From Allochromatium vinosum DSM 180 (lineage in GTDB: Bacteria; Pseudomonadota; Gammaproteobacteria; Chromatiales; Chromatiaceae): a DNA stretch of 64,000 bases. The DNA is taken from assembly GCF_000025485.1 (NCBI RefSeq), contig NC_013851.1:1403154-1467153 (forward strand), written 5' to 3'. Under the pieces are notes generated by a model, which did not search any database, had not been told where the DNA came from, and worked only from the letters and a program-made list of their open reading frames with translations. A program made the position numbers and the translations under genes. Shown here piece after piece: positions 1 to 64,000 of the stretch; positions within the stretch are counted from its first letter, which is position 1; each line of letters begins with the position of its first letter.

Positions 1-25
1 TCGCCGTCGGTTGATGGGGCGCGGT

Positions 26-457
26 CTATAACCGAATCTTGTGGTGATCGGGTTCGTAGCCGCGTTCGCGATACGCCCGAAAACGCTCGCGTCCGGCCTG
101 ACGCACCGCCGGGTCGTTGTCGACCAGATCGCACAGCCGTTCGAAGCGTTCCAATCCCGCCGGCAGTGCGCGTGAGAGATTGAGGAGCACCGGGCAGCCG
201 TGTTCCGAGGCGCCGTCCAGGCTGATGAGGATGGGGGTCAGGTCCGTATCCACTGTCCCGACCAGACCATGCGGCAGGAAACTCTCCTGCCGCATGGTCC
301 AGAGCAGACGGTCGAGATGGCGCGCCTCCTCGCGATCGGGGCAGAGGATGAGTACGCGCAGATCCTGGGCGCGGATACGCTCGACGAGCCGACAGGCCAG
401 GATGAAGCGATCACCCCGGCTGTCGGGTTCGAGACTGTAGAAATCGACTCGAGTCAC
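26..457 (-). CDS. holC: DNA polymerase III chi subunit
   Basis: Chi is the clamp-loader accessory subunit that, with psi, links the replicase to single-strand-binding protein. The 143-residue product is close to the family length of about 147. It opens with the typical VDFYSL start and a long helical stretch rich in Arg, Leu and Glu, and ends with the family-like FRAYRERGYEPDHHKIRL tail. I chose the GTG at 457; the open frame continues upstream into fabA on the same strand, but that part has no chi-like sequence. It lies about 50 nt after fabA. The usual neighbour valS would lie beyond the left edge. Confident on family, less so on the exact start. Confidence 0.85.
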   Translation of the reverse strand: MTRVDFYSLEPDSRGDRFILACRLVERIRAQDLRVLILCPDREEARHLDRLLWTMRQESFLPHGLVGTVDTDLTPILISLDGASEHGCPVLLNLSRALPAGLERFERLCDLVDNDPAVRQAGRERFRAYRERGYEPDHHKIRL

Positions 458-507
458 GTCGCGACCGGCTCGTCTTCGCGTTGCTCCGCGTTCCAGGTGT
501 TCACGGC

Positions 508-1023
508 CTAGAAGCCGTCGGTCGAGGTGAAGAGTCCGACGCGCAGATCCTTGGCGGTATAGATGGTGCGTCCGTCGACCTGGACCACGCCGTCGCCGAT
601 GCCGAGCACCAGCTTGCGGCTGATGACGCGCTTCATGTCGATGTGATACGTCACCTTGCTCGCCGTCGGCAGCACCTGACCGGTGAACTTGACCTCGCCC
701 ACACCCAGTGCCCGGCCATGTCCGGGATTGCCGATCCAGCCCAGATAGAAGCCGACCATCTGCCAGAGCGCGTCGAGTCCCAGACAGCCGGGCATCACCG
801 GATCGCCCGGAAAGTGGCACTCGAAGAACCAGAGATCCGGGCGGATGTCGAGTTCGGCCAGGATCTCGCCCTTGCCGTTGGCGCCGCCGAAGTTGGCGAT
901 GCGCACGATGCGATCCATCATCAGCATGTTGGGCGTCGGCAACTGGGCATTGCCCGGGCCGAACATCTCGCCGCGCCCGCAGGCGAGCAGTTCATCGCGA
1001 GTGAAAGAGGCTTCTTTGTTCAC
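508..1023 (-). CDS. fabA: 3-hydroxydecanoyl-ACP dehydratase/isomerase FabA
   Basis: FabA dehydrates 3-hydroxydecanoyl-ACP and isomerises trans-2 to cis-3-decenoyl-ACP, the branch point of anaerobic unsaturated fatty acid synthesis in the cytoplasm. The 171 residues match the family length (about 172). The hot-dog active site is visible: [20 protein letters not shown] places the catalytic His at residue 70 and Asp at residue 84, the canonical numbers. fabB, often adjacent, is absent here; the gene lies between proS upstream and holC downstream, all on minus. The product fits an organism that makes unsaturated lipids without oxygen, such as an anaerobic phototroph. Confidence 0.97.
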
Positions 1024-1148
1024 ATTCGATCCTAGATTGAGGCACGCGGGGCGTGCTGGAGGCCGGGCGACACAGGGCCGCGTCAGGCGTTGGGGGTTGA
1101 TTTCGAGGCGGCGGCTCCACCCGGACGATGGAGTCCGCCCGCCGGGTT

Positions 1149-2867
1149 TCAGGCGCGCAGACGCTCGCGCACGAATTCGACGATGGTGTCGATCGGGATG
1201 AGCTGCATCTCCGCGTCGGCGCGGCCCTTGTACTCGACCTGTCCGTCGTCGAGTCCCTTGTCACCGACGACGATGCGATGCGGGATGCCGATCAGTTCCA
1301 TGTCGGCGAACATGAAGCCGGGGCGCGCATCGCGGTCGTCGAGCAGGACGTCGATCCCGGCGGCCTGGAGTTCGGCATAGAGCTTCTCGGTCGCCTCGCG
1401 CACCCGGTAGGACTTGCCGAGCTTCATCGGCAGCAGCGCGACCTCGAAGGGCGCGATCGGCGCCGGCCAGCAGATGCCGCGCTCGTCGTGATGCTGCTCG
1501 ATGGCGGCCGCGACCACGCGCGAGACGCCGATGCCGTAACAGCCCATGGTCATGACGGTCGCCTTGCCGTCCTCGCCGAGCACCGTGGCCTTCATCGCCT
1601 CGCTGTATTTGCGACCGAGCTGGAAGATGTGCCCGACCTCGATGCCGCGCGCGATGGTGAGCGTGCCCTGACCGTCCGGACTCGGATCGCCCTCGACCAC
1701 GTTGCGCAGATCCGCGACCTCGGGCAGCGGCAGATCGCGGCCCCAGTTCAGGCCGAACCAGTGCTTGCCGTCCTGATTGGCCCCGGCGCTGAAGTCGGCG
1801 GTGACGGCCACGGTGCGATCGACGATGCAGGGGATCGGCAGATCCTTCGGCCCGAGCGAGCCGGGGCCGGCACCGATGGCGGCGCGGATCTCGGCCTCGG
1901 TCGCCATACGCAGCGGCGAGGCGACCTGGGGCAGTTTCTGAGCCTTGATGGCATTGAGCTCGTGATCGCCACGCACCAGGAGCGCGACCAGATCGGCGTC
2001 GATCTCATCCGAAGCCGCGACCACCAGGGTCTTGACCGCGCGCTCGATCGGCTGATCGAATTGTGCCACCAGATCGGCGATGGTGCGCGCCTCGGGCGTC
2101 TCGACCAGACGCGCGTCCTCGGTCGGCGCGGGCGCTGTCTCGGCCAGGGCCACGGCTTCGGCCAGTTCGACGTTGGCGGCATAGTCGCTGCCGGTCGAGA
2201 AGGCGATGGCGTCCTCGCCCGAGGAAGCCAGCACATGGAATTCGTGCGAGGCGCTGCCGCCGATGCTGCCGGTGTCGGCGCTCACCGGGCGGAAATCGAG
2301 TCCGCAGCGAGTGAAGATGCGGCAGTAGGCCTCGTGCATGCGCTGGTAGGTCTCGGCCAGCGAGGCGTCGTCCAGATGGAAGGAATAGGCGTCCTTCATC
2401 AGGAACTCGCGCGCGCGCATCACGCCGAAGCGCGGCCGGATCTCGTCGCGGAACTTGGTCTGGATCTGGTAGAAATTGATCGGGAGCTGCTTGTAGCTCT
2501 TGAGTTCGTTGCGCGCCAGCTCGGTGATGATCTCCTCGTGCGTGGGGCCGAAGCAGAACTCGCGCTGATGGCGGTCCTTGAAACGCAGCAGTTCGGGGCC
2601 GTATTGTTCCCAGCGCCCGGACTCCTGCCAGAGTTCGGCTGGCTGCACGGCCGGCATGGAGACTTCCAGCGCCCCGGCGCGGTCCATTTCCTCGCGCACG
2701 ATGCGCTCGACACGGCGCAGCACGCGCAGTCCGAGTGGCAGCCAGGTGTAGAGACCGGCGGCGAGTTTGCGGATGAGACCGGCGCGTAGCATCAGCCGGT
2801 GACTGGCGATCTCGGCGTCGGCCGGCGTCTCTTTGATGGTCTGGAGCGGAAACTCTGAGGTGCGCAT
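1149..2867 (-). CDS. proS: Prolyl-tRNA synthetase (bacterial, editing type)
   Basis: Charges tRNA-Pro with proline. With the ATG at 2867 the protein is 572 residues, the length of E. coli ProRS. Class II motif 2 region ([20 protein letters not shown]), the GPTHEE signature and the C-terminal anticodon-binding part ([20 protein letters not shown]) are present. Between motifs 2 and 3 lies the inserted YbaK-like editing domain (about residues 225-405) that hydrolyses Ala-tRNA-Pro, marking the bacterial type. The open frame extends upstream to 3146, but that part crosses the divergent promoter region and starts before the conserved MRTSEFPL terminus, so I rejected it. Divergent from the PilZ gene, with 176 nt between them. 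Confidence 0.97.
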
Positions 2868-3043
2868 CGGATCGGAAATCTCGACAGGTAAAGCGCGGAA
2901 GTCTATTGGTCCGGCGACGTCGAAACAACACCCGGCACGCAAAGAGCCGTATGCACTCGATGGTTGGGGCCGAAACCCTCGGGTCGATGATGGTAGAGTA
3001 ATGCGAGCCAGTCGCGAACAGTTCTCATGTGGAAAGCGTATCA

Positions 3044-4105
3044 ATGACTCAGTCGGAACCGGGATCGATGGCCATGGAGAGGCGCACCCAGGCACGTATC
3101 GACCTGCGGATTCCAGTCGAGCTGACCATTCCCGGTCAGAATGCACCTGTACGTGCCGTCACGCGCGACCTCTCCTGGGGAGGCGCGCTCCTGCATCTTG
3201 CCGATTGCCCACCCAACGACGTCGACATCCTGGTGCTGAGCCTGCCATGGCGACGGGGTAAATCCATCCGGGCGCGCGCGCGGCTGCTACGCGCGCGTCC
3301 GCACGATGAGGGCGGGTATCTGGCCGCCGTGCGCTTCATCAGCCTGTCGCCGCGCAGCCAGAGTCGCCTGGAGCGACTGCTCAGGATGCTGTACCCCTCG
3401 GACCCCACGACAGGGGCGAGTGGCAGGAATGCCTTGTTTCGCGAGCTGGAGGTGACGGTCTGCGACACCGAAGAGCTGCGCCAGAAGCTGTTGCAGATCC
3501 TCGAGGGCCACTATACGGTGACTGTCTTCGAGGCCTATCAGGTCGGGCAGAGCATCAGCCTGTCGATCACCGGCACCTTCGATCTGCCGAGCATCCGGCT
3601 GCGCGCGCGCGTCTCGAAGGTGCGCAAGTCCGAGGTCAAGGGGTTCGACTGGGCCGAGCTCTACACCCTGTCGCTCGAATTCGAGCATCCGAGCAATACG
3701 ATTCGCACCTTCGTCGATCTGGTCCTGAATCGCTTGTCCGACACGGAGGACGAAAGCTCCGTTTTCAGTTATCTGGAGGGAGCGCCGGATTGGCTGCGAT
3801 CGGTGGCGGCGGCGACGGCGCGCTCCAGCGCGAGCGCCCAGAGCACCGAGGCCGCCGGCAGGGACGAGATCCGATCCTGTCTGGAGTCCGAATTCCCCGA
3901 TGCCATCGCGCGGCTCGTCGCCGGCTGGGGCCATGTCGCCGACTTCGAGATGGTCTTCAGTAGCCTGGTTCTGAGCCGTAACGACCTGCCGGATGCCTGG
4001 TCGCGGGAGGCCTGGGAGGAGCTGGAGATGCTCCAGAGCGTTCATGATTGCGCCTACGGGGTCTCGACGCACCGTCTCAGTCTGCTCAAGGGCGGACGGC
4101 TGTGA
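3044..4105 (+). CDS. PilZ-domain protein (cyclic-di-GMP effector candidate)
   Basis: The N-terminal 100 residues carry the PilZ signature: [17 protein letters not shown] (an RxxxR-type arginine cluster) followed by [11 protein letters not shown] (the D/NxSxxG motif), the residues that bind c-di-GMP in this family. A second beta-rich segment (about residues 130-245) could be a diverged PilZ copy; the last 100 residues are helical and unrecognised. A GTG at 3029 is in frame, but the ATG at 3044 has GGAAAG at a good distance and begins MTQSEPG, so I chose it. The stop overlaps the GTG of the NAD(P)HX repair gene, suggesting translational coupling. The process it controls is unknown. Confidence 0.8.
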
Positions 4106-5634
4106 GGCGCGCTCGCCTGAATCGACCGCTTCCGGACGGCGGTCGTCTGCCCCATGCACTCTACCGCGCCGAGCAGGTGCGCCGCCTCGATCGTCTGGCC
4201 ATCGAGCGTTTCGGTGTCCCCGGGATCGAGCTGATGAACCGTGCCGGAGCGGTGGCCTATCGGGTGCTGCGCGCGCGCTGGCCGAACGCGCGCCGTCTCA
4301 CCATCCTGGCCGGGACGGGCAACAACGGCGGCGACGGTTATGTGGTGGCACGGCTGGCGCGCGCCGATGGCCTGGACGTGCGGCTGTTGCAGCTCGGCGA
4401 GGTAGATCGGGTGCGCGGCGAGGCCGCCCTGAGTCTGGCCGCCTATCGCGACGCCGGCGGTATCATTGAGGACTGTCTCGGCTTGCCGCGCGAGACCGAT
4501 CTCTATGTCGATGCGCTGCTCGGTACCGGGCTGGAGCGTCCGGTGGCGGGTCGCTGGGCCGGGGCCATCACGGCGCTCAACGCCCAGCGCGCGCCCGTGC
4601 TAGCGCTCGACATTCCCTCCGGACTCCACGCCGACACCGGGCGCGTCCTGGGCGTGGCGGTGCGGGCGAGCGCGACGGTGTCCTTCATCGGACTCAAGCC
4701 GGGACTCTTCGTCGGTGCCGGCGCCGAGTATCGGGGTGAACTCCACTTCAGCGCGCTCGACGTCCCGGCCCAGGTCTACGCCAGCGAGATCCCGGCGGCG
4801 GCCCGGATCGACTGGGCGCGTGAATCGCGCCTGCTCGCACCCCGTTCGCGGATGGCGCACAAGGGCGATTGCGGTCATGTTCTGGTCGTCGGTGGCGCGC
4901 CCGGCATGTCGGGTGCGGTGCGTTTGGCCGGCGAGTCGGCCCTGCGCGCCGGCGCCGGGCTGGTGACGATCGCCACCCATCCGCGCCATGCCGACTGGCT
5001 CAATCTCGATCGGCCCGAGCTGATGGTCTCTGCCGTCGCGCACCCTGACGACCTGGAGGCCCTGATCGAACGAGCCGATGTGATCGCGATCGGTCCGGGA
5101 TTGGGGCGGACGGACTGGGGGCGCGGACTCTGGGCGCGCGTGCGAACCCGGCCGCATCCGCTGGTGGTGGATGCCGACGCGCTCAATCTGCTGGCCGAAT
5201 CCCCCGGCCCCGGGCCGGACTGGGTGCTGACCCCGCATCCCGGCGAAGCGGCACGTCTGCTCGGTGTCACGACGGCCGAGATCGAATCCGACCGTCTCGC
5301 CGGCGCGCAACGCCTCCAGACGCGCTTCGGTGGGGTGGTGGTACTCAAGGGCGCCGGCTCCATCGTGCATGGTCCGGCACCGCGCGTCCCGGCCGTTTGC
5401 AGTGACGGCAACCCCGGCATGGCGACCGCCGGCGCGGGCGATGTCCTGACCGGTGTGATCGCCGCCCTGCGTGCTCAGGGGCTGGAGGCCGAGGACGCCG
5501 CGCGCGCCGGTGTCTGCCTGCACGCGGCAGCGGGCGATCACGCCGCGCGCGCCGGCGAACGCGGCCTGATCGCCACCGACATCATCGCGTCTCTGCGCGC
5601 GCTGTCCAATGGCCTCACCGAGGTGGACCCTTAA
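4102..5634 (+). CDS. nnr: Bifunctional NAD(P)HX epimerase / ADP-dependent NAD(P)HX dehydratase
   Basis: Repairs hydrated NADH and NADPH: the N-terminal YjeF_N domain (to about residue 220) epimerises R- and S-NAD(P)HX, and the C-terminal ribokinase-like domain (about 235-500) dehydrates S-NAD(P)HX using ADP. Visible motifs are GTGNNGGDGYVVARL in the epimerase, and HKGDCGHVLVVGG, TPHPGEAARLL and GNPGMATAGAGDVLTG in the dehydratase. The start is a GTG whose last bases overlap the TGA of the PilZ gene; this gives 510 residues (E. coli YjeF 515). An upstream in-frame extension would lie inside the PilZ gene. tsaE follows after one base. First gene of the conserved nnr-tsaE-amiB-mutL-miaA-hfq-hflX series. 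Confidence 0.95.
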   Translation: MRRARLNRPLPDGGRLPHALYRAEQVRRLDRLAIERFGVPGIELMNRAGAVAYRVLRARWPNARRLTILAGTGNNGGDGYVVARLARADGLDVRLLQLGEVDRVRGEAALSLAAYRDAGGIIEDCLGLPRETDLYVDALLGTGLERPVAGRWAGAITALNAQRAPVLALDIPSGLHADTGRVLGVAVRASATVSFIGLKPGLFVGAGAEYRGELHFSALDVPAQVYASEIPAAARIDWARESRLLAPRSRMAHKGDCGHVLVVGGAPGMSGAVRLAGESALRAGAGLVTIATHPRHADWLNLDRPELMVSAVAHPDDLEALIERADVIAIGPGLGRTDWGRGLWARVRTRPHPLVVDADALNLLAESPGPGPDWVLTPHPGEAARLLGVTTAEIESDRLAGAQRLQTRFGGVVVLKGAGSIVHGPAPRVPAVCSDGNPGMATAGAGDVLTGVIAALRAQGLEAEDAARAGVCLHAAAGDHAARAGERGLIATDIIASLRALSNGLTEVDP

Positions 5635-5635
5635 G

Positions 5636-6142
5636 ATGGAAACGACCCTGGAGATCGAACTCGACACCCCCGAGTCACAGATGGCCTTCGGCGCGCGTCT
5701 GGCTTCGGCCCTGAAGCCGCCCTGCGTGATCTTTCTCGAAGGCGATCTGGGTACGGGCAAGACCACCCTGACTCGTGGTATCCTGCGCGGCCTCGGACAC
5801 TCCGGTGCGGTACGCAGCCCGACCTATACCCTCGTCGAACCCTATGCTTTGACGGGGTTCGAACTCTACCATTTCGACCTCTATCGCCTGGGCGATCCCG
5901 AGGAGCTGGACTATCTCGGGCTGCGCGACCTGTTGGGGAGTGCCTCGATCTGGATCGTGGAATGGCCGGCGCGCGGAGCCGGTCTCCTGCCCAAGCCGGA
6001 TCTGTGCATCCGGCTCGTTCATCTTGACATGGGACGGCGTCTGACACTGATGGCGATGAGCCCATCGGGCCAGACCCTGCTTGCTGACGTGATTTCTACC
6101 GCCGATGTCGTCTTTGCGCCACATCTTCGAGCCGATACTTGA
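5636..6142 (+). CDS. tsaE: tRNA t6A biosynthesis ATPase TsaE
   Basis: TsaE is the P-loop ATPase of the TsaBDE complex that makes N6-threonylcarbamoyladenosine at position 37 of ANN-decoding tRNAs. The Walker A motif GDLGTGKT is at residues 36-43, followed by the family signatures RSPTYTLVEPY and YHFDLYRL and by the Walker B-like WIVEWPARG region. The 168 residues are slightly longer than E. coli TsaE (153). The ATG at 5636 was chosen because it lies two bases after the nnr stop with AGGTGG upstream; the in-frame extension lies inside nnr. The cytoplasmic product is essential in most bacteria. Confidence 0.95.
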   Translation: METTLEIELDTPESQMAFGARLASALKPPCVIFLEGDLGTGKTTLTRGILRGLGHSGAVRSPTYTLVEPYALTGFELYHFDLYRLGDPEELDYLGLRDLLGSASIWIVEWPARGAGLLPKPDLCIRLVHLDMGRRLTLMAMSPSGQTLLADVISTADVVFAPHLRADT

Positions 6143-6242
6143 AAAACATCCTCTAATCGACGGAGTTGACTTGGAAAGATCGGCGATGACCTGCTATCTT
6201 TTAAGCGACGCTCGTACCCCATCCAGGCTTCGAGGCGGCATC

Positions 6243-7631
6243 GTGAACAGGCTCATCGTGCTCTTTCTGCTACTGATCGCTCTGCCCGTGTCGGCTGTCG
6301 CGGTGGAGGTCGACTGTCACTGGAATTCAGAGAATTCGGGTAGAACCCAGTTGCTCCTCGGCGTCACGGCGCCGGTCGCGCACCGCATCTTCGCCCTCGA
6401 TCAGCCCGACCGGGTGGTGATCGACATCGCCGGGGCCCGGCTGCGGGGAGCCTTGCCGGCGGCACGCACCGACGACCCGGTGCTGATCGGTGTGCGCGCC
6501 GGCGTGCGACCCAACGGGGATTTGCGGATCGTGCTCGACCTCAAGCGTCCGGTGCGCGTCAAGAGTTTTGCCGCCAAGGCCGGTGGGCGACAGCCCCAGC
6601 TGGTCGTCGAGCTCCTGCCCAAGTCGCCTCAGGCCGCCGGATTCCAAACCGTCTCCAATCAGACTCCGGCCCCGCCGGTCTGGTCGAGCCGTGGGCGCAC
6701 GGCCATCGTCGCGATCGATGCCGGGCACGGGGGCGAGGATCCGGGGGCGATCGGGCCGAACGGCACGCGCGAGAAGGACGTGACCCTGGCCATCGCCCGC
6801 AAGCTGGAGCGCATGATCGAGCGCGAGCCTGGGATGCGCGCCGTGATGATCCGTGATGGCGACTATTATGTCGGACTGCGCGAACGCACCCTGATTGCGC
6901 GCGAGCACAAGGCCGATCTCTTCGTCTCCATCCACGCCGATGCCTACGACAATCCGGAGGCGCAGGGGTCGTCGGTCTATACGATCTCGCATGGCGCAGC
7001 CAGCAGCGAGGCGGCCAGTTGGCTGGCCGACCGCGAGAACAAGGCCGATCTCATCGGCGGCGTGGATTTGGCGACGAGCGACGATGTGCTGGCCTCGGTG
7101 TTGCTCGACATGACGCAGAACGCGACCCTGGAGCACAGTACCGAGGCGGCCACCTCAATGCTGCGTTATCTCAAGCGTGTCGGCCCGGTGCACAAGAGCG
7201 ATGTGCAGCGCGCCGGTTTCGTGGTGCTCAAGTCGCCCGATATTCCCTCGCTGCTGGTCGAAACGGCCTTCATCAGCAATGTCCATGAGGAACAGCGACT
7301 CCGCAGTAACGCCTATCAGCAGCGCATGGCCGAAGCGATCCAGGCCGGGATCAAGGGCTATTTCGCCAAGTATCCGCCTCAGGGTCTGCTGGCGGCCGAC
7401 GCGGGCCGGAGCATCGAGCGTTCCGGTTCCAGCGCCGCGTATGGGCTGAGATCCGCGTCCAGCACGCGCCCGAGCGGTCTGCGTGAGTATGTGATCAGCC
7501 AGGGCGATACCCTGTCCGGCATCGCCAAGCGCCATCGCGTGAGCCTCAGTTCGCTGCGTGCCGAGAACGGCCTCGGCGAAACCGATATGATCCAGGTCGG
7601 GCAGGTCATCGCCATCCCGACCGATTCCTGA
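6243..7631 (+). CDS. amiB: N-acetylmuramoyl-L-alanine amidase (AMIN - Amidase_3 - LysM)
   Basis: Periplasmic zinc amidase that cleaves the stem peptide from MurNAc during septum splitting. An N-terminal signal sequence (VNRLIVLFLLLIALPVSAVA) is followed by an AMIN domain (about residues 25-130), then the Amidase_3 catalytic domain (about 155-380) with zinc and catalytic motifs DAGHGGEDPGA, VSIHAD and LLVETAFISN. A C-terminal LysM repeat (LREYVISQGDTLSGIAKRH...) comes last. Start chosen at GTG 6243, preceded by GAGG and giving a clean signal peptide; an ATG at 6186 would add 19 residues. Family and position before mutL fit AmiB; AmiC is a close alternative name. Confidence 0.92.
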   Translation: MNRLIVLFLLLIALPVSAVAVEVDCHWNSENSGRTQLLLGVTAPVAHRIFALDQPDRVVIDIAGARLRGALPAARTDDPVLIGVRAGVRPNGDLRIVLDLKRPVRVKSFAAKAGGRQPQLVVELLPKSPQAAGFQTVSNQTPAPPVWSSRGRTAIVAIDAGHGGEDPGAIGPNGTREKDVTLAIARKLERMIEREPGMRAVMIRDGDYYVGLRERTLIAREHKADLFVSIHADAYDNPEAQGSSVYTISHGAASSEAASWLADRENKADLIGGVDLATSDDVLASVLLDMTQNATLEHSTEAATSMLRYLKRVGPVHKSDVQRAGFVVLKSPDIPSLLVETAFISNVHEEQRLRSNAYQQRMAEAIQAGIKGYFAKYPPQGLLAADAGRSIERSGSSAAYGLRSASSTRPSGLREYVISQGDTLSGIAKRHRVSLSSLRAENGLGETDMIQVGQVIAIPTDS

Positions 7632-7697
7632 CGTCTTTCGGGTGGAGCCACGCCGGCTCGACCCTGAGTCGGCGTTTCGTTCGTCTTTCATCCATCC

Positions 7698-9626
7698 ATG
7701 TCCAATCCGATTCGCGTCCTCTCCGATCATCTCGTCAATCAGATCGCTGCCGGCGAGGTCGTCGAGCGTCCGGCCTCTGTGATCAAAGAGCTGATCGAGA
7801 ACAGTCTCGACGCCGGCTGCGCGCGGCTGGAGATCGATGTGGAGCAGGGCGGCATCAAGCGTCTGCGCGTGCGCGACGACGGTCGCGGTATTGCGCGCGA
7901 TCAGCTTGCACTGGCTCTGGCGCGGCATGCGACCAGCAAACTCTTCGAGCTGGCCGACCTGGAGGCGGTCGGTACGCTCGGCTTTCGCGGCGAGGCGCTG
8001 CCGAGCATCGCCTCGGTGAGCCGGTTGACCCTGACTTCGCGGGTGCGTCCGGATTCGGACGACGCCGCATCCGATCGGGCGGGCGACTCGGCCTGGGAGG
8101 TCGCGGTCGCCATCGATGGACGTCTGGAGGGGCCGCGACCGGCTGCGCATCCGTCGGGGACCAGCGTCGAGGTCCGGGATCTGTTCTTCAACACGCCGGC
8201 GCGGCGCAAGTTCCTGCGCACCGAGAAGACCGAATTCGATCATGTCGATCAGGTGGTGCGTCGTCTGGCCCTGGCACGCCCGGATGTGGCGCTCGAACTG
8301 CGTCACAACGGACGGGTCGTCCATCAGTTGCCGGCGGCCGATGGGCGGCCCGAGTCCGTGCTCGCACGCCTGGATCGGCTGCTCGGGGCGGGATTCGCCG
8401 AGCAGTCGCTGGAGATCGACGTCTCGGCCGTGGACTTGCGCCTGCATGGCTGGGTGCGGCGTCCGGCCTTCTCGCGCAGTCAGCCGGATCAGCAGTTCTT
8501 CTATGTCAATGGGCGCCTGATCCGCGATCGGCTGATCACCCATGCCATTCGTCAGGCGTTCAGCGATTTTTTGCATCAGGCGCGTCATCCGGGCTATGTG
8601 CTCTTTCTGGAACTGCCGCCGCGTCTGGTCGACGTCAACGTCCATCCGGCCAAGCACGAGGTGCGGTTTCGCGAGTCGCGTCAGGTGCATGATTTCATCC
8701 AGCGCGCGCTGCAACGGCGTCTGGCGCAAGGCGTGTTGGGCGGTGCCGAGTCGGATGCGCCGATGCCGGAGACTTCCGGCATGGCGGCGGGGGCGTTCGG
8801 TGGCGCTCCAGACAGGTTGGCCGGATCACCCGGAGGGGGTGGCGACAGCGCCATCCAGTATCGATCTCCGCCGCCGCGAGCGTCCGGTGTCGGGACACGT
8901 CACCCGACTTCCGCGCTCGGCGTCGGCGATGGACGGCGGGTCTATCAGGCGTCATTGGCACTTCAGCGCCCAGCGGTGGACGCGGCACGCGCCGCCCGGG
9001 CAGGCGGCGATACCGAGCCATCCGTAGCCGCCGCGACCGATCTCCCGCCCCTCGGCTTCGCTCTGGCTCAGCTCAACGGCGTCTATCTGCTCGCCGAATC
9101 GGCCGAGGGGCTGATTCTGGTCGACATCCACGCCGCCCACGAGCGCATCGGCTACGAACGGCTCAAGCGCGCCTGGAGCGCGGGCCGGGTGACGAGCCAG
9201 CCGCTGCTGGTGCCGCACAGTCTCCAGGTCGACCCGCGCGAGGCCGATCGTCTGGAGGAACAGCGCGAGACACTGGCCCGTCTCGGTCTGGTGCTGGATC
9301 GTCTCGGCATCGACCGGGTGGTGGTGCGCGAAGTGCCGGCGCTACTGCGGCAGGCCGACATGGACGCCCTGGTCCGCGATCTGCTCGCCGATCTCGCGGC
9401 GCAAGGGGAGAGCACCCGCCTTGAAGAGGCCATCGACAGCGTCCTGGCGACCCTGGCCTGTCATGGCTCGGTGCGCGCCAACCGCCGCCTGACGCTCGAC
9501 GAGATGAACGCCCTGCTGCGCGACATGGAGCGCACCGAACGCATCGACCAGTGCAATCACGGCCGTCCGACCTGGGTTCGGCTCTCGCATGCCGATCTCG
9601 ACCGACTCTTTCTGCGTGGACGCTAG
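7698..9626 (+). CDS. mutL: DNA mismatch repair protein MutL
   Basis: MutL couples MutS mismatch recognition to strand incision. The GHKL ATPase half shows IAAGEVVERPASVIKELIEN, DDGRGI and TLGFRGEALPS. The linker (about residues 340-450) is low in conservation. In the C-terminal half DIHAAHERIGYE (about 475-486) matches the metal-binding pattern DxHAxxExxxxE with Ile for the usual Gln, and CNHGRPTW resembles the CPHGRP motif of MutL proteins with intrinsic endonuclease. The 642-residue length fits. ATG start at 7698. miaA follows three bases after the stop, so the two are co-transcribed. Confidence 0.97.
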   Translation: MSNPIRVLSDHLVNQIAAGEVVERPASVIKELIENSLDAGCARLEIDVEQGGIKRLRVRDDGRGIARDQLALALARHATSKLFELADLEAVGTLGFRGEALPSIASVSRLTLTSRVRPDSDDAASDRAGDSAWEVAVAIDGRLEGPRPAAHPSGTSVEVRDLFFNTPARRKFLRTEKTEFDHVDQVVRRLALARPDVALELRHNGRVVHQLPAADGRPESVLARLDRLLGAGFAEQSLEIDVSAVDLRLHGWVRRPAFSRSQPDQQFFYVNGRLIRDRLITHAIRQAFSDFLHQARHPGYVLFLELPPRLVDVNVHPAKHEVRFRESRQVHDFIQRALQRRLAQGVLGGAESDAPMPETSGMAAGAFGGAPDRLAGSPGGGGDSAIQYRSPPPRASGVGTRHPTSALGVGDGRRVYQASLALQRPAVDAARAARAGGDTEPSVAAATDLPPLGFALAQLNGVYLLAESAEGLILVDIHAAHERIGYERLKRAWSAGRVTSQPLLVPHSLQVDPREADRLEEQRETLARLGLVLDRLGIDRVVVREVPALLRQADMDALVRDLLADLAAQGESTRLEEAIDSVLATLACHGSVRANRRLTLDEMNALLRDMERTERIDQCNHGRPTWVRLSHADLDRLFLRGR

Positions 9627-9629
9627 ACC

Positions 9630-10628
9630 TTGACCGACCCGACACTCGACACCCGCCCCTGGGCGATCCTGCTCATGGGGCCGACCGCCTCGGGCAAGAC
9701 CGATCTGGCCATCCGACTGGCCGAGCGTCTGCCGTGCGAGATCATCAGCGTCGACTCGGCCATGATCTATCGCGGTCTGGACATCGGCACCGCCAAGCCC
9801 GACCCCGAGATCCTGGCGCGCGCCCCGCATCGCCTCATCGACATCCTCGACCCGACCGAGTCCTATTCGACCGCGCGCTTTCGCGAAGACGCTCTCGCCG
9901 CCATGACCGAGATCAGCGCACGCGGACGCATTCCGCTCCTGGTCGGCGGCACCATGCTCTATTTCCGTGCCCTGCAACAGGGATTGGCACGGCTGCCGAG
10001 CGCCGATGCCGAGGTGCGCGCCGAACTGGAAGCGGAAGCCGAGCGCCTCGGCTGGGCTGCCATGCACGCGCGTCTGGCCGAACTCGACCCGGACGCCGCC
10101 AGGCGCATCCATCCCAACGACCCCCAGCGCATTCAGCGTGCGCTGGAAGTCCAGGCGCTCAGCGGACGTGCGATGAGTGACCTGATTCGCGACGCCGAAC
10201 ACACAGCCCTGCCATTCAGGCTGCTGAAACTTGTACGCGCGCCGGGCGACCGTGCCATCCTGCACGCACGCATCGAGCACCGTTTTCGCGTCATGCTGGA
10301 ACTTGGCTTGGTCGACGAGGTCTCTCGGCTCTGGGCGCGCGGCGATCTGACGCCGGATCTGCCTTCGATGCGCTGCGTCGGCTACCGGCAGGTCTTGAAC
10401 TATCTGCTCGGCGAAAGCACTTGGGAAGACATGGTGCAACGCGGCATCATCGCCACCCGTCAACTCGCCAAGCGGCAGATGACCTGGCTGCGTGCCGAGC
10501 CGGACTGTCACTGGCTCGACGATGAACCTGATCCGTTGACGACCGCACTCAGGCTCATCGCGTCCACACTCAAGGACGAGGGACAGTCCACAGGTTCGCC
10601 GTTTGATGGCCGCCTGAACGACACCTGA
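9630..10628 (+). CDS. miaA: tRNA dimethylallyltransferase MiaA
   Basis: Transfers an isopentenyl group to N6 of A37 in tRNAs reading UNN codons. The Walker A motif GPTASGKT is at residues 17-24; [25 protein letters not shown], the [11 protein letters not shown] acceptor-site motif and GYRQVLNYL complete the signature. Start is a TTG four bases after the mutL stop; it gives an N-terminus aligned with E. coli MiaA, whereas the next in-frame ATG (9675) would remove the first strand just before the P-loop. 332 residues, normal length. Confidence 0.95.
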
Positions 10629-10695
10629 TGCATTCACTGGAGAGTCTTGCGCGGAGCGGTGGTTCGTCCCGGCTGCCACCCCTCCGCATTCGGCC

Positions 10696-10716
10696 CGACC
10701 TCGCGACCCGAGGTCG
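10696..10716. other. Hairpin between miaA and hfq
   Basis: CGACCTCG and CGAGGTCG form a perfect 8-bp stem around a 5-nt loop, in the 144-nt gap between miaA and hfq. A TTTT run lies five bases downstream (about 10721). This could be a weak terminator or attenuator that separates miaA from hfq, or a processing signal. The T run is short and set away from the stem, so I do not call it a canonical terminator. Confidence 0.4.
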
Positions 10717-10772
10717 AGGCGGTTTTCAGCCGGGCACACCTGCTTCATCCAAAACAACAAGGAGCCAACCTC

Positions 10773-11024
10773 ATGTCCAAGGGACAGAGTCTTCAAGATC
10801 CCTTTCTCAACGCTCTACGGAAGGAGCGCGTTCCAGTCTCCATCTTCCTGGTCAACGGCATCAAGCTTCAGGGCCAGATCGAGTCGTTCGACCAGTTCGT
10901 GGTGCTGCTCAAGAACAACGTCAGCCAGATGATCTACAAGCACGCCATCTCGACCGTGGTCCCGGCGCGCAACGTCCGGCTGCCGACGAGCGACACCGAC
11001 GGCGCTGAGCCGGAGGCGCATTGA
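10773..11024 (+). CDS. hfq: RNA chaperone Hfq
   Basis: Hexameric Sm-like protein that pairs small RNAs with mRNAs. The 83-residue product has the Sm1 region ([22 protein letters not shown]) and the Sm2 signature YKHA at residues 55-58, which builds the proximal U-binding face. The acidic, disordered tail is short (about 16 residues after VVPARNV). The ATG at 10773 has an AAGGAG ribosome-binding site; an earlier in-frame opening at 10647 lacks Hfq-like sequence. The last bases overlap the TTG start of hflX by four, the classic coupling. Confidence 0.98.
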
Positions 11025-12352
11025 ACGATACACCCGTAGCGGTTCCGTCCGTCGAGGCTCGGCCTGTCGCCGTCGGCCCGTCGCTCGTCTTCGAGCGGCC
11101 CAAGGCCGGCGAACGGGCGGTGCTGGTCGATCTCGACATCGGGCGCGGACCGGCGAGCGAGGCCGACGAGCGCGAGGAATTCGTGCTGCTCGCTCAGGCC
11201 GCCGGCGCCGAGGTGGTGGGGAGCATCGGCGGCTCGCGCGCCACGCCCGACTCGCGCCTGTTCATCGGCTCGGGTAAGGCCGAGGAACTCAGGGCGCTGG
11301 TGGCGGCGACCGAGTCCGAGCTGGTCATCTTCAATCATCCGCTCAGCCCGGCTCAGGAGCGCAACCTGGAACGTCTGCTGCAATGCCGGGTGATCGACCG
11401 TTCCGGGTTGATCCTCGACATCTTCGCCCAGCGCGCGCGCTCCTTCGAGGGCAAGCTCCAGGTCGAACTGGCCCAGCTCAAGCATCTCTCGACCCGGCTG
11501 GTGCGCGGCTGGACTCACCTGGAACGCCAGAAGGGCGGCATCGGTCTGCGCGGTCCGGGCGAGACGCAGCTGGAAACCGACCGCCGTCTGCTGGCCACGC
11601 GCGTGGCCATGCTGGAGCGCCGGCTCCAGCGCATCGAGGGCCAGCGCGCCCAGGGGCGCAAGGCGCGCGCCAAGGCCGAGTTGCCGGTGGTCTCGCTGGT
11701 CGGCTATACCAATGCCGGCAAGTCGACCCTATTCAATGGGCTGACGGAAGCGGGCGTGCTGGAAGCCGATCAACTGTTCGCGACCCTGGATCCGACCCTG
11801 CGGCGGCTGGATCTGCCCAGCGGCGGTCATGTCCTGCTGGCCGACACCGTGGGTTTTGTCAGCCGGTTGCCGCACGAGCTGGTTGCCGCTTTCCGCTCGA
11901 CGCTGGAGGAGACGCGCGGCGCCAGCCTGCTGCTGCACGTGATCGACGCGGCGGCGGCCAATCGACCGCGCCTGATGGCCGATGTCGAGACCGTGCTCGC
12001 CGAGATCGGCAGCCATGAGCGGCCTCGGCTGGAGGTCTTCAACAAGATCGACCGGCTGGAGGGCGAGACGGCCCGTCTGGAGCGCGACGCCGAGGGACGC
12101 CCGGTACGGGTCTGGGTCTCGGCGCGCACGGGCGAGGGACTGGATCTGCTGCGTCAGGCGCTGATCGAACTGACCGGCGGTGAACGACTGATCGAGACCT
12201 TCGATCTGGACGCCACCGATGGCCGTCGACGCGCCTGGCTCTACCAGCACGCGCGTGTGATCGAGGATCGCCCGCTCGACTCGGGCGGCTGGAAACTGCG
12301 CTGCGAGATCGCGCGCGTGGATCTGGAGCGTCTGCGGGCGCGTTTGCCGTGA
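11021..12352 (+). CDS. hflX: Ribosome-associated GTPase HflX
   Basis: HflX is a ribosome-splitting and rescue GTPase. The 443-residue protein has the N-terminal HflX domain with the glycine-rich segment [37 protein letters not shown] split here by me at its key parts: [16 protein letters not shown] and TQLETDRR. The G domain follows: G1 [10 protein letters not shown]3 DTVGF and G4 NKID. Start is a TTG inside the hfq stop; no better start precedes the first conserved strand ([18 protein letters not shown]). Operon position between hfq and hflK is conserved in gammaproteobacteria. Confidence 0.95.
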
Positions 12353-12422
12353 TCGGACCGGCTCCCGTACAATCGGGTGCCATCGATCGATGAACATTCT
12401 GATATAGAAAGACGGAGAAGCT

Positions 12423-13598
12423 ATGGCCTGGAATGAACCAGGTGGCGGTCCAAAAGACCCCTGGAGCGGCAAGGGCGGCGGTGAGCAAGGCCCGCCGGAT
12501 CTCGACGAAGTGGTGCGCAAGCTCCAGGAGCGGCTCGGCGGTCTGTTCGGCGGCCAGCAGCCGCCCGGCGGCGGCGGGGCGTCCGGCGGACATCCGGGTG
12601 GCGGCGGTCGGCTCAGCACCAAGGTCGTCGGTGCCATCATCGGTGTCCTGATCGTCATCTGGCTGGCGACCGGCATCTATATCGTCGAGCCGGCCGAGCG
12701 CGGCGTGGTGATGCGCTTCGGGCGCTATGTCGATACCACGGGGCCGGGGCCGCACTGGCATATCCCGCTACCGATCGAGTCCGTGGTCAAGGTCAATGTC
12801 GACGAGATCTCGACCCTGACCCATCGCGCCGCCATGCTCACCCAGGACGAGAACATCGTCGAACTCGAGCTGACGGTCCAGTCGCGCATCCAGGATGCAG
12901 CCGACTATCTGTTCCAGGACCAGGATCCCGAGCGCACGCTCAACGACGCCACCGTCACGGTCGCGCGCGTGGTCATCGGTCAGAGCAAGCTCGATTTCGT
13001 CATGACCGAAGGCCGTGGCGCCGTGGCCGTCACCATCAAGGAGCGCATCCAGAAACTGATGGATCGCTACAAGACCGGCCTGATCGTCACCTCGGTCAAC
13101 ATGCAGCCGGCCAAGCCGCCCGAGCAGGTCAAGGCCGCCTTCGACGACGCCATCAAGGCGCGCGAGGACAAAGAGCGCCTGGAGAACCAGGCCGAGGCCT
13201 ACTCCAACGAGGTGCTGCCCAGCGCCCGAGGCAATGCCGCCCGCATCCTCGCCGACGCCAAGGCGTATCGCGATCGCGTGATCGCCTCCTCCGAGGGTGA
13301 GGCCGCGCGCTTCTCGGCCGTGCTCGCCGAGTACAGCAAGGCGCCCGAAGTCACCCGTCAGCGTCTCTATCTGGAGACCATGGAAGAGGTGCTCAGCAAG
13401 AACGGCAAGGTGGTGCTCGACGTGACCGATGGCGCCAACAGTCTCATGTATCTCCCCATCGACCAGCTCATGAAGCAGACGCAGACTCAGACTCCATCCG
13501 AGCCGCCGGCTCAGCCGGCCGTCAATGGGTCGCCGGCACGGCCTGAACGGGTCGAGGCGCCGCTGCGGGCAGTCGATCGTGAGCGGAGGGTTCGCTGA
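12423..13598 (+). CDS. hflK: SPFH protein HflK, FtsH protease modulator
   Basis: HflK and HflC form a large cage around the membrane protease FtsH and limit its activity. The 391-residue product has a Gly/Pro-rich cytoplasmic N-terminus (PGGGPKDPWSGKGGGEQG, about residues 5-65), one membrane segment (VVGAIIGVLIVIWLATGIYIV, about 64-85), then the SPFH domain (EPAERGVVMRFGRYV...) and a helical region rich in Ala, Glu and Arg. The C-terminus is Pro- and Gln-rich. ATG with GGAG upstream. Stop and hflC start overlap by one base. Confidence 0.96.
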   Translation: MAWNEPGGGPKDPWSGKGGGEQGPPDLDEVVRKLQERLGGLFGGQQPPGGGGASGGHPGGGGRLSTKVVGAIIGVLIVIWLATGIYIVEPAERGVVMRFGRYVDTTGPGPHWHIPLPIESVVKVNVDEISTLTHRAAMLTQDENIVELELTVQSRIQDAADYLFQDQDPERTLNDATVTVARVVIGQSKLDFVMTEGRGAVAVTIKERIQKLMDRYKTGLIVTSVNMQPAKPPEQVKAAFDDAIKAREDKERLENQAEAYSNEVLPSARGNAARILADAKAYRDRVIASSEGEAARFSAVLAEYSKAPEVTRQRLYLETMEEVLSKNGKVVLDVTDGANSLMYLPIDQLMKQTQTQTPSEPPAQPAVNGSPARPERVEAPLRAVDRERRVR

Positions 13599-14479
13599 TG
13601 CGCCAGTCCAATCTGATCAAGACCTGGCTGCCGGTCGGTCTGGCGGCGGTCGTGATCTTCTTCTCCAGCTTCACCTTCGTGGTGCGCGAGTACGAAGTCG
13701 CGCTCAAGCTGCGTCTGGGTGAGATCGTCTCCGATACCTATGCGCCTGGGCTGCACTTCAAGATCCCGATCATCAACCAGATCCGCAAGTTCGACCGGCG
13801 TTTGCAGACGCTCGATTCGCAGCCCGAGCGGTTCCTGACGATCGAGAAGAAAGACGTGATCGTCGATTCCTACGCCAAGTGGCGCATCGCACGTCCGGCG
13901 CAGTTCCTGCGCTCGACCGGCGGCAACAACGCGCGCACCAGCCGGCTGCTATCCGAGCGCATCAACACCAGTCTGCGCGACGAATTCGGCAAGCGCACCA
14001 TCCAGGAAGTCGTTTCGGACGACCGGCTGGCGCTGATGGAGGCGCTGACCAAGGACGTCAACGCCAACGCGGCCGATCTGGGTGTCGAGGTCGTCGACGT
14101 GCGGGTCAAGAAGATCGACCTGCCGCCCGAGGTCAGCGAGTCGGTCTACCAGCGGATGCGCGCCGAGCGTGAGCGCGTGGCCCGCGATCTGCGCGCCAAG
14201 GGTGCCGAGGCGGCCGAGCGTATCCGCGCCGATGCCGACCGTCAGCGCACCGTCATCATCGCCGAGGCCTACAAAGAGTCCGAGGAGATCCGGGGTGAAG
14301 GCGACGCCAAGTCGGCTGAGATCTATGCCAGCGCGTTTACCGCGAACCCCGAGTTCTACGCCTTCTATCGCAGTCTCGCCGCCTATCGCGAGAGTTTCGG
14401 TCAGGGCGGCAGCGTGATGGTGCTGGAACCGGACTCGGACTTTTTCCGCTTCTTCCGCGAGTCGAGCGGACAGCCCTGA
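13598..14479 (+). CDS. hflC: SPFH protein HflC, FtsH protease modulator
   Basis: Partner of HflK in the HflKC-FtsH supercomplex. Residues 8-28 form the single N-terminal membrane anchor (WLPVGLAAVVIFFSSFTFVV), followed by the SPFH domain (REYEVALKLRLGEIV...APGLHFKIPIINQIRKFDRR) and the family-typical segment DVRVKKIDLPPEVSESVYQRMRAERER, given here in part. 293 residues. The start overlaps the hflK stop as TGATG. A strong hairpin follows the stop within three bases. Confidence 0.96.
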   Translation: MRQSNLIKTWLPVGLAAVVIFFSSFTFVVREYEVALKLRLGEIVSDTYAPGLHFKIPIINQIRKFDRRLQTLDSQPERFLTIEKKDVIVDSYAKWRIARPAQFLRSTGGNNARTSRLLSERINTSLRDEFGKRTIQEVVSDDRLALMEALTKDVNANAADLGVEVVDVRVKKIDLPPEVSESVYQRMRAERERVARDLRAKGAEAAERIRADADRQRTVIIAEAYKESEEIRGEGDAKSAEIYASAFTANPEFYAFYRSLAAYRESFGQGGSVMVLEPDSDFFRFFRESSGQP

Positions 14480-14481
14480 TC

Positions 14482-14524
14482 CCAATGGCTGGAGACCCGC
14501 ACTGCCGACGTCTCCAGCCATTGG
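14482..14524. other. 15-bp perfect stem-loop after hflC
   Basis: CCAATGGCTGGAGAC (14482-14496) and its exact reverse complement GTCTCCAGCCATTGG (14510-14524) enclose a 13-nt loop. The left arm begins two bases after the hflC stop codon. No T run follows. A second small palindrome, ATCCTCTGAGAGGAT (14536-14550), lies 11 bases further on. The pair could stop or protect the 3' end of the hflKC message before yjeT-hisZ-purA. Confidence 0.6.
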
Positions 14525-14625
14525 ACAAATCCCCGATCCTCTGAGAGGATAATGCCCTTTGGCGTGCCCGGCCGTCGTGTGCTCCGGGCCACTCTCGATC
14601 AATCTCGCGGGATCCTTTCATCATC

Positions 14626-14808
14626 GTGCATGACATCCTGGTCGCCCTCTCGCTCGTGTTCATCATCGAGGGGATCTGGCCCTTCCTCAGCCCGATCAGC
14701 TTCCGGCGTCTGCTGGCGATGGTCGCGCTCGAAAGCGAACGCTCGCTGCGCCTGGCTGGACTCGTCAGCATGATCTCGGGTCTCGGACTGTTGTATCTGG
14801 TCAACTGA
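14626..14808 (+). CDS. yjeT: Small membrane protein YjeT (DUF2065)
   Basis: A 60-residue inner-membrane protein. Two hydrophobic helices are visible: ILVALSLVFIIEGIWPFLS (about residues 4-22) and LAGLVSMISGLGLLYLV (about 43-59), with a basic turn (FRRLLAMVALESERSLR) between them. Sequence and location between hflC and purA match the DUF2065/YjeT family, of unknown function. GTG start at 14626; no earlier in-frame start fits. hisZ, inserted after it here, precedes purA. Confidence 0.85.
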   Translation: MHDILVALSLVFIIEGIWPFLSPISFRRLLAMVALESERSLRLAGLVSMISGLGLLYLVN

Positions 14809-14855
14809 ATCCCGCTGTTCAACCGAACCCGAAACTCTGCCGCCCAACTGTCATC

Positions 14856-16052
14856 ATGTCATCCATGAACGAGGAACGCTGGCTGCTGCCCGCCGGCATC
14901 GAGGAAGTTCTGCCGCCCCAGGCCCGGATCGTCGAGGGTCTGCGCCGCGAGCTGCTGGATCTCTACGCGAGCTGGGGCTATGAGCTGGTTATTCCGCCCT
15001 TCATCGATTATCTCGATTCGCTCCTGACCGGGACCGGGCAGGATCTGGATCTCCAGACCTTCAAGCTCACCGATCAGCTCACCGGGCGTCTGCTGGGCGT
15101 GCGCGCCGACATGACGCCCCAGGTGGCGCGCATGGATGCCCATCATCTGCGCCGCGAGGCGCCGACCCGGCTGTGCTATCTCGGGACCGTGCTCCACACG
15201 CGCCCGGACGGCTTCGCCGGCACCCGCAGTCCGCTCCAGCTCGGCGCCGAGATCTATGGTCACGCCGGCATCGAGAGCGATACCGAGATCCTGCGGCTGG
15301 TGCTCTTGACGCTGCGCACGGCCGGGATCGCCGAGACCTATCTGGATCTGGGGCATGTCGGGATCTATCGCGGACTGGCGCGTCAGGCCGGACTCGATGC
15401 GGCGCAGGAACATGCGCTGTTCGACGCGCTCCAGCGCAAGGCCATCCCCGAGATCGAGTCGCTGATCGGCGACTTCGGGCTGACCGGCGCGCCGGCCGGG
15501 ATGCTGGTGGCCCTGGCCGAACTCAACGGCAGCGATGCACTCGAGCGGGCGGCTCAGGTACTGGCGGCGGCGGATCGTCCGGTGCGTGAGGCGCTCGACT
15601 ATCTGCGCCGGCTGGCCGAGGAACTCAATCACTGGCTGCCTGAGGTCTCGATCCATTACGATCTGGCCGAACTGCGCGGCTATCGTTACAAGACCGGCGT
15701 GGTCTTCGCCGCCTTCGTGCCGGGCTGGGGTCTGGAAGTCGCGCGCGGCGGGCGCTATGACGACATCGGGCGCGTCTTCGGTCGGGCGCGTCCGGCGGTC
15801 GGTTTCAGCGCCGATCTCAAGGGGCTGCTTCAGCATGGCCGGGGACTGGATGAGCGCTATCGCCGGCCCGGAGCCGTCCTGGCGCCCTGGTCGAACGATC
15901 CGGCTTTGCGCGAGACCGTCGAGACTCTGCGTGCCTCCGGACGGTGTGTGATCCAGGCGTTACCGGGACTCGACCCGGATCTGCGCGAGCTCGGCTGCGA
16001 TGAGCGCCTGGAGTATCACGACGGGCGCTGGCATGTGCGCCCGTTGCCGTAG
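14856..16052 (+). CDS. hisZ: ATP phosphoribosyltransferase regulatory subunit HisZ
   Basis: HisZ is a catalytically inactive histidyl-tRNA-synthetase paralogue that joins short-form HisG to make the regulated first enzyme of histidine synthesis. The 398 residues show the class II fold pieces WLLPAGIEEVLPPQA, LVIPPFIDYLDSLLTG, LRADMTPQVARMDAHHL-like (VRADMTPQVARM), and GGRYDDIGRVFGRARPAVGFS. It lacks the C-terminal anticodon-binding domain of HisS, which is encoded elsewhere in the window (60289-61551). ATG at 14856 is chosen; a second ATG three codons later is possible. Placement between yjeT and purA is common in gammaproteobacteria that have HisZ. Confidence 0.93.
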   Translation: MSSMNEERWLLPAGIEEVLPPQARIVEGLRRELLDLYASWGYELVIPPFIDYLDSLLTGTGQDLDLQTFKLTDQLTGRLLGVRADMTPQVARMDAHHLRREAPTRLCYLGTVLHTRPDGFAGTRSPLQLGAEIYGHAGIESDTEILRLVLLTLRTAGIAETYLDLGHVGIYRGLARQAGLDAAQEHALFDALQRKAIPEIESLIGDFGLTGAPAGMLVALAELNGSDALERAAQVLAAADRPVREALDYLRRLAEELNHWLPEVSIHYDLAELRGYRYKTGVVFAAFVPGWGLEVARGGRYDDIGRVFGRARPAVGFSADLKGLLQHGRGLDERYRRPGAVLAPWSNDPALRETVETLRASGRCVIQALPGLDPDLRELGCDERLEYHDGRWHVRPLP

Positions 16053-16097
16053 GCGGCTCGATCATCAACTTTCTCTTCATACATTTTGGAAGCGTGA

Positions 16098-17396
<1,299 letters not shown>

Positions 17397-17593
17397 TCGA
17401 TCGGGCCACCGGCCGTCCGGTCTGGACGGCGGCTCCATCTCCACCTTCGGGACGGGATAGCGTCGAGGCCCGGCTGGGGGCCAGGGTCTCTGGCACGTGA
17501 ATCCAAGTCCCGTCTGTGGGATCATCCAGGCTTCAGGCCGCGTCCGTGCTGGCGGACGCGGCATTTCGCTGCCTACAACGATACGCACAGGCC

Positions 17594-19992
<2,399 letters not shown>

Positions 19993-19993
<1 letters not shown>

Positions 19994-21429
19994 TGGCGGC
20001 GAAGATTCCACGCCTGGCGATCATGGGACACCCGAACGCGGGCAAGTCCTCCGTGGTCGCGACTCTGACCGAGAACGATCGCGTTGCGATCGACAAGCGG
20101 GCCGGTACCACCACCAAGTCCGACTTCTATCCGGTGGTGATCGATGGGCGCACGGTCATCGAGTTCATCGACACACCCGGCTTCCAGAACCCCAATGCCA
20201 TCCTGGAATGGTTCCAGGCCCATGATGACACCCCGGATCTGGCACACGCCTTCGTCAAGGCCCATCGCGACGATCCGCTCTATGCCCACGATGTGGCACT
20301 GATGGATCCGGTCGCCGAGGGCGCCGGCATCATCCTGGTGGTCGATGGCTCCAAGCGCATCAAGGAGAAGGATCGGGTCGAGATCGAGCTGCTACGACTC
20401 ACGGCGCGTCCGCGCATGGCGATCCTCAACAATCTGAGCCGTCAGGACCGCTACATGGATCAGTGGCGCGATGCCCTGAGCAAGGCGTTCAACTCGGTGC
20501 GCGAGTTCAACGCCCATCGCGCGACCTACGATGAGCGCATCAAGCTCCTGAACGCGCTCAAGAGCATCGATCAGCGCTGGGAGCCGATGCTCGAAGAGGC
20601 TGTCGACGCCTTTGCCCACGACTGGGAACGGCGCATTGATCAGGCCGTGAGCACCATCCTCGACCTGCTCAGACAGGCGTTGAGCTACAGGGTGTCGCGC
20701 ACGGTCAAGAGCGGCAAGGTCATCTTTCAGAGCGGGCGCGATCGCGTCAAGGCCGAGATCACGGCCGAGTTCGAGGATGGTCTGCGCCGGATGGAGGTGG
20801 AGGCGCAGGAGCAGATTCGCGCCCATTTCCGGCACAATGTCTGGAACGTCCCGCCCGATTCGATCCTGGGTCAGGATCTGCTCTCGGAGGATGTCGGTCA
20901 GGCACTCGGACTCTCGCGCCGTCAGCTGGCGATGGTCGGCATGGCGGCGGGTGCGGCCTCGGGTGTGACCATCGATTTGGCGACAGCCGGGCATTCGCTC
21001 GGCACCGGCGCCCTGCTCGGCGCGGCGGCCGGCGGCTTCCTGGGCATGATGGGCGGCAAGGCGCTGGCCAAATTCGATATCGAGCGCGCACCCAACACCT
21101 ATGTCTACACCATCGGCCCGGTCTCCAATCCGCGCTTTCCCTTCGTGCTGCTCGACCGCATCGTGCTCTACAGTGCGCGCGCCATGAACTGGGCGCATGG
21201 CCGTCAGGCTGCCGACGAAGAGGATCCGAACAAGGTGCCCGACCGCGAGATCCGTCCGCGCGGGTTCGCCGAGGAGTTGAGCGCTCAGGATCAGCGTGAA
21301 CTCGGGCGTTTCTTCGCGGCGGCCCGGCGCGGAAAGGGCGCCGAACACGAAGCCGCCTGTCGCGACATCATCAAAAGCATCCTGCGTGGCGTGTCGCTGA
21401 ACGAGATCGACAGTCGTATCGACCTGTGA
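19993..21429 (+). CDS. DUF3482-type GTPase
   Basis: A 478-residue GTP-binding protein. The G domain is at the N-terminus: G1 GHPNAGKS (residues 12-19), switch-like [10 protein letters not shown] and G3 DTPG. The usual G4 NKxD is not evident: the matching strand reads ILNNLSRQD. The middle is helical, and residues about 315-355 contain Gly/Ala-rich hydrophobic helices ([37 protein letters not shown]) resembling membrane-inserting hairpins. This layout and the upstream DUF2868-like gene fit the DUF3482 family; the function is unknown. The start overlaps the upstream stop as TGATG, and bioA overlaps the end. Confidence 0.8.
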
Positions 21430-22718
21430 TGAACCTCGACGACGTCCTCGCCATCGACCAGGCTCACGCCTGGCATCCCTACACCTCGACCCTCGATCGC
21501 GATCCGGTCTATCCGGTACGCTCGGCGCGCGGCTGCCGGATCGAATTGATGGACGGGCGGACCCTGATCGATGGCATGGCCTCCTGGTGGTGCGCCATCC
21601 ACGGCTACAACCATCCCGTGCTCAACCAGGCGGCGCGCGATCAGCTCGATCGCATGGCGCATGTGATGTTCGGCGGCCTGACCCATGAGCCGGCGATGCG
21701 TCTGGTGCGCTCGCTGGTCGAGCTGACGCCCGAGCCGCTCCAGCACGTCTTTCTGTGCGATTCGGGCTCGGTCGCGGTCGAGGTCGCGATCAAGATGGCG
21801 CTCCAGTTCTGGATCTCGGCCGGACGACCCGAGCGCCATCGGTTGTTGACCATCCGCTCCGGCTATCACGGCGACACCTTCAATGCCATGTCGGTGTGCG
21901 ATCCGGTCACGGGGATGCACCATCTGTTCAACCGCGTGCTGCCGGAGCAGATCTTTGCTCCGGCGCCGAGCTGTCGTTTTGGCGAACCCTGTACGGACGC
22001 CGACATCGCGCCCTTCGCCGAACTCATCGAGCGCCACCGGCACGAACTGGCCGCCGTGATCCTGGAGCCGATCGTGCAGGGGGCGGGGGGGATGCGTTTC
22101 TACAGCGCCGAGTATCTGCGGCAGGTGCGCGAACTCTGCGACCGCTTCGACGTACTCCTGATCGCCGACGAGATCGCCACCGGCTTCGGGCGCACAGGGC
22201 GGTTGTTCGCCTGCGAGCACGCCGGGATCGCGCCGGACATCCTGACCCTCGGCAAGGCGCTGACCGGCGGCTATCTGACGCTGGCCGCCACGCTCGCCAG
22301 CCGACGGGTCGCGGACGGCATTTCCTCGGGCGAGCCGGGCGTCTTCATGCATGGTCCAACCTTCATGGGCAACCCGCTCGCCTGCGCCATCGCCAACACC
22401 AGTATCGCGCTGTTGCTGTCGCAGGACTGGGCGGCCAATATCCTGCGTCTCGAACGCGGCCTGACGGATGGACTGGCGCCCTGCCGGGGGCGGTCGGGGG
22501 TGGCCGAGGTCCGGGTGCTCGGCGGAATCGGCGTCGTCGAGATGGAGCGCCCGGTGCCGATGCGCGAGATCCAGCGCCGTCTGGTCGAGGCGGGTGTCTG
22601 GGTGCGTCCTTTCGGGCGTCTGGTCTATCTGATGCCGCCCTATGTGATCTCGGACGCGGAACTGGCTCAGCTGTGCGCCGCCGTGGCCGAAGTCGTCAGC
22701 GAGCGTTCAGGATTTTGA
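21429..22718 (+). CDS. bioA: Adenosylmethionine-8-amino-7-oxononanoate aminotransferase BioA
   Basis: PLP-dependent class III aminotransferase that uses S-adenosylmethionine to convert KAPA to DAPA in biotin synthesis. Starting at the ATG (21429) that overlaps the GTPase stop, it has 429 residues, the length of E. coli BioA; an in-frame GTG one codon earlier is less likely. Motifs: HPYTSTL near the N-terminus, [16 protein letters not shown], the [23 protein letters not shown] cofactor aspartate region (quoted in part: [13 protein letters not shown]), and the PLP-lysine motif [10 protein letters not shown]. Other bio genes are not in the window; the overlap puts it under the promoter of the GTPase pair. 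Confidence 0.95.
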
Positions 22719-22768
22719 ACGCGCCGATCTGTATCATGAGAGGCTTTCGACAGCTTGGCACCCTCTGC

Positions 22769-23719
22769 ATGACATTCGTTTCTCGCGCTCGCTCGATTCA
22801 GATGGCTCGATGGTCGCTCCTGGGCCTGCTGACGCTGACGCTCGCTGGGTGTGCCGCGACGACGTCCGTGGTTTCGTCGACACATCCGTCCATGGCGACG
22901 CTCGATCGACCGGCGTCGACGGTTGAGGCGGCTCCGGCTCCAGTCGCCGCTTCAAGGCCGGCGGCGTCGCTACCCGACCGCGATGAGGATCGGTCACGCA
23001 TCTCCGAGCCGGACATGAGCGCCCACGACGCTGAAGCGGATGGCACGGGCTATGGCATGCTCTATTTCCCCTCGGCGGGCCAGAGCGTACAGCTCGTGAC
23101 CGATATCGCGCTCAACCGGCTCTACGAGGACGCCTTGCCGGGCTATGGGCTCTATACCTTCGTGCTGCTCGGTGACGGCTTCGAGCGTACCAGCGGAGAG
23201 AATCTGGAGCGTCACCGCGAACTCTTCAGGATGATCGAGACCTATGTGGCCGCATCCGGCACAACCTCGGAGCCGAGCGCCGAGGCGCATGTCTTCCTCG
23301 TCCCGATCCGCGCCGGCCGCTCACCGGCAGCGCCGCTCATGGATCTGGCCGCCGTCGACCTTTCGGACCTGATGCGCCGCCGGCTCGGTGAACTCTTGCG
23401 TCAGCGCGGACAGGTGCGTCTGGCCGGGCGGATCGAGCGCGGCGCCGGCCCCTTCCTGGTGTCCGGGCTGGAGTCGAGTCTGCTGCCGCTGGACGGCGAG
23501 GCCCCGCGACTGGTCGCGGATCTGTCCGGTCTCGGTCCCGAGCATCTCTACAACCTCGTCGATGCCTATGATCGCGACATTCCGCCCGAGTCGAGCGGCC
23601 GTCCCGAAAGTCTCTCGGCGCTGCGCCAGCGTCTGCTCGAACTGTCGCTGAAGTCGCGATCGGCAAGCGGTCCGGGTCGCGGCGAAGCGGACGGCAAGCG
23701 CTGGATCTTCCTGATCTGA
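22769..23719 (+). CDS. Predicted lipoprotein, unknown function
   Basis: No family recognised. The N-terminus is a lipoprotein signal: a basic stretch, hydrophobic WSLLGLLTLTLAGC, and a LAGC lipobox. After a Ser/Pro/Ala-rich linker (about residues 30-95) comes a mixed domain with GYGLYTFVLLGDGFERTSG and, later, ALRQRLLELSLKSR. The ATG at 22802 (MARWSLLG...) gives a shorter, also plausible signal; an ATG at 22736 is possible too. None has a strong ribosome-binding site. Sits 50 bases after bioA and probably follows it in the message. Confidence 0.65.
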   Translation: MTFVSRARSIQMARWSLLGLLTLTLAGCAATTSVVSSTHPSMATLDRPASTVEAAPAPVAASRPAASLPDRDEDRSRISEPDMSAHDAEADGTGYGMLYFPSAGQSVQLVTDIALNRLYEDALPGYGLYTFVLLGDGFERTSGENLERHRELFRMIETYVAASGTTSEPSAEAHVFLVPIRAGRSPAAPLMDLAAVDLSDLMRRRLGELLRQRGQVRLAGRIERGAGPFLVSGLESSLLPLDGEAPRLVADLSGLGPEHLYNLVDAYDRDIPPESSGRPESLSALRQRLLELSLKSRSASGPGRGEADGKRWIFLI

Positions 23720-23765
23720 GGTCGGTCCATTCCCCGGCCCATCACCCTGATTTCGATTCAGAGCC

Positions 23766-24395
23766 ATGAACATCATTCCCTTTGGTCTCGGTAGTTTTAT
23801 CCGCTTCCTGATCGGGATCCTGCTGCTGCAAGGGGTCACGGTCCTCCTGATCTATACCGCGCTCCAGACTGACTGGATGACGACCTGGCCGCTGTTCGCT
23901 CTCCTGGGCGGATTCATCGCCGTGATGGTGGCGCTCTGGTTCAACACCATCGTCTCGGCCGACCGGCATCGCGTGGTCTCGCGGGTCAGCGAGCGTCATT
24001 CCAAGGAGCGCGAAAAGATTCGGGTGCGCGCCGAGCAGCAGCGCGTCAAGGCCACGCGCGAGGCGGCTAATCTGGCGGCCAAAGTCAAAAAGCGCGCCTC
24101 GGCGGGCGTGAGTCTCAAGACCGGCCTGGTCGTGGGCGGCACCTTTGGTGTCGGCGTAGCCATGATGCTGGCTCAGTTCATGACGCTGGGATTGGCCACT
24201 CTGGCCGCTGCCGGCGGCGGGGCGCTCGGCTATACGGTGCGGGCGCGTCAGGAGAAGGCGATCGCCGCCCGGCGACTCGCCGCCGAGGAGCGCGCCCTGC
24301 GGGTGATCGAGGTCGATGAGGAGATGCCTGTCTTGCCGCGCCGCAAGGCCAGGACCAGCCGAGACGATGGCGAATCACCGGTCGAATCGGTATAG
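23766..24395 (+). CDS. Small membrane protein with coiled-coil-like middle, unknown
   Basis: A 209-residue protein I do not recognise. Two N-terminal membrane helices (FLIGILLLQGVTVLLIYTAL about residues 14-34, FALLGGFIAVMVALWF about 44-60) are followed by a strongly basic, Arg/Lys/Glu/Ala-rich helix (RVSERHSKEREKIRVRAEQQ... about 74-112). A third hydrophobic, Gly-rich stretch comes at about 120-158, and the tail is charged. The layout suggests a membrane-anchored helical protein. It is convergent with the sugE-like gene, only 21 bases away. Confidence 0.7.
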   Translation: MNIIPFGLGSFIRFLIGILLLQGVTVLLIYTALQTDWMTTWPLFALLGGFIAVMVALWFNTIVSADRHRVVSRVSERHSKEREKIRVRAEQQRVKATREAANLAAKVKKRASAGVSLKTGLVVGGTFGVGVAMMLAQFMTLGLATLAAAGGGALGYTVRARQEKAIAARRLAAEERALRVIEVDEEMPVLPRRKARTSRDDGESPVESV

Positions 24396-24416
24396 CCGAG
24401 CATCACGGGCGACGGC

Positions 24417-24740
24417 TCAATCCGACACCAGTTTGAGTCCGAGAATGCCGATCACGATGACTCCGACAAAGAAGATGCGCGCAAGCGTGGCCGGCTCACC
24501 GAACAGCAGGATGCCGAGCACGAAGGTTCCGGCGGCGCCGATGCCGGTCCAGACGGCATAGGCCGTGCCGATGGGAATGGTCTTCTGGGCGATCAGGAGC
24601 AGGGCGCCGCTGGCGATCATGCAGAGCACGGCGAACAGGATCCAGCCCCAATGCAGGCCATCCTCGGTCAGGCCGAGTTTGAGTCCAACGGGCCAGCCCC
24701 ATTCAAAGAGGCCGGCGACGAACAGATAGACCCAGGCCAT
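24417..24740 (-). CDS. sugE: Small multidrug-resistance family transporter (SugE/Gdx-like)
   Basis: Four-helix SMR exporter of 107 residues acting as a dual-topology dimer in the inner membrane. The conserved membrane glutamate is in AGLFEWGWPVGLKLG (helix 1), and GTAYAVWTGIGAAGTFVLGILLFGE (helices 3-4) carries the family signature. The sequence looks like the SugE/Gdx subgroup, which exports guanidinium, rather than EmrE; this needs alignment. The start ATG overlaps the stop of the Cys-rich lipoprotein gene as TGATG. That close coupling leaves no room for a guanidine riboswitch directly upstream. Confidence 0.88.
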   Translation of the reverse strand: MAWVYLFVAGLFEWGWPVGLKLGLTEDGLHWGWILFAVLCMIASGALLLIAQKTIPIGTAYAVWTGIGAAGTFVLGILLFGEPATLARIFFVGVIVIGILGLKLVSD

Positions 24741-25153
24741 CAGGATTCGGCTCGATCCTTGGCGGGCGTCGGCGCGGGCGCGGGTGTGTCGGCACAGCGC
24801 GTCAGGCATTCTGCGTGCTGCACGCCGCAGAGACCCATATCCTCACCCAGGCAGGCCGTGGGCTTGGGGCAGAGCGGATTGGTCGTGGTATTGCAGGGCG
24901 TCGTGTCGTTCTGGAGACGTGTCGTCTGCTCCTGGCAGAGCTGCTCACGCAGTCGCTGCCGTTCCTCGCATTGCGTCCTGGCCATGTCGCAGTCGGTCGC
25001 GCAGGCGCTCTCCAGCGCGGTGCTCGTGGCCGGAGCGTCGTCCGATTTGGGCTTGAGCGGATTGAACTGACAGCCGGCCAGCAGAAGCAGGGCCGTGGTC
25101 AGCGCGATGATCGAGAATCCTTGGATGGTCGAGCGTTCGGGCCTGATTGGCAT
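24740..25153 (-). CDS. Cysteine-rich lipoprotein, unknown function
   Basis: A 137-residue predicted lipoprotein. The signal IIALTTALLLLAGC (lipobox LAGC at about residues 25-28) follows a basic N-terminus. The mature part holds ten further cysteines (ATDCDMARTQC, QLCQ, TPCN, PLCP, TACL, GLCG, AECLTRC), even in number and consistent with disulfides in the periplasm. The C-terminus is Pro/Ala-rich. A strong AGGAGG ribosome-binding site precedes the ATG at 25153. The open frame reaches 25309, but that part lacks the signal. Translationally coupled to the sugE-like transporter. Confidence 0.8.
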   Translation of the reverse strand: MPIRPERSTIQGFSIIALTTALLLLAGCQFNPLKPKSDDAPATSTALESACATDCDMARTQCEERQRLREQLCQEQTTRLQNDTTPCNTTTNPLCPKPTACLGEDMGLCGVQHAECLTRCADTPAPAPTPAKDRAES

Positions 25154-25211
25154 GGTGTGAATCCTCCTGGCAAACGAGCGCGCTACTCTATCACAGCTCG
25201 GTATCCAGCCA

Positions 25212-25397
25212 TCAGCGAACCGCCAGCACCAGCAGCACGACGAACACCACGACCGCCCCGAGCGGCAGGATGGCCGCTGCCCAGTCACCCTTTTGGGCCT
25301 TGGGACCATTCTCCTGCCAGTGCTTGTACACCGGCCACAGATAGAACAGCATCATCCCGAACAGAATGGCGGCGGTGATCTTCAGAAAGAGTTCCAT
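25212..25397 (-). CDS. Small two-helix membrane protein, unknown
   Basis: A 61-residue protein. Hydrophobic helices at about residues 5-23 (LKITAAILFGMMLFYLWPV) and 42-60 (AAILPLGAVVVFVVLLVLAV) flank a polar loop KHWQENGPKAQKGDW. ATG at 25397 with GAGGTG upstream. I do not recognise a family. It stands 58 bases upstream of the Cys-rich lipoprotein gene on the same strand and just downstream of the Bax1-I terminator. Confidence 0.7.
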   Translation of the reverse strand: MELFLKITAAILFGMMLFYLWPVYKHWQENGPKAQKGDWAAAILPLGAVVVFVVLLVLAVR

Positions 25398-25425
25398 GGG
25401 GCACCTCGTCGGTTGACTCGAAACG

Positions 25426-25448
25426 AAAACCCCGGCACGGGGCCGGGG
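25426..25448 (-). terminator. Rho-independent terminator of the Bax1-I gene
   Basis: On the minus strand CCCCGGC (7 bp) pairs with GCCGGGG around a 5-nt loop, followed by TTTT (the AAAA at 25426-25429 on plus). It lies about 40 bases past the stop of the Bax1-I family gene, in the correct orientation. The T run is short but this is the most canonical terminator in the window. Confidence 0.75.
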
Positions 25449-25485
25449 CTGCATGGAGGCGAAACGAATCGCGAACGCCGATGGA

Positions 25486-26157
25486 TCAGTCGTCGCCGCC
25501 CATGATGCCGAGGATCTGCAACAGGCTGACGAAGATGTTGAAGATGCTCAGATACAGGCCATAGGTGGCCAGGATGTAGTTGGTCTCCTCGCCACGCGCG
25601 ATCCGGCTGGTGTCGAACAGGATGAAGCCGCTCATCAGCAGGATGATGACCGAGGAGATGGCCAGCGACAGCGCCGGCATCTGCAGGAAGATGTTGGCGA
25701 TCACCGCAATCATCACCACCATCATGCCGGCGAAGATGAAGCCGCCCATGAAGCTGAAGTCACGCTTGCTGGAGAGCGCATAGCCCGACAGACCCAGGAA
25801 GATCGCCGCCGTGCCGCCGAAGGCCAGACCCACGGTCTGCGGACCGTGCGGCAGGGCCAGATACATGGTCAGGATGGCGCCGAGCCCGAAGCCGAGCAGA
25901 CCCGTGATCAGGAAGATGACGCCGATGCCGGCGGCCGAGTTGGCCGTGCGCGGCAGCACGAACATGCCCAGCACCATGGAGACGATGACGGCCGCCATGT
26001 AGACCCAGGAGGGCATGGCCAGCACGATCGAGAGCATGGCGGTCAGGGCGCTGAAGCCGAGCGTGGCCGACAGCAGCAGATAGGTGTTCTTGAGTACCTT
26101 GTTGGCCGCGACCGCCGAATCAGCGGTTTTGACGAAGGAAATACCCGGATTGGCCAT
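25486..26157 (-). CDS. Bax1-I / YbhL-YccA family inner-membrane protein
   Basis: A 223-residue protein with seven predicted membrane helices and the C-terminal pattern of the TMBIM/Bax inhibitor-1 family: SGFILFDTSRIARGEETNYILATYGLYLSIFNIFVSLLQILG, quoted here in two parts as SGFILFDTSRIARGEE and YILATYGLYLSIFNIF, including the conserved aspartate. Homologues YccA and YbhL interact with FtsH or act as calcium-leak channels. The first ~30 residues are soluble. ATG at 26157 has AGGAGTG upstream. Divergent from rraA across a 338-base gap. Confidence 0.92.
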   Translation of the reverse strand: MANPGISFVKTADSAVAANKVLKNTYLLLSATLGFSALTAMLSIVLAMPSWVYMAAVIVSMVLGMFVLPRTANSAAGIGVIFLITGLLGFGLGAILTMYLALPHGPQTVGLAFGGTAAIFLGLSGYALSSKRDFSFMGGFIFAGMMVVMIAVIANIFLQMPALSLAISSVIILLMSGFILFDTSRIARGEETNYILATYGLYLSIFNIFVSLLQILGIMGGDD

Positions 26158-26495
26158 GTCGAAATTCACTCCTGTCGTGTGAATGTAATGGTCGATGAAA
26201 AAGATTGCCGGTCCTGAGACACGGCGATGCGTTCGGAGTTCCTGAAGGATACCCGACCCGCGCATGGGTGCAAATCCTCGACTGCAGGTCGGCGCCGCCG
26301 CCAAACGCTGTCTTATGTGTCATCATCTGGGGCCGGCAGCGATCACTCTCAATCCTGTCACCGGCCATTGCCCGGGGTGCGATTCGACGGTTCAATACAC
26401 CCGACTGCACCGACTCCTCTTGCGTATCCGCTCCGGTTTGCAATGTTTGCTCCGAGACGCGCTTCGACGTGTGTCCAACCTTCAGCGAGCCTCCC
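26158..26495. other. 338-base divergent intergenic region
   Basis: Gap between the divergent Bax1-I and rraA genes. It must hold both promoters, but I could not identify -35/-10 pairs with confidence. Open frames cross it on both strands without a ribosome-binding site or recognisable protein. A stretch at about 26265-26300 contains GTGCAAATCC, superficially like a tRNA T arm, but no cloverleaf can be drawn. Confidence 0.5.
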
Positions 26496-26972
26496 ATGAC
26501 CTTCAAGACTGCCGACCTCTACGATCAATACGGTGACGATCTTCGGACCTGTGAGCCGATCTTCCGCGATTTCGGCGGAAAATCCCGGTTTCATGGCCCC
26601 ATCGTCACGGTCAAGTGCTTCGAGGACAATTCGTTCGTGAAATCCACGCTCGCCGAGCCGGGGGCGGGACGGGTGCTGGTGGTCGACGCGGGCGGCTCAC
26701 GCCGCTGTGCCATGCTCGGGGATCTGATCGCCGCGAGCGCAGTCGAGCAGGGCTGGGCGGGTGTGGTGCTCTTCGGCTGTGTGCGCGATACGGTCGAGAT
26801 CGGCCGGATGCCGCTCGGGATCAAGGCGCTCGCCAGCATTCCGCGCAAGAGCGAGCGGCGCGGCGAGGGTCAGCGCGACATTCCGGTGAGCTTTGCCGGC
26901 GTGCGCTTCGCGCCCGGCGATCACATTTACTGCGACGAGGACGGCATCCTGGTCGCCGATCGGGCGCTCTAA
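26496..26972 (+). CDS. rraA: RraA family protein (RNase E regulator / HMG aldolase fold)
   Basis: RraA binds RNase E and dampens its activity; close relatives are 4-hydroxy-4-methyl-2-oxoglutarate aldolases. The 158-residue product has GSRRCAMLGDLIAASAVEQG, quoted from the fold core, and CVRDTVEIGRMPLGIKALA with the conserved Arg-Asp. Length agrees with E. coli RraA (161). ATG at 26496 begins MTFKTADLYDQYGDD, the family start. The CYTH gene follows four bases after the stop and is probably co-transcribed. Sequence alone cannot fully separate regulator from aldolase. Confidence 0.9.
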   Translation: MTFKTADLYDQYGDDLRTCEPIFRDFGGKSRFHGPIVTVKCFEDNSFVKSTLAEPGAGRVLVVDAGGSRRCAMLGDLIAASAVEQGWAGVVLFGCVRDTVEIGRMPLGIKALASIPRKSERRGEGQRDIPVSFAGVRFAPGDHIYCDEDGILVADRAL

Positions 26973-26976
26973 CCCG

Positions 26977-27447
26977 ATGGCCATCGAGATCGAGCGCAAA
27001 TTCCTGGTCGTCGGCGATGGCTGGCGCGATCAGGTCGAGGACGAGATCCGGCTCGTGCAGGGCTATCTGACCGAGGATGCACGCACCACCGTGCGCGTGC
27101 GCATCCGTGGCGAGACGGCCTATCTGACCATCAAGGGCGCGACCCAGGGAATCAGCCGGCTCGAATTCGAGTATCCGATCCCGGTCGCCGACGCCGAGAC
27201 GCTGCTGCACGAACTGGCCGTCTCGCCACTGATCGAGAAGATCCGTTATCGCGTGCGTCATGGCGGCCATCTATGGGAGCTGGATGTCTTCGCCGGCGCC
27301 AATGCCGGTCTGGTGCTGGCCGAGCTGGAGCTGGAGACGGTCGACGAGGTGTTCGCTCGCCCCGACTGGCTCGGGTCGGAGGTCTCGGACGATCCGCGTT
27401 ACTTCAACGTCAATCTGGCTCAATGGCCGTACGGCAACTGGTCGTGA
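26977..27447 (+). CDS. CYTH-domain triphosphate tunnel protein
   Basis: Begins with the CYTH signature EIERKF (ExExK), then shows the alternating charged strands of a triphosphate tunnel: VRVRIRG, YLTIKG, EFEYPI, IRYRV, WELDVF, LAELELE. Members hydrolyse inorganic tripolyphosphate or thiamine triphosphate with a divalent metal; which substrate applies here cannot be told. 156 residues, the size of single-domain bacterial members. Start ATG at 26977, four bases after rraA. It is convergent with the HDOD gene of the phosphate island. Confidence 0.9.
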   Translation: MAIEIERKFLVVGDGWRDQVEDEIRLVQGYLTEDARTTVRVRIRGETAYLTIKGATQGISRLEFEYPIPVADAETLLHELAVSPLIEKIRYRVRHGGHLWELDVFAGANAGLVLAELELETVDEVFARPDWLGSEVSDDPRYFNVNLAQWPYGNWS

Positions 27448-27462
27448 AGGCCAGGGGCGCTC

Positions 27463-28311
27463 TCAGCCGGTCATGGTTGCCTCGATCGCGGCGATGTCGA
27501 CCGATTCGTCGAGCACCACCAGCGTCCCCCGCTCGCTGACCGGACCCGGGTCGACCTTCTCATAGGCCGGCAGACTCCGCATCTCGGGCAGATAGCGCGC
27601 CGGATCGTTCTCCAGCCGAAGTTCGTGCAGATTGACCAGCATCACCACATCGGCCAGATCGGCCCGGCCGCGATGCTCGCGCGACCAGACGTGGCGGCTG
27701 CGCGCCACTTCCTGCAATTCCGCGTCCAGCCCCCAGGAGTCCAGCAGCGTCAGGCTGATGGTGGCGCAGAAGGTCTCTTCCAGATCCTGGAGGATCTCGG
27801 GGTTGCTCAGGGCCTCGGGGTAGTTCTCCAGCCGCACATAGAGCAGCGGCATCCCGATCTGCTGCAACAGGCCGGCGAGCAGGGCGCGATCCGGACTGAT
27901 GCGCCGCACCTGTCCGGCCAGTACGGCGCAGAAGGCGGCGCGATGCGCGCTACGCTTCCAGTGGTCCGTCAGGAGTGCCTTGAGCTGCGGATCGCGCGCG
28001 CGGAACATGGCGCGCAGCGAATAGCCCAGACAGAGGTTGCGCGTCATCTCCATGCCGAACAGCGAGAGCGCGCGCTTGAGATCCTTGGTCGCGAGCCAGC
28101 CGCGATACATCGGACTGTTGGCCATCTGGATCAGATAGCCCGAGAGTCCGGCATCGGTCTTGATGATGCTCTCAATGCGCGCCAGGTCGCAGTCGGGATC
28201 CTGCATGGCGCGGCGGATGCGCAGCGCCGCGTCGGGCAGGTTCGGCAGGCTGGCCTTGCCGGCGATGATGTCGTGAGCGATCTTGGCGTAGATCCCGAAA
28301 CCCGTTTGCAT
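27463..28311 (-). CDS. HDOD-domain protein
   Basis: Residues about 15-210 match the HDOD fold, a signalling variant of HD hydrolases: LPNLPDAALRIRRAMQDPD, LARIESIIKTDAGLSGYLIQMANSP and LKRALSLFGMEMTRNLCLGYS, given in their key parts. HDOD proteins usually act as scaffolds in nucleotide-signalling or motility pathways and lack the HD metal site. The last 40 residues are extra and unrecognised. 282 residues; ATG at 28311. It sits 54 bases downstream of the NptA-type carrier gene, with a GGCCGG/CCGGCC hairpin in between (28349-28363), so co-transcription is possible. Confidence 0.88.
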   Translation of the reverse strand: MQTGFGIYAKIAHDIIAGKASLPNLPDAALRIRRAMQDPDCDLARIESIIKTDAGLSGYLIQMANSPMYRGWLATKDLKRALSLFGMEMTRNLCLGYSLRAMFRARDPQLKALLTDHWKRSAHRAAFCAVLAGQVRRISPDRALLAGLLQQIGMPLLYVRLENYPEALSNPEILQDLEETFCATISLTLLDSWGLDAELQEVARSRHVWSREHRGRADLADVVMLVNLHELRLENDPARYLPEMRSLPAYEKVDPGPVSERGTLVVLDESVDIAAIEATMTG

Positions 28312-28365
28312 CCGCGTGTCTCCGTGAGGCGCCTCGTCGTTGATGATAGGCCGGTCTCCGGCCGC

Positions 28366-30054
28366 TCAAGCATTGTCGGTCGCCGTGTCGGTCTCGACCG
28401 TCTTGGCCATGCGCTTGGCGAAATAATAGATGCGCTGGAGCTTTTCGATGATGTCGATCTCCAGCGTATAGGCCGGGATGCGCTTGGGTTCCTCGGCGAC
28501 CAGACGCCGGGCCTCGTGCGCGGCGGCCGAATCGGCGATGGCGCTGATCTCGCTCTTCATGGCCGTGACCGTGCGCGCGGCGATCTCGTTGTTCTGCGCC
28601 ACCGCTTGCAGGGCCGCGCCGAGCGCGCGGCTGACGGCGCGATGGAAGTTCAGCAGCACCTCGCGCGTCGGTTCGCTGACCGAGACGCCCTGGTCGATGC
28701 GCTCGCGTCCGAGGACGACGAGATTGGTCTCGATCAGATCGCCGATGTTCTCCAGATCGTTGGCGGCGGCGAGCAGCGACATCAGCTCGCGCGTCTGATG
28801 CTCGGTCAGGCTCTGGCGGCTGATCTTGCCGAGATAGCTGACGATCTCGGCATGGAGGCTGTCGACATCGTTGTCCATCAGCTCGATCTCGCGCAGTGTC
28901 TGGCGGTTGCCGCCGAGGATGGCCGGCATGATCGACTGCATCATCTCGCGCACGCTGTCGCCCATGTGCAGGATCTCCAGCCGCACCCGGTCGAGCGCTA
29001 GCGAGGGCGTGGTTAGCAGTTCCTCGTCGAGATAGCGTGGCCGGACGATGAAGGCGTCCTCGCTTGCCGGCTTGTCCGGCACCAGCCATTGGACAAGGCG
29101 CGCGAGCTGGCTGGTCAGCCCGATGAACAGCAGGGTGTTGGCAATGTTGAAGAGCGTATGCGCATTGGCGATCTGACGCGGCACCTCGGCGGCCAGCCGG
29201 GCCTGTCCCGTGAGATCCGGTCGCGTCGGCGAGATCAGCTGCACCCACTCGGCCAGATGGCCGATGAAGCCGAACCACACCAGGACGCCGGCGATGTTGA
29301 AGATCACATGCACCAGTGCCGCGCGCACCGCTTCGCGCGGCTTGCCGATCGAGGCGAGCATGGCGGTGACGCAGGTGCCGATGTTGGCCCCGAAGGCGAG
29401 CGCGATGCCGGTCTCCAGATCCATGAATCCCTGACTGGCCATCACGATGGCGATACCCATGGTAGCCGCCGAGGATTGTATCAAGCCGGTGAACAGCGCC
29501 GCGATCAGGATGGCGAGCACGGGATTGCGCAGGGTGGCCATGAAGTCGAGGAACGGCGCGTAATCGCGTAGCGGCGCCATGGCCTCGCTCATGAGCGTCA
29601 TGCCGAGGAAGACCAGCCCCAGCCCCATGATCATGCCGCCGTAGTGGCGTGCCGCCTCGCGCTTGACAGCCACCAGCAGCATGAAGCCGAATCCGATCAT
29701 CAACAGCGCCATGTTGTCGAGCTGGAAGGCGATCAGTTGGGCAGTGACGGTCGAGCCGATGTTGGCCCCCATGATGATGCCGACCGACTGTGACAGCGAC
29801 AGCAGTCCGGCGCTGATGAAGCCGACCACCAGCACCGTGGTGATCGAGGATGAGTTGATGACGGCGGTGACGAAGGCCCCGGTGAGCGCGCCCATGAAGC
29901 GGTTGGTGGTCAGGCGCGCCAGGATGTCCTTCATGCGCTCGCCGGCGGCGGCCTTGAGTGCGGTGGCCATCTGCTCCATGCCGTAGAGGAAGAGCGCCAG
30001 CCCGCCGAAGAGTCCGACGCTCATCGTCCACCAGTCGACCATCGACTCATCCAT
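28366..30054 (-). CDS. NptA-type Na+/Pi cotransporter with C-terminal PhoU-like domain
   Basis: Sodium-driven phosphate carrier related to SLC34. Two inverted repeats carry the family motifs VINSSSITTVLVVGF and LIQSSAATMGIAIVM (Q/N-S-S-S/A). About eight to ten membrane segments fill residues 8-320. The C-terminal part (about 355-555) is helical and PhoU-like (LEILHMGDSVREMMQSI, IELMDNDVDSLHAEIVSYLG). The ATG at 30054 overlaps the stop of the metallophosphatase gene by eight bases; an in-frame GTG at 30081 is an alternative. 562 residues. A different Pi transporter family (PiT) is encoded upstream in the same run. Confidence 0.9.
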   Translation of the reverse strand: MDESMVDWWTMSVGLFGGLALFLYGMEQMATALKAAAGERMKDILARLTTNRFMGALTGAFVTAVINSSSITTVLVVGFISAGLLSLSQSVGIIMGANIGSTVTAQLIAFQLDNMALLMIGFGFMLLVAVKREAARHYGGMIMGLGLVFLGMTLMSEAMAPLRDYAPFLDFMATLRNPVLAILIAALFTGLIQSSAATMGIAIVMASQGFMDLETGIALAFGANIGTCVTAMLASIGKPREAVRAALVHVIFNIAGVLVWFGFIGHLAEWVQLISPTRPDLTGQARLAAEVPRQIANAHTLFNIANTLLFIGLTSQLARLVQWLVPDKPASEDAFIVRPRYLDEELLTTPSLALDRVRLEILHMGDSVREMMQSIMPAILGGNRQTLREIELMDNDVDSLHAEIVSYLGKISRQSLTEHQTRELMSLLAAANDLENIGDLIETNLVVLGRERIDQGVSVSEPTREVLLNFHRAVSRALGAALQAVAQNNEIAARTVTAMKSEISAIADSAAAHEARRLVAEEPKRIPAYTLEIDIIEKLQRIYYFAKRMAKTVETDTATDNA

Positions 30055-31540
30055 AGGCGTCCTCGCTCGACTGGGCGGCACGCGCGCGCCGGTTGTAGAC
30101 GCTGAGCATGGGTTCGCTCGGATAGATCAGGGGCACCAAGCGTTTCTCCGGGCGGGTGATGACGCCGATCCAGTCAGGATGGGAGCCATAGACGATATGG
30201 TGGTTGGGGATGCCGCCGGCGTTCATCCAGCAGGTCTGGGTGTGACGTGGCGGGGTATGGCCGACGATGACCGGCGCCTCGCGCTTGACGCCGAGCCGCT
30301 TGCGCAGGCGTGCCAGATCACCGGGGCCATAGCCATAGCCGTTGGCGCGACCGGACTGGCGCAGCCGCACATGGGTGAGCTGATGGGCGAGCTTGGGATG
30401 GCGCTCGATGTCGACCAGCGCCTCCCAACTGAGCTTGCCGAGCGGCGGCCCGGCATGACAGGCCAGATAGCCCGAGGAGGCGGCGACATAGGGCAGACGA
30501 TCGTAGAAGGTTTGCATGGCGTCACGATAGCGCATTCCGCGCCCTTCGATCAGGGCCTGTTCCCACAGCACCCCCTGGGGGACGCCGGACTTGCTGAGTT
30601 CGTCGGAGAAACTGTCGTGATTGCCGCGCAGATAGAAGACGCGCTCGGGGAAGCGTCGCTTGAGCCGGAAGATCAGATCCATCATCAGCATCGAGTCGTC
30701 CATCTCAGCCTCCCGTCCGGGCGCGTCGGACTGGACCGCATCACCGAGCAGGATGAGCAGGGCGCTACCGTCGATGAGTGCATTGAGGAAGGCGCCCTGG
30801 GTCAGGATCACCAGCAGGTTGTCGAGTCGGGCGTGCAGGTCGCCGACGAAGATCGGACGCGGCCGGTCGGGCAGGGCCAGCAGCCCGCTGTTGCGACCCT
30901 GAGCGTTGGGGACACGATAAGGCTCGTCGCGCATCAGCGCATTGACCTCGTCGATCAGGGCGAGCGCGGCGGTGGTTTCCAGCGGCTCGATCGGCCCGCC
31001 GAGCACCTCGACCAGCCGGTCGAGCGCGCGCAGACGCTGTTGTGCCAGGCGTTCGACCCAGTCCTCGCGCGTGAGCGGTGCCAGACAGACTCCGGCCTGC
31101 TCGGACTTGTTCTTGAACGCCAGCCCCTTGGTCGAGAGTTTCAGGCGCAGATGCCGCTCGGCGACCGACTTGGGGTAGCGCAACAGTAGCCGCTGGAGCG
31201 GGTCGCCGCGCCCCAGGGTCAGGGTTTCGCCCTGATCGAGCCGCAGAAAGCCGCTGATGTCCTGGAAATAGCTGTCGGGATCGACCAGCAGATAGTCGCC
31301 GGAATACACCAGCGTGCCGTCTTCCTCGAAGCGCGGCTCCGGATAGAGATGCAGCGGATAGCCGTCCTCGCCGCCGAGCCGGATGCTCAGCGGCAGGGCC
31401 GGGGCCGGCACCCTGATCTTGTCCCCGCCCAGACGCAGGGCGTCCTTCAGATCCACGTCCTCGCAGGCATCCATGCCCTGGAGCAGCTCGCGGAAGCGTT
31501 TGAGGAGACTCTTACGGGCGAGTCGTTTGGGTTTCGCCAT
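30047..31540 (-). CDS. FHA-like domain fused to calcineurin-type metallophosphatase
   Basis: The C-terminal 280 residues are a metallophosphoesterase: VGDLHARLDN (GDxH), LILLGDAVQS, YLRGNHDSF (GNHD), LACHAGPP and IVGHTPPR supply the usual metal ligands, pointing to a Ser/Thr-phosphatase-like or diadenosine-polyphosphatase-like enzyme. The N-terminal part (about residues 85-160) reads LTLGRGDPLQRLLLRYPKSV then AERHLRLKLSTKGLAFKNKS, which has the GR...S/H...N layout of a phosphothreonine-binding FHA domain, though diverged. 497 residues. Its start lies inside the P-loop gene (29-base overlap) and its end overlaps the NptA gene. The substrate is unknown. Confidence 0.75.
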   Translation of the reverse strand: MAKPKRLARKSLLKRFRELLQGMDACEDVDLKDALRLGGDKIRVPAPALPLSIRLGGEDGYPLHLYPEPRFEEDGTLVYSGDYLLVDPDSYFQDISGFLRLDQGETLTLGRGDPLQRLLLRYPKSVAERHLRLKLSTKGLAFKNKSEQAGVCLAPLTREDWVERLAQQRLRALDRLVEVLGGPIEPLETTAALALIDEVNALMRDEPYRVPNAQGRNSGLLALPDRPRPIFVGDLHARLDNLLVILTQGAFLNALIDGSALLILLGDAVQSDAPGREAEMDDSMLMMDLIFRLKRRFPERVFYLRGNHDSFSDELSKSGVPQGVLWEQALIEGRGMRYRDAMQTFYDRLPYVAASSGYLACHAGPPLGKLSWEALVDIERHPKLAHQLTHVRLRQSGRANGYGYGPGDLARLRKRLGVKREAPVIVGHTPPRHTQTCWMNAGGIPNHHIVYGSHPDWIGVITRPEKRLVPLIYPSEPMLSVYNRRARAAQSSEDAYG

Positions 31541-32165
31541 GCTCGTGGATTCGCCGTGGTGGCCGGTCGGCCCGTTCGCGCAGATGGACGATCATACCCT
31601 GTCGCTGGAAATACAGCGCCACCTGGCTGTAGAGCATGACCTGGGCGCGAATCTGCTCCGGGTCGATGCTGGCGTCGATCGGATGCGTGCCCCAGCGCGC
31701 CCGCGCCCGGCGCAGCACGACGATGGTGTCGGGCGACGGCAGCAGGAACTCGAAATCCAGGCGTGCGCGCCAGTCGGTCGACCAGAGATGGCGCTTGGGC
31801 GGCGGCAGGCGGATGCGTGCCGGGTCCAGCTCCAGCGCGCGCCAGCGACGCAGCCATTGCGGATCGAACAGCGCCAGCGCGCGCGGTTCGCCGACGAAGG
31901 GCAGCCCGAAATGGACCTCGCGCGGACGCAGCGCCAGCGACCGGGCGCGCCACCAGCCGTCACGGGTCAGATCGACATAGCCTTCCTCGGGCCAGCCGCC
32001 GAGCCGCCGGATGAGCGTCGACTTGCCCGACCCCGGCGGACCCGTCACCAGGATCTGGCCGAAACGCACGCCGCGCGCCAGGGACACGCTGCGGGTCTCG
32101 ACCAGATCCGTGACCGGCTCGCTCGCGACGAAGGGATAGTCGGCGTGCGTCGGACGTTCGTTCAA
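31512..32165 (-). CDS. P-loop NTP-binding protein, unknown function
   Basis: A 217-residue protein with a Walker A motif TGPPGSGKST at about residues 43-52, after an N-terminal strand RFGQILVT. Beyond the P-loop are Arg/Trp-rich segments (DLTRDGWWRARSLALRPREV, IVVLRRARARWG) not typical of a named kinase. The TTG start at 32165 overlaps the PiT stop by four bases (TTGA), which is the argument for it. The end overlaps the metallophosphatase gene by 29 bases. Pairing of a P-loop protein with a phosphatase suggests opposing activities on one substrate, which is inference only. Confidence 0.7.
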   Translation of the reverse strand: MNERPTHADYPFVASEPVTDLVETRSVSLARGVRFGQILVTGPPGSGKSTLIRRLGGWPEEGYVDLTRDGWWRARSLALRPREVHFGLPFVGEPRALALFDPQWLRRWRALELDPARIRLPPPKRHLWSTDWRARLDFEFLLPSPDTIVVLRRARARWGTHPIDASIDPEQIRAQVMLYSQVALYFQRQGMIVHLRERADRPPRRIHEHGETQTTRP

Positions 32166-33427
32166 GAGAAGCTGAACTTGAACAGATAGAAGAACGCCGC
32201 CGCCAGCACGGCCCCGGCCGGCAGCGTGATCAGCCAGGAGACCACGATGTTGCCGATGACGCGCAGATCCAGCGCCGCGATCCCGCGCGACAGCCCGACG
32301 CCCATGACCGCGCCCACGGCGATATGGGTGGTCGAGACCGGCAGCCCGGTCTTGGAGGCCAGCACCACCACGGCAGCGGCGGCCAGCGTGGCTGAGAAAC
32401 CGCGCGTGGGTGTCAGTTCGGTGATCCGGGTGCCGATGGTCTGCATGACGCGATAGCCCAGGGTCGCCAGCCCCACCACGATGCCGATGCCGCCGAGCAG
32501 CAGGATCCACAGCGGCAGTTGCGCCTTCTGGGCCACGGCGCCGCCGGACTGGATCACAGACACCACGGCTGCCAGCGGCCCGATGCCGTTGGCCACGTCG
32601 TTGGAGCCGTGGGCGAAGGCCATGGCGCAGGCGGTGAAGATCATCATCGGCGTGAAGACCTTCTCGACACTGGCGAAATGGAAGGCGCGGTCGGCCTTCT
32701 CGTCGAGCTTGACGCGGTCGATCAAGACCTTGCCGATGAGGCCCGTCACCAGGCCGAAGACGGTCGCCACGATCAGGCTCTCCGTGGTCGTCAGGTGCAG
32801 ATCCAGATGCTTGAGTCCCTTGAACAGCGACACCAGGCTCACGATCCAGCCGACCAGGAACACATAGACCGGCCCCCAGCGCTTGGCCTGCCGGAACGGA
32901 TTCTCGGCGTTGAGGATCAGATGACGGATGCTCAGCATGATCAGCAGTGCTGCCAGACCGCCCAGCAGCGGCGAGATCACCCAACTGGCGACGATCTGGC
33001 CGATCGTCTCCCAATGTACGGCATGCAGCCCGATCCCGGCGACCGCGAAGCCGACGATGGCGCCGACGATCGAATGTGTGGTCGAGACCGGCCAGCCGCG
33101 CGCCGAAGCGATCATGAGCCAGACTCCGGCGGCCAGCAGCGAGGCAAGCATGCCGTAGACCAGGAGTTCGGGCCGACCGTCCAGCGTTTCGGCATCGATG
33201 ATGCCGCTGCGGATGGTCTCGGTGACATCGCCGCCGGCGACGAAGGCGCCGATGAACTCACAGACGGCCGCGATCAGGATCGCCTGCCGCACGGTGATGG
33301 CCCCCGAGCCGACCGAGGTGCCCATGGCATTGGCCACATCGTTGGCGCCGATGCCCCAGGTCATGTAGAGGCCAAAGACGATGGCCAGGATCAGGAACAC
33401 TGATCCCCATTCAGTGATGATTTCCAC
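32162..33427 (-). CDS. PiT-family inorganic phosphate transporter
   Basis: Low-affinity metal-phosphate/H+ or Na+ symporter. Both duplicated signature motifs are present: GIGANDVANAMGTSVGSGAI near residue 25 and HGSNDVANGIGPLAAV at about 265. Second copies of the TTH motif (STTHSIVGAIVGF and STTHIAVGAVMG) confirm the fold. 421 residues with about ten membrane helices. ATG at 33427, 18 bases after the DUF47 gene. DUF47-PiT pairs are very common, with DUF47 modulating the transporter. Confidence 0.95.
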   Translation of the reverse strand: MEIITEWGSVFLILAIVFGLYMTWGIGANDVANAMGTSVGSGAITVRQAILIAAVCEFIGAFVAGGDVTETIRSGIIDAETLDGRPELLVYGMLASLLAAGVWLMIASARGWPVSTTHSIVGAIVGFAVAGIGLHAVHWETIGQIVASWVISPLLGGLAALLIMLSIRHLILNAENPFRQAKRWGPVYVFLVGWIVSLVSLFKGLKHLDLHLTTTESLIVATVFGLVTGLIGKVLIDRVKLDEKADRAFHFASVEKVFTPMMIFTACAMAFAHGSNDVANGIGPLAAVVSVIQSGGAVAQKAQLPLWILLLGGIGIVVGLATLGYRVMQTIGTRITELTPTRGFSATLAAAAVVVLASKTGLPVSTTHIAVGAVMGVGLSRGIAALDLRVIGNIVVSWLITLPAGAVLAAAFFYLFKFSFS

Positions 33428-33445
33428 GCTCTTCTCTCCCGGACT

Positions 33446-34144
33446 TCAGCGCGCGATGAGCGGCAGCAGGTGATCGCCGATGCGGGCAGCGCGGTTGGCG
33501 AGCGCACTGAGCGCGCGCACGAGCTGGTGCGTGAGTGGCGGCGTGGCGGGGGGCAGGGCGTCGCCCTGGCCGGCGTCGTCGATCGGTGCGAAGAGCGCGC
33601 GAGCCAGTGCAGGCACCTGCGCGTCGGTCTCACCGGCGAGCCGGTCGAGGGTCTGGATCATGGTCTCGACGCGGGTGGCTTCCGGGCCGCGAAAGCCGGT
33701 CTCGATGAGTTCGTCGATCTCGTCGACGATGGCGGTGGCTTGCTGACAGGTCGCGGTAGCGCTCCGGGTCAGGTTGAGTAGCGCCGTGTGGAGTTCCGTC
33801 GGGAGACGCATGGCGTGCTGCAACGGCAGATCGGCGATGGCGCGGACTTCACGCCCAATCCATTCCTGACGGTCGAGCAGTTCGAGCAGATCGCGCCGGT
33901 CGACCGGCATGAACAGACTGCGCGGCAGGTGCAGCCGGATCTCGCGCGCGAGTGCACTGGCCTGGGGGATGGGCGCGCGGATGGCGTCCTGGCGTGAGGT
34001 GATGTCGGAGACATCGGCCGTGCCCAGCGCCTCGACGAGTGCCGGAAGCTGGACGACGGCGGACTGGACGAGCCGCATGTGTTCCTGCGTCGGCCCAAAG
34101 GGTGAGCGGCCGAACAGGGCGGCGATCGGGTTGGTGGTCTTCAT
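33446..34144 (-). CDS. DUF47 / PhoU-like phosphate transport regulator
   Basis: An all-helical 232-residue protein starting MKTTNPIAALFGRSPFGPTQEHM, quoted in part, which is typical of the DUF47 (PhoU-related) family. Conserved acidic patches such as FMPVDRRDLLELLDRQEW and VDEIDELIETGFRG mark metal-binding helices. The family partners with PiT carriers and is thought to control their activity. First gene of the minus-strand phosphate island; the PHO-box-like repeats begin 78 bases upstream of its ATG. Confidence 0.9.
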   Translation of the reverse strand: MKTTNPIAALFGRSPFGPTQEHMRLVQSAVVQLPALVEALGTADVSDITSRQDAIRAPIPQASALAREIRLHLPRSLFMPVDRRDLLELLDRQEWIGREVRAIADLPLQHAMRLPTELHTALLNLTRSATATCQQATAIVDEIDELIETGFRGPEATRVETMIQTLDRLAGETDAQVPALARALFAPIDDAGQGDALPPATPPLTHQLVRALSALANRAARIGDHLLPLIAR

Positions 34145-34222
34145 GAGATCACATGACTGTGGTTGACGAAACTGGATTGGCGTCGTCCGGCCGATGAGCC
34201 GGGTACGCGAGGGGGTGCCAGT

Positions 34223-34255
34223 TTGTCAAAAAAAGGTCATTAGATCGTCATATTT
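34223..34255. promoter_or_regulatory. PHO-box-like triple repeat (PhoB site candidate)
   Basis: Three 11-base units, TTGTCAAAAAA, AGGTCATTAGA and TCGTCATATTT, place GTCA at 34225, 34236 and 34247, exactly 11 bases apart. The E. coli PHO-box half-site is CTGTCATAAAT-like with the same period. The repeat reads on the plus strand whereas the phosphate operon it precedes is on minus, opposite to the usual orientation. The tract is AT-rich within GC-rich DNA. Context makes PhoB control likely; binding is not shown. Confidence 0.65.
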
Positions 34256-34275
34256 TTTACGGCCAGGTGAATGAC

Positions 34276-34980
34276 TCAGGCCGGACTCTTCACCGGATCG
34301 ATGCCCTTGTGCGGGATGAAGAGACCGCAACCGAGCGCACGATGCGGCCCCAGCCCCTCACGCTGAAGCCGCATCGACTCCTCGCGCGTCAGTCCGGCGA
34401 GCATGAGGGCGCGGGTAGGGATCGGGCCGGCCGGTGTATGCAGGGTCGTGGCCTTGCCGCAGAGCGCCTTGCGCACGCGGATGTCGAGTGCGCCGAGCGC
34501 TTGCGCGGCGGCTTCGAGAAAGCGCGATTCGTCGGCGAACGCCTCGGCATCGGCACTGGGGTCCGTCGCCAGATAACGCGCAAAGATGGTCGTCTCCTGA
34601 CTCAGGGGCTTCGGCTTGGCCGCGCCGATCGTCAACGGCTGACCACCGACATCGATCCGCCGCCCCTGGAGACGCGCCGCCAGATCGTCCGCCCGCGCGC
34701 TCGGAACGCGAATCGTCAGCTTGGTGCGGCGCGAGACCATGATCAGCGCCTCGGGCGAGTGCTCGGGCCGCTCCCAGCCGTTCTGCGATCCGGCGACATG
34801 GATGGTATGCACGCCCAGGCGCGGTTCCTCATCGAACCAGGGCACCAGAGCGCGCACCGCGCTCGACAGGGCGTAGGCATGGTCGACCGGCAGACGCTTG
34901 CAGTCGATCGCAAACAGCAGATCGACGATATCGTCCGGCAGTCGGAGCGCGTCGGTCGGTTCGTCTTCGTTCCAGAACAT
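34276..34980 (-). CDS. Orphan Cas6/Cmx6-like RNA endonuclease family protein
   Basis: The 234 residues follow the pattern of the type I-MYXAN Cas6/Cmx6 family, which processes CRISPR transcripts: an N-terminal ferredoxin-like half (VDLLFAIDCKRLPVDHAYAL, VRALVPWFDEE, GVHTIHVAG) and a C-terminal glycine-rich loop GLGPHRALGCGLFIP preceded by LTREESMRLQ. Histidines at VDHAYAL and GVHTIHVAG could be catalytic. There is no CRISPR array or other cas gene in the window, so it may have been recruited to another RNA. ATG at 34980. It ends the three-gene minus-strand set between the phosphate island and dsrA. Confidence 0.7.
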   Translation of the reverse strand: MFWNEDEPTDALRLPDDIVDLLFAIDCKRLPVDHAYALSSAVRALVPWFDEEPRLGVHTIHVAGSQNGWERPEHSPEALIMVSRRTKLTIRVPSARADDLAARLQGRRIDVGGQPLTIGAAKPKPLSQETTIFARYLATDPSADAEAFADESRFLEAAAQALGALDIRVRKALCGKATTLHTPAGPIPTRALMLAGLTREESMRLQREGLGPHRALGCGLFIPHKGIDPVKSPA

Positions 34981-35016
34981 TCGGTCGGTCTCGGAATCCT
35001 TGGAATCAGGGATGGA

Positions 35017-35742
35017 TCAATAGGGCAGGCGCCGCTGAAGCGCCTCGCGGTCGAACCACCAGTCGTCCTGGACCAGCACATCGACGACATTGCGCAGACG
35101 TACCAGGAATTTCTCGGGTTCCTTCAGTTCCAGCCGCTCCATCCAGTGATCGAGCTGCTCGGGCGTCTCGATCTGACTGTGACGGTGCGCCACCGTACCG
35201 AGCAACTGGGTGGTGAAGAACATCAGATTCTCACGATGGTGTCCCTCGGCACGCACATCGGCCAGGAACAGCGCCGTGGTCGCCGCCACCGCCGCGCCAT
35301 CGGCGTCGTCCGGCGTCTCGTCGATCACATGATTGAGCAGCTCGATGGTCAGCTCGGGATCGATGGGGCAGGTGACGGCCAGCCAGATCCCCTGCCCGAG
35401 CGCAGCGACCGAACCGGGCTGTTCGGACTGGAACAGCACGTCACAGGCATCGGCCGCCGACTCGAACTGGTCCCATTCGATGAAGTGATCGAAGGCGGCA
35501 CGCGCCAGCGGCCAGGCTTCCACTCCACGCTCCAGATTGACCAGGGTCCGTGCGACCTGCAAGCGCAGATCAGCCAGCTCATGCGCCGAGCCGCTGCCGT
35601 GCTCGATGGCCGCGAGCCGTTCGTTGAGCACCTGAAGATGCGACTCCAGCGCCGCGAATTCACTGCCATGATTGAAGACGGAATCGGCGGCAGTGTCCGG
35701 CAGTCGGATGGCGAAGGGGTCGAATGACTTCATGGTGTTCAT
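35017..35742 (-). CDS. Conserved-looking helical protein, unknown
   Basis: A 241-residue acidic, mostly helical protein with no family I recognise. Stretches such as LADLRLQVARTLVNLERGVEAWPLARAAFDHF and WDQFESAADACDVLF (quoted in part) look like helical-repeat (TPR/HEAT-like) packing. ATG at 35742 chosen; a second ATG three codons later (35733) is equally possible. It precedes the Cas6-like gene by 36 bases and follows a small gene, so the three probably form one unit. Codon and base use are like the neighbours. Confidence 0.65.
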   Translation of the reverse strand: MNTMKSFDPFAIRLPDTAADSVFNHGSEFAALESHLQVLNERLAAIEHGSGSAHELADLRLQVARTLVNLERGVEAWPLARAAFDHFIEWDQFESAADACDVLFQSEQPGSVAALGQGIWLAVTCPIDPELTIELLNHVIDETPDDADGAAVAATTALFLADVRAEGHHRENLMFFTTQLLGTVAHRHSQIETPEQLDHWMERLELKEPEKFLVRLRNVVDVLVQDDWWFDREALQRRLPY

Positions 35743-35779
35743 GGCGTGAGAAACCCTGCTGGTCGTTAGGATCGTGGAA

Positions 35780-35971
35780 TCAGCGCAGCAGGCCGCTGAA
35801 GGCGGCCTCGAGTCGGTCCTCCCAGTTCTCCGGCGTGTCCGGGTAGGGCGGCTTGACGTCCATGCGGAAGAACCGCTCGCCGGAACGCGCCACGGCCTGG
35901 ACGAGCGGGATGAGTTCGTCGAAGGATTCGAGGTCTTGGTTGGCAACCAGGATTTCGCTGAGCTTGAGCAT
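35780..35971 (-). CDS. Small protein, unknown, upstream of the Cas6-like set
   Basis: A 63-residue, acidic protein (MLKLSEILVANQDLESFDEL...). No motif or membrane segment is seen; it ends AAFSGLLR. The open frame allows an earlier ATG at 36022, which would add MTWHAPNPSIHTDTQTQ; that segment looks non-coding, although GGA lies nearby upstream, so the start is uncertain. First gene of a probable three-gene unit divergent from dsrA. Confidence 0.5.
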   Translation of the reverse strand: MLKLSEILVANQDLESFDELIPLVQAVARSGERFFRMDVKPPYPDTPENWEDRLEAAFSGLLR

Positions 35972-36191
35972 CTGAGTCTGAGTGTCTGTATGGATCGAAG
36001 GGTTCGGAGCATGCCACGTCATCGGTATCCATGCGAATCATCCGTCGCGAGAGGCGAGCGCCGGTACCTGGGTGTGGTTGAATGTGCAGGCGTCCGGACC
36101 CGAAAACAACAGCGCCCGACCAGCCCGCGCCCTGATGCGTCGGCGATCATGGAAACTTAGGTGGAGTATTCTGATGACCCTGAATTTTAGA

Positions 36192-36211
36192 AAACTGTAA
36201 TATTAGAGTTT
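36192..36211. promoter_or_regulatory. AT-rich 20-bp palindrome, candidate operator of dsr
   Basis: AAACTGTAATATTAGAGTTT is a 20-base inverted repeat symmetric at every position except one G-G pair (AAACT-n-TAATATTA-n-AGTTT). It ends two bases before the TTGACT -35 element of the dsr promoter, in the 560-base region upstream of dsrA. Such placement suits an activator or repressor dimer responding to reduced sulfur. ArsR-type sulfur regulators bind AT-rich dyads, but no particular regulator is shown. Confidence 0.6.
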
Positions 36212-36212
36212 A

Positions 36213-36242
36213 TTGACTTTCTGGTGAGCTGGCTTGTAGGAT
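36213..36242 (+). promoter_or_regulatory. Sigma-70-type promoter of the dsr cluster
   Basis: TTGACT (36213-36218), an 18-base spacer, then TAGGAT (36237-36242). The -35 matches consensus at five of six positions; the -10 at four of six. Transcription would start near 36249, leaving a leader of roughly 330 nt before the dsrA ATG. The palindrome directly upstream supports this as the regulated promoter. Confidence 0.6.
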
Positions 36243-36581
36243 TTTTCGCCAATCCGGCCGCTGTCTTTGATCGCTGGGCCACATCACCTGCGGAAGGCTC
36301 CAGGCACTGGCGTATATCTCCAAAGGGATAGAGGTCGAGGAGGATATCCCCCCCCGATCGTGGAATGGGCGCGCATCCTGTCCATGGGTATATTAGAAAA
36401 CGCCGATGGGGTTGAGGGTCCGGCTCGATACGCACGCCGAGCGTGTCGGTACCACCGGCTCCACACACAGACCCGACGCGATGCAGCGATCCGCGCTGTC
36501 CCGGCCAAGCGGTCGAGACAGGTTCGTGCACGCGCACAAACCATATCCGTTCCTGGTTATATCGATAGGAGAGACCGCGCA
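36243..36581 (+). other. Long dsrA leader without recognised gene
   Basis: About 330 bases lie between the predicted transcription start and the dsrA ATG. The dsrA frame stays open back to 36267, but no ribosome-binding site or DsrA-like residues support an N-terminal extension. It includes a run of eight C (about 36348-36355) and short GC-rich inverted segments. It might carry an RNA element or a second, nearer promoter. AGGAGA at about 36567 is the dsrA ribosome-binding site. Confidence 0.5.
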
Positions 36582-37835
36582 ATGGCTATCGACAAGCACG
36601 CGACCCCGATGCTCGACCAGCTCGAGACCGGTCCCTGGCCCAGCTTCATCTCCGGCATCAAGCGTCTGCGCGACCAGCACCCGGACGCGCGCATCAATGC
36701 CGTGACCAACGACCTGCTCGGTCAGCTCGAACACTCCTACGAGACCCGCAAGGGCTACTGGAAGGGCGGTACCGTGTCGGTGTTCGGCTATGGCGGCGGC
36801 ATCATTCCGCGCTTCTCCGAAGTCGGCAAGGTCTTCCCCAGTTCCAAGGAATTCCACACCGTCCGCGTCCAGCCGCCGGCAGGCAACCACTACACCACCG
36901 CCATGCTGCGCCAGCTCGCCGATACCTGGGAGAAGTACGGCTCGGGTCTGATCACCTTCCACGGCCAGACCGGCAACATCATGTTCATCGGTGTCGATAC
37001 CCCGAACACCCAGAACTTCTTCGACGAGATCAACGACTACGGCTGGGATCTCGGCGGCGCCGGTCCCTGCGTGCGTACCGCCATGTCCTGTGTCGGCTCG
37101 GCGCGCTGCGAGATGTCCTGCACCAACGAGCTGAAGGCCCATCGGCTACTGGTCAACAACTTCACCGACGATGTGCACCGTCCGGCGCTGCCCTACAAGT
37201 TCAAGTTCAAAGTCTCCGGTTGCCCCAACGACTGCCAGAACGCCATCGAGCGTTCCGACTTCGCCGTCCTCGGCACCTGGCGCGACGACATGAAGGTCGA
37301 TCAGGCCGAAGTCAAGCATTACATCGCCGACAAGGGCCGCCAGTACTACATCGACAACGTCATCACCCGCTGCCCGACCAAGGCACTGTCGCTCAACGAC
37401 GACGACACCCTCGACGTCAACAATCGCGACTGCGTGCGCTGCATGCACTGTCTGAACGTCATGCCGAAGGCGCTGCATCCCGGCGACGACAAGGGTGTCA
37501 CCATCCTGATCGGCGGCAAGCGCACCCTCAAGATCGGCGATCTGATGGGCACCGTGGTCGTGCCGTTCAAGAAGCTGGAGACCGAGGAAGACTACGAGTC
37601 GCTGGTCGAGCTGGCCGAGACCATCATCGATTTCTGGGCCGAGAACGGTCTGGAGCACGAGCGTTGCGGCGAGATGATCGAGCGCATCGGTCTGGCCAAC
37701 TTCCTGGAAGGCATCGGCATCGAGCCGGACCCGAACATGCTGAGCCACCCGCGCCAGAGTTCCTACATCCGCATGGATGGCTGGGACGAGGCGGCCGAAG
37801 AATGGTTCGCGCGTCAGGCCGAGGCCGGTCGCTGA
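36582..37835 (+). CDS. dsrA: Reverse-type dissimilatory sulfite reductase alpha subunit
   Basis: DsrA with DsrB forms the cytoplasmic siroamide/[4Fe-4S] enzyme that, in sulfur oxidisers, converts sulfur from the DsrC relay to sulfite. The 417 residues carry the siroheme-iron-sulfur cysteines in CVGSARCEMSC (about 169-180) and GCPNDCQ (about 213), plus a ferredoxin-like insert with CVRCMHC (about 285). GRTL-like FGYGGGIIPRFSE is also typical. ATG at 36582 follows AGGAGA. dsrB starts 54 bases after the stop. Gene order and residues indicate the sulfur-oxidising rather than sulfate-reducing type. Confidence 0.98.
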   Translation: MAIDKHATPMLDQLETGPWPSFISGIKRLRDQHPDARINAVTNDLLGQLEHSYETRKGYWKGGTVSVFGYGGGIIPRFSEVGKVFPSSKEFHTVRVQPPAGNHYTTAMLRQLADTWEKYGSGLITFHGQTGNIMFIGVDTPNTQNFFDEINDYGWDLGGAGPCVRTAMSCVGSARCEMSCTNELKAHRLLVNNFTDDVHRPALPYKFKFKVSGCPNDCQNAIERSDFAVLGTWRDDMKVDQAEVKHYIADKGRQYYIDNVITRCPTKALSLNDDDTLDVNNRDCVRCMHCLNVMPKALHPGDDKGVTILIGGKRTLKIGDLMGTVVVPFKKLETEEDYESLVELAETIIDFWAENGLEHERCGEMIERIGLANFLEGIGIEPDPNMLSHPRQSSYIRMDGWDEAAEEWFARQAEAGR

Positions 37836-37889
37836 GCGGCGCCGACCCCATCGTACTCCCCAAGAATCGAAACACTGGAGGATCAGTCC

Positions 37890-38960
37890 ATGGCGGAAAT
37901 GCGTGAGCCCATCGAGTCCGGCTGTCCGGACCCCTGGCAGTACATGCATCCGGTGATGCGCAAGAATTTTGGCATGTGGAAGTATCACGAGCATCCGCGT
38001 CCGGGCGTGCTGCTGCATGTGGCCTACAGCGGCGACAAGATCTGGACGGTCAAGGCCGGCACCCAGCGCATCCTCGACGTCTTCACACTGCGCAAGCTGT
38101 GCGACATCGGTGACGAGTTCGCCGACGGCTATGTCCACTTCACCATCCGCTCGAACATCGAGTATCTGGTGAGTGACGAAGCCAAGGTCCAGCCGCTGAT
38201 CGACGCCCTGGAAGGCGCCGGCTTCGTCGTCGGCGGCACCCAGAACTCGGTGGCCATGATCTCGCACACCCAGGGCTGGCTGCACTGCGACATCCCGGGC
38301 ACCGACGCCTCGGGCGTGGTCAAGTCGATGATGGATGAGCTCATCGACGAGTTCCGCAACGCCACCATGCCCAACCGCGTGCACATCACCACCTCCTGCT
38401 GCCAGATCAACTGTGGCGGTCAGGGCGACATCGCGATCAACATCCAGCACACCAAGCCGCCGAAGATCAACCATGATCTGGTGGCCAATGTCTGCGAGCG
38501 TCCGTCGGTCGTGGCCCGCTGCCCGGTCGCCGCAATTCGTCCGGCGATGGTCAACGGCAAGCCGTCGCTCGAAGTCGACGAGCGCAAGTGCATCTGCTGC
38601 GGTGCCTGCTATCCGCCCTGTCCGCCGATGCAGATCAACGACGCCGAGCACTCCAAGCTGGCCATCTGGGTCGGCGGCAACCACTCCAACGCGCGCGGCA
38701 AGCCGACCTTCCAGAAGCTGGTGGCCGCCGGCATCCCGAACAATCCGCCTCGCTGGCCGGAAGCGACCGCCATCGTCAAGCGCATCCTGAAGGCGTACAA
38801 GGAAGGCGCGAAGGACTGGGAGCGCATCAACGAGTGGATCGAACGCATCGGCTGGCCGCGCTTCTTCGAGGAGGTCGAGCTGCCCTTCACCAAGTATCAC
38901 ATCGATACCTGGCGCGGCGCGCGCGCGAGCTTCAACAGCTCGTCCTATATCCGCTTCTGA
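37890..38960 (+). CDS. dsrB: Reverse-type dissimilatory sulfite reductase beta subunit
   Basis: Beta subunit of DsrAB, which holds the catalytically active siroheme. Its cysteine motifs are TSCCQINCGGQGD and CERPSVVARCP, followed by a [4Fe-4S] ferredoxin domain CICCGACYPPCPP (about residues 235-250) that feeds electrons. 356 residues. ATG at 37890 preceded by TGGAGGATCAG. A perfect 10-bp hairpin lies between this gene and dsrE. Confidence 0.98.
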   Translation: MAEMREPIESGCPDPWQYMHPVMRKNFGMWKYHEHPRPGVLLHVAYSGDKIWTVKAGTQRILDVFTLRKLCDIGDEFADGYVHFTIRSNIEYLVSDEAKVQPLIDALEGAGFVVGGTQNSVAMISHTQGWLHCDIPGTDASGVVKSMMDELIDEFRNATMPNRVHITTSCCQINCGGQGDIAINIQHTKPPKINHDLVANVCERPSVVARCPVAAIRPAMVNGKPSLEVDERKCICCGACYPPCPPMQINDAEHSKLAIWVGGNHSNARGKPTFQKLVAAGIPNNPPRWPEATAIVKRILKAYKEGAKDWERINEWIERIGWPRFFEEVELPFTKYHIDTWRGARASFNSSSYIRF

Positions 38961-39030
38961 TCCGGAGCGGACAGGGGGAGGCGCATCCGGCACAGCACGG
39001 ACGCGCCATGATCGAACGACAATCCATCGC

Positions 39031-39063
39031 CTCGGGTCGGACGCCGCGCGCGACCGACCCGAG
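39031..39063. other. 10-bp perfect hairpin between dsrB and dsrE
   Basis: CTCGGGTCGG (39031-39040) pairs exactly with CCGACCCGAG (39054-39063) around a GC-rich 13-nt loop that can pair further. No T run follows, so it is more likely an RNA-processing or stabilising element, or a weak attenuator, than a terminator. It separates dsrAB from dsrEFHC in the message. Confidence 0.6.
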
Positions 39064-39100
39064 AGCGCGATGACTGGATTTGGATAGCCACGAGGTCTGC

Positions 39101-39493
39101 ATGAAGTTCGCGCTTCAGATCAACGAGGGGCCCTATCAGCATCAGGCGTCCGACTCGGCCTATCAGTTCGCCAAGGCCGCGCTGGAGAAGGGGCACGAGA
39201 TCTTCCGGGTCTTCTTCTATCACGACGGCGTCAACAACTCGACCCGCCTGACCACGCCGCCGCAGGACGATCGTCACATCGTCAACCGCTGGGCCGAGCT
39301 GGCCGAGCAGTACGAGCTGGACATGGTCGTCTGTGTCGCCGCCGCCCAGCGTCGCGGCATCGTCGATGAGGGCGAGGCCAGTCGCAACGGCAAGGACGCG
39401 ACCAACATCCATCCCAAATTCCGGATTTCCGGACTCGGGCAACTGGTCGAGGCGGCGATCCAGGCCGACCGTCTCGTCGTCTTCGGTGACTGA
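39101..39493 (+). CDS. dsrE: Sulfur relay protein DsrE
   Basis: Subunit of the DsrE2F2H2 sulfurtransferase hexamer, which passes sulfane sulfur from a Tus-like donor to DsrC. The active cysteine is Cys78 in DMVVCVAAAQRRG, the position established for DsrE. The 130-residue length from the ATG at 39101 agrees with the family; a TTG at 39080 is open in frame but would add an unusual extension. GAGG lies at a reasonable distance. TusD homologue. Confidence 0.96.
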   Translation: MKFALQINEGPYQHQASDSAYQFAKAALEKGHEIFRVFFYHDGVNNSTRLTTPPQDDRHIVNRWAELAEQYELDMVVCVAAAQRRGIVDEGEASRNGKDATNIHPKFRISGLGQLVEAAIQADRLVVFGD

Positions 39494-39505
39494 GGGAGCG
39501 CCAAC

Positions 39506-39916
39506 ATGTCGGAAGTCGTGAAGAAATTCATGTACCTCAATCGCAAGGCGCCCTACGGCACCATCTATGCGTGGGAAGCCCTGGAAGTCGTGCTCATCGG
39601 CGCCGCCTTCGATCAGGACGTGTGCGTCCTGTTCCTCGACGACGGTGTCTACCAGCTCACCAGGGGCCAGGACACCAAGGGCATCGGGATGAAGAACTTC
39701 TCCCCGACCTACCGCACCCTGGGCGACTACGAGGTGCGTCGCATCTATGTCGACCGCGACTCGCTGGAAGCGCGCGGACTGACCCAGGACGATCTGGTCG
39801 AGATCGCCTTCGAGGACATGGAGACCGAGGAAGAGTTCGACAACATCGTCGAGGTCATCGATTCGGCGCGCGTCAGCGAGCTGATGAACGAATCCGATGC
39901 GGTCTTCAGCTTCTAA
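39506..39916 (+). CDS. dsrF: Sulfur relay protein DsrF
   Basis: TusC-like member of the DsrEFH complex. The 136-residue alpha/beta protein keeps the DsrE-like fold (VLIGAAFDQDVCVLFLDDGVYQL) with one cysteine at about residue 40 inside the strand; it is not the sulfur-carrying residue in this family. ATG at 39506, 12 bases after dsrE. Stabilises the heterohexamer interface. Confidence 0.95.
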   Translation: MSEVVKKFMYLNRKAPYGTIYAWEALEVVLIGAAFDQDVCVLFLDDGVYQLTRGQDTKGIGMKNFSPTYRTLGDYEVRRIYVDRDSLEARGLTQDDLVEIAFEDMETEEEFDNIVEVIDSARVSELMNESDAVFSF

Positions 39917-39928
39917 GGGGAGGGTGGA

Positions 39929-40237
39929 ATGAGCATTCTGCATACTGTCAACAAATCACCCTTCGAGCGGAATTCGTTAGAATCCTGCCTGAAGTTTGCC
40001 ACCGAGGGCGCGAGCGTCCTGCTGTTCGAGGATGGCATCTATGCCGCGCTCGCGGGTACCCGCGTCGAGTCTCAAGTGACCGAGGCGCTCGGCAAGCTCA
40101 AGCTGTACGTGCTCGGCCCCGACCTCAAGGCCCGGGGCTTCAGTGATGAGCGCGTCATTCCAGGGATCAGCGTCGTGGACTACGCCGGCTTCGTCGATCT
40201 GACGACCGAGTGCGATACCGTCCAGGCCTGGTTGTAA
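39929..40237 (+). CDS. dsrH: Sulfur relay protein DsrH
   Basis: TusB-like third subunit of DsrEFH, 102 residues. Cys20 in SLESCLKFATEG occupies the conserved site for this subunit. Starts MSILHTVNKSPF, the typical TusB/DsrH opening. GGGGAGGGTGG provides a ribosome-binding site. It ends 42 bases before dsrC, a gap containing a T-rich stretch. Confidence 0.95.
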   Translation: MSILHTVNKSPFERNSLESCLKFATEGASVLLFEDGIYAALAGTRVESQVTEALGKLKLYVLGPDLKARGFSDERVIPGISVVDYAGFVDLTTECDTVQAWL

Positions 40238-40279
40238 TTTTCGATTTTTCTTTACCGAAACCAAGAGAGGAAGATTCCA

Positions 40280-40618
40280 ATGGCCGACACGATCGAAGTC
40301 GATGGCAAGCAATTCGCCGTGGATGAGGAGGGCTATCTCTCCAACCTGAACGATTGGGTTCCGGGCGTGGCCGATGTCATGGCCAAGCAGGACAACCTGG
40401 AGCTGACCGAAGAGCACTGGGACATCATCAACTTCCTGCGTGAGTACTACGAGGAGTATCAGATCGCTCCCGCCGTGCGCGTCCTGACCAAGGCCGTCGG
40501 CAAGAAGCTCGGCAAGGAGAAGGGCAACAGCAAGTATCTCTACAGCCTTTTCCCCTATGGTCCGGCCAAGCAGGCGTGCCGTTTCGCCGGCCTGCCCAAG
40601 CCGACCGGCTGCGTCTAA
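40280..40618 (+). CDS. dsrC: Sulfur carrier protein DsrC
   Basis: DsrC carries sulfur as a persulfide or trisulfide between DsrEFH, DsrAB and the DsrMKJOP complex. The flexible C-terminal arm holds both conserved cysteines, Cys100 (KQACRFAGL) and Cys111 (PKPTGCV, penultimate residue). 112 residues, canonical size. AGAGAGGAAGA is a strong ribosome-binding region. In A. vinosum dsrC is reported to have its own extra transcription; I could not pick out a convincing internal promoter here. A strong hairpin follows the gene. Confidence 0.98.
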   Translation: MADTIEVDGKQFAVDEEGYLSNLNDWVPGVADVMAKQDNLELTEEHWDIINFLREYYEEYQIAPAVRVLTKAVGKKLGKEKGNSKYLYSLFPYGPAKQACRFAGLPKPTGCV

Positions 40619-40629
40619 GCGGACGAGCG

Positions 40630-40669
40630 TCCGGCGCGCGCGGTTCTTTTGAACCTGTGGCGCGCCGGA
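40630..40669. other. Strong stem-loop between dsrC and dsrM
   Basis: TCCGGCGCGC (40630-40639) pairs with GCGCGCCGGA (40660-40669), and an inner GGTTC (40642-40646) pairs with GAACC (40651-40655) around a TTTT loop. The internal bulges are 2 and 4 nt. With 15 base pairs, mostly GC, this should block 3' exonucleases or slow RNA polymerase, leaving more dsrC than dsrM message. No T run follows. Confidence 0.7.
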
Positions 40670-40700
40670 TTCCATCAAGCTCCACCGAGGGTGCGGAAAC

Positions 40701-41432
40701 ATGGCGTTTCTGACGAACTTCTATGCCTTCCTGTTCTATTTCGCCGCCTTCGTGCTGGTGGCGGGTCTGGCTCGCAAGATCATTCAGTACGCGCTCACAC
40801 CCGCGCCGCTGAAGATCCCGACCACCCCGGCGCCGACGACCGGACGCGGTGTGGTTCTCAGGATGATGCGTGAGGTCGTCCTGTTCGAGAGCCTGTTTCG
40901 CGGCAACAAGTGGACCTGGATCTTCGGCTGGATGTTCCACTTCGGCCTGTTCCTGGTCACGCTGCGCCATCTGCGCTACTTCATCGAACCCGTGTGGTTC
41001 CCGATTCAACTCGTCCAGCCGTTCGGCATCTATGGCGGTATCGCCATGGTCGTGGGGCTGGCCGGACTCTGGGCGCGGCGCTTCCTGGTCGATCGCGTCA
41101 AGTACATCACCTCGACTTCGGACCATCTGATCCTGGGCCTGCTGGTCGCCATCGGCTGCACCGGACTGCTGATGAAGTTCGTCTTCCATGTCGACGTGGT
41201 CGAGATCAAGACCTTCTTCCTGGGACTCTACAGCTACGACATCGAGCCGCTGCCGGCCGATCCGCTGCTGCTGCTGCATCTGCTCCTGGTGGCGCTGCTC
41301 ATGATCATCTTCCCCTACAGCAAGCTGCTGCACATGCCCGGACTCTTCTTCAGCCCGACGCGCAATCAGGTCGACAACCCGCGCGAGCAGCGTCACATCG
41401 CGCCCTGGGCCAGGAAGCTCGAGCAGTCATGA
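40701..41432 (+). CDS. dsrM: DsrM, cytochrome b subunit of the DsrMKJOP complex
   Basis: Membrane diheme cytochrome b similar to NarI. About five to six helices: FYAFLFYFAAFVLVAGLARK, WTWIFGWMFHFGLFLVTLRH, FGIYGGIAMVVGLAGLWARR, LILGLLVAIGCTGLLMKFVF and LLLLHLLLVALLMIIFPYSK (each quoted to 20). Histidines in these helices (FHFGL, LRHLR, LLLHLL, LLHMPG) are likely heme ligands. 243 residues. It links the quinone pool to DsrK. Confidence 0.96.
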   Translation: MAFLTNFYAFLFYFAAFVLVAGLARKIIQYALTPAPLKIPTTPAPTTGRGVVLRMMREVVLFESLFRGNKWTWIFGWMFHFGLFLVTLRHLRYFIEPVWFPIQLVQPFGIYGGIAMVVGLAGLWARRFLVDRVKYITSTSDHLILGLLVAIGCTGLLMKFVFHVDVVEIKTFFLGLYSYDIEPLPADPLLLLHLLLVALLMIIFPYSKLLHMPGLFFSPTRNQVDNPREQRHIAPWARKLEQS

Positions 41433-41479
41433 GCCGCCTGATTCGAGCGCCCCAGTCGTCCGCTTACAGAGGTTGATCC

Positions 41480-43054
41480 ATGGCCAAGGCAACGTTCGAA
41501 GTCCCAGAACTGACCCAATACACCGAGGTTCCGTCCGTCACGCCCGGAGCCATGGCGCACAGCGCGCCCTTCAAATCCAAGGAAGATTTCCAGACGCCGC
41601 TCGGTTTCCCCGGCGAGCTGGTCGACGACTGGCAGACCAAGGCCATCGACAAGATGGGCGAGCTGCTGGGCAAGTACCGCTCGCTGCGCGTCTACATGGA
41701 CGCCTGCGTCAAGTGCGGTGCCTGCACCGACAAATGCCATTATTTCCTCGGCACCGGCGATCCGAAGAACATGCCGGTCGCGCGTCAGGATCTGATGCGC
41801 AAGGTCTACCGGCGCTATTTCACCCTGAGCGGCAAGCTGTTCCCCAAGCTGGTCGGTGCCGAGGACTTCACCGAGGAAGTGCTCGACGACTGGTATAGCT
41901 ACTTCCATCAGTGCTCGCAGTGCCGGCGCTGTTCGGTGTTCTGTCCCTATGGCATCGATACGGCTGAGATTTCCATGGCCGCGCGCGAGATCATGGACTC
42001 GATCGGCGTCGGTCAGAAGTACTGCAACGAGATCATCGGCAAGGTCTACAAGATCGGCAACAACCTGGGGTTGCCCGGCCCGGCGCTGGTCGACACGCTC
42101 GAAGGGCTGGAAGAAGACGTCTACGACGACACCGGCGTCAAGGTGCGCTATCCGATCGATGAGGAGGGCGCTGAGATCCTGTTGGTGACGCCCTCGGCGG
42201 ACTTCTTCGCCGAACCGCACGTCGACGGCCTGATCGGCTACGGCAAGGTGTTCCACGAGGCGGGCGTGTCCTGGACCCTGAGTTCGTATGCCTCCGAGGC
42301 GGCCAACTTCGGCATGTTCATCGGCTCCTACGACAACATGCGCCGCGTGGCCCAGCGCATCCGCGAGGCGGCGATCAAGCTCAAGGTCAAGCGCATCGTC
42401 TTCGGCGAGTGCGGACATGCCTGGCGCGTGGCCTATTCGTTCCTGAATACGCTGGCCGGTCCCTGGGACTTCCTCGATCCGCGCTATCCGGTGCCGCAGC
42501 ACATCTGCGAGTTCACCTATGAGCTCATCCAGCAGGGCAAGCTCAATCTCGACAAGAGCGAGAACGACGATAAGGTGCTGACCTATCACGACTCCTGCAA
42601 CGTCGCGCGCGCCTCGCGCATGGGCAGCACGCCGGGCGGTCAGTTCGAGATCCCGCGCGCCATCATCCGCGCGACCTGCAACAACTTCTACGATATGGAC
42701 GAGGACACCATCCGCGACCGCACCTTCTGTTGCGGCGGCGGCGGTGGGTTGCTGACCGACGATCTCATGGAGCTGCGCGTCAAGGGCGCCAAGCCGCGAC
42801 TCGATGCGCTCAACAACGTGATCCAGGAAAAGGGCGTGACGCACATGGCCGCCATCTGCGCCATCTGCAAGAGCCAGTTCACCAAGGTCTTGCCCTATTA
42901 CGGCCTGGAGATGGATCAGATCGTCAGCGTCCATCAACTCGTTTCCAACGCCATCGTGCTCACGCCTGGGCCGGATGACGACGAGGACGAAGACGACGAC
43001 GAGCCGGATCTGGACGATCCGAACGAAGAAGAAGAAACAGACGAGGCGGCCTGA
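41480..43054 (+). CDS. dsrK: DsrK, HdrD-like catalytic subunit of DsrMKJOP
   Basis: Cytoplasm-facing iron-sulfur protein related to heterodisulfide reductase HdrD, thought to exchange electrons with DsrC disulfide or trisulfide. Two [4Fe-4S] motifs CVKCGACTDKCH (about residue 75) and CSQCRRCSVFCP (about 145) precede CCG-type domains; the second is visible as FCCGGGGGL and CAICKSQF (about 418-460), which bind a special cubane. 524 residues. The C-terminus is strikingly acidic (DDDEDEDDDEPDLDD). ATG at 41480, 47 bases after dsrM. Confidence 0.97.
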   Translation: MAKATFEVPELTQYTEVPSVTPGAMAHSAPFKSKEDFQTPLGFPGELVDDWQTKAIDKMGELLGKYRSLRVYMDACVKCGACTDKCHYFLGTGDPKNMPVARQDLMRKVYRRYFTLSGKLFPKLVGAEDFTEEVLDDWYSYFHQCSQCRRCSVFCPYGIDTAEISMAAREIMDSIGVGQKYCNEIIGKVYKIGNNLGLPGPALVDTLEGLEEDVYDDTGVKVRYPIDEEGAEILLVTPSADFFAEPHVDGLIGYGKVFHEAGVSWTLSSYASEAANFGMFIGSYDNMRRVAQRIREAAIKLKVKRIVFGECGHAWRVAYSFLNTLAGPWDFLDPRYPVPQHICEFTYELIQQGKLNLDKSENDDKVLTYHDSCNVARASRMGSTPGGQFEIPRAIIRATCNNFYDMDEDTIRDRTFCCGGGGGLLTDDLMELRVKGAKPRLDALNNVIQEKGVTHMAAICAICKSQFTKVLPYYGLEMDQIVSVHQLVSNAIVLTPGPDDDEDEDDDEPDLDDPNEEEETDEAA

Positions 43055-43169
43055 CCGGGGCCATCGAAGCGCGGCGTCTCCGGATCAATCCACTAGAGCC
43101 GGCTGCGCGACCTGATACGAATCCCCTGATCCCCGCGTCAGGGTTCAACTGGTACGGAGAACGATTGAG

Positions 43170-45134
43170 ATGGCGACTTCCAGCGACGAGATGAAGATGA
43201 AGCCGACCTGGCGTCGATTCGAGGACGGCGAACACGTCTGGGACAACCTGACCGACAAGATCTTCAATCAGGACCGCTCCCACAAGTGTCCGACCTATGT
43301 CCACAAGACGCCGCCCTGTCAGGGGAGCTGTCCCTCGGGCGAGGACATCCGCGGCTGGCTGCAGATCGTGCGCGGCATGGAGAAGCCGCCGCAGGGCATG
43401 GACTGGCAGGAGTATGCCTTCCGTCGTTCCACCGATGCCAACCCCTTCCCGGCGATGATGGGCCGCGTCTGTCCGGCGCCCTGTCAGGACGGCTGTAATC
43501 GCAACGAGCTGGAAGACTTCGTCGGCATCAACTCGGTCGAGCAGTTCATCGGCGACACCGCCATCGCCAACGGTTACACCTTCGAGGCGCCCGAACTCGA
43601 CACCGGCAAGCGCATCGCCATCGTCGGCGGCGGTCCCGCCGGTCTGGCGGCGGCGTATCAACTGCGTCGCAAGGGCCATAGCTGCACCATCTTCGAGGCC
43701 AACGACGGTCTGGGCGGCATGTTCCGCTTCGGCATCCCCGGCTATCGCGTGCCGCGCGACAAGCTCGACGCCGAGATCCAGCGCATCCTCGACATGGGCC
43801 GGGTCGAGGTCAGGCTCAAGACCCGCATCGGCACCGATGTCACGGTCGAGCAGCTCGAAAAGGACTATGACGCCATCCTCTGGGCCATCGGTTGTCAGAG
43901 CGGTCGCGGTCTGCCGGTGCCCGGCTGGGAAGGCACGCCGAACTGCGTCACGGGTGTCGCCTTCCTCAAGGCGTTCAACGAAGGCCGCATGAAGGTCACG
44001 GCCGGCAAAGTCGTCTGCGTCGGCGGTGGCGACACCTCGATCGACGTGGTCTCGGTCGCGCGTCGTCTCGGCCATGTCAACAAGAGCAACCCGAACGAGC
44101 TGCCCGAGACCGTGATCCGCGACGGCTATGTCGCCCACGATGCCGCCAGTGCCGCCGCCGCTCAGGGCGCCGAGGTCACGCTGACCTCGCTCTTCACCCG
44201 CGACAAGATGACCGCCTCCGAGCACGAGGTCGATGATGCGACCCGCGAGGGCGTGACCATACTCGACGGCGTGATGCCGGTCGAGGTCATCAAGGACGCC
44301 AATGGCCGCGCCATCGGTTTGAAAGTCGCCGACTGCACCATGACCGACGGTCGTCCGACTCCGGTCGAGGGCACAGAGCGCGTGCTCGAAGCCGACCTGA
44401 TCGTCTCGGCGATCGGGCAGGGCGGCGATCTCTCGGGCCTGGAGCAGCTCGACAACGGGCGCGGTCTGATGGACTCCGACAAGTTCTATCAGGTGCCGGG
44501 CAAGGCCGGACACTTCGTCGCCGGCGACATCATCCGTCCGCACCTGCTGACCACCGCCATCGGTCAGGCCTGGATCGCCGCCGACTCGATCGACGCCTAT
44601 GTGATGCAGGCCGAGCACAAGCGCCGTCCGAAAGTCGACGTGCACCACTTCAACCTGCTCGACAAGCTCACCGAAGCCCATCTGGCGCCTGAGTCCTTCG
44701 TCGCCGGTCAGGCCGGCGATATGCGCGGAACCTCGGATGCCAACTATGCGATCCACAACTATGAGGATCGCTCCGGCGCCGAAGTCATTCCGCACGAAGA
44801 GTTGTTCCTGGGGCACTTCAACTATGTGCCGCGCAATCTGCGCAAGGAAGAGGTGCCGAGCGCCGACGAGGTGCTGGGCCACTTCCACGAGCGCGTCATC
44901 GGTCTGACCGAGCCGGAAGCGATCGACGAGGCCAAACGCTGCATGAGCTGCGGTCTGTGCTTCGAGTGCGACAACTGCGTCATCTTCTGTCCGCAGGATG
45001 CCGTGTTCCGGGTCGACAAGGGTAGCCGCACCACGGGTCGCTATGTCGATACCGACTATGCCAAGTGCATCGGCTGTCACATCTGTGCCGACGTCTGTCC
45101 GACCGGCTACATCAAGATGGGTCTGGGCGAGTGA
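43170..45134 (+). CDS. dsrL: DsrL, iron-sulfur flavoprotein NAD(P)H:acceptor oxidoreductase
   Basis: GltD-like cytoplasmic enzyme needed for sulfur-globule oxidation; takes electrons from DsrAB to NAD+. It has an N-terminal cysteine cluster (PPCQGSCPSGEDIRG, CPAPCQDGCNRNE), an FAD-binding GGGPAGLAAA at about residue 155, a second dinucleotide fold CVGGGDTSIDV (about 290), and a C-terminal pair of [4Fe-4S] motifs CMSCGLCFECDNC and CIGCHICADVCP. 654 residues. ATG at 43170 is 115 bases after dsrK; a 6-bp hairpin (43124-43143) lies in the gap. The C-terminal ferredoxin domain is typical of DsrL-1. Confidence 0.97.
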   Translation: MATSSDEMKMKPTWRRFEDGEHVWDNLTDKIFNQDRSHKCPTYVHKTPPCQGSCPSGEDIRGWLQIVRGMEKPPQGMDWQEYAFRRSTDANPFPAMMGRVCPAPCQDGCNRNELEDFVGINSVEQFIGDTAIANGYTFEAPELDTGKRIAIVGGGPAGLAAAYQLRRKGHSCTIFEANDGLGGMFRFGIPGYRVPRDKLDAEIQRILDMGRVEVRLKTRIGTDVTVEQLEKDYDAILWAIGCQSGRGLPVPGWEGTPNCVTGVAFLKAFNEGRMKVTAGKVVCVGGGDTSIDVVSVARRLGHVNKSNPNELPETVIRDGYVAHDAASAAAAQGAEVTLTSLFTRDKMTASEHEVDDATREGVTILDGVMPVEVIKDANGRAIGLKVADCTMTDGRPTPVEGTERVLEADLIVSAIGQGGDLSGLEQLDNGRGLMDSDKFYQVPGKAGHFVAGDIIRPHLLTTAIGQAWIAADSIDAYVMQAEHKRRPKVDVHHFNLLDKLTEAHLAPESFVAGQAGDMRGTSDANYAIHNYEDRSGAEVIPHEELFLGHFNYVPRNLRKEEVPSADEVLGHFHERVIGLTEPEAIDEAKRCMSCGLCFECDNCVIFCPQDAVFRVDKGSRTTGRYVDTDYAKCIGCHICADVCPTGYIKMGLGE

Positions 45135-45151
45135 GGCCCCTGGAGGCGTCG

Positions 45152-45610
45152 ATGGTCAACGCTGTAGTCAGAGCCGGCCTGCTGACGCTGGGTCTGGTGT
45201 GGGCGGTACTTGCCGCCGACACCGCCCTGGCCGATGAGGTCAAGCGATACGTGGTCGAGGGCTCGCCCGCCGCCGAGCGGGAGTCCTGTGTCGAACCGAC
45301 CGAGACGATGCGCCGCATGCACATGGAATTCATCAAGCATCAGCGTATCTCCACGGTTCACGAGGGCATCCGGGGCACCAAGTACAGCCTCACCGGGTGC
45401 GTCGACTGTCACATCAGTTATGACGCGAACCGGAATCCCCAGCCGATCGATCAGCCCGATCAATTCTGCGGGGCCTGTCACAACTATGCCGCCGTGGATC
45501 TGAACTGCTTCGACTGTCACGCCTCCGTGCCCAACCGGCCCGGTGCCGATGCCGAGGCCGCGCATCGCGCGGCCGGTGTCACGGGTGCGCCTCATGGGGG
45601 AGGGCACTGA
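45152..45610 (+). CDS. dsrJ: DsrJ, periplasmic triheme cytochrome c
   Basis: Periplasmic subunit of DsrMKJOP with three CxxCH sites: CVDCH, CGACH and CFDCH. The N-terminus is an uncleaved-or-cleaved signal/anchor (AVVRAGLLTLGLVWAVLAA). An extra cysteine in ERESCVEP is the one expected to act as an unusual His/Cys heme ligand in this family. 152 residues from the ATG at 45152 with GGAGG upstream; a GTG at 45132 is an in-frame alternative. DsrO follows after three bases. Confidence 0.95.
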   Translation: MVNAVVRAGLLTLGLVWAVLAADTALADEVKRYVVEGSPAAERESCVEPTETMRRMHMEFIKHQRISTVHEGIRGTKYSLTGCVDCHISYDANRNPQPIDQPDQFCGACHNYAAVDLNCFDCHASVPNRPGADAEAAHRAAGVTGAPHGGGH

Positions 45611-45613
45611 ACC

Positions 45614-46420
45614 ATGAACGAGAACACAACCAATATCGACGCCAATGCCAAGACTGAGGCGGTCGAGGCCATCGACGCCGGACGTCGCGGCTTCATCGGC
45701 ACCGCCGCCGGATTGAGCGCCGCCGCCCTGGTGGCGCCGGGCGTTTTTCTGCACAGCGTCGCGGCCGCGCCGCGTACCGAGCCGGTCACGGGCGATGTGC
45801 GCTGGGGCCTGCTGATCGACACGGCCAAGTGCGCCGACGGCTGTTCGGCCTGTGTCGACGCCTGCGACCGTGAAAACGGCCTGGATCTCCAGGAACCGCA
45901 CGGCTCCGAGTCCAAGTGGGAGCATCAGAAGTCGGTCTGGATCCGCAAGGTCAAGCTCCAGGACAACCAGACCGGGCGCATCACCCAGCTCCCGCTGATG
46001 TGTCAGCACTGCGAGCATCCGCCCTGTGTCGACGTCTGCCCGACCGGCGCCTCCTTCAAACGCGCCGACGGCATCGTCATGGTCGACCGCCATCTGTGCA
46101 TCGGCTGTCGTTACTGCATGATGGCCTGCCCCTACAAGGCGCGCAGCTTCATCCATCAGCCGACGACCGGCCAGTTGACCGCCGTGCCGCGCGGCAAGGG
46201 CTGTGTCGAGAGCTGCAATCTGTGCGTGCACCGGCGTGACAACGGCGAGGAATCGACCGCGTGCGTCGATGCCTGCGCGCAGGAAGGGCACGGGGCCATC
46301 GTCTTCGGCGATCTCAAGGATCCCGACAGCGCCATCAGCCAGCGTCTGCGCGAGATCCCGAGCCGGCAGATCCGCGAGGATCTGGTGTTGAACACGGGCG
46401 TGCGTTACGCCGGCGTCTGA
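45614..46420 (+). CDS. dsrO: DsrO, periplasmic ferredoxin-like iron-sulfur protein
   Basis: Electron carrier of DsrMKJOP. A twin-arginine signal (GRRGFIGTAAGLSAAALVA) directs it to the Tat path. Cysteines for several [4Fe-4S] clusters follow: CADGCSACVDACDREN, CQHCEHPPCVDVCPTGA, CIGCRYCMMACPYKA and CVESCNLCVHRR. 268 residues. ATG at 45614. Forms a module with the membrane protein DsrP encoded next. Confidence 0.96.
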   Translation: MNENTTNIDANAKTEAVEAIDAGRRGFIGTAAGLSAAALVAPGVFLHSVAAAPRTEPVTGDVRWGLLIDTAKCADGCSACVDACDRENGLDLQEPHGSESKWEHQKSVWIRKVKLQDNQTGRITQLPLMCQHCEHPPCVDVCPTGASFKRADGIVMVDRHLCIGCRYCMMACPYKARSFIHQPTTGQLTAVPRGKGCVESCNLCVHRRDNGEESTACVDACAQEGHGAIVFGDLKDPDSAISQRLREIPSRQIREDLVLNTGVRYAGV

Positions 46421-46470
46421 GTCCACTTTTCAGCCTTCGCGTACCGAGGCGAGGCCAGGGGTTTATCGAA

Positions 46471-47721
46471 ATGAAACGAGTCGTCTATCGCGAATGGCGC
46501 ATCCCGCCCGAGCGTTACTGGAGTCTGCTGGGCTTCCTGGCGGCCCTGATCGGGATCGCGGCGCTCTCATTCGGCTACATGGAACACCAGGGCCACTGGG
46601 TCAGCGGCATGAACAACTCGGTGGTCTGGGGCACGCCGCATGTGTTCGCGGTCTTCCTCATCATCGCGGCCTCGGGGGCGCTCAACATCGCCTCGATCGG
46701 CACCGTGTTCAAGAAGCCGATCTACAAACCGCTCGGACGGCTCTCCGGCCTGCTGGCGGTAGCGATGCTGATGGGCGGTCTGCTGGTGCTGGTCATGGAT
46801 CTCGGGCGCCCGGAGCGTCTGATCGTGGCCATGACCAACTACAACTTCAGCTCGATCTTCGCCTGGAACATCTTCCTCTATACCGGCTTCATGGCCATCG
46901 TCATCGCGTATCTGTGGTCGATGGCCGACCGTCAGGGCGGACCGTTCAACTATCCGATCGGCATCCTGGCGCTGGTCTGGCGTCTGGCGCTGACCACGGG
47001 TACCGGCTCGATCTTCGGCTTCCTGGTGGCGCGTCAGGCCTATGATGCCGCCATCCTCGGTCCGATGTTCGTGGCGCTGTCCTTCGCCTATGGGCTGGCG
47101 GTGTTCATGCTGGTGCTGATGTTCGGCTTCGAGGAGGAGGGACGCCCGATCGGCCCGCGCATGATGCGCCGGTTGCGCAATCTGCTGGCGCTCTTCATCG
47201 GCATCGCGCTCTATTTCACGCTGGTCTATCACCTGACCAATCTCTACATGGCCAAGAACGACAGCCTGGAGCACTGGTTGCTGCTCAGCGGCGGGATCTA
47301 CACCTTCCTGTTCTGGGTCGGCTGGATCCTGGTCGGCAGTCTGGCACCGATGTGGATCCTCTATCATCCGGTGCTGAGTCAGAAGCGCGAGTGGATCATT
47401 GGCGCCTGCACCCTGGTCATCGTCGGCGGCTTCTCGGCCATGTATGTCATCATCATCGGCAGCCAGGCGTTCCCGATCGCGATGTTCCCCGGTCACACCA
47501 TCCTCGAATCCGGCTTCGCCGATGGCGTCAATGGCGCTGCCGCGCCCTACTGGCCGACCATCCCTGAGATCCTGCTCGGCGTCGGCGGCGTGGCCGTAGC
47601 GCTGCTGATCACGGCGGTCGGCGTGCGGGTGCTGCAATTCATGCCCGAGTCGCTGGCCGATGACGTGGTCGCACCGGACGAGGAGACGCTGGACGCGGCG
47701 CCCTTCGCCAAGCCGGCCTGA
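46471..47721 (+). CDS. dsrP: DsrP, NrfD-like membrane subunit
   Basis: Polytopic quinone-interacting subunit of the NrfD/PsrC type; pairs with DsrO. About ten helices are spread over 416 residues, for example WSLLGFLAALIGIAALSFGY, VFAVFLIIAASGALNIASIG and LLAVAMLMGGLLVLVMDLGR (20 each). PERL after DLGR is a common NrfD pattern. The open frame reaches back into dsrO; the ATG at 46471 (MKRVVYREWRIPPE) has GAGGCCAGGGG upstream. dsrN starts two bases past the stop. Confidence 0.95.
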   Translation: MKRVVYREWRIPPERYWSLLGFLAALIGIAALSFGYMEHQGHWVSGMNNSVVWGTPHVFAVFLIIAASGALNIASIGTVFKKPIYKPLGRLSGLLAVAMLMGGLLVLVMDLGRPERLIVAMTNYNFSSIFAWNIFLYTGFMAIVIAYLWSMADRQGGPFNYPIGILALVWRLALTTGTGSIFGFLVARQAYDAAILGPMFVALSFAYGLAVFMLVLMFGFEEEGRPIGPRMMRRLRNLLALFIGIALYFTLVYHLTNLYMAKNDSLEHWLLLSGGIYTFLFWVGWILVGSLAPMWILYHPVLSQKREWIIGACTLVIVGGFSAMYVIIIGSQAFPIAMFPGHTILESGFADGVNGAAAPYWPTIPEILLGVGGVAVALLITAVGVRVLQFMPESLADDVVAPDEETLDAAPFAKPA

Positions 47722-47722
47722 G

Positions 47723-49099
47723 ATGGCGTCGCTCTACATCGCCGCGCCGCAAAAGTCCTCCGGCAAGACCACGCTCTCGATCGGTCTTTGTCGTGAATTC
47801 ACGCGGCGCGGTCTGGTCGTCCAGCCGTTCAAGAAGGGGCCGGACTACATCGATCCGTTGTGGCTCGGTCAGGCGGCCGGGCGTTCCTGCTTCAATCTCG
47901 ACTTCCATACCATGTCCGAGTCCGAGATCCGCTCGGCCTTCGCCCGCGAGCTGGGCGCGGCGGATCTGGGGCTGATCGAGGGCAATGTCGGACTGTTCGA
48001 CAGCACGCGGCTCGACGGTGCGCACAGCAACGCCGAGCTGGCCAAGCTGATCGGTGCGCCCGTGGTGCTGGTGGTCAACTGTCATGGTCTGGCGCGCGGG
48101 ATTGCGCCGCTGCTCCAGGGCTATCTGGCCTTCGATCCGGAACTCGACATCGCGGGCGTGATCCTGAACAAGGTCGGCGGCGGGCGGCATGGCGAGAATC
48201 TGGTGCGGGTCGTCGAGCATTACACCGATCTGCCGGTCCTGGGGCTGCTGCGCCGCACCGATGAGATCAGCATCGACGAGCGTCATCTGGGTCTGATGCC
48301 GAGCAACGAGACCGAAGACGCCGAGGTCTGGATCGAGCGCATCCGCGCCCGGATCGCCGATCAGGTCGATCTGGATCGGCTGTTGGAGATCGCCGAGCAC
48401 GCACCGACTCCAGAGCCTGAGCCAGTCGGGGTCATCCAACCTGCTCGCGATGGCGATCTGGTGCGCATCGGCATCGCCCGCGACGCCGCCTTCGGGTTCT
48501 ACTATCCCGACGATCTGCGCGCACTCGCCGCCGGCGGGGCCGAACTGGTGCCTTTCAGCCCGATTTCCGACAGCGTGCTGCCCGAGGTCGACGCGCTCTT
48601 CATCGGCGGCGGTTTCCCCGAATACCGCATGGCCGAGCTGGAAGACAATCGGTTGATGCGTCAGGCCATCCGCGATTTCGTCGCCGACGATCGCCCGTTG
48701 TATGCCGAGTGCGGCGGCCTCATGTATTTGTGTTCGCGGTTGTGCTGGAAGGGCGAGCGGCGCTCCATGGTCGGCGCCCTCGATGCCGATGTCGAGATGT
48801 GCGACCGACCCCAGGGTCGCGGTTATGTGCGTCTGAGTGAAACCGAAGCGTTTCCCTGGCCGCGTCTGGAATCCGCGCCGCCCGACGAGATCGCCGCTCA
48901 CGAGTTTCATCATTCGGCCATCCTGAAACCCGATCCCGACTGGCGCTATGGCTATACCGTGCGTCGGGGTACCGGCATCGACGGCTCGCATGATGGCATC
49001 GTCCAGGGTAATCTGTTGGCCTGTTACAGCCATCTGCGCGCCGTGGGCGGCAACCGCTGGACCGATCGTTTTCTGGCTCATATTCGTCGCACGCTCTGA
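47723..49099 (+). CDS. dsrN: DsrN, siroheme amidase (CobB/CbiA-like)
   Basis: Glutamine-dependent amidotransferase that converts siroheme to siroamide, the cofactor of DsrAB. The N-terminal ATPase domain has the P-loop-like APQKSSGKTTLS (residues 8-19) and KKGPDYIDPLW. The C-terminal class I glutaminase domain carries its cysteine in YAECGGLMYL (about residue 330), and HEFHHS is typical of CobB/CbiA. 458 residues. ATG at 47723. Confidence 0.95.
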   Translation: MASLYIAAPQKSSGKTTLSIGLCREFTRRGLVVQPFKKGPDYIDPLWLGQAAGRSCFNLDFHTMSESEIRSAFARELGAADLGLIEGNVGLFDSTRLDGAHSNAELAKLIGAPVVLVVNCHGLARGIAPLLQGYLAFDPELDIAGVILNKVGGGRHGENLVRVVEHYTDLPVLGLLRRTDEISIDERHLGLMPSNETEDAEVWIERIRARIADQVDLDRLLEIAEHAPTPEPEPVGVIQPARDGDLVRIGIARDAAFGFYYPDDLRALAAGGAELVPFSPISDSVLPEVDALFIGGGFPEYRMAELEDNRLMRQAIRDFVADDRPLYAECGGLMYLCSRLCWKGERRSMVGALDADVEMCDRPQGRGYVRLSETEAFPWPRLESAPPDEIAAHEFHHSAILKPDPDWRYGYTVRRGTGIDGSHDGIVQGNLLACYSHLRAVGGNRWTDRFLAHIRRTL

Positions 49100-49196
49100 A
49101 AGCGCGCGGCCCGCTGTTCACCTTCGACATTGAGCCGTGTCGCCGATGCGGTCCGTTGGCCTGTCGTGCTGGACGTGGTTCAAAAGGGGTCTGATG

Positions 49197-49511
49197 ATGT
49201 TCAAGCTGACACCCGCCGCCGCCGAGCAAGTCCTCAAGGCGGCCAAGCAAGGCGGTACCGAGGGCATGTGCCTGCGTCTGGCCGCCGGCCGGAATCCCGA
49301 TGGAAGCATCGATTACCGCATGGGGTTCGACGACCTCACCGAGGACGACATCCGTCTGACCAGCGAGGGCGTGGAGATCGTCATCGCGCCCGACTATGTT
49401 TCGCTGCTCGACCAGACGACACTGGATTATGTCGAACTGGAGCCGGGGCAGTTTCATTTCATCTTCCTCAATCCCAGGGATCCGACCTATCGCCCGCCGA
49501 GCGGCGGCTGA
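49197..49511 (+). CDS. dsrR: DsrR, A-type-scaffold-like protein without cysteine ligands
   Basis: IscA-fold protein of about 104 residues that in A. vinosum affects dsr expression at the post-transcriptional level. The fold is seen in MFKLTPAAAEQVLKAAKQGG and LRLAAGRNPDGSIDYRMGFD. The three iron-sulfur cysteines of A-type carriers are absent: the first loop reads RNPDGS and the C-terminus ends RPPSGG. Two adjacent ATGs (49194, 49197) are possible. AAAAGGGG is upstream. Confidence 0.93.
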   Translation: MFKLTPAAAEQVLKAAKQGGTEGMCLRLAAGRNPDGSIDYRMGFDDLTEDDIRLTSEGVEIVIAPDYVSLLDQTTLDYVELEPGQFHFIFLNPRDPTYRPPSGG

Positions 49512-49526
49512 TCGCGTGTCCGGATC

Positions 49527-50633
49527 ATGGACCTCAGTCACGAGGACAGTCTGCGGCTCCACGTCCTGCTGGCCAGTCAGCCGCTGGCCATCCGCATCGA
49601 CGAAGACCGGATGCGGGTCCAGGGCCTGACCGAGCGCGGCGAGTCGAGCGTCCAGCTCAATCCCAATACCGCGCCCGAGCGCTATCTGCGCCAGGTGCGC
49701 GAACTCATCTCCGGGCATGTGCTTGGCTCGCCCGGTGGGTATCCGGTCTATCTCAGCCGCTGGACCCGTCTGGGTCAGATGCGCGACGAGAGTCTGGCGC
49801 AACTGCTGCGGCTCGGCGAACCGGAAGCCGTGGTCGCCGCCGTCGGCTCGCCTGGACTGACCGACGAGCTGGCACGCCGCGCCTGGTGGGTGATGGAGGA
49901 CGCCGGCAACGCGCGCCGGATGCTGGCCAATCCGCGCGTGCGCGACGGACGCATGGGGCCGGTCCTGGCCGAGTATCTGCTCCAGTATCTGCCGTTCGAG
50001 ACCGACTCGGAGGCAATGATTGAGAGTGTGCGGCTGATCCTGCACCCTGGACTGCTCGACGACGAACGGCGGCGCGATCTCTGGACGCGCGCGGCGCGCA
50101 GGCCGGCCTGGCTGGCGGGGTTTCTGTGTGCCGGGTTCGACGACTGGCCCGAGCCGGCGCCGGCCCGCGCACGCCCTGAATCGCTGAGGTCTCCGGCGAA
50201 CGCTGATGATCCGGTCGCGCACCTGTTGGTGCGACTCCATACGCCTGCCGGTCAGGGTTATCTCAAGACCATGGCGCGCATCCTGGACAAACCGCCCAAC
50301 CAGGATGTCCTGCTGACTGTCCTCGACTGTCTGCGTGCAACCTTCGCGCCCCTGCGCCCCGAGGGCGATCCCGATCTCGGACTCGAAGCCCTGATCCGCG
50401 ACGCCGAGGACTTCCCGTCCTCTGATCCGCGCCTGCTCGAACTGGCGCATGTCTGTGCCGACTGTCGCGCCGAACTCCAGGCCATGCGTTTCCTCTCCGG
50501 TGTCGGCTATGCCCTGATCCGGCCGCTACTGTCCGATCCGACCACCCAGGGCACCCTCATGCGCCGCAAGCTGGCCCCCGTGCTGACAGCGATGGCGAAC
50601 CAGATCGAACGCTTGATCGCGGACCGGGATTAG
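49527..50633 (+). CDS. dsrS: DsrS, dsr-associated protein of unknown role
   Basis: The 368-residue last gene of the cluster. It is a soluble, helical protein with no catalytic motif I can name; cysteines occur in FLCAGFDDW, VLDCLRATF and AHVCADCRAE, the last a CxxC. Family members are found only with dsr clusters, and deletion in A. vinosum was reported to affect sulfur oxidation mildly at the regulatory level. ATG at 49527, 15 bases after dsrR. Convergent with ruvB. Confidence 0.9.
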   Translation: MDLSHEDSLRLHVLLASQPLAIRIDEDRMRVQGLTERGESSVQLNPNTAPERYLRQVRELISGHVLGSPGGYPVYLSRWTRLGQMRDESLAQLLRLGEPEAVVAAVGSPGLTDELARRAWWVMEDAGNARRMLANPRVRDGRMGPVLAEYLLQYLPFETDSEAMIESVRLILHPGLLDDERRRDLWTRAARRPAWLAGFLCAGFDDWPEPAPARARPESLRSPANADDPVAHLLVRLHTPAGQGYLKTMARILDKPPNQDVLLTVLDCLRATFAPLRPEGDPDLGLEALIRDAEDFPSSDPRLLELAHVCADCRAELQAMRFLSGVGYALIRPLLSDPTTQGTLMRRKLAPVLTAMANQIERLIADRD

Positions 50634-50646
50634 CCGCTGGCGTCGA

Positions 50647-50670
50647 TGACGCTGAGCGGTTTGAGCGTCA
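50647..50670. terminator. Hairpin between convergent dsrS and ruvB
   Basis: TGACGCT (50647-50653) and AGCGTCA (50664-50670) make a 7-bp stem in the 34-base gap between the two convergent genes, overlapping the ruvB stop codon. Location suggests a shared terminator, but neither strand has a clear T run. Confidence 0.4.
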
Positions 50671-51723
50671 GGAGGTTTCCGATTCAGAGCCGAAAAGAGT
50701 CGTGCCAGTGCTCAACGGTGTTTGGATGCCACTGAGTCCGAAATGCTGATAGGCCGACTGGGTGGCCATGCGTCCGCGCGGGGTGCGCATCAGAAATCCC
50801 TGCTGGATGAGGAAGGGTTCGAGCACGTCCTCGATGGTTCCGCGTTCCTCACCGATGGCGGCCGCCAGGCTTTCGACCCCGACCGGACCGCCGTCGAACT
50901 TCTCGATGACAGCCGAGAGCAGGCGCCGGTCCATGTGATCGAAGCCGAGCGCATCAACCTTGAGCATGGAGAGCGCGCGGTCGGCGATCTCGGCGCTGAT
51001 GCGTCCGTCACCGCGTACCTGGGCATAGTCGCGTACCCGGCGCAGCAGCCGATTGGCGATGCGCGGCGTGCCGCGCGCGCGCCGCGCGATCTCGGCTGCA
51101 CCGTCCGGTTCGGCCTCGATGCCGAGAATGCCGGCTGAGCGTTGCACGATATGGGTCAGATCTTCGGCCGAATAGTATTCGAGCCGCTGCACGATACCGA
51201 AACGGTCACGCAGCGGCGAGGTCAGCAGTCCCGCGCGCGTGGTGGCGCCGACCAGGGTGAAGGGCGGCAGATCCAGCTTGATCGAGCGCGCCGCCGGTCC
51301 TTCACCGATCATGATATCGAGCTGATAGTCCTCCATCGCCGGATAGAGCACCTCCTCGACCACCGGACTCAGACGATGGATCTCGTCGACGAACAGCACG
51401 TCGCCCGGATCGAGATTGGTCAGGAGCGCAGCCAGATCGCCGGGTTTCTCCAGCACTGGCCCGGATGTCTGACGCAGATTGACCTGCATCTCGTGGGCGA
51501 TGATGTGCGAGAGCGTGGTCTTGCCCAGTCCGGGCGGGCCGAAGATCAGCACATGGTCGAGCGCCTCCTTGCGCCCACGCGCCGCGCCGATGAAAATCTC
51601 CATTTGCTCGCGCACCGCCGGTTGTCCGACATAATCGGCGAGCTTACGTGGACGGATGGCGCGATCGATGGCGCGGTCGTCGGCGCCAGCCTCGGCGGTG
51701 ATGAGTCGGTCTGGATCGTTCAT
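50668..51723 (-). CDS. ruvB: Holliday junction branch-migration helicase RuvB
   Basis: Hexameric AAA+ motor that drives Holliday-junction migration with RuvA. Walker [10 protein letters not shown], Walker B VDEIHR, sensor 1 GATTRAG and the arginine-finger region SPLRDRFGI are visible. The C-terminal winged helix ends near [17 protein letters not shown]. 351 residues. ATG at 51723. ruvA and ruvC are not in the window, so it is detached from the usual ruvCAB unit here, or they lie elsewhere. Confidence 0.98.
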
Positions 51724-51891
51724 GGGGTTCGAGTGGAAGCGAAGAAGGATCGGTTGAGCTGGGAGCGGACCGCGATCGGCACATCTCGCTGTACAGGTGG
51801 CCCTGGTGTCTCCTAAGGTGTTGTGGTCAGCTTAACGGGATGCGCTCATAATGTCTGCAATCGAATCGCCAACTGCTCGCTCCAGGGCCTC

Positions 51892-53427
51892 ATGAGGATG
51901 CCACGCCTGACTCCGACGCTCGGCCTGACGTTACTGCTGACACTGGCCATCGGCCTGCTCACGCCGCTCGACGGCTGGGCCAAGAAGCGCGGTTCCTCCA
52001 GTGGCGGCTATTCGCGCCCCGCGTCGAGCCTGAGTCAGCGCACGCCATCGACACGCCCGAGCGCCATCAAACGTACCCCATCGGTCAGCGGTGGCTACAG
52101 CCGCCCGCGTACATCGCCATCGGCCATCAGCTCTCCCGCAACACGCGGCAGCGCCACGGATCAGACGCTCTCGCGCCAGGGCTCGAAACGCGCGCTCGAC
52201 GACTTCCGTCGCCAGCGCGAACCCGAGGCGCCCGCCATCGAAACGGTCTGGAACCGGCCCTCGACCAGCGGAACGGCCCCGAGTGCGCCACGCCGGCCCT
52301 CGACGCTCGATTCCATTGGCGACGCCATCGGCGGATACGGCGGACGTGGCAGCGCCACCCCCTGGACGGGCGGCGGCCGGCAGATACCGGCGACGCGGCC
52401 GGCTCGGTCCCCGTCTTCGTTCGGTCCCTGGAGCGCCGTGCTGCTCTGGGGATTGCTCGAAACCCTGTCGCGGCCCGGACATGCCGAGTTCTTCTACCAT
52501 CATGCCGATGATCCGGGCTATCGCCAATGGCGCGCCGATGCCGAAGAGCAGGCGCGCGAGGATCCGGCGCTGGCGCGCCAGTTGACCGAACTCGACACCC
52601 GGCTGGCCTCGATGTCGGGGCCGCGTGACCCCAATTATCCAGCCCCCGAGATCGAATCGCCCGGCTTTCCCTTCGGAGCCTTGCTGACGGCGCTGTTTCT
52701 GCTGCTCATCGCGGCCGTATTCATCGTCGTGCTTTGGCGGCGCTTCTTCGGCGAGGTCGGCCGGCGCCGGCCCGCCGTGAAGCATGATAGAGGCTCGGGC
52801 AAGCGAACGGCCTATCGTCCCGACTGGTTCCGCGTCGGCATGACCCTGCCGGTCGATCCATCGCTGTTCATCCTGGCCGAGCCGCTGACCAAGCTCCAGG
52901 CGCCACGGTCGGCGAGCGGCAGCGGTCTGGTTTCGGTCGAGCGTGTGGGCGAGGTCCGAGGCGAAGGCGTGACCTGGTACCGACTCTACGTCTCGGGCGG
53001 CGACGGATTCTTCCAGGTGCACCTGGATGCGCCTGGTCAACCCGACGAGTGCCGCTATTTCTCGCGCCTCGACGTGGTCGAACCGGCCGATGCAGACGAG
53101 TGGGGCGTCTGGCTCGATCGCGACGAGGGTCTGATCGGCTGGCCGGAGTTCCAGACCCAGGATGGCCAGCTCTATGCCCGTCTCTGGTCGCCGGGCCAGA
53201 CGCGCCGCGAACCGTACTCGCTTCGCGAAACCCTGGAGGCCGCCGACGGCACGGACATCGAGCCGTGCCGGCAGCAGGCCATGCTCTATACGCGCGCCAC
53301 CGGTGCCCAGCCGCCGATGCCGAGTACCGAATATCTGCTGGTGGCCGCCAACGAGCAGGGTGACGGCGCCTGGGTGTCACTCCATGTCGGGATCGATATC
53401 CCCGTCGCCAGCCTGAACCTGAGCTGA
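51892..53427 (+). CDS. YjfK-like DUF2491 membrane protein
   Basis: A 511-residue envelope protein. It has an N-terminal signal or anchor (LTLGLTLLLTLAIGLLTPLD, 20 shown) and a long Ser/Arg/Pro/Gly-rich disordered stretch (about residues 30-175). One membrane helix (FGALLTALFLLLIAAVFIVV, about 263-282) is followed by a beta-rich domain (about 305-505) resembling DUF2491/YjfK: GLVSVERVGEVRGEGVTWYR and RDEGLIGWPEFQTQDG, quoted in part. Downstream YjfL- and YjfJ-like genes match the E. coli yjfKLJ neighbourhood. ATG 51892 preferred; 51898 possible. Confidence 0.75.
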   Translation: MRMPRLTPTLGLTLLLTLAIGLLTPLDGWAKKRGSSSGGYSRPASSLSQRTPSTRPSAIKRTPSVSGGYSRPRTSPSAISSPATRGSATDQTLSRQGSKRALDDFRRQREPEAPAIETVWNRPSTSGTAPSAPRRPSTLDSIGDAIGGYGGRGSATPWTGGGRQIPATRPARSPSSFGPWSAVLLWGLLETLSRPGHAEFFYHHADDPGYRQWRADAEEQAREDPALARQLTELDTRLASMSGPRDPNYPAPEIESPGFPFGALLTALFLLLIAAVFIVVLWRRFFGEVGRRRPAVKHDRGSGKRTAYRPDWFRVGMTLPVDPSLFILAEPLTKLQAPRSASGSGLVSVERVGEVRGEGVTWYRLYVSGGDGFFQVHLDAPGQPDECRYFSRLDVVEPADADEWGVWLDRDEGLIGWPEFQTQDGQLYARLWSPGQTRREPYSLRETLEAADGTDIEPCRQQAMLYTRATGAQPPMPSTEYLLVAANEQGDGAWVSLHVGIDIPVASLNLS

Positions 53428-53479
53428 CCGCCTCAGCCGTCACGAACCGCTTGCCCGCAACACTCCTGGAGTCCATAAC

Positions 53480-53905
53480 GTGACCGATACGCTCGATATC
53501 CTGTGGCAGACGCTCAACAGCGGACTGCCGATCCTGTTGCTGCACTTTCTCACCACCCTGGCGCTGCTGGGGTTGGGTGTCGGCTGTTATGCCCTCATCA
53601 CGCCCTTTCGCGAGCGCGCCCTGATCCGGCAGGGAAACACCGCCGCCGGACTGACGCTCGGCGGCGCCTGGGTCGCCCTGGCCATCCCCCTGGCCGCCAC
53701 GCTGGCCACCAGCGGCGTCTGGCTCGACATCCTGCTGTGGGGGAGCGTGGCGGTGCTGATCCAGCTGCTGACCTTTGGGGTCTTCATCGTATCGTTTCGC
53801 GATTTTCGCGCCGCCATCGAGTCGGGCAACGTGGCCGCTGCCGCGCTGTTGGTCGGAGTGCAGATGGCCGTCGCGCTGCTGAACGCCGGCGCCATGGCCG
53901 GTTGA
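53480..53905 (+). CDS. DUF350 membrane protein, YjfL-like
   Basis: A 141-residue protein with about four membrane helices: LPILLLHFLTTLALLGLGVG, TLGGAWVALAIPLAATLATS, LDILLWGSVAVLIQLLTFGV and NVAAAALLVGVQMAVALLNA (20 each). A conserved acidic/basic loop (VSFRDFRAAIESG) lies between helices three and four. Two copies of the DUF350 unit are expected in this family. GTG at 53480 with CTGGAG upstream. Function unknown; sits between YjfK- and YjfJ-like genes. Confidence 0.82.
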   Translation: MTDTLDILWQTLNSGLPILLLHFLTTLALLGLGVGCYALITPFRERALIRQGNTAAGLTLGGAWVALAIPLAATLATSGVWLDILLWGSVAVLIQLLTFGVFIVSFRDFRAAIESGNVAAAALLVGVQMAVALLNAGAMAG

Positions 53906-54035
53906 TCGGCCCGCTCGATCGTCCAGTCAGTCGGCCGTCACGCGACTCCGCTGTCAGCTGTCGCCCGCTCGCTTGAGACACCAACGTATTTCCGTACTCG
54001 AACACCTTTTCTGTCATCGTCAGGAGCTGCTGTCC

Positions 54036-54809
54036 ATGTTCAATTTCATCCGTCACTTCGTTGGGGTCAAGACCGACCAGGCCGTCCAGAGCGGCATCGA
54101 GGCCCTGGTGCGCTGGGACCCCAAGGGCGCGACCGAGGCCGAGCTGCGTGTCATGGAGCAGCATCTCGACGAACTGGGCCTGGAAGTCGCCCAGGCGCGC
54201 GCCGTCTACGAGCGCGAGAAACAGGAGGCCGACGCCATCCAGACGCTGCTCGATCAGCGCATGGCGGCCGCCGAGATGCTGCAAGGCCAGCTCGCGACGG
54301 AGGCCGATCCGACCCGTCGCACGGCACTCGAACAGAGTCTGCACACCCTGCTCGACATGCTGGAGCAGATGACCCCGGACGTGGAGCGCGAAGCCAGCGA
54401 GGCGACGGATGCCCAAGCGTTCCTGGCGATGCTGGAACAGACCTATGCCGATGCAGGAACCAAGCTCAAGGAGGCCCGCCGTCAGCTGGAGCGTGCCGAG
54501 CGCGACATGCGGCGAGCCGAGCAGCAGCGCGAGCAGGCCGAGCGTCAGGCCGAAGCCGCGCGCCGCGCCGCCGGACTCAGCGGCACCACCAGCAGCCTGA
54601 ACGTGGCTTTGAAGGCGATGAACGACGCGGCGGCACGCGATCTGGCCCAGGCCGAGGCCGCGAGCCTGAAGGCCAAGCTGCTCGCGCCCACGCGCCCCGA
54701 GCAGGATGATCCCAACATCGCTGCCGCCCTGGCCGCTGCCAGTGGCAAAGGGCCCGTTCCGCAGTCGGCCAGTGAGCGTCTGGCACGACTGAAGGCGCGT
54801 CAGGGCTGA
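54036..54809 (+). CDS. PspA/IM30-like protein, YjfJ-like
   Basis: A 257-residue, almost wholly helical protein of the PspA/Vipp1 superfamily, which binds and remodels stressed inner membrane. A short amphipathic start MFNFIRHFVGVKT precedes long coiled-coil helices rich in Glu, Ala, Gln and Arg (about residues 30-190: LERAERDMRRAEQQREQAER). The last 60 residues are Ala-rich and disordered-looking. ATG at 54036 with CAGGAG upstream. No pspBC or pspF is seen; the DUF350 and DUF2491 proteins may take over the sensing role. Confidence 0.82.
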   Translation: MFNFIRHFVGVKTDQAVQSGIEALVRWDPKGATEAELRVMEQHLDELGLEVAQARAVYEREKQEADAIQTLLDQRMAAAEMLQGQLATEADPTRRTALEQSLHTLLDMLEQMTPDVEREASEATDAQAFLAMLEQTYADAGTKLKEARRQLERAERDMRRAEQQREQAERQAEAARRAAGLSGTTSSLNVALKAMNDAAARDLAQAEAASLKAKLLAPTRPEQDDPNIAAALAAASGKGPVPQSASERLARLKARQG

Positions 54810-54885
54810 GCCACCTCTGAGCTATCTGGACAATCAGCGATCGTGGCGCCGAAGCGGATGGGAGTCTGGCGCGGATGACTTGGAT

Positions 54886-54910
54886 CAAGGCGGGGGGCTG
54901 CACCGCCTTG
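54886..54910. other. 8-bp hairpin after the yjfJ-like gene
   Basis: CAAGGCGG (54886-54893) and CCGCCTTG (54903-54910) form a perfect stem with a 9-nt loop in the 159-base gap before the hemerythrin gene. It could end the yjfKLJ-like transcript, but no T run follows. Confidence 0.35.
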
Positions 54911-54968
54911 CAGAATCGCGTCCGGCTTTCGTCCATCCTGTCCAGTCATCCTGCGAGTCGATCCAATC

Positions 54969-55409
54969 ATGTCATCCATCATCACCGACGCCTTCACCCA
55001 CGATCATCATGCCTGTGACCATCGGCTGGCCGCCGCCGAGAAGAGCCTGACCAGCGGCGACTGGGAGGCTATCGGCCGGGCGTCCGAGGCGCTGATCTCG
55101 GCCGTGAACCATCATTTCGACGTCGAGGAACAGACGCTCTTCCCACGTCTGGCGAGCCTCTATCGGGTCGCGGCCAATCCGATCGAGGTCATGTGCTCCG
55201 AGCACGCTCAGATGCGCGCCCTGCTCGGTGATCTGGGCGAGGCGGTCGCGCAACGCGACCGCGATACCTGCCAGGGCGTGCTGGAGACCTTCCATTTCCT
55301 CACCCAGCAGCACAACTCCAAGGAAGAGATCGTGCTCTATCCCATGGCCGATGGCGCGCTGCGCGATCAGGCGACCGAGATCGCCGGGCTGGTGGCGCGT
55401 GAGTCCTGA
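54969..55409 (+). CDS. Hemerythrin-domain (HHE) protein
   Basis: A four-helix-bundle protein of 146 residues with the HHE diiron ligands: DAFTHDHHACDH near the N-terminus, VNHHFDVEEQTLFPRL, and FHFLTQQHNSKEEIVLYPM in the last helix. Such proteins bind oxygen, nitric oxide or iron, for example in repair of NO damage. ATG at 54969; no strong ribosome-binding site. The DUF2249 gene begins inside its last codons, and an NnrS/CcoN-like gene follows, a combination often met in denitrifiers and NO responders. Confidence 0.88.
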   Translation: MSSIITDAFTHDHHACDHRLAAAEKSLTSGDWEAIGRASEALISAVNHHFDVEEQTLFPRLASLYRVAANPIEVMCSEHAQMRALLGDLGEAVAQRDRDTCQGVLETFHFLTQQHNSKEEIVLYPMADGALRDQATEIAGLVARES

Positions 55410-55626
55410 GACCGACGCGACGCTCGAACTCGACGTGCGCCGGCTCGAACCGCCCGAGCCGCTCGAACGTATCCTCGATACGCTCGCCGACATGCCTAGG
55501 GACGCGCGACTGCGGGTCGTGCATCGGCGCGAGCCGTTCCCGCTCTACGACCTGCTGCGCCGTCTGGGCTACCAGTGGCACACCGAGGGCGCGGACGAGT
55601 ATTTCGAGATCCTCATCTGGTCCTGA
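55399..55626 (+). CDS. DUF2249-domain small protein
   Basis: A 75-residue protein with the SirA/TusA-like DUF2249 layout: LDVRRLEPPEPLERILDTLA then a turn and LRVVHRREPFPLYDLLRRLG and YEWHT-like YQWHTEG. No cysteine is present, unlike true TusA. Start is a GTG at 55399 that overlaps the hemerythrin stop by 11 bases in another frame. DUF2249 proteins often sit beside hemerythrin and NO-related genes. Confidence 0.85.
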   Translation: MSPETDATLELDVRRLEPPEPLERILDTLADMPRDARLRVVHRREPFPLYDLLRRLGYQWHTEGADEYFEILIWS

Positions 55627-55641
55627 AGCGGAGATCACGCC

Positions 55642-56931
55642 GTGCTCAATACCGCTGGACTCAGCCTGGATCAGGCACCGCCGATCCGGGTGCCTTTTTC
55701 CTTCTTCCTGGCCGCGCCGTTCTTCGTTTTCCTGGCGGGTGCGCTACTGCTGTGGCAGGGCGAGTCGGCCCTGCTGACGCGCTGGTCGCCGAGCGCCCTG
55801 GCGCTGACCCATCTGATCGCACTCGGCTTTCTGACTCAGGTGATGCTGGGCGCCTTGTTCCAGATGCTGCCGGTTCTGATCGGCGCGCGCGTGCCGGGGG
55901 CGAACTGGATTGCACCGCTGGTGCAGGGGTGCCTGATCCTGGGGACGCTGGCGCTCGCGGTTGGACTCCAGTGGGGCGGGGCCGTCTGGCTCAGTCTGGG
56001 GGGCGGTGCGCTCGCGATCGGGCTGGCCGCGTTCATGGGGGCGGCCGGGATCGCGCTCGTACATGGCCGGGGTGCGCTGCGCACGCTCCAGGCAATGCGG
56101 CTGGCGCTCTTCGGATTGCTGATGACGCTGCTGCTCGGCGTGTGGCTGGTGGCTGGCCTGGTCGGCGTGCCGGTCGACGGACTGACGGCCTGGGTCGATC
56201 TGCATCTCGGCTGGGCGCTGCTCGGCTGGGTCGGAATGCTGATCCTGGGCGTCGGCTATCAGGTGGTGCCCATGTTCCATGTCACACCGGCCTATCCGGC
56301 CTGGCTGGCGCGACCGGCAGCCTGGGTGATCCTGAGCGGCCTGCTGCTGGCTACAGCCGCGACGCTCATGGGTTGGGGCGGTCTGGCGGTCTGGGGATTC
56401 GGGTCCGCCGTCGGAGTTCTGGCCGTCTTCGCGCTGGTGACGCTGGACCGGCAGCGCCAGCGCGAGCGTCCGCGTATCGATGTCACGCTGCTGTACTGGT
56501 GGAGCGCCATGCTGAGCGCATTGCTGGCGGCTGTGGTCTGGCTGTCAGGCGGGCGAGCGGAACTGGTCGGGGTACTGGTCCTGATCGGCGTCGGACTCGG
56601 ACTGCCGAGCGGGATGCTGTTCAAGATCATGCCGTTTCTGAGCTGGTTCCATCTCCAGCATCGGCAGGTCGCGGCGCGGCGTTTCGACGTGCGGCTGCCG
56701 CACATGCAGGCGTTCATCCCCGAGCGCTGGGCGCGCGTGCAGTTCGGGCTGCATCTGAGCGCACTGCTGGCGCTGACGCTGGCGACCACCTGGCCTGAAA
56801 CGGTCTGGCTGACGCCGCTCGGCGCACTCATGATGATGAGCGCCGCCGCACTGCTGAGCTGGCTCCAGCTCGGCTGCTATCGGCGTCATCTCCAGATCGG
56901 ACGGCGTTTCCTCACTTCTTGCGCTCGGTGA
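55642..56931 (+). CDS. Polytopic membrane protein, NnrS / cbb3-oxidase-subunit-I-like
   Basis: A 429-residue protein with about 12 hydrophobic helices. [20 protein letters not shown] and [20 protein letters not shown] contain histidines in positions like the heme or copper ligands of NnrS and CcoN families, as does [12 protein letters not shown] cannot settle which family it belongs to. GTG at 55642, 15 bases after the DUF2249 gene, suggests one transcript with hemerythrin and DUF2249. A role in NO or oxygen handling is inferred from that context. Confidence 0.65.
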
Positions 56932-58315
56932 AACGCTTGAGCCGCTGCTTCTTGGCGATCTGACGCGCCGTGAGCGTGTTGCGCTTGCCCTGATAGGGAT
57001 TGGAACCGCTCTTGAACTCCAGCCGCAACGGCGTGCCCAGCAGATCGAGCTCCTTGCGGAAGCGGTTGATGAGATAGCGCTTGTAGGTCTCGGGTACCAC
57101 GTCGGTCTGGTTGCCGTGGATGACGATGATCGGCGGGTTGCGTCCGCCCTGATGGGCATAGCGCAGTTTGATGCGCCGGCCGTGGACCAGCGGCGGCTGA
57201 TGCTCCATCACCGCCGCTTCCAGCAGCCGGGTCAGTTCAGGCGTCGACAGGTCGCGCGTGGCATTGGCATAGGCCAGATCGACATCGTCGAGCACATGGC
57301 CGACACCACTGCCGTACAGCGCCGAGACCCGGTGCAGCTTGGCGAAATCCAGAAACGCCAGCTTGCGCGCGAACTGATCGCGCACCCGGTTGCGTGCATC
57401 CGGGTCCAGCCCGTCCCATTTGTTGATCGCCACCACCAGCGCCCGCCCGCTCTCGATGATATGCCCGGCGAGCGTGGCGTCCTGCTCGCCGATGCCCTCA
57501 TGCGCATCGATCACCAGGATGATGACGTTGGCCTCTTCGATCGCTTGCAGGGTCTTGATGACGCTGAACTTTTCGATCGGGTCATGGACGCGCGCGCGCC
57601 GGCGCAGTCCGGCCGTATCGATCAGGGTGTAACGCTGGTCGTGGCCGGGCCGCTCGAAGGGGATGAAGATACTGTCGCGCGTGGTGCCCGGACTGTCGAA
57701 CGTGACCTGCCGTTCCTCGCCGAGCAGCCGGTTGATGAGCGTGGACTTGCCCGCATTCGGACGCCCGACGACGGCGACCTTGATCCGGTCGTGCTCGATG
57801 TCCGCCGCATCCTCTTCCGCGCTCTCGGGTAGATGCTCGAAGACATGGTCGATGAGTCCGCGCACCCCCAGACCCTGGGTCGCGGACGCCGCCCAGGGAT
57901 CGCCCAGCCCGAGCCGATGGAAATCGGTCACGGCCAGCGTCGGATCCATGGTGTCGCTCTTGTTGACGACCAGGGTGATCGGCTTGCCGAGCCGACGCAG
58001 TCGCTGAGCGATGTCGATGTCTTCGGGCGTGCAGCCGTCGCGGGTATCGACCATGAACAGCAGATGATCGGCCTCCTCGACGGCGCGCTGAACCTGACGC
58101 TCCATCAGTGCCTCGATTCCTTCCGCCGCAGTACCGATGCCGCCGGTGTCGACGATGACATAGGGGCGCGGTCCGATGCGCCCGATACCGTACTGCCGGT
58201 CGCGCGTCAGACCGGGGAAGTCGGCGACCAGCGCATCACGGGTACGCGTGAGACGGTTGAAGAGGGTCGATTTGCCGACGTTGGGGCGGCCGATCAGAGT
58301 GATGACGGGCAACAT
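56912..58315 (-). CDS. der: Ribosome assembly GTPase Der (EngA)
   Basis: Essential GTPase of 50S subunit maturation with two consecutive G domains: first G1 GRPNVGKST with NKSD as G4, second G1 GRPNAGKST with NKWD, then a KH-like domain ([20 protein letters not shown], in part) and a basic tail ([17 protein letters not shown]). 467 residues. Its 3' end overlaps the NnrS-like gene on the other strand by 20 bases. bamB ends six bases upstream, the conserved bamB-der pair. Confidence 0.98.
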
Positions 58316-58320
58316 GCGGA

Positions 58321-59622
58321 TCAGCGCTTCCCTTGAGTTGTGGTTTGATCGGATGGCGGCGTGCCGGATGAGGACTCGGCCGCCGGTGTCCGGGTCGCCG
58401 GCGGCGTCTTGGCGGCCGGCGCAGAGGGTGGGGTCGTCGTTGCGCCCAGCGTCAGCGCGGCGAGCGTGCCGTCGTCGGCATAGACATAGACGCGGTTGCC
58501 CGCGACCAGCGGGCGGGCGGTGATGCCGGACTTGGTCAGACGCATCCGCCCCACCAGTCGTCCATCACGCTTGTCGAGCAGATGCAGATAGCCCTCGAAG
58601 TCGCCGACCAGCAGCCGTTCGCCGAGCAGCGCGGGCGCGGTGAGCCGACGATAGCGCAGTTGGTCCTGACTCCAGCGCCCGGCGCCATCGGCCATCTCGG
58701 CGCCCCAGACCTGATCCTTGGAGTCGGTCACATAGAGTCCGCCGTCGTCGGCCACCAGTCCGGCGTGAGCCGAGAGTTCGCGTCGCCACAGCACTTCGCC
58801 CAGCTCGCGATCCACGGCGGCCAGATCGCCATTGTAGGCGCCGACATAGACCGTCGGGCCGACCACGACCGGATCGGCATCGATGTCGGCGATGCGCGCC
58901 AGTTCAGAGCGTCCGCTCGGACGGCTGACGGTCACTTCCCAGATCGGCAGACCATCCTTGGGATCGAGCTTGACCAGCTTGCCGCCCGAGAGTCCGACGA
59001 TGATCCCGTTTTCGGTCAGGGCCGGGGTGCTGCTGCCGCGCAGGGTCAGGACCGGCGGCGGATAGTCGATGCGCCACTGGCTCTGGCCGGTTGCGGCGTC
59101 CAGGCCATGGAGACTGTCGTCGAGCGTATGGACGAAGACCCGGCCATCGGCCCCCAAACGCGGCACCGAGAGCACCTCGCTGCCGAGCTGGGCGCGCCAG
59201 AGTTCATGCCCGTCCCGGGTCGAGAGCGCGACCAGCTCGCCCTGGCTGGTGCCGAGCACCAGACGCTCGCCGGCCACGTCCGGTCCGCCGCTGAAGGCCA
59301 GCCCCGTGTCGCGCTGCCAGAGTTCGCGTCCCGAGTCGGCGGCGAGCGCCACCACCCGGCCGCGCGCATCGGCGACATAGAGCCGCCCCTCGGCGAGCGC
59401 CGGAACCAGATAGAGCCGCCGCTCCTCGGTGCCGCGCGTCGGGCGTGCCGACCAGAGTGTGTCGAACCGCGTCTCCTGCGCCAGGGGCGGCAGCGGCGAG
59501 GGCGGTGTCGGGTCTTTCTCCTTGCCGAACCAGGGGATACCGCCGCAGCCGGCCAGCAACAGGGCCGGCGCCAGAACCAGGCTGAGCCGCAAGAGCGAAG
59601 ATCCGAAGCGAAGTCTCATCAT
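58321..59622 (-). CDS. bamB: Outer-membrane assembly lipoprotein BamB
   Basis: Lipoprotein of the BAM complex that folds outer-membrane proteins. The signal [14 protein letters not shown] has a LAGC lipobox. It is followed by an eight-bladed PQQ-type beta-propeller with repeats such as [49 protein letters not shown] and [15 protein letters not shown]. The C-terminus is a Thr/Pro/Ala-rich tail (about 35 residues) longer than usual. 433 residues from the ATG at 59622; a TTG at 59643 overlapping the yfgM stop is the alternative. Confidence 0.94.
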
Positions 59623-59639
59623 GGCGGTATCCGGGCCGC

Positions 59640-60266
59640 TCAACCGGCGGCAGGCAGGTTGTCGAGCTTGAGTCGGATCAGTTGCGAGAGGCTGCTGCCC
59701 GACTCGATCGCACGCTGATAGGCCGCGCGCGCCGCGTCCAGATCACCGCGCGCGGCGGCGATGTCGCCACGCACGGCAGCGAACTCACCGGCGAAGGCGG
59801 GGCTGACGTCATATTTGTCGAGCGTCCTGGCGGCCGCGTCCAACTGGTTCTCGGCGAACTGGAGACGCGCCAGACGCAGTGCGGCCAGACGCGCGATGGC
59901 CGGATCGGGCGCGGTGTCGATCGCGTTCTGGAGCGCGGTCATGGCCTCGGCCGTCTGGCCGGCCTCGTGGAGCGCCTTGGCCGCGACCAGGGCGCCGAGC
60001 GCCGGGTAGGGCGTGGAGCCGAAGTCGTCCTCAAGCCGGTCGATCTGCTTGCTCACCGCCTCGGTCTGCTTGTCGGCGGCATCGAGCATCAATTGCTCGA
60101 AGGCCATGGACGCCTGGCTGGCGGTGCTCTCCTGATGGCCGATCCACAAGCGCCAGCCCCAGATGGCAGCCAGACCGATGGCCGCGCCGGCGATCACCGA
60201 CAGACCATTGTCTTTCCACCAGGTCTTGATCGCCTCGACTTTCTCGTCGTCGGTTTCGTAGCTCAC
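59640..60266 (-). CDS. yfgM: YfgM family ancillary SecYEG translocon subunit
   Basis: Inner-membrane-anchored periplasmic TPR protein that cooperates with PpiD at SecYEG. A short cytoplasmic N-terminus SYETDDEKVEAIKTWWKDNG is followed by one helix (LSVIAGAAIGLAAIWGWRLW, about residues 21-40) and helical repeats (LGALVAAKALHEAGQTAEAM, AALRLARLQFAENQLDAAAR). The GTG at 60266 with GGAG upstream gives 208 residues, as in E. coli (206). Lies between hisS and bamB, the usual position. Confidence 0.92.
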   Translation of the reverse strand: MSYETDDEKVEAIKTWWKDNGLSVIAGAAIGLAAIWGWRLWIGHQESTASQASMAFEQLMLDAADKQTEAVSKQIDRLEDDFGSTPYPALGALVAAKALHEAGQTAEAMTALQNAIDTAPDPAIARLAALRLARLQFAENQLDAAARTLDKYDVSPAFAGEFAAVRGDIAAARGDLDAARAAYQRAIESGSSLSQLIRLKLDNLPAAG

Positions 60267-60288
60267 GACAGTCTCCGTCAATAGGGGG

Positions 60289-61551
60289 TCAAAGCATCTC
60301 GGTGAGGAAGGCGGCCACGTCCTCATGGCGCAGCTCGCGCTGCCCGGACTCGCCGCGCAGATCCTTCACGCCGATGACGCCGCGTTCCAGTTCCTCGTCG
60401 CCCAGGATCAGAGCGAAGCGCGCTCCGCTCTTGTCGGCCTTCTTGAACTGGCTCTTGAAGCTGCCGCCGCCGCCGTTGGACTGTAGACGCAGACGGGGCA
60501 GGGCATCGCGCAGTCGCTCGGCCAGCGCGGGCGCGGCCGCTTCGGCGCGTTCGCCGACGGCGACCAGATAGGCGTCGAGGCGCCGCTCGGGGGCGAATCC
60601 GGACTGCTCCAGGATCTCGACCAGCCGCTCCAGCCCCATGGCGAAGCCGACCGCCGGGGTCGCTCGCCCGCCGAGCTGCTCGACCAGTCCATCATAGCGC
60701 CCGCCGGCGCAGACCGTCCCCTGAGCGCCGAGATCCTCGGTGATCCACTCGAAGACGGTGCGATTGTAATAGTCCAGACCGCGCACCAGACGCGGGTTGA
60801 TCTGATAGTCGATGCCGGCGGCATCGAGTCCGGCACGCAGACGCTCGAAGTGCGCGCGCGTCTCCTCGCCCAGGACGTCCATGAGACTGGGCGCGTCGAC
60901 CAGCAGCCGCTGGGTCTCGGGGTGCTTGGAGTCCAGGATGCGCAGCGGATTGGTGCTCAGGCGCCGCTGGCTGTCGGCGTCGAGCTGGTCGGCGCGCGCC
61001 TGGAGATAGTCCACCAGTCGCTCGCGATAGACCTGACGCTCGGCGCTGTCGCCCAGGGTGTTGATCTCCAGCCGGAAGCTGTCGAGTCCCAGACGCCGCC
61101 ACAGCCGCGCCGTCAGCAGGATGACCTCGACGTCGATGTCGGGACCGGCCAGCCCGAAGGCTTCCACGCCGATCTGATGGAACTGACGATAGCGTCCGCG
61201 CTGCGGGCGCTCGTAGCGGAACATTGGTCCCTGATACCAGAGCCGCTGCGGCTGCACCAGCAGGCCGTGCTCGATGGCGGCGCGCACGCAGCTCGCCGTC
61301 CCCTCGGGACGCAGACTGAGGCTGTCGCCATGACGATCGGCGAAGCTGTACATCTCCTTCTCGACGATATCGGTCACTTCGCCGATGGAGCGTTTGAACA
61401 GCTCCGTCACCTCGACCAGTGGCGTGCGGATCTCGCTGTAGCCATAGCCGGCCAGCACCTCGCGCGCGGCTTCCTCGATACGGTGCCAGATGGCGATGCG
61501 CTCCGGCAGGATGTCGTGCATCCCGCGGATGGCTTGGATGTATTTGCTCAT
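60289..61551 (-). CDS. hisS: Histidyl-tRNA synthetase
   Basis: Charges tRNA-His. Class II elements: [10 protein letters not shown] at the start, [17 protein letters not shown] (motif 2 entry), [20 protein letters not shown], and the histidine-binding [12 protein letters not shown], with motif 3 in [12 protein letters not shown]. The C-terminal anticodon-binding domain ([20 protein letters not shown]) is present, unlike in HisZ upstream in the window. 420 residues. ATG at 61551. ispG, often between rodZ and hisS, is missing here. Confidence 0.98.
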
Positions 61552-61595
61552 GGATGAGGGCGCAAGTCAGGGTTGGCCGGAATCCGGCCAACGGA

Positions 61596-62678
61596 TCATT
61601 CGAAGGAACTCGGGTCGAGCGTGAAGCGCGCGACATTGCCGCGGGCGCGACGCTGGAGATCGAAGGGGCGACCACCGATCGTCAACTGGGTCGCGGAGGC
61701 ATTGCCGATGACGAATTTGTAGGGCGGTTCCCCATCGAGCACGCGCCGATCCCCCGAGCGCATCTCGCCATTGAGCACCACGCCGCCACCGGCGCCGCGC
61801 ACGTCGATCCAGGAAGTACCGGTGAACTCGAGCACGACCTCGGTGGAGGTCGGTTCGGGAGCCGGTTCTTCCGTCACGGATTCGGCCTGAGCTTCCGCGT
61901 CCGATGCCTCCTCGTCAGCGAGCGCCTCGTTGGTCGTGCTCTGAGCGCTCGTCAGCGTGCTGGCGGCGACGAGCGTCTCGACGGGTGCCGGGGTGGCCGG
62001 CGCGGCGGGTTCGGCCGGCTCGGCTGGCGTCGCGCCGGCAGGCGACTGGGATTGAGCGCCTCGAAGCGGGATGCTCTCGGGTGGCGCGGCGATCGTCGAC
62101 TCGGGGCCGGCGGCAGAGACCGACGTCGCATTCGCCGCCGTGGCCACACCGGACGTATCCGAAGGCTTGGCGGGGGCGGCGACCGTGCTCGCCGACTCCT
62201 CGCCCTTGGGCGACAGGGCGAGCGCGTCCGATTGCAGCGTGGAGTCGCTCTGTCCGCGTAGCCAGAGCGTTGCCATTCCGGCGACGACGCCGACCAGCAG
62301 GACGGCGACCGCCCAGACCCAGCGCCCGCCGCCGGACGACTGCGAGGAATCGTCCGGAACGCTCAGCGCATGACTCAGACCGACCTCGCGGACCGGAACC
62401 ATGGCGCGATAGGCCGTGACGATGGGCGCCGGGTCGGCCCCCAGCAGTCTGGCGTAGTTTTTGAGATAACCGACGACGAACACGGGCGCCGGCAGACGCT
62501 CGTACTGATCGCCCTCGATCGCCTCCACCACATGGCGCTGAAGATGGAGTTGAGCCGCGACCCGCTCGACGTCGAGCTTACGCGACTCACGCAGTGCCCG
62601 CAGTCGGCGACCCGGGGTATCGTTTGGCTCCAGCATGTTGGGATCGTCTGACAGCGTGGTGTTGATCGATGGACTCAT
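61596..62678 (-). CDS. rodZ: RodZ-type cell-shape protein (HTH_25 - TM - DUF4115)
   Basis: Bitopic protein that links MreB to the peptidoglycan machinery. The cytoplasmic HTH_25 domain (GRRLRALRESRKLDVERVAA, VFVVGYLKNYARLLG) occupies about residues 23-95. One helix WVWAVAVLLVGVVAGMATLW (about 117-136) and a Ser/Ala/Pro-rich periplasmic linker (about 140-275) follow, then the DUF4115 beta domain (VVLEFTGTSWIDVRGAGGGV, about 280-355). 360 residues. ATG at 62678; ATG at 62636 (MLEPNDTPG) could also serve. Confidence 0.92.
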   Translation of the reverse strand: MSPSINTTLSDDPNMLEPNDTPGRRLRALRESRKLDVERVAAQLHLQRHVVEAIEGDQYERLPAPVFVVGYLKNYARLLGADPAPIVTAYRAMVPVREVGLSHALSVPDDSSQSSGGGRWVWAVAVLLVGVVAGMATLWLRGQSDSTLQSDALALSPKGEESASTVAAPAKPSDTSGVATAANATSVSAAGPESTIAAPPESIPLRGAQSQSPAGATPAEPAEPAAPATPAPVETLVAASTLTSAQSTTNEALADEEASDAEAQAESVTEEPAPEPTSTEVVLEFTGTSWIDVRGAGGGVVLNGEMRSGDRRVLDGEPPYKFVIGNASATQLTIGGRPFDLQRRARGNVARFTLDPSSFE

Positions 62679-62796
62679 GGCGTGATCAATGGTCGGTTTT
62701 CAAAGTGCGGTATCACTTGCTTGGGTGATTCGCGGGGGCGGCCGACTGGCGGTGAACGCCAATGGGCCTGATCCGGTCGGTCTCGTCTTGGTCATC

Positions 62797-63585
62797 CTAG
62801 GGGACGCGGCCGGTCGTCGCCGGCTCAGGGAAGTTTTTGTCGAGGGCGTCCTGGTAGAAGGCGGCGCGCTTGCGGTTGCCGAGCGCGCGCTCGGCTTTGA
62901 TGCCAGCCTGGAGGGCAATGCGCGAGGCGGCGGGCGTGCGCACCGTCTCTGACTTGAAATAGCGGTCGATATAGTCCTTGGCGGCCTTGGCGTCGCCGCG
63001 CCTCATGGCCAGTTCGGCCAGACTGGCCAACGGGACACCGAAGCCGGCGTTCGACTGGAGGGCCGCGCGATAATGGGTCTCGGCCTTGGTCGTATCGCCT
63101 GCCTCAACGGCGCAATTGCCGGCGTTGGTCAAGGCGATCCAGGGCGAGGTGTAGATGGGGTTGGCGGCAGCCTTGAGGAACTGGGCATCGGCCTCGGCAT
63201 AACGGCGCTGATTGCACAGGAAGGAGCCATAGGCATTGAGCACGTCCGGATTGTTCGGAGCGAGCTGGATGGCGCGCTCATAGTGCTTGGCCGCCTCGTC
63301 GCTCTGCTGCAACTGTTCGAGCAGGAAGGCCAGCCAGACGTGTGCCGGTGCATATTTGGAATCGGCCCTGACGGCCTGCTGGGCGCGGCGCAGGGCGACC
63401 TCGGTCTGTCCCAGCCGATGGTATTCCTTGGCCAGGTCGACATAGAGCTTGGCCGGACTGTCATCCGGGGTCAGGCCCAGCGCCTCGTCGCCCGTCTTCA
63501 GGGTCGACTTGCCGCCACAGGCCAGCAGCGTCAGGCAGAGGCCGAGCACCAGAGACAGACGTGGAGCGAATCCGTGCATCGTCAT
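62797..63585 (-). CDS. pilW: Type IV pilus biogenesis TPR lipoprotein PilW (PilF)
   Basis: Pilotin needed for outer-membrane secretin PilQ multimerisation. A lipoprotein signal [17 protein letters not shown] (lipobox LLAC) precedes a chain of six TPR motifs, for example [40 protein letters not shown] and [20 protein letters not shown] (20 each). 262 residues. The start ATG overlaps the rlmN stop; a second ATG two codons on is possible. The 118 bases to rodZ contain no clear signal. Confidence 0.93.
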
Positions 63586-64000
63586 CGCAGATCCACCCGT
63601 GTGTCCGCCTCGACCCGGATGCGCCCGAGCCGTCCGGTGCGATCCTGGACGCGCCCGACCAGTTGTCCGCAGGCAGCGGCGATCTCGTCGCCACGGGTCT
63701 TGCGCGTCATGGCGAAGATCCCCGAGCGGGCCAGCCGCTCGCGGAAGGTTTCGACCCGATCCGGCGGCGAGGTGCCGAAATCGCTGCCGGTGAAGGGGTT
63801 GAAAGGAATCAGATTGACCTTGGACGGCACGCCCTCGAGCAACCGGATGAGCTGCTTGGCGTGGGCCGGGCTGTCGTTGATGCCGTCGAGCATCACGTAT
63901 TCCCAGGTGATCTTGCGCCGCTTGTCGCCGGCGACATAGTGCTTGCAGGCGGGAATCAGCTCGGCGAGCGGATACTTGCGGTTGATCGGCACCAGTTCGT
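63582..64000 (-). CDS. rlmN: 23S rRNA/tRNA adenine-C2 methyltransferase RlmN (partial)
   Basis: C-terminal end of a radical-SAM enzyme that methylates A2503 of 23S rRNA and A37 of some tRNAs. The frame runs off the right edge, so the CxxxCxxC cluster motif and start are outside. The visible part has [40 protein letters not shown] and the catalytic cysteine in [12 protein letters not shown]. About 139 codons are present. First gene of the rlmN-pilW-rodZ-hisS-yfgM-bamB-der operon. Confidence 0.95.

Follow-up and report, generated by a model that had tools for sequence, protein, structure and literature searches.

Cas6, the nuclease that matures crRNA in CRISPR systems, is encoded next to the dsr operon of Allochromatium vinosum DSM 180, and across genomes its presence follows dsrAB much more closely than it follows CRISPR. 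Among the Gammaproteobacteria families sampled, which include purple sulfur bacteria and sulfur-oxidizing symbionts, this Cas6 is a near-obligate companion of dsr. It is almost certainly dedicated to Dsr, and on balance we favor a single domestication that took place early in the Gammaproteobacteria as GTDB defines them, the protein having since been a near-obligate accessory to sulfur oxidation by the oxidative (reverse) Dsr pathway. A first-pass annotation of the locus had suggested that Cas6 and its two neighbors were domesticated beside dsr; co-occurrence, linkage, and the tree strongly support this, well past one genome.

The window, i.e., the whole stretch of 64,000 nucleotides that was analyzed, belongs to a genome of 3,669,074 bp in three contigs, and its named relatives are A. 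humboldtianum (96%) and A. palmeri (90%). The portion of PMC3368242 at hand gives dsrABEFHCMKLJOPNRS of A. vinosum DSM 180 as Alvin_1251 to Alvin_1265 and records dsr mutants of this species. Leftwards from dsr, the order is a small acidic gene, a TPR-like gene, and cas6:

36582..37835, plus strand: dsrA, which opens the divergent dsr operon (TIGR02064, 696 bits)
35780..35971, minus strand: small acidic protein of 63 aa (MLKLSEILVANQ...ERFFRMDVKPPYPDTPENWEDRLEAAF...), with 15 invariant columns in a 28-row alignment (A3)
35017..35742, minus strand: candidate TPR-like, all-helical protein of 241 aa, a probable scaffold
34276..34980, minus strand: dsr-type Cas6 of 234 aa, an open reading frame with GLGPHRALGCGLFIPHKG near the C-terminus

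The start of the small protein was placed at the ATG at 35971, which is common to the rows of the 28-row alignment.

By sequence and predicted fold, the product of the window's cas6 gene is a Cas6. Profile searches assigned it to this family, with scores above the cut-offs for both Pfam PF09559 (E = 1.6e-66, 224.3 bits, cut-off 26.7) and TIGR02807, cas6_cmx6 (118 bits, cut-off 98.85), and PADLOC Cas6 models matched it with E values down to 1.5e-63. PF09559 also matched 61 of the 61 members of our alignment A4. The 234-residue protein with a glycine-rich loop that had been recognized in the first pass is present as described, and no CRISPR array was found in the window, whose dense direct repeats are limited to a GAGCCA region (19247-19533) and one 24-nt pair. 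The former is a long tandem tract, one frame of which would give Glu-Pro repeats. No type I-MYXAN context (cas3, cmx8/cas8, cas7, or array) is found beside the window's cas6, whose recurrent neighbor families are dsr genes. Elsewhere in the genome, CRISPR parts comprise a second Cas6 (PF10040) and a Cas1 on contig C2. As DevR/Cas7 (PF01905) had no match in this genome and the single PF09559 match is the window's own Cas6, a type I-MYXAN locus elsewhere without a cas6 of its own, a case raised in the first pass, gets no support. The annotation "type I-MYXAN Cas6/Cmx6" in sulfur oxidizers is no evidence of CRISPR.

The association with dsr was analyzed in three sets of genomes. Among 142 relatives, Cas6 matched in 95, one of these matches (G054) spanning only 32 residues where a contig stops. 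dsrAB, called at E ≤ 1e-20 with weaker matches counted as other sulfite reductases, was present in 93 of the 95 Cas6-positive relatives versus 1 of the 47 Cas6-less ones (Fisher 1e-33). The Cas6, dsrAB, and Cas1 sets of these relatives, like the sets and coordinates of the class sample, were compiled by hand from search listings. The two Cas6-positive genomes that have no dsrAB call are G046, with a dsrA fragment at a contig end (L183), and G057, whose contig stops 57 bases from the small gene. G045 carries dsrA and gave no Cas6 in a whole-genome search; the 2.9 kb of contig upstream of its dsrA contain neither cas6 nor the TPR-like or small gene.

A second set of 171 Gammaproteobacteria, chosen from across the class with almost every genome from a different family, contained 57 genomes with Cas6, 58 with dsrA, 54 with both, and 110 with neither (Fisher 8e-36), leaving three with Cas6 only and four with dsrA only. 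In all seven discordant genomes the contig runs out within 2.3 kb in the direction of the expected partner, so that absence and an assembly gap are indistinguishable there. The dsrA match starts at contig base 6 in G557, 195 in G549, and 658 in G586, and in G599 a contig edge carries the small gene together with what we read as the beginning of the TPR-like gene. From the start of Cas6 to the contig end there are ~0.8 kb in G603, ~2.2 kb in G546, and ~1.3 kb in G570, and neither partner gene is found in the 1.3 kb of the latter.

In a sample of 398 Pseudomonadota, five genomes had Cas6, each of them next to a divergently oriented dsrA, and the five dsrA-positive genomes of the window's class all carry it. 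Cas6 was found in none of the 48 genomes with dsrA outside the class (E ≤ 1e-50, 47 over the cut-off), in searches that scored at most seven or at most four first-look candidates per genome and that a weak Cas6 could escape. Five dsr loci outside the class gave no convincing Cas6 (best E = 0.4). The existence of oxidative-type dsr operons without Cas6 outside the class argues that Cas6 is not needed for the chemistry. The labels "alpha-type," "oxidative-type," and "distant, probably beta" represent our own reading.

In a tree of 50 rows, a 99/97 branch splits 42 dsr-type from 8 CRISPR-type proteins, and Cas6 was apparently fixed beside dsr through a single event. The dsr-type rows comprise 38 of the window's kind and 4 distant ones (L177 to L180, probably from Betaproteobacteria), with L110 and L144 not beside dsr in the stretch examined. 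Four Chromatiaceae genomes hold both a dsr-type and a CRISPR-type Cas6, and G025 has an extra weak, partial match; an array of 22 repeats and a Cas1 lie in the same stretch as the CRISPR-type copy L087. The dsr-type Cas6 has its family, fold, and glycine-rich loop in common with CRISPR-type Cmx6 (I-MYXAN, TIGR02807; PF09559), and its residues His34 and Cys218 also occur in all eight aligned CRISPR-type proteins. In contrast with these, it adjoins dsr and is accompanied by neither array nor effector genes. Cys174 of the window-type protein is in none of the eight CRISPR-type rows, and W69, R71, and P72 correspond to a gap in all eight CRISPR-type and all four distant dsr proteins; they belong to the stretch SQNGWERP (residues 65-72) that marks Chromatiaceae-type Cas6 proteins. 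Viral contigs and phage records gave no relative, and plasmids gave eight records, seven with an annotated cas6 and one without. Of four plasmid records inspected, three have the canonical Cmx6 copy next to cas3 and either cmx8 or cas8a1. The fourth differs: this Gloeobacter plasmid has a Cas6/Cmx6-annotated gene (L206:5974-6765) amid hypothetical genes and a PAPS-reductase-family gene, and this stretch of 12.6 kb holds no named cas effector gene.

Neither the 241-aa TPR-like protein nor the 63-aa small protein had a clear match among Pfam, TIGRFAM, and PADLOC models. No TPR-family sequence profile matched the former, whose sole Pfam match was DUF1177 (E = 0.14). The small-gene family is present in 50 and the TPR-like family in 46 of 57 neighborhoods. 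The distant loci have the order dsrA, then divergent DUF6967-Cas6; Pfam identified DUF6967 (PF22295) in L177, and a search for the family recovered it in all four. In L179 the two form one fused frame of 294 aa, which suggests that DUF6967 and Cas6 act in one complex in the distant type. Like dsr-type Cas6, DUF6967 is tied to dsrA-positive genomes. It occurs in 9 of the 398 phylum genomes, all dsrA positive (L210 to L218), namely, the four distant genomes with a dsr-type Cas6 plus five from outside the class that have no Cas6 match. Eight of the nine have it upstream of dsrA in divergent orientation, and G428 has it on another contig. With its presence in Cas6-less genomes outside the class, DUF6967 seems to be the more widespread accessory of oxidative dsr, and Cas6 seems to be an addition of the window's class. 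DUF6967 was not detected in the window's genome; the alignment of the 63-aa protein to it is weak (probability 0.9%), and its identification as DUF6967 was dropped. DUF6967 is in itself a candidate Dsr accessory that is unstudied.

A bolder reading, to which we give a probability of about 0.35, is that a CRISPR-free Cas6 ribonucleoprotein, with a TPR-like scaffold and a small sensor-like subunit or with the DUF6967 fusion, cuts an RNA of the sulfur regulon and meters the Dsr machinery across the class. The predicted fold, the conservation, the linkage, and the co-occurrence were observed, whereas we infer the complex, the cleavage, and the target. In the explanation that we favor, Cas6 would be held by the TPR-like scaffold and the small acidic partner, or by DUF6967 in the four distant loci. 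It would bind, and probably cleave, a specific cellular RNA, most likely a product of the dsr/sulfur regulon, and this would set Dsr protein levels posttranscriptionally. An RNA-processing role is plausible from the predicted fold and the retention of His34 and the glycine-rich loop. That dsr-type Cas6 binds or cleaves RNA is probable; that it acts on dsr-derived RNA is a more tentative proposition, with the odds somewhat against it.

The residues bear on whether Cas6 acts as a nuclease. The check by structure prediction that had been proposed in the first pass placed His34 directly before a helix (residues 35-45); we take the catalytic His of Cas6 to lie at the start of helix 1, which makes His34 the putative catalytic residue. 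It is kept in 61/61 rows of A4 and 49/50 rows of a second alignment, A1. G211 and G217, in the glycine-rich loop near the C-terminus (residues 209-221), are invariant in both alignments, and several Arg/Lys columns are, like those of His34 and the loop, invariant or nearly so. Alternatively, the Cas6 fold might serve without catalysis as an RNA- or protein-binding platform, for instance in Dsr assembly or translational control with the TPR-like protein as adaptor. Two lineages without His34 (Asn in L086, Tyr in L180) fit such a platform, as does the TPR-like partner, which hints at protein-protein work. So does the nearest solved structure, Cas6 of a type I-B CAST Cascade (PDB 8fcj and 8fcu), which has Asn at the aligned place but, unlike dsr-type Cas6, is part of a CAST Cascade. 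However, the near-invariance of His34, the glycine-rich loop, and the Arg/Lys columns exceeds the apparent needs of a scaffold, and we consider a purely non-catalytic role rather unlikely.

Genes of the dsrA/dsrB family lie within ~9.7 kb in 51 of 57 neighborhoods, and all 102 such open reading frames are on the opposite strand. Within the class sample, 42 of the 54 cas6-dsrA pairs are within 6 kb of each other, 42/42 being divergent; of the other 12, one pair shares a contig at a distance of 42 kb, and the remaining 11 are split between contigs, in some cases at contig edges. This divergent layout, with dyads in between, would suit a Cas6 that cleaves or binds only its own small-TPR-cas6 transcript and whose linkage to dsr reflects shared control of divergent promoters. 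Autoregulation alone is nevertheless improbable, as it leaves unexplained both the absence of Cas6 from dsr-less genomes and the presence of cas6 in at least seven dsr-positive genomes (G058, G065, G095, G118, G128, G574, and G585) with no dsrA in ~7 kb or more on either side and dsrA elsewhere in the genome. The retention of cas6 away from dsrA indicates that dsr-type Cas6 probably acts in trans. Maturation of crRNA in trans, for arrays elsewhere in the genome, is more improbable still. The window's Cas6 does belong to the same family as Cmx6, and Cas1 (E ≤ 1e-20) is commoner with Cas6 (51 of 95 Cas6-positive versus 11 of 47 Cas6-less relatives). However, 44 of the 95 Cas6-positive genomes, some of them incomplete, have no such Cas1 match, and 34 have none at any listed E value; the window's genome has no PF01905 Cas7; Cas6 presence follows dsr almost perfectly; and the four genomes with a CRISPR-type Cmx6 carry it as a second protein. 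Least likely of all is that cas6, being mostly adjacent to dsr, was carried along by descent alone, which is largely refuted by its retention in the genomes without a nearby dsrA and disfavored by dN/dS values of 0.06 to 0.18 in four same-genus comparisons, with which cas6, the TPR-like gene, and the small gene all look to be under purifying selection.

The region upstream of dsrA contains the following elements:

36213..36242, plus strand: distal sigma70-like motif in the sequence, TTGACT N18 TAGGAT, with ATATTAG before it
36315..36330, no strand assigned: dyad 1, TATCTC CAAA GGGATA (consensus TATCCC-n4-GGGATA), candidate and probable operator of the dsr promoter
36345..36366, no strand assigned: dyad 2, a degenerate copy, TATCCCC...GTGGAAT, ending 36 nt after dyad 1
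36389..36394, plus strand: TATATT, predicted -10 box for the proximal promoter of dsr, 22 nt beyond dyad 2

The dyad 1 consensus was matched at 11 or more of its 12 positions in 108 of 129 dsrA upstream regions, which include some organisms twice (120 of them reduce to 67 clusters), versus 0.04% of shuffles. None of 18 control dsr loci, three of which (L203 to L205) are second dsr copies of Cas6-positive genomes, reached 11/12, and two reached 9 or 10. The pattern TATCYCNNNNGGGATAG has one site in the window's own genome. Dyad 2 was found in 64 of 89 distinct rows, in 63 of them at 32 to 36 nt, and 58 of these 64 rows have a -10-like box, 57 at 21 to 23 nt; the spacing pattern used for the 89 rows omitted TATCTC variants, including the window with its own spacings of 36 and 22. 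The fixed spacing to the second copy and the -10 box indicates that the element is mainly DNA rather than an RNA hairpin. In the 67 clusters, transitions in the arms that leave a G-U pair and those that break pairing numbered 18 versus 18 (18 versus 33 for all changes), and there were two double changes. With its fixed spacing and arm changes indifferent to G-U pairing, CTATCCC-n4-GGGATAG was rejected as a CRISPR-repeat-like RNA hairpin and Cas6 target. In L181, where there is no cas6, the dyad element is still present. We read the dyads as two activator sites in tandem, near -44 and -76, in a dsr promoter that has no -35 box and probably depends on a putative activator. The center of the loop is biased (AA 50, TT 18, other 19), which is unexplained by a symmetric operator. 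A TTGAC-N16..18-TANNNT motif precedes the dyad in 40 of 100 rows, the window having the motif but standing outside that count; with this distal promoter motif before the dyads, a longer dsr leader may exist.

For cleavage of a sulfur-regulon RNA by Cas6, the structures within the dsr message were candidate substrates, and hairpins of this message had been proposed as the target in the first pass. One of these candidates in the window is as follows:

40630..40669, plus strand: dsrC-dsrM intercistronic hairpin, in an intercistron of 82 nt that folds to -39.3 kcal/mol

The window's dsrA-dsrB gap folds only to -6.8. Across the loci of the class, both regions are more stable than shuffled sequences (median z of -2.17 for dsrA-dsrB, n = 97, and -2.75 for dsrC-dsrM, n = 88). 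Five oxidative-type operons outside the class in which no Cas6 was found gave much the same values (median z of -2.06 and -2.61, respectively), and eight dsrA-dsrB gaps of other non-class operons had a median z of +0.75. By stem length the pattern is weaker: perfect stems of at least 9 bp occur in 37/98 dsrA-dsrB and 54/93 dsrC-dsrM regions of class loci and in 3/14 and 2/5, respectively, outside the class. The intercistronic hairpins were rejected as Cas6 substrate because they are alike in the five operons where no Cas6 was found. As the upstream element behaves as a DNA dyad and similar hairpins form without Cas6, the proposal of a dsr-message hairpin as target did not hold, and no Cas6 substrate is shown. 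In the dsrA leader, 11 near relatives share a weak consensus stem (z of -5.2 versus column shuffles), and a wider set inspected by eye has no shared motif; Rfam at gathering thresholds gave no match in the window. Positions 40619-40700 and their counterparts in relatives form a strong, sequence-variable dsrC-dsrM hairpin in oxidative-type operons, perhaps for dsrC mRNA stability.

In the open-licence literature we found no paper describing a Cas6-dsr link. cas6 is drawn in a figure of sulfur-gene organization in mangrove genomes and is undiscussed in the available part of the text (PMC10989796). Where Cas6 or cas is named in the available parts of PMC5944118, PMC10952691, PMC5728499, PMC7540712, PMC8889020, and PMC9071438, ordinary CRISPR or cas loci are meant, and the available part of PMC11406059 does not mention CRISPR. 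According to an excerpt of PMC11267869, dsr genes drop unequally on pyrite, from log2 -4.7 (dsrA) to -1.2 (dsrC), which leaves room for posttranscriptional control and is no demonstration of it. If the ribonucleoprotein reading is true, this Cas6 has a metabolic and not an immune role. The finding points to a missing layer, probably posttranscriptional, in how a pathway central to the sulfur cycle is controlled, and A. vinosum offers a route to asking what Cas6 does outside immunity.

Other genes lie near dsrA or cas6. A TauD-like dioxygenase gene is repeatedly found near dsrA, its family being present in 22 of 57 neighborhoods; PF02668 matched both proteins tested (L037:7335-8366 and L181:8726-9628), and further copies were recognized by eye (L238:447-1373, L220:8948-9925, and L177:8658-9575). 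In L177, the gene after cas6 (6791-7120) encodes a DsrC paralogue (PF04358) and is followed by what reads as a rhodanese-like open reading frame.
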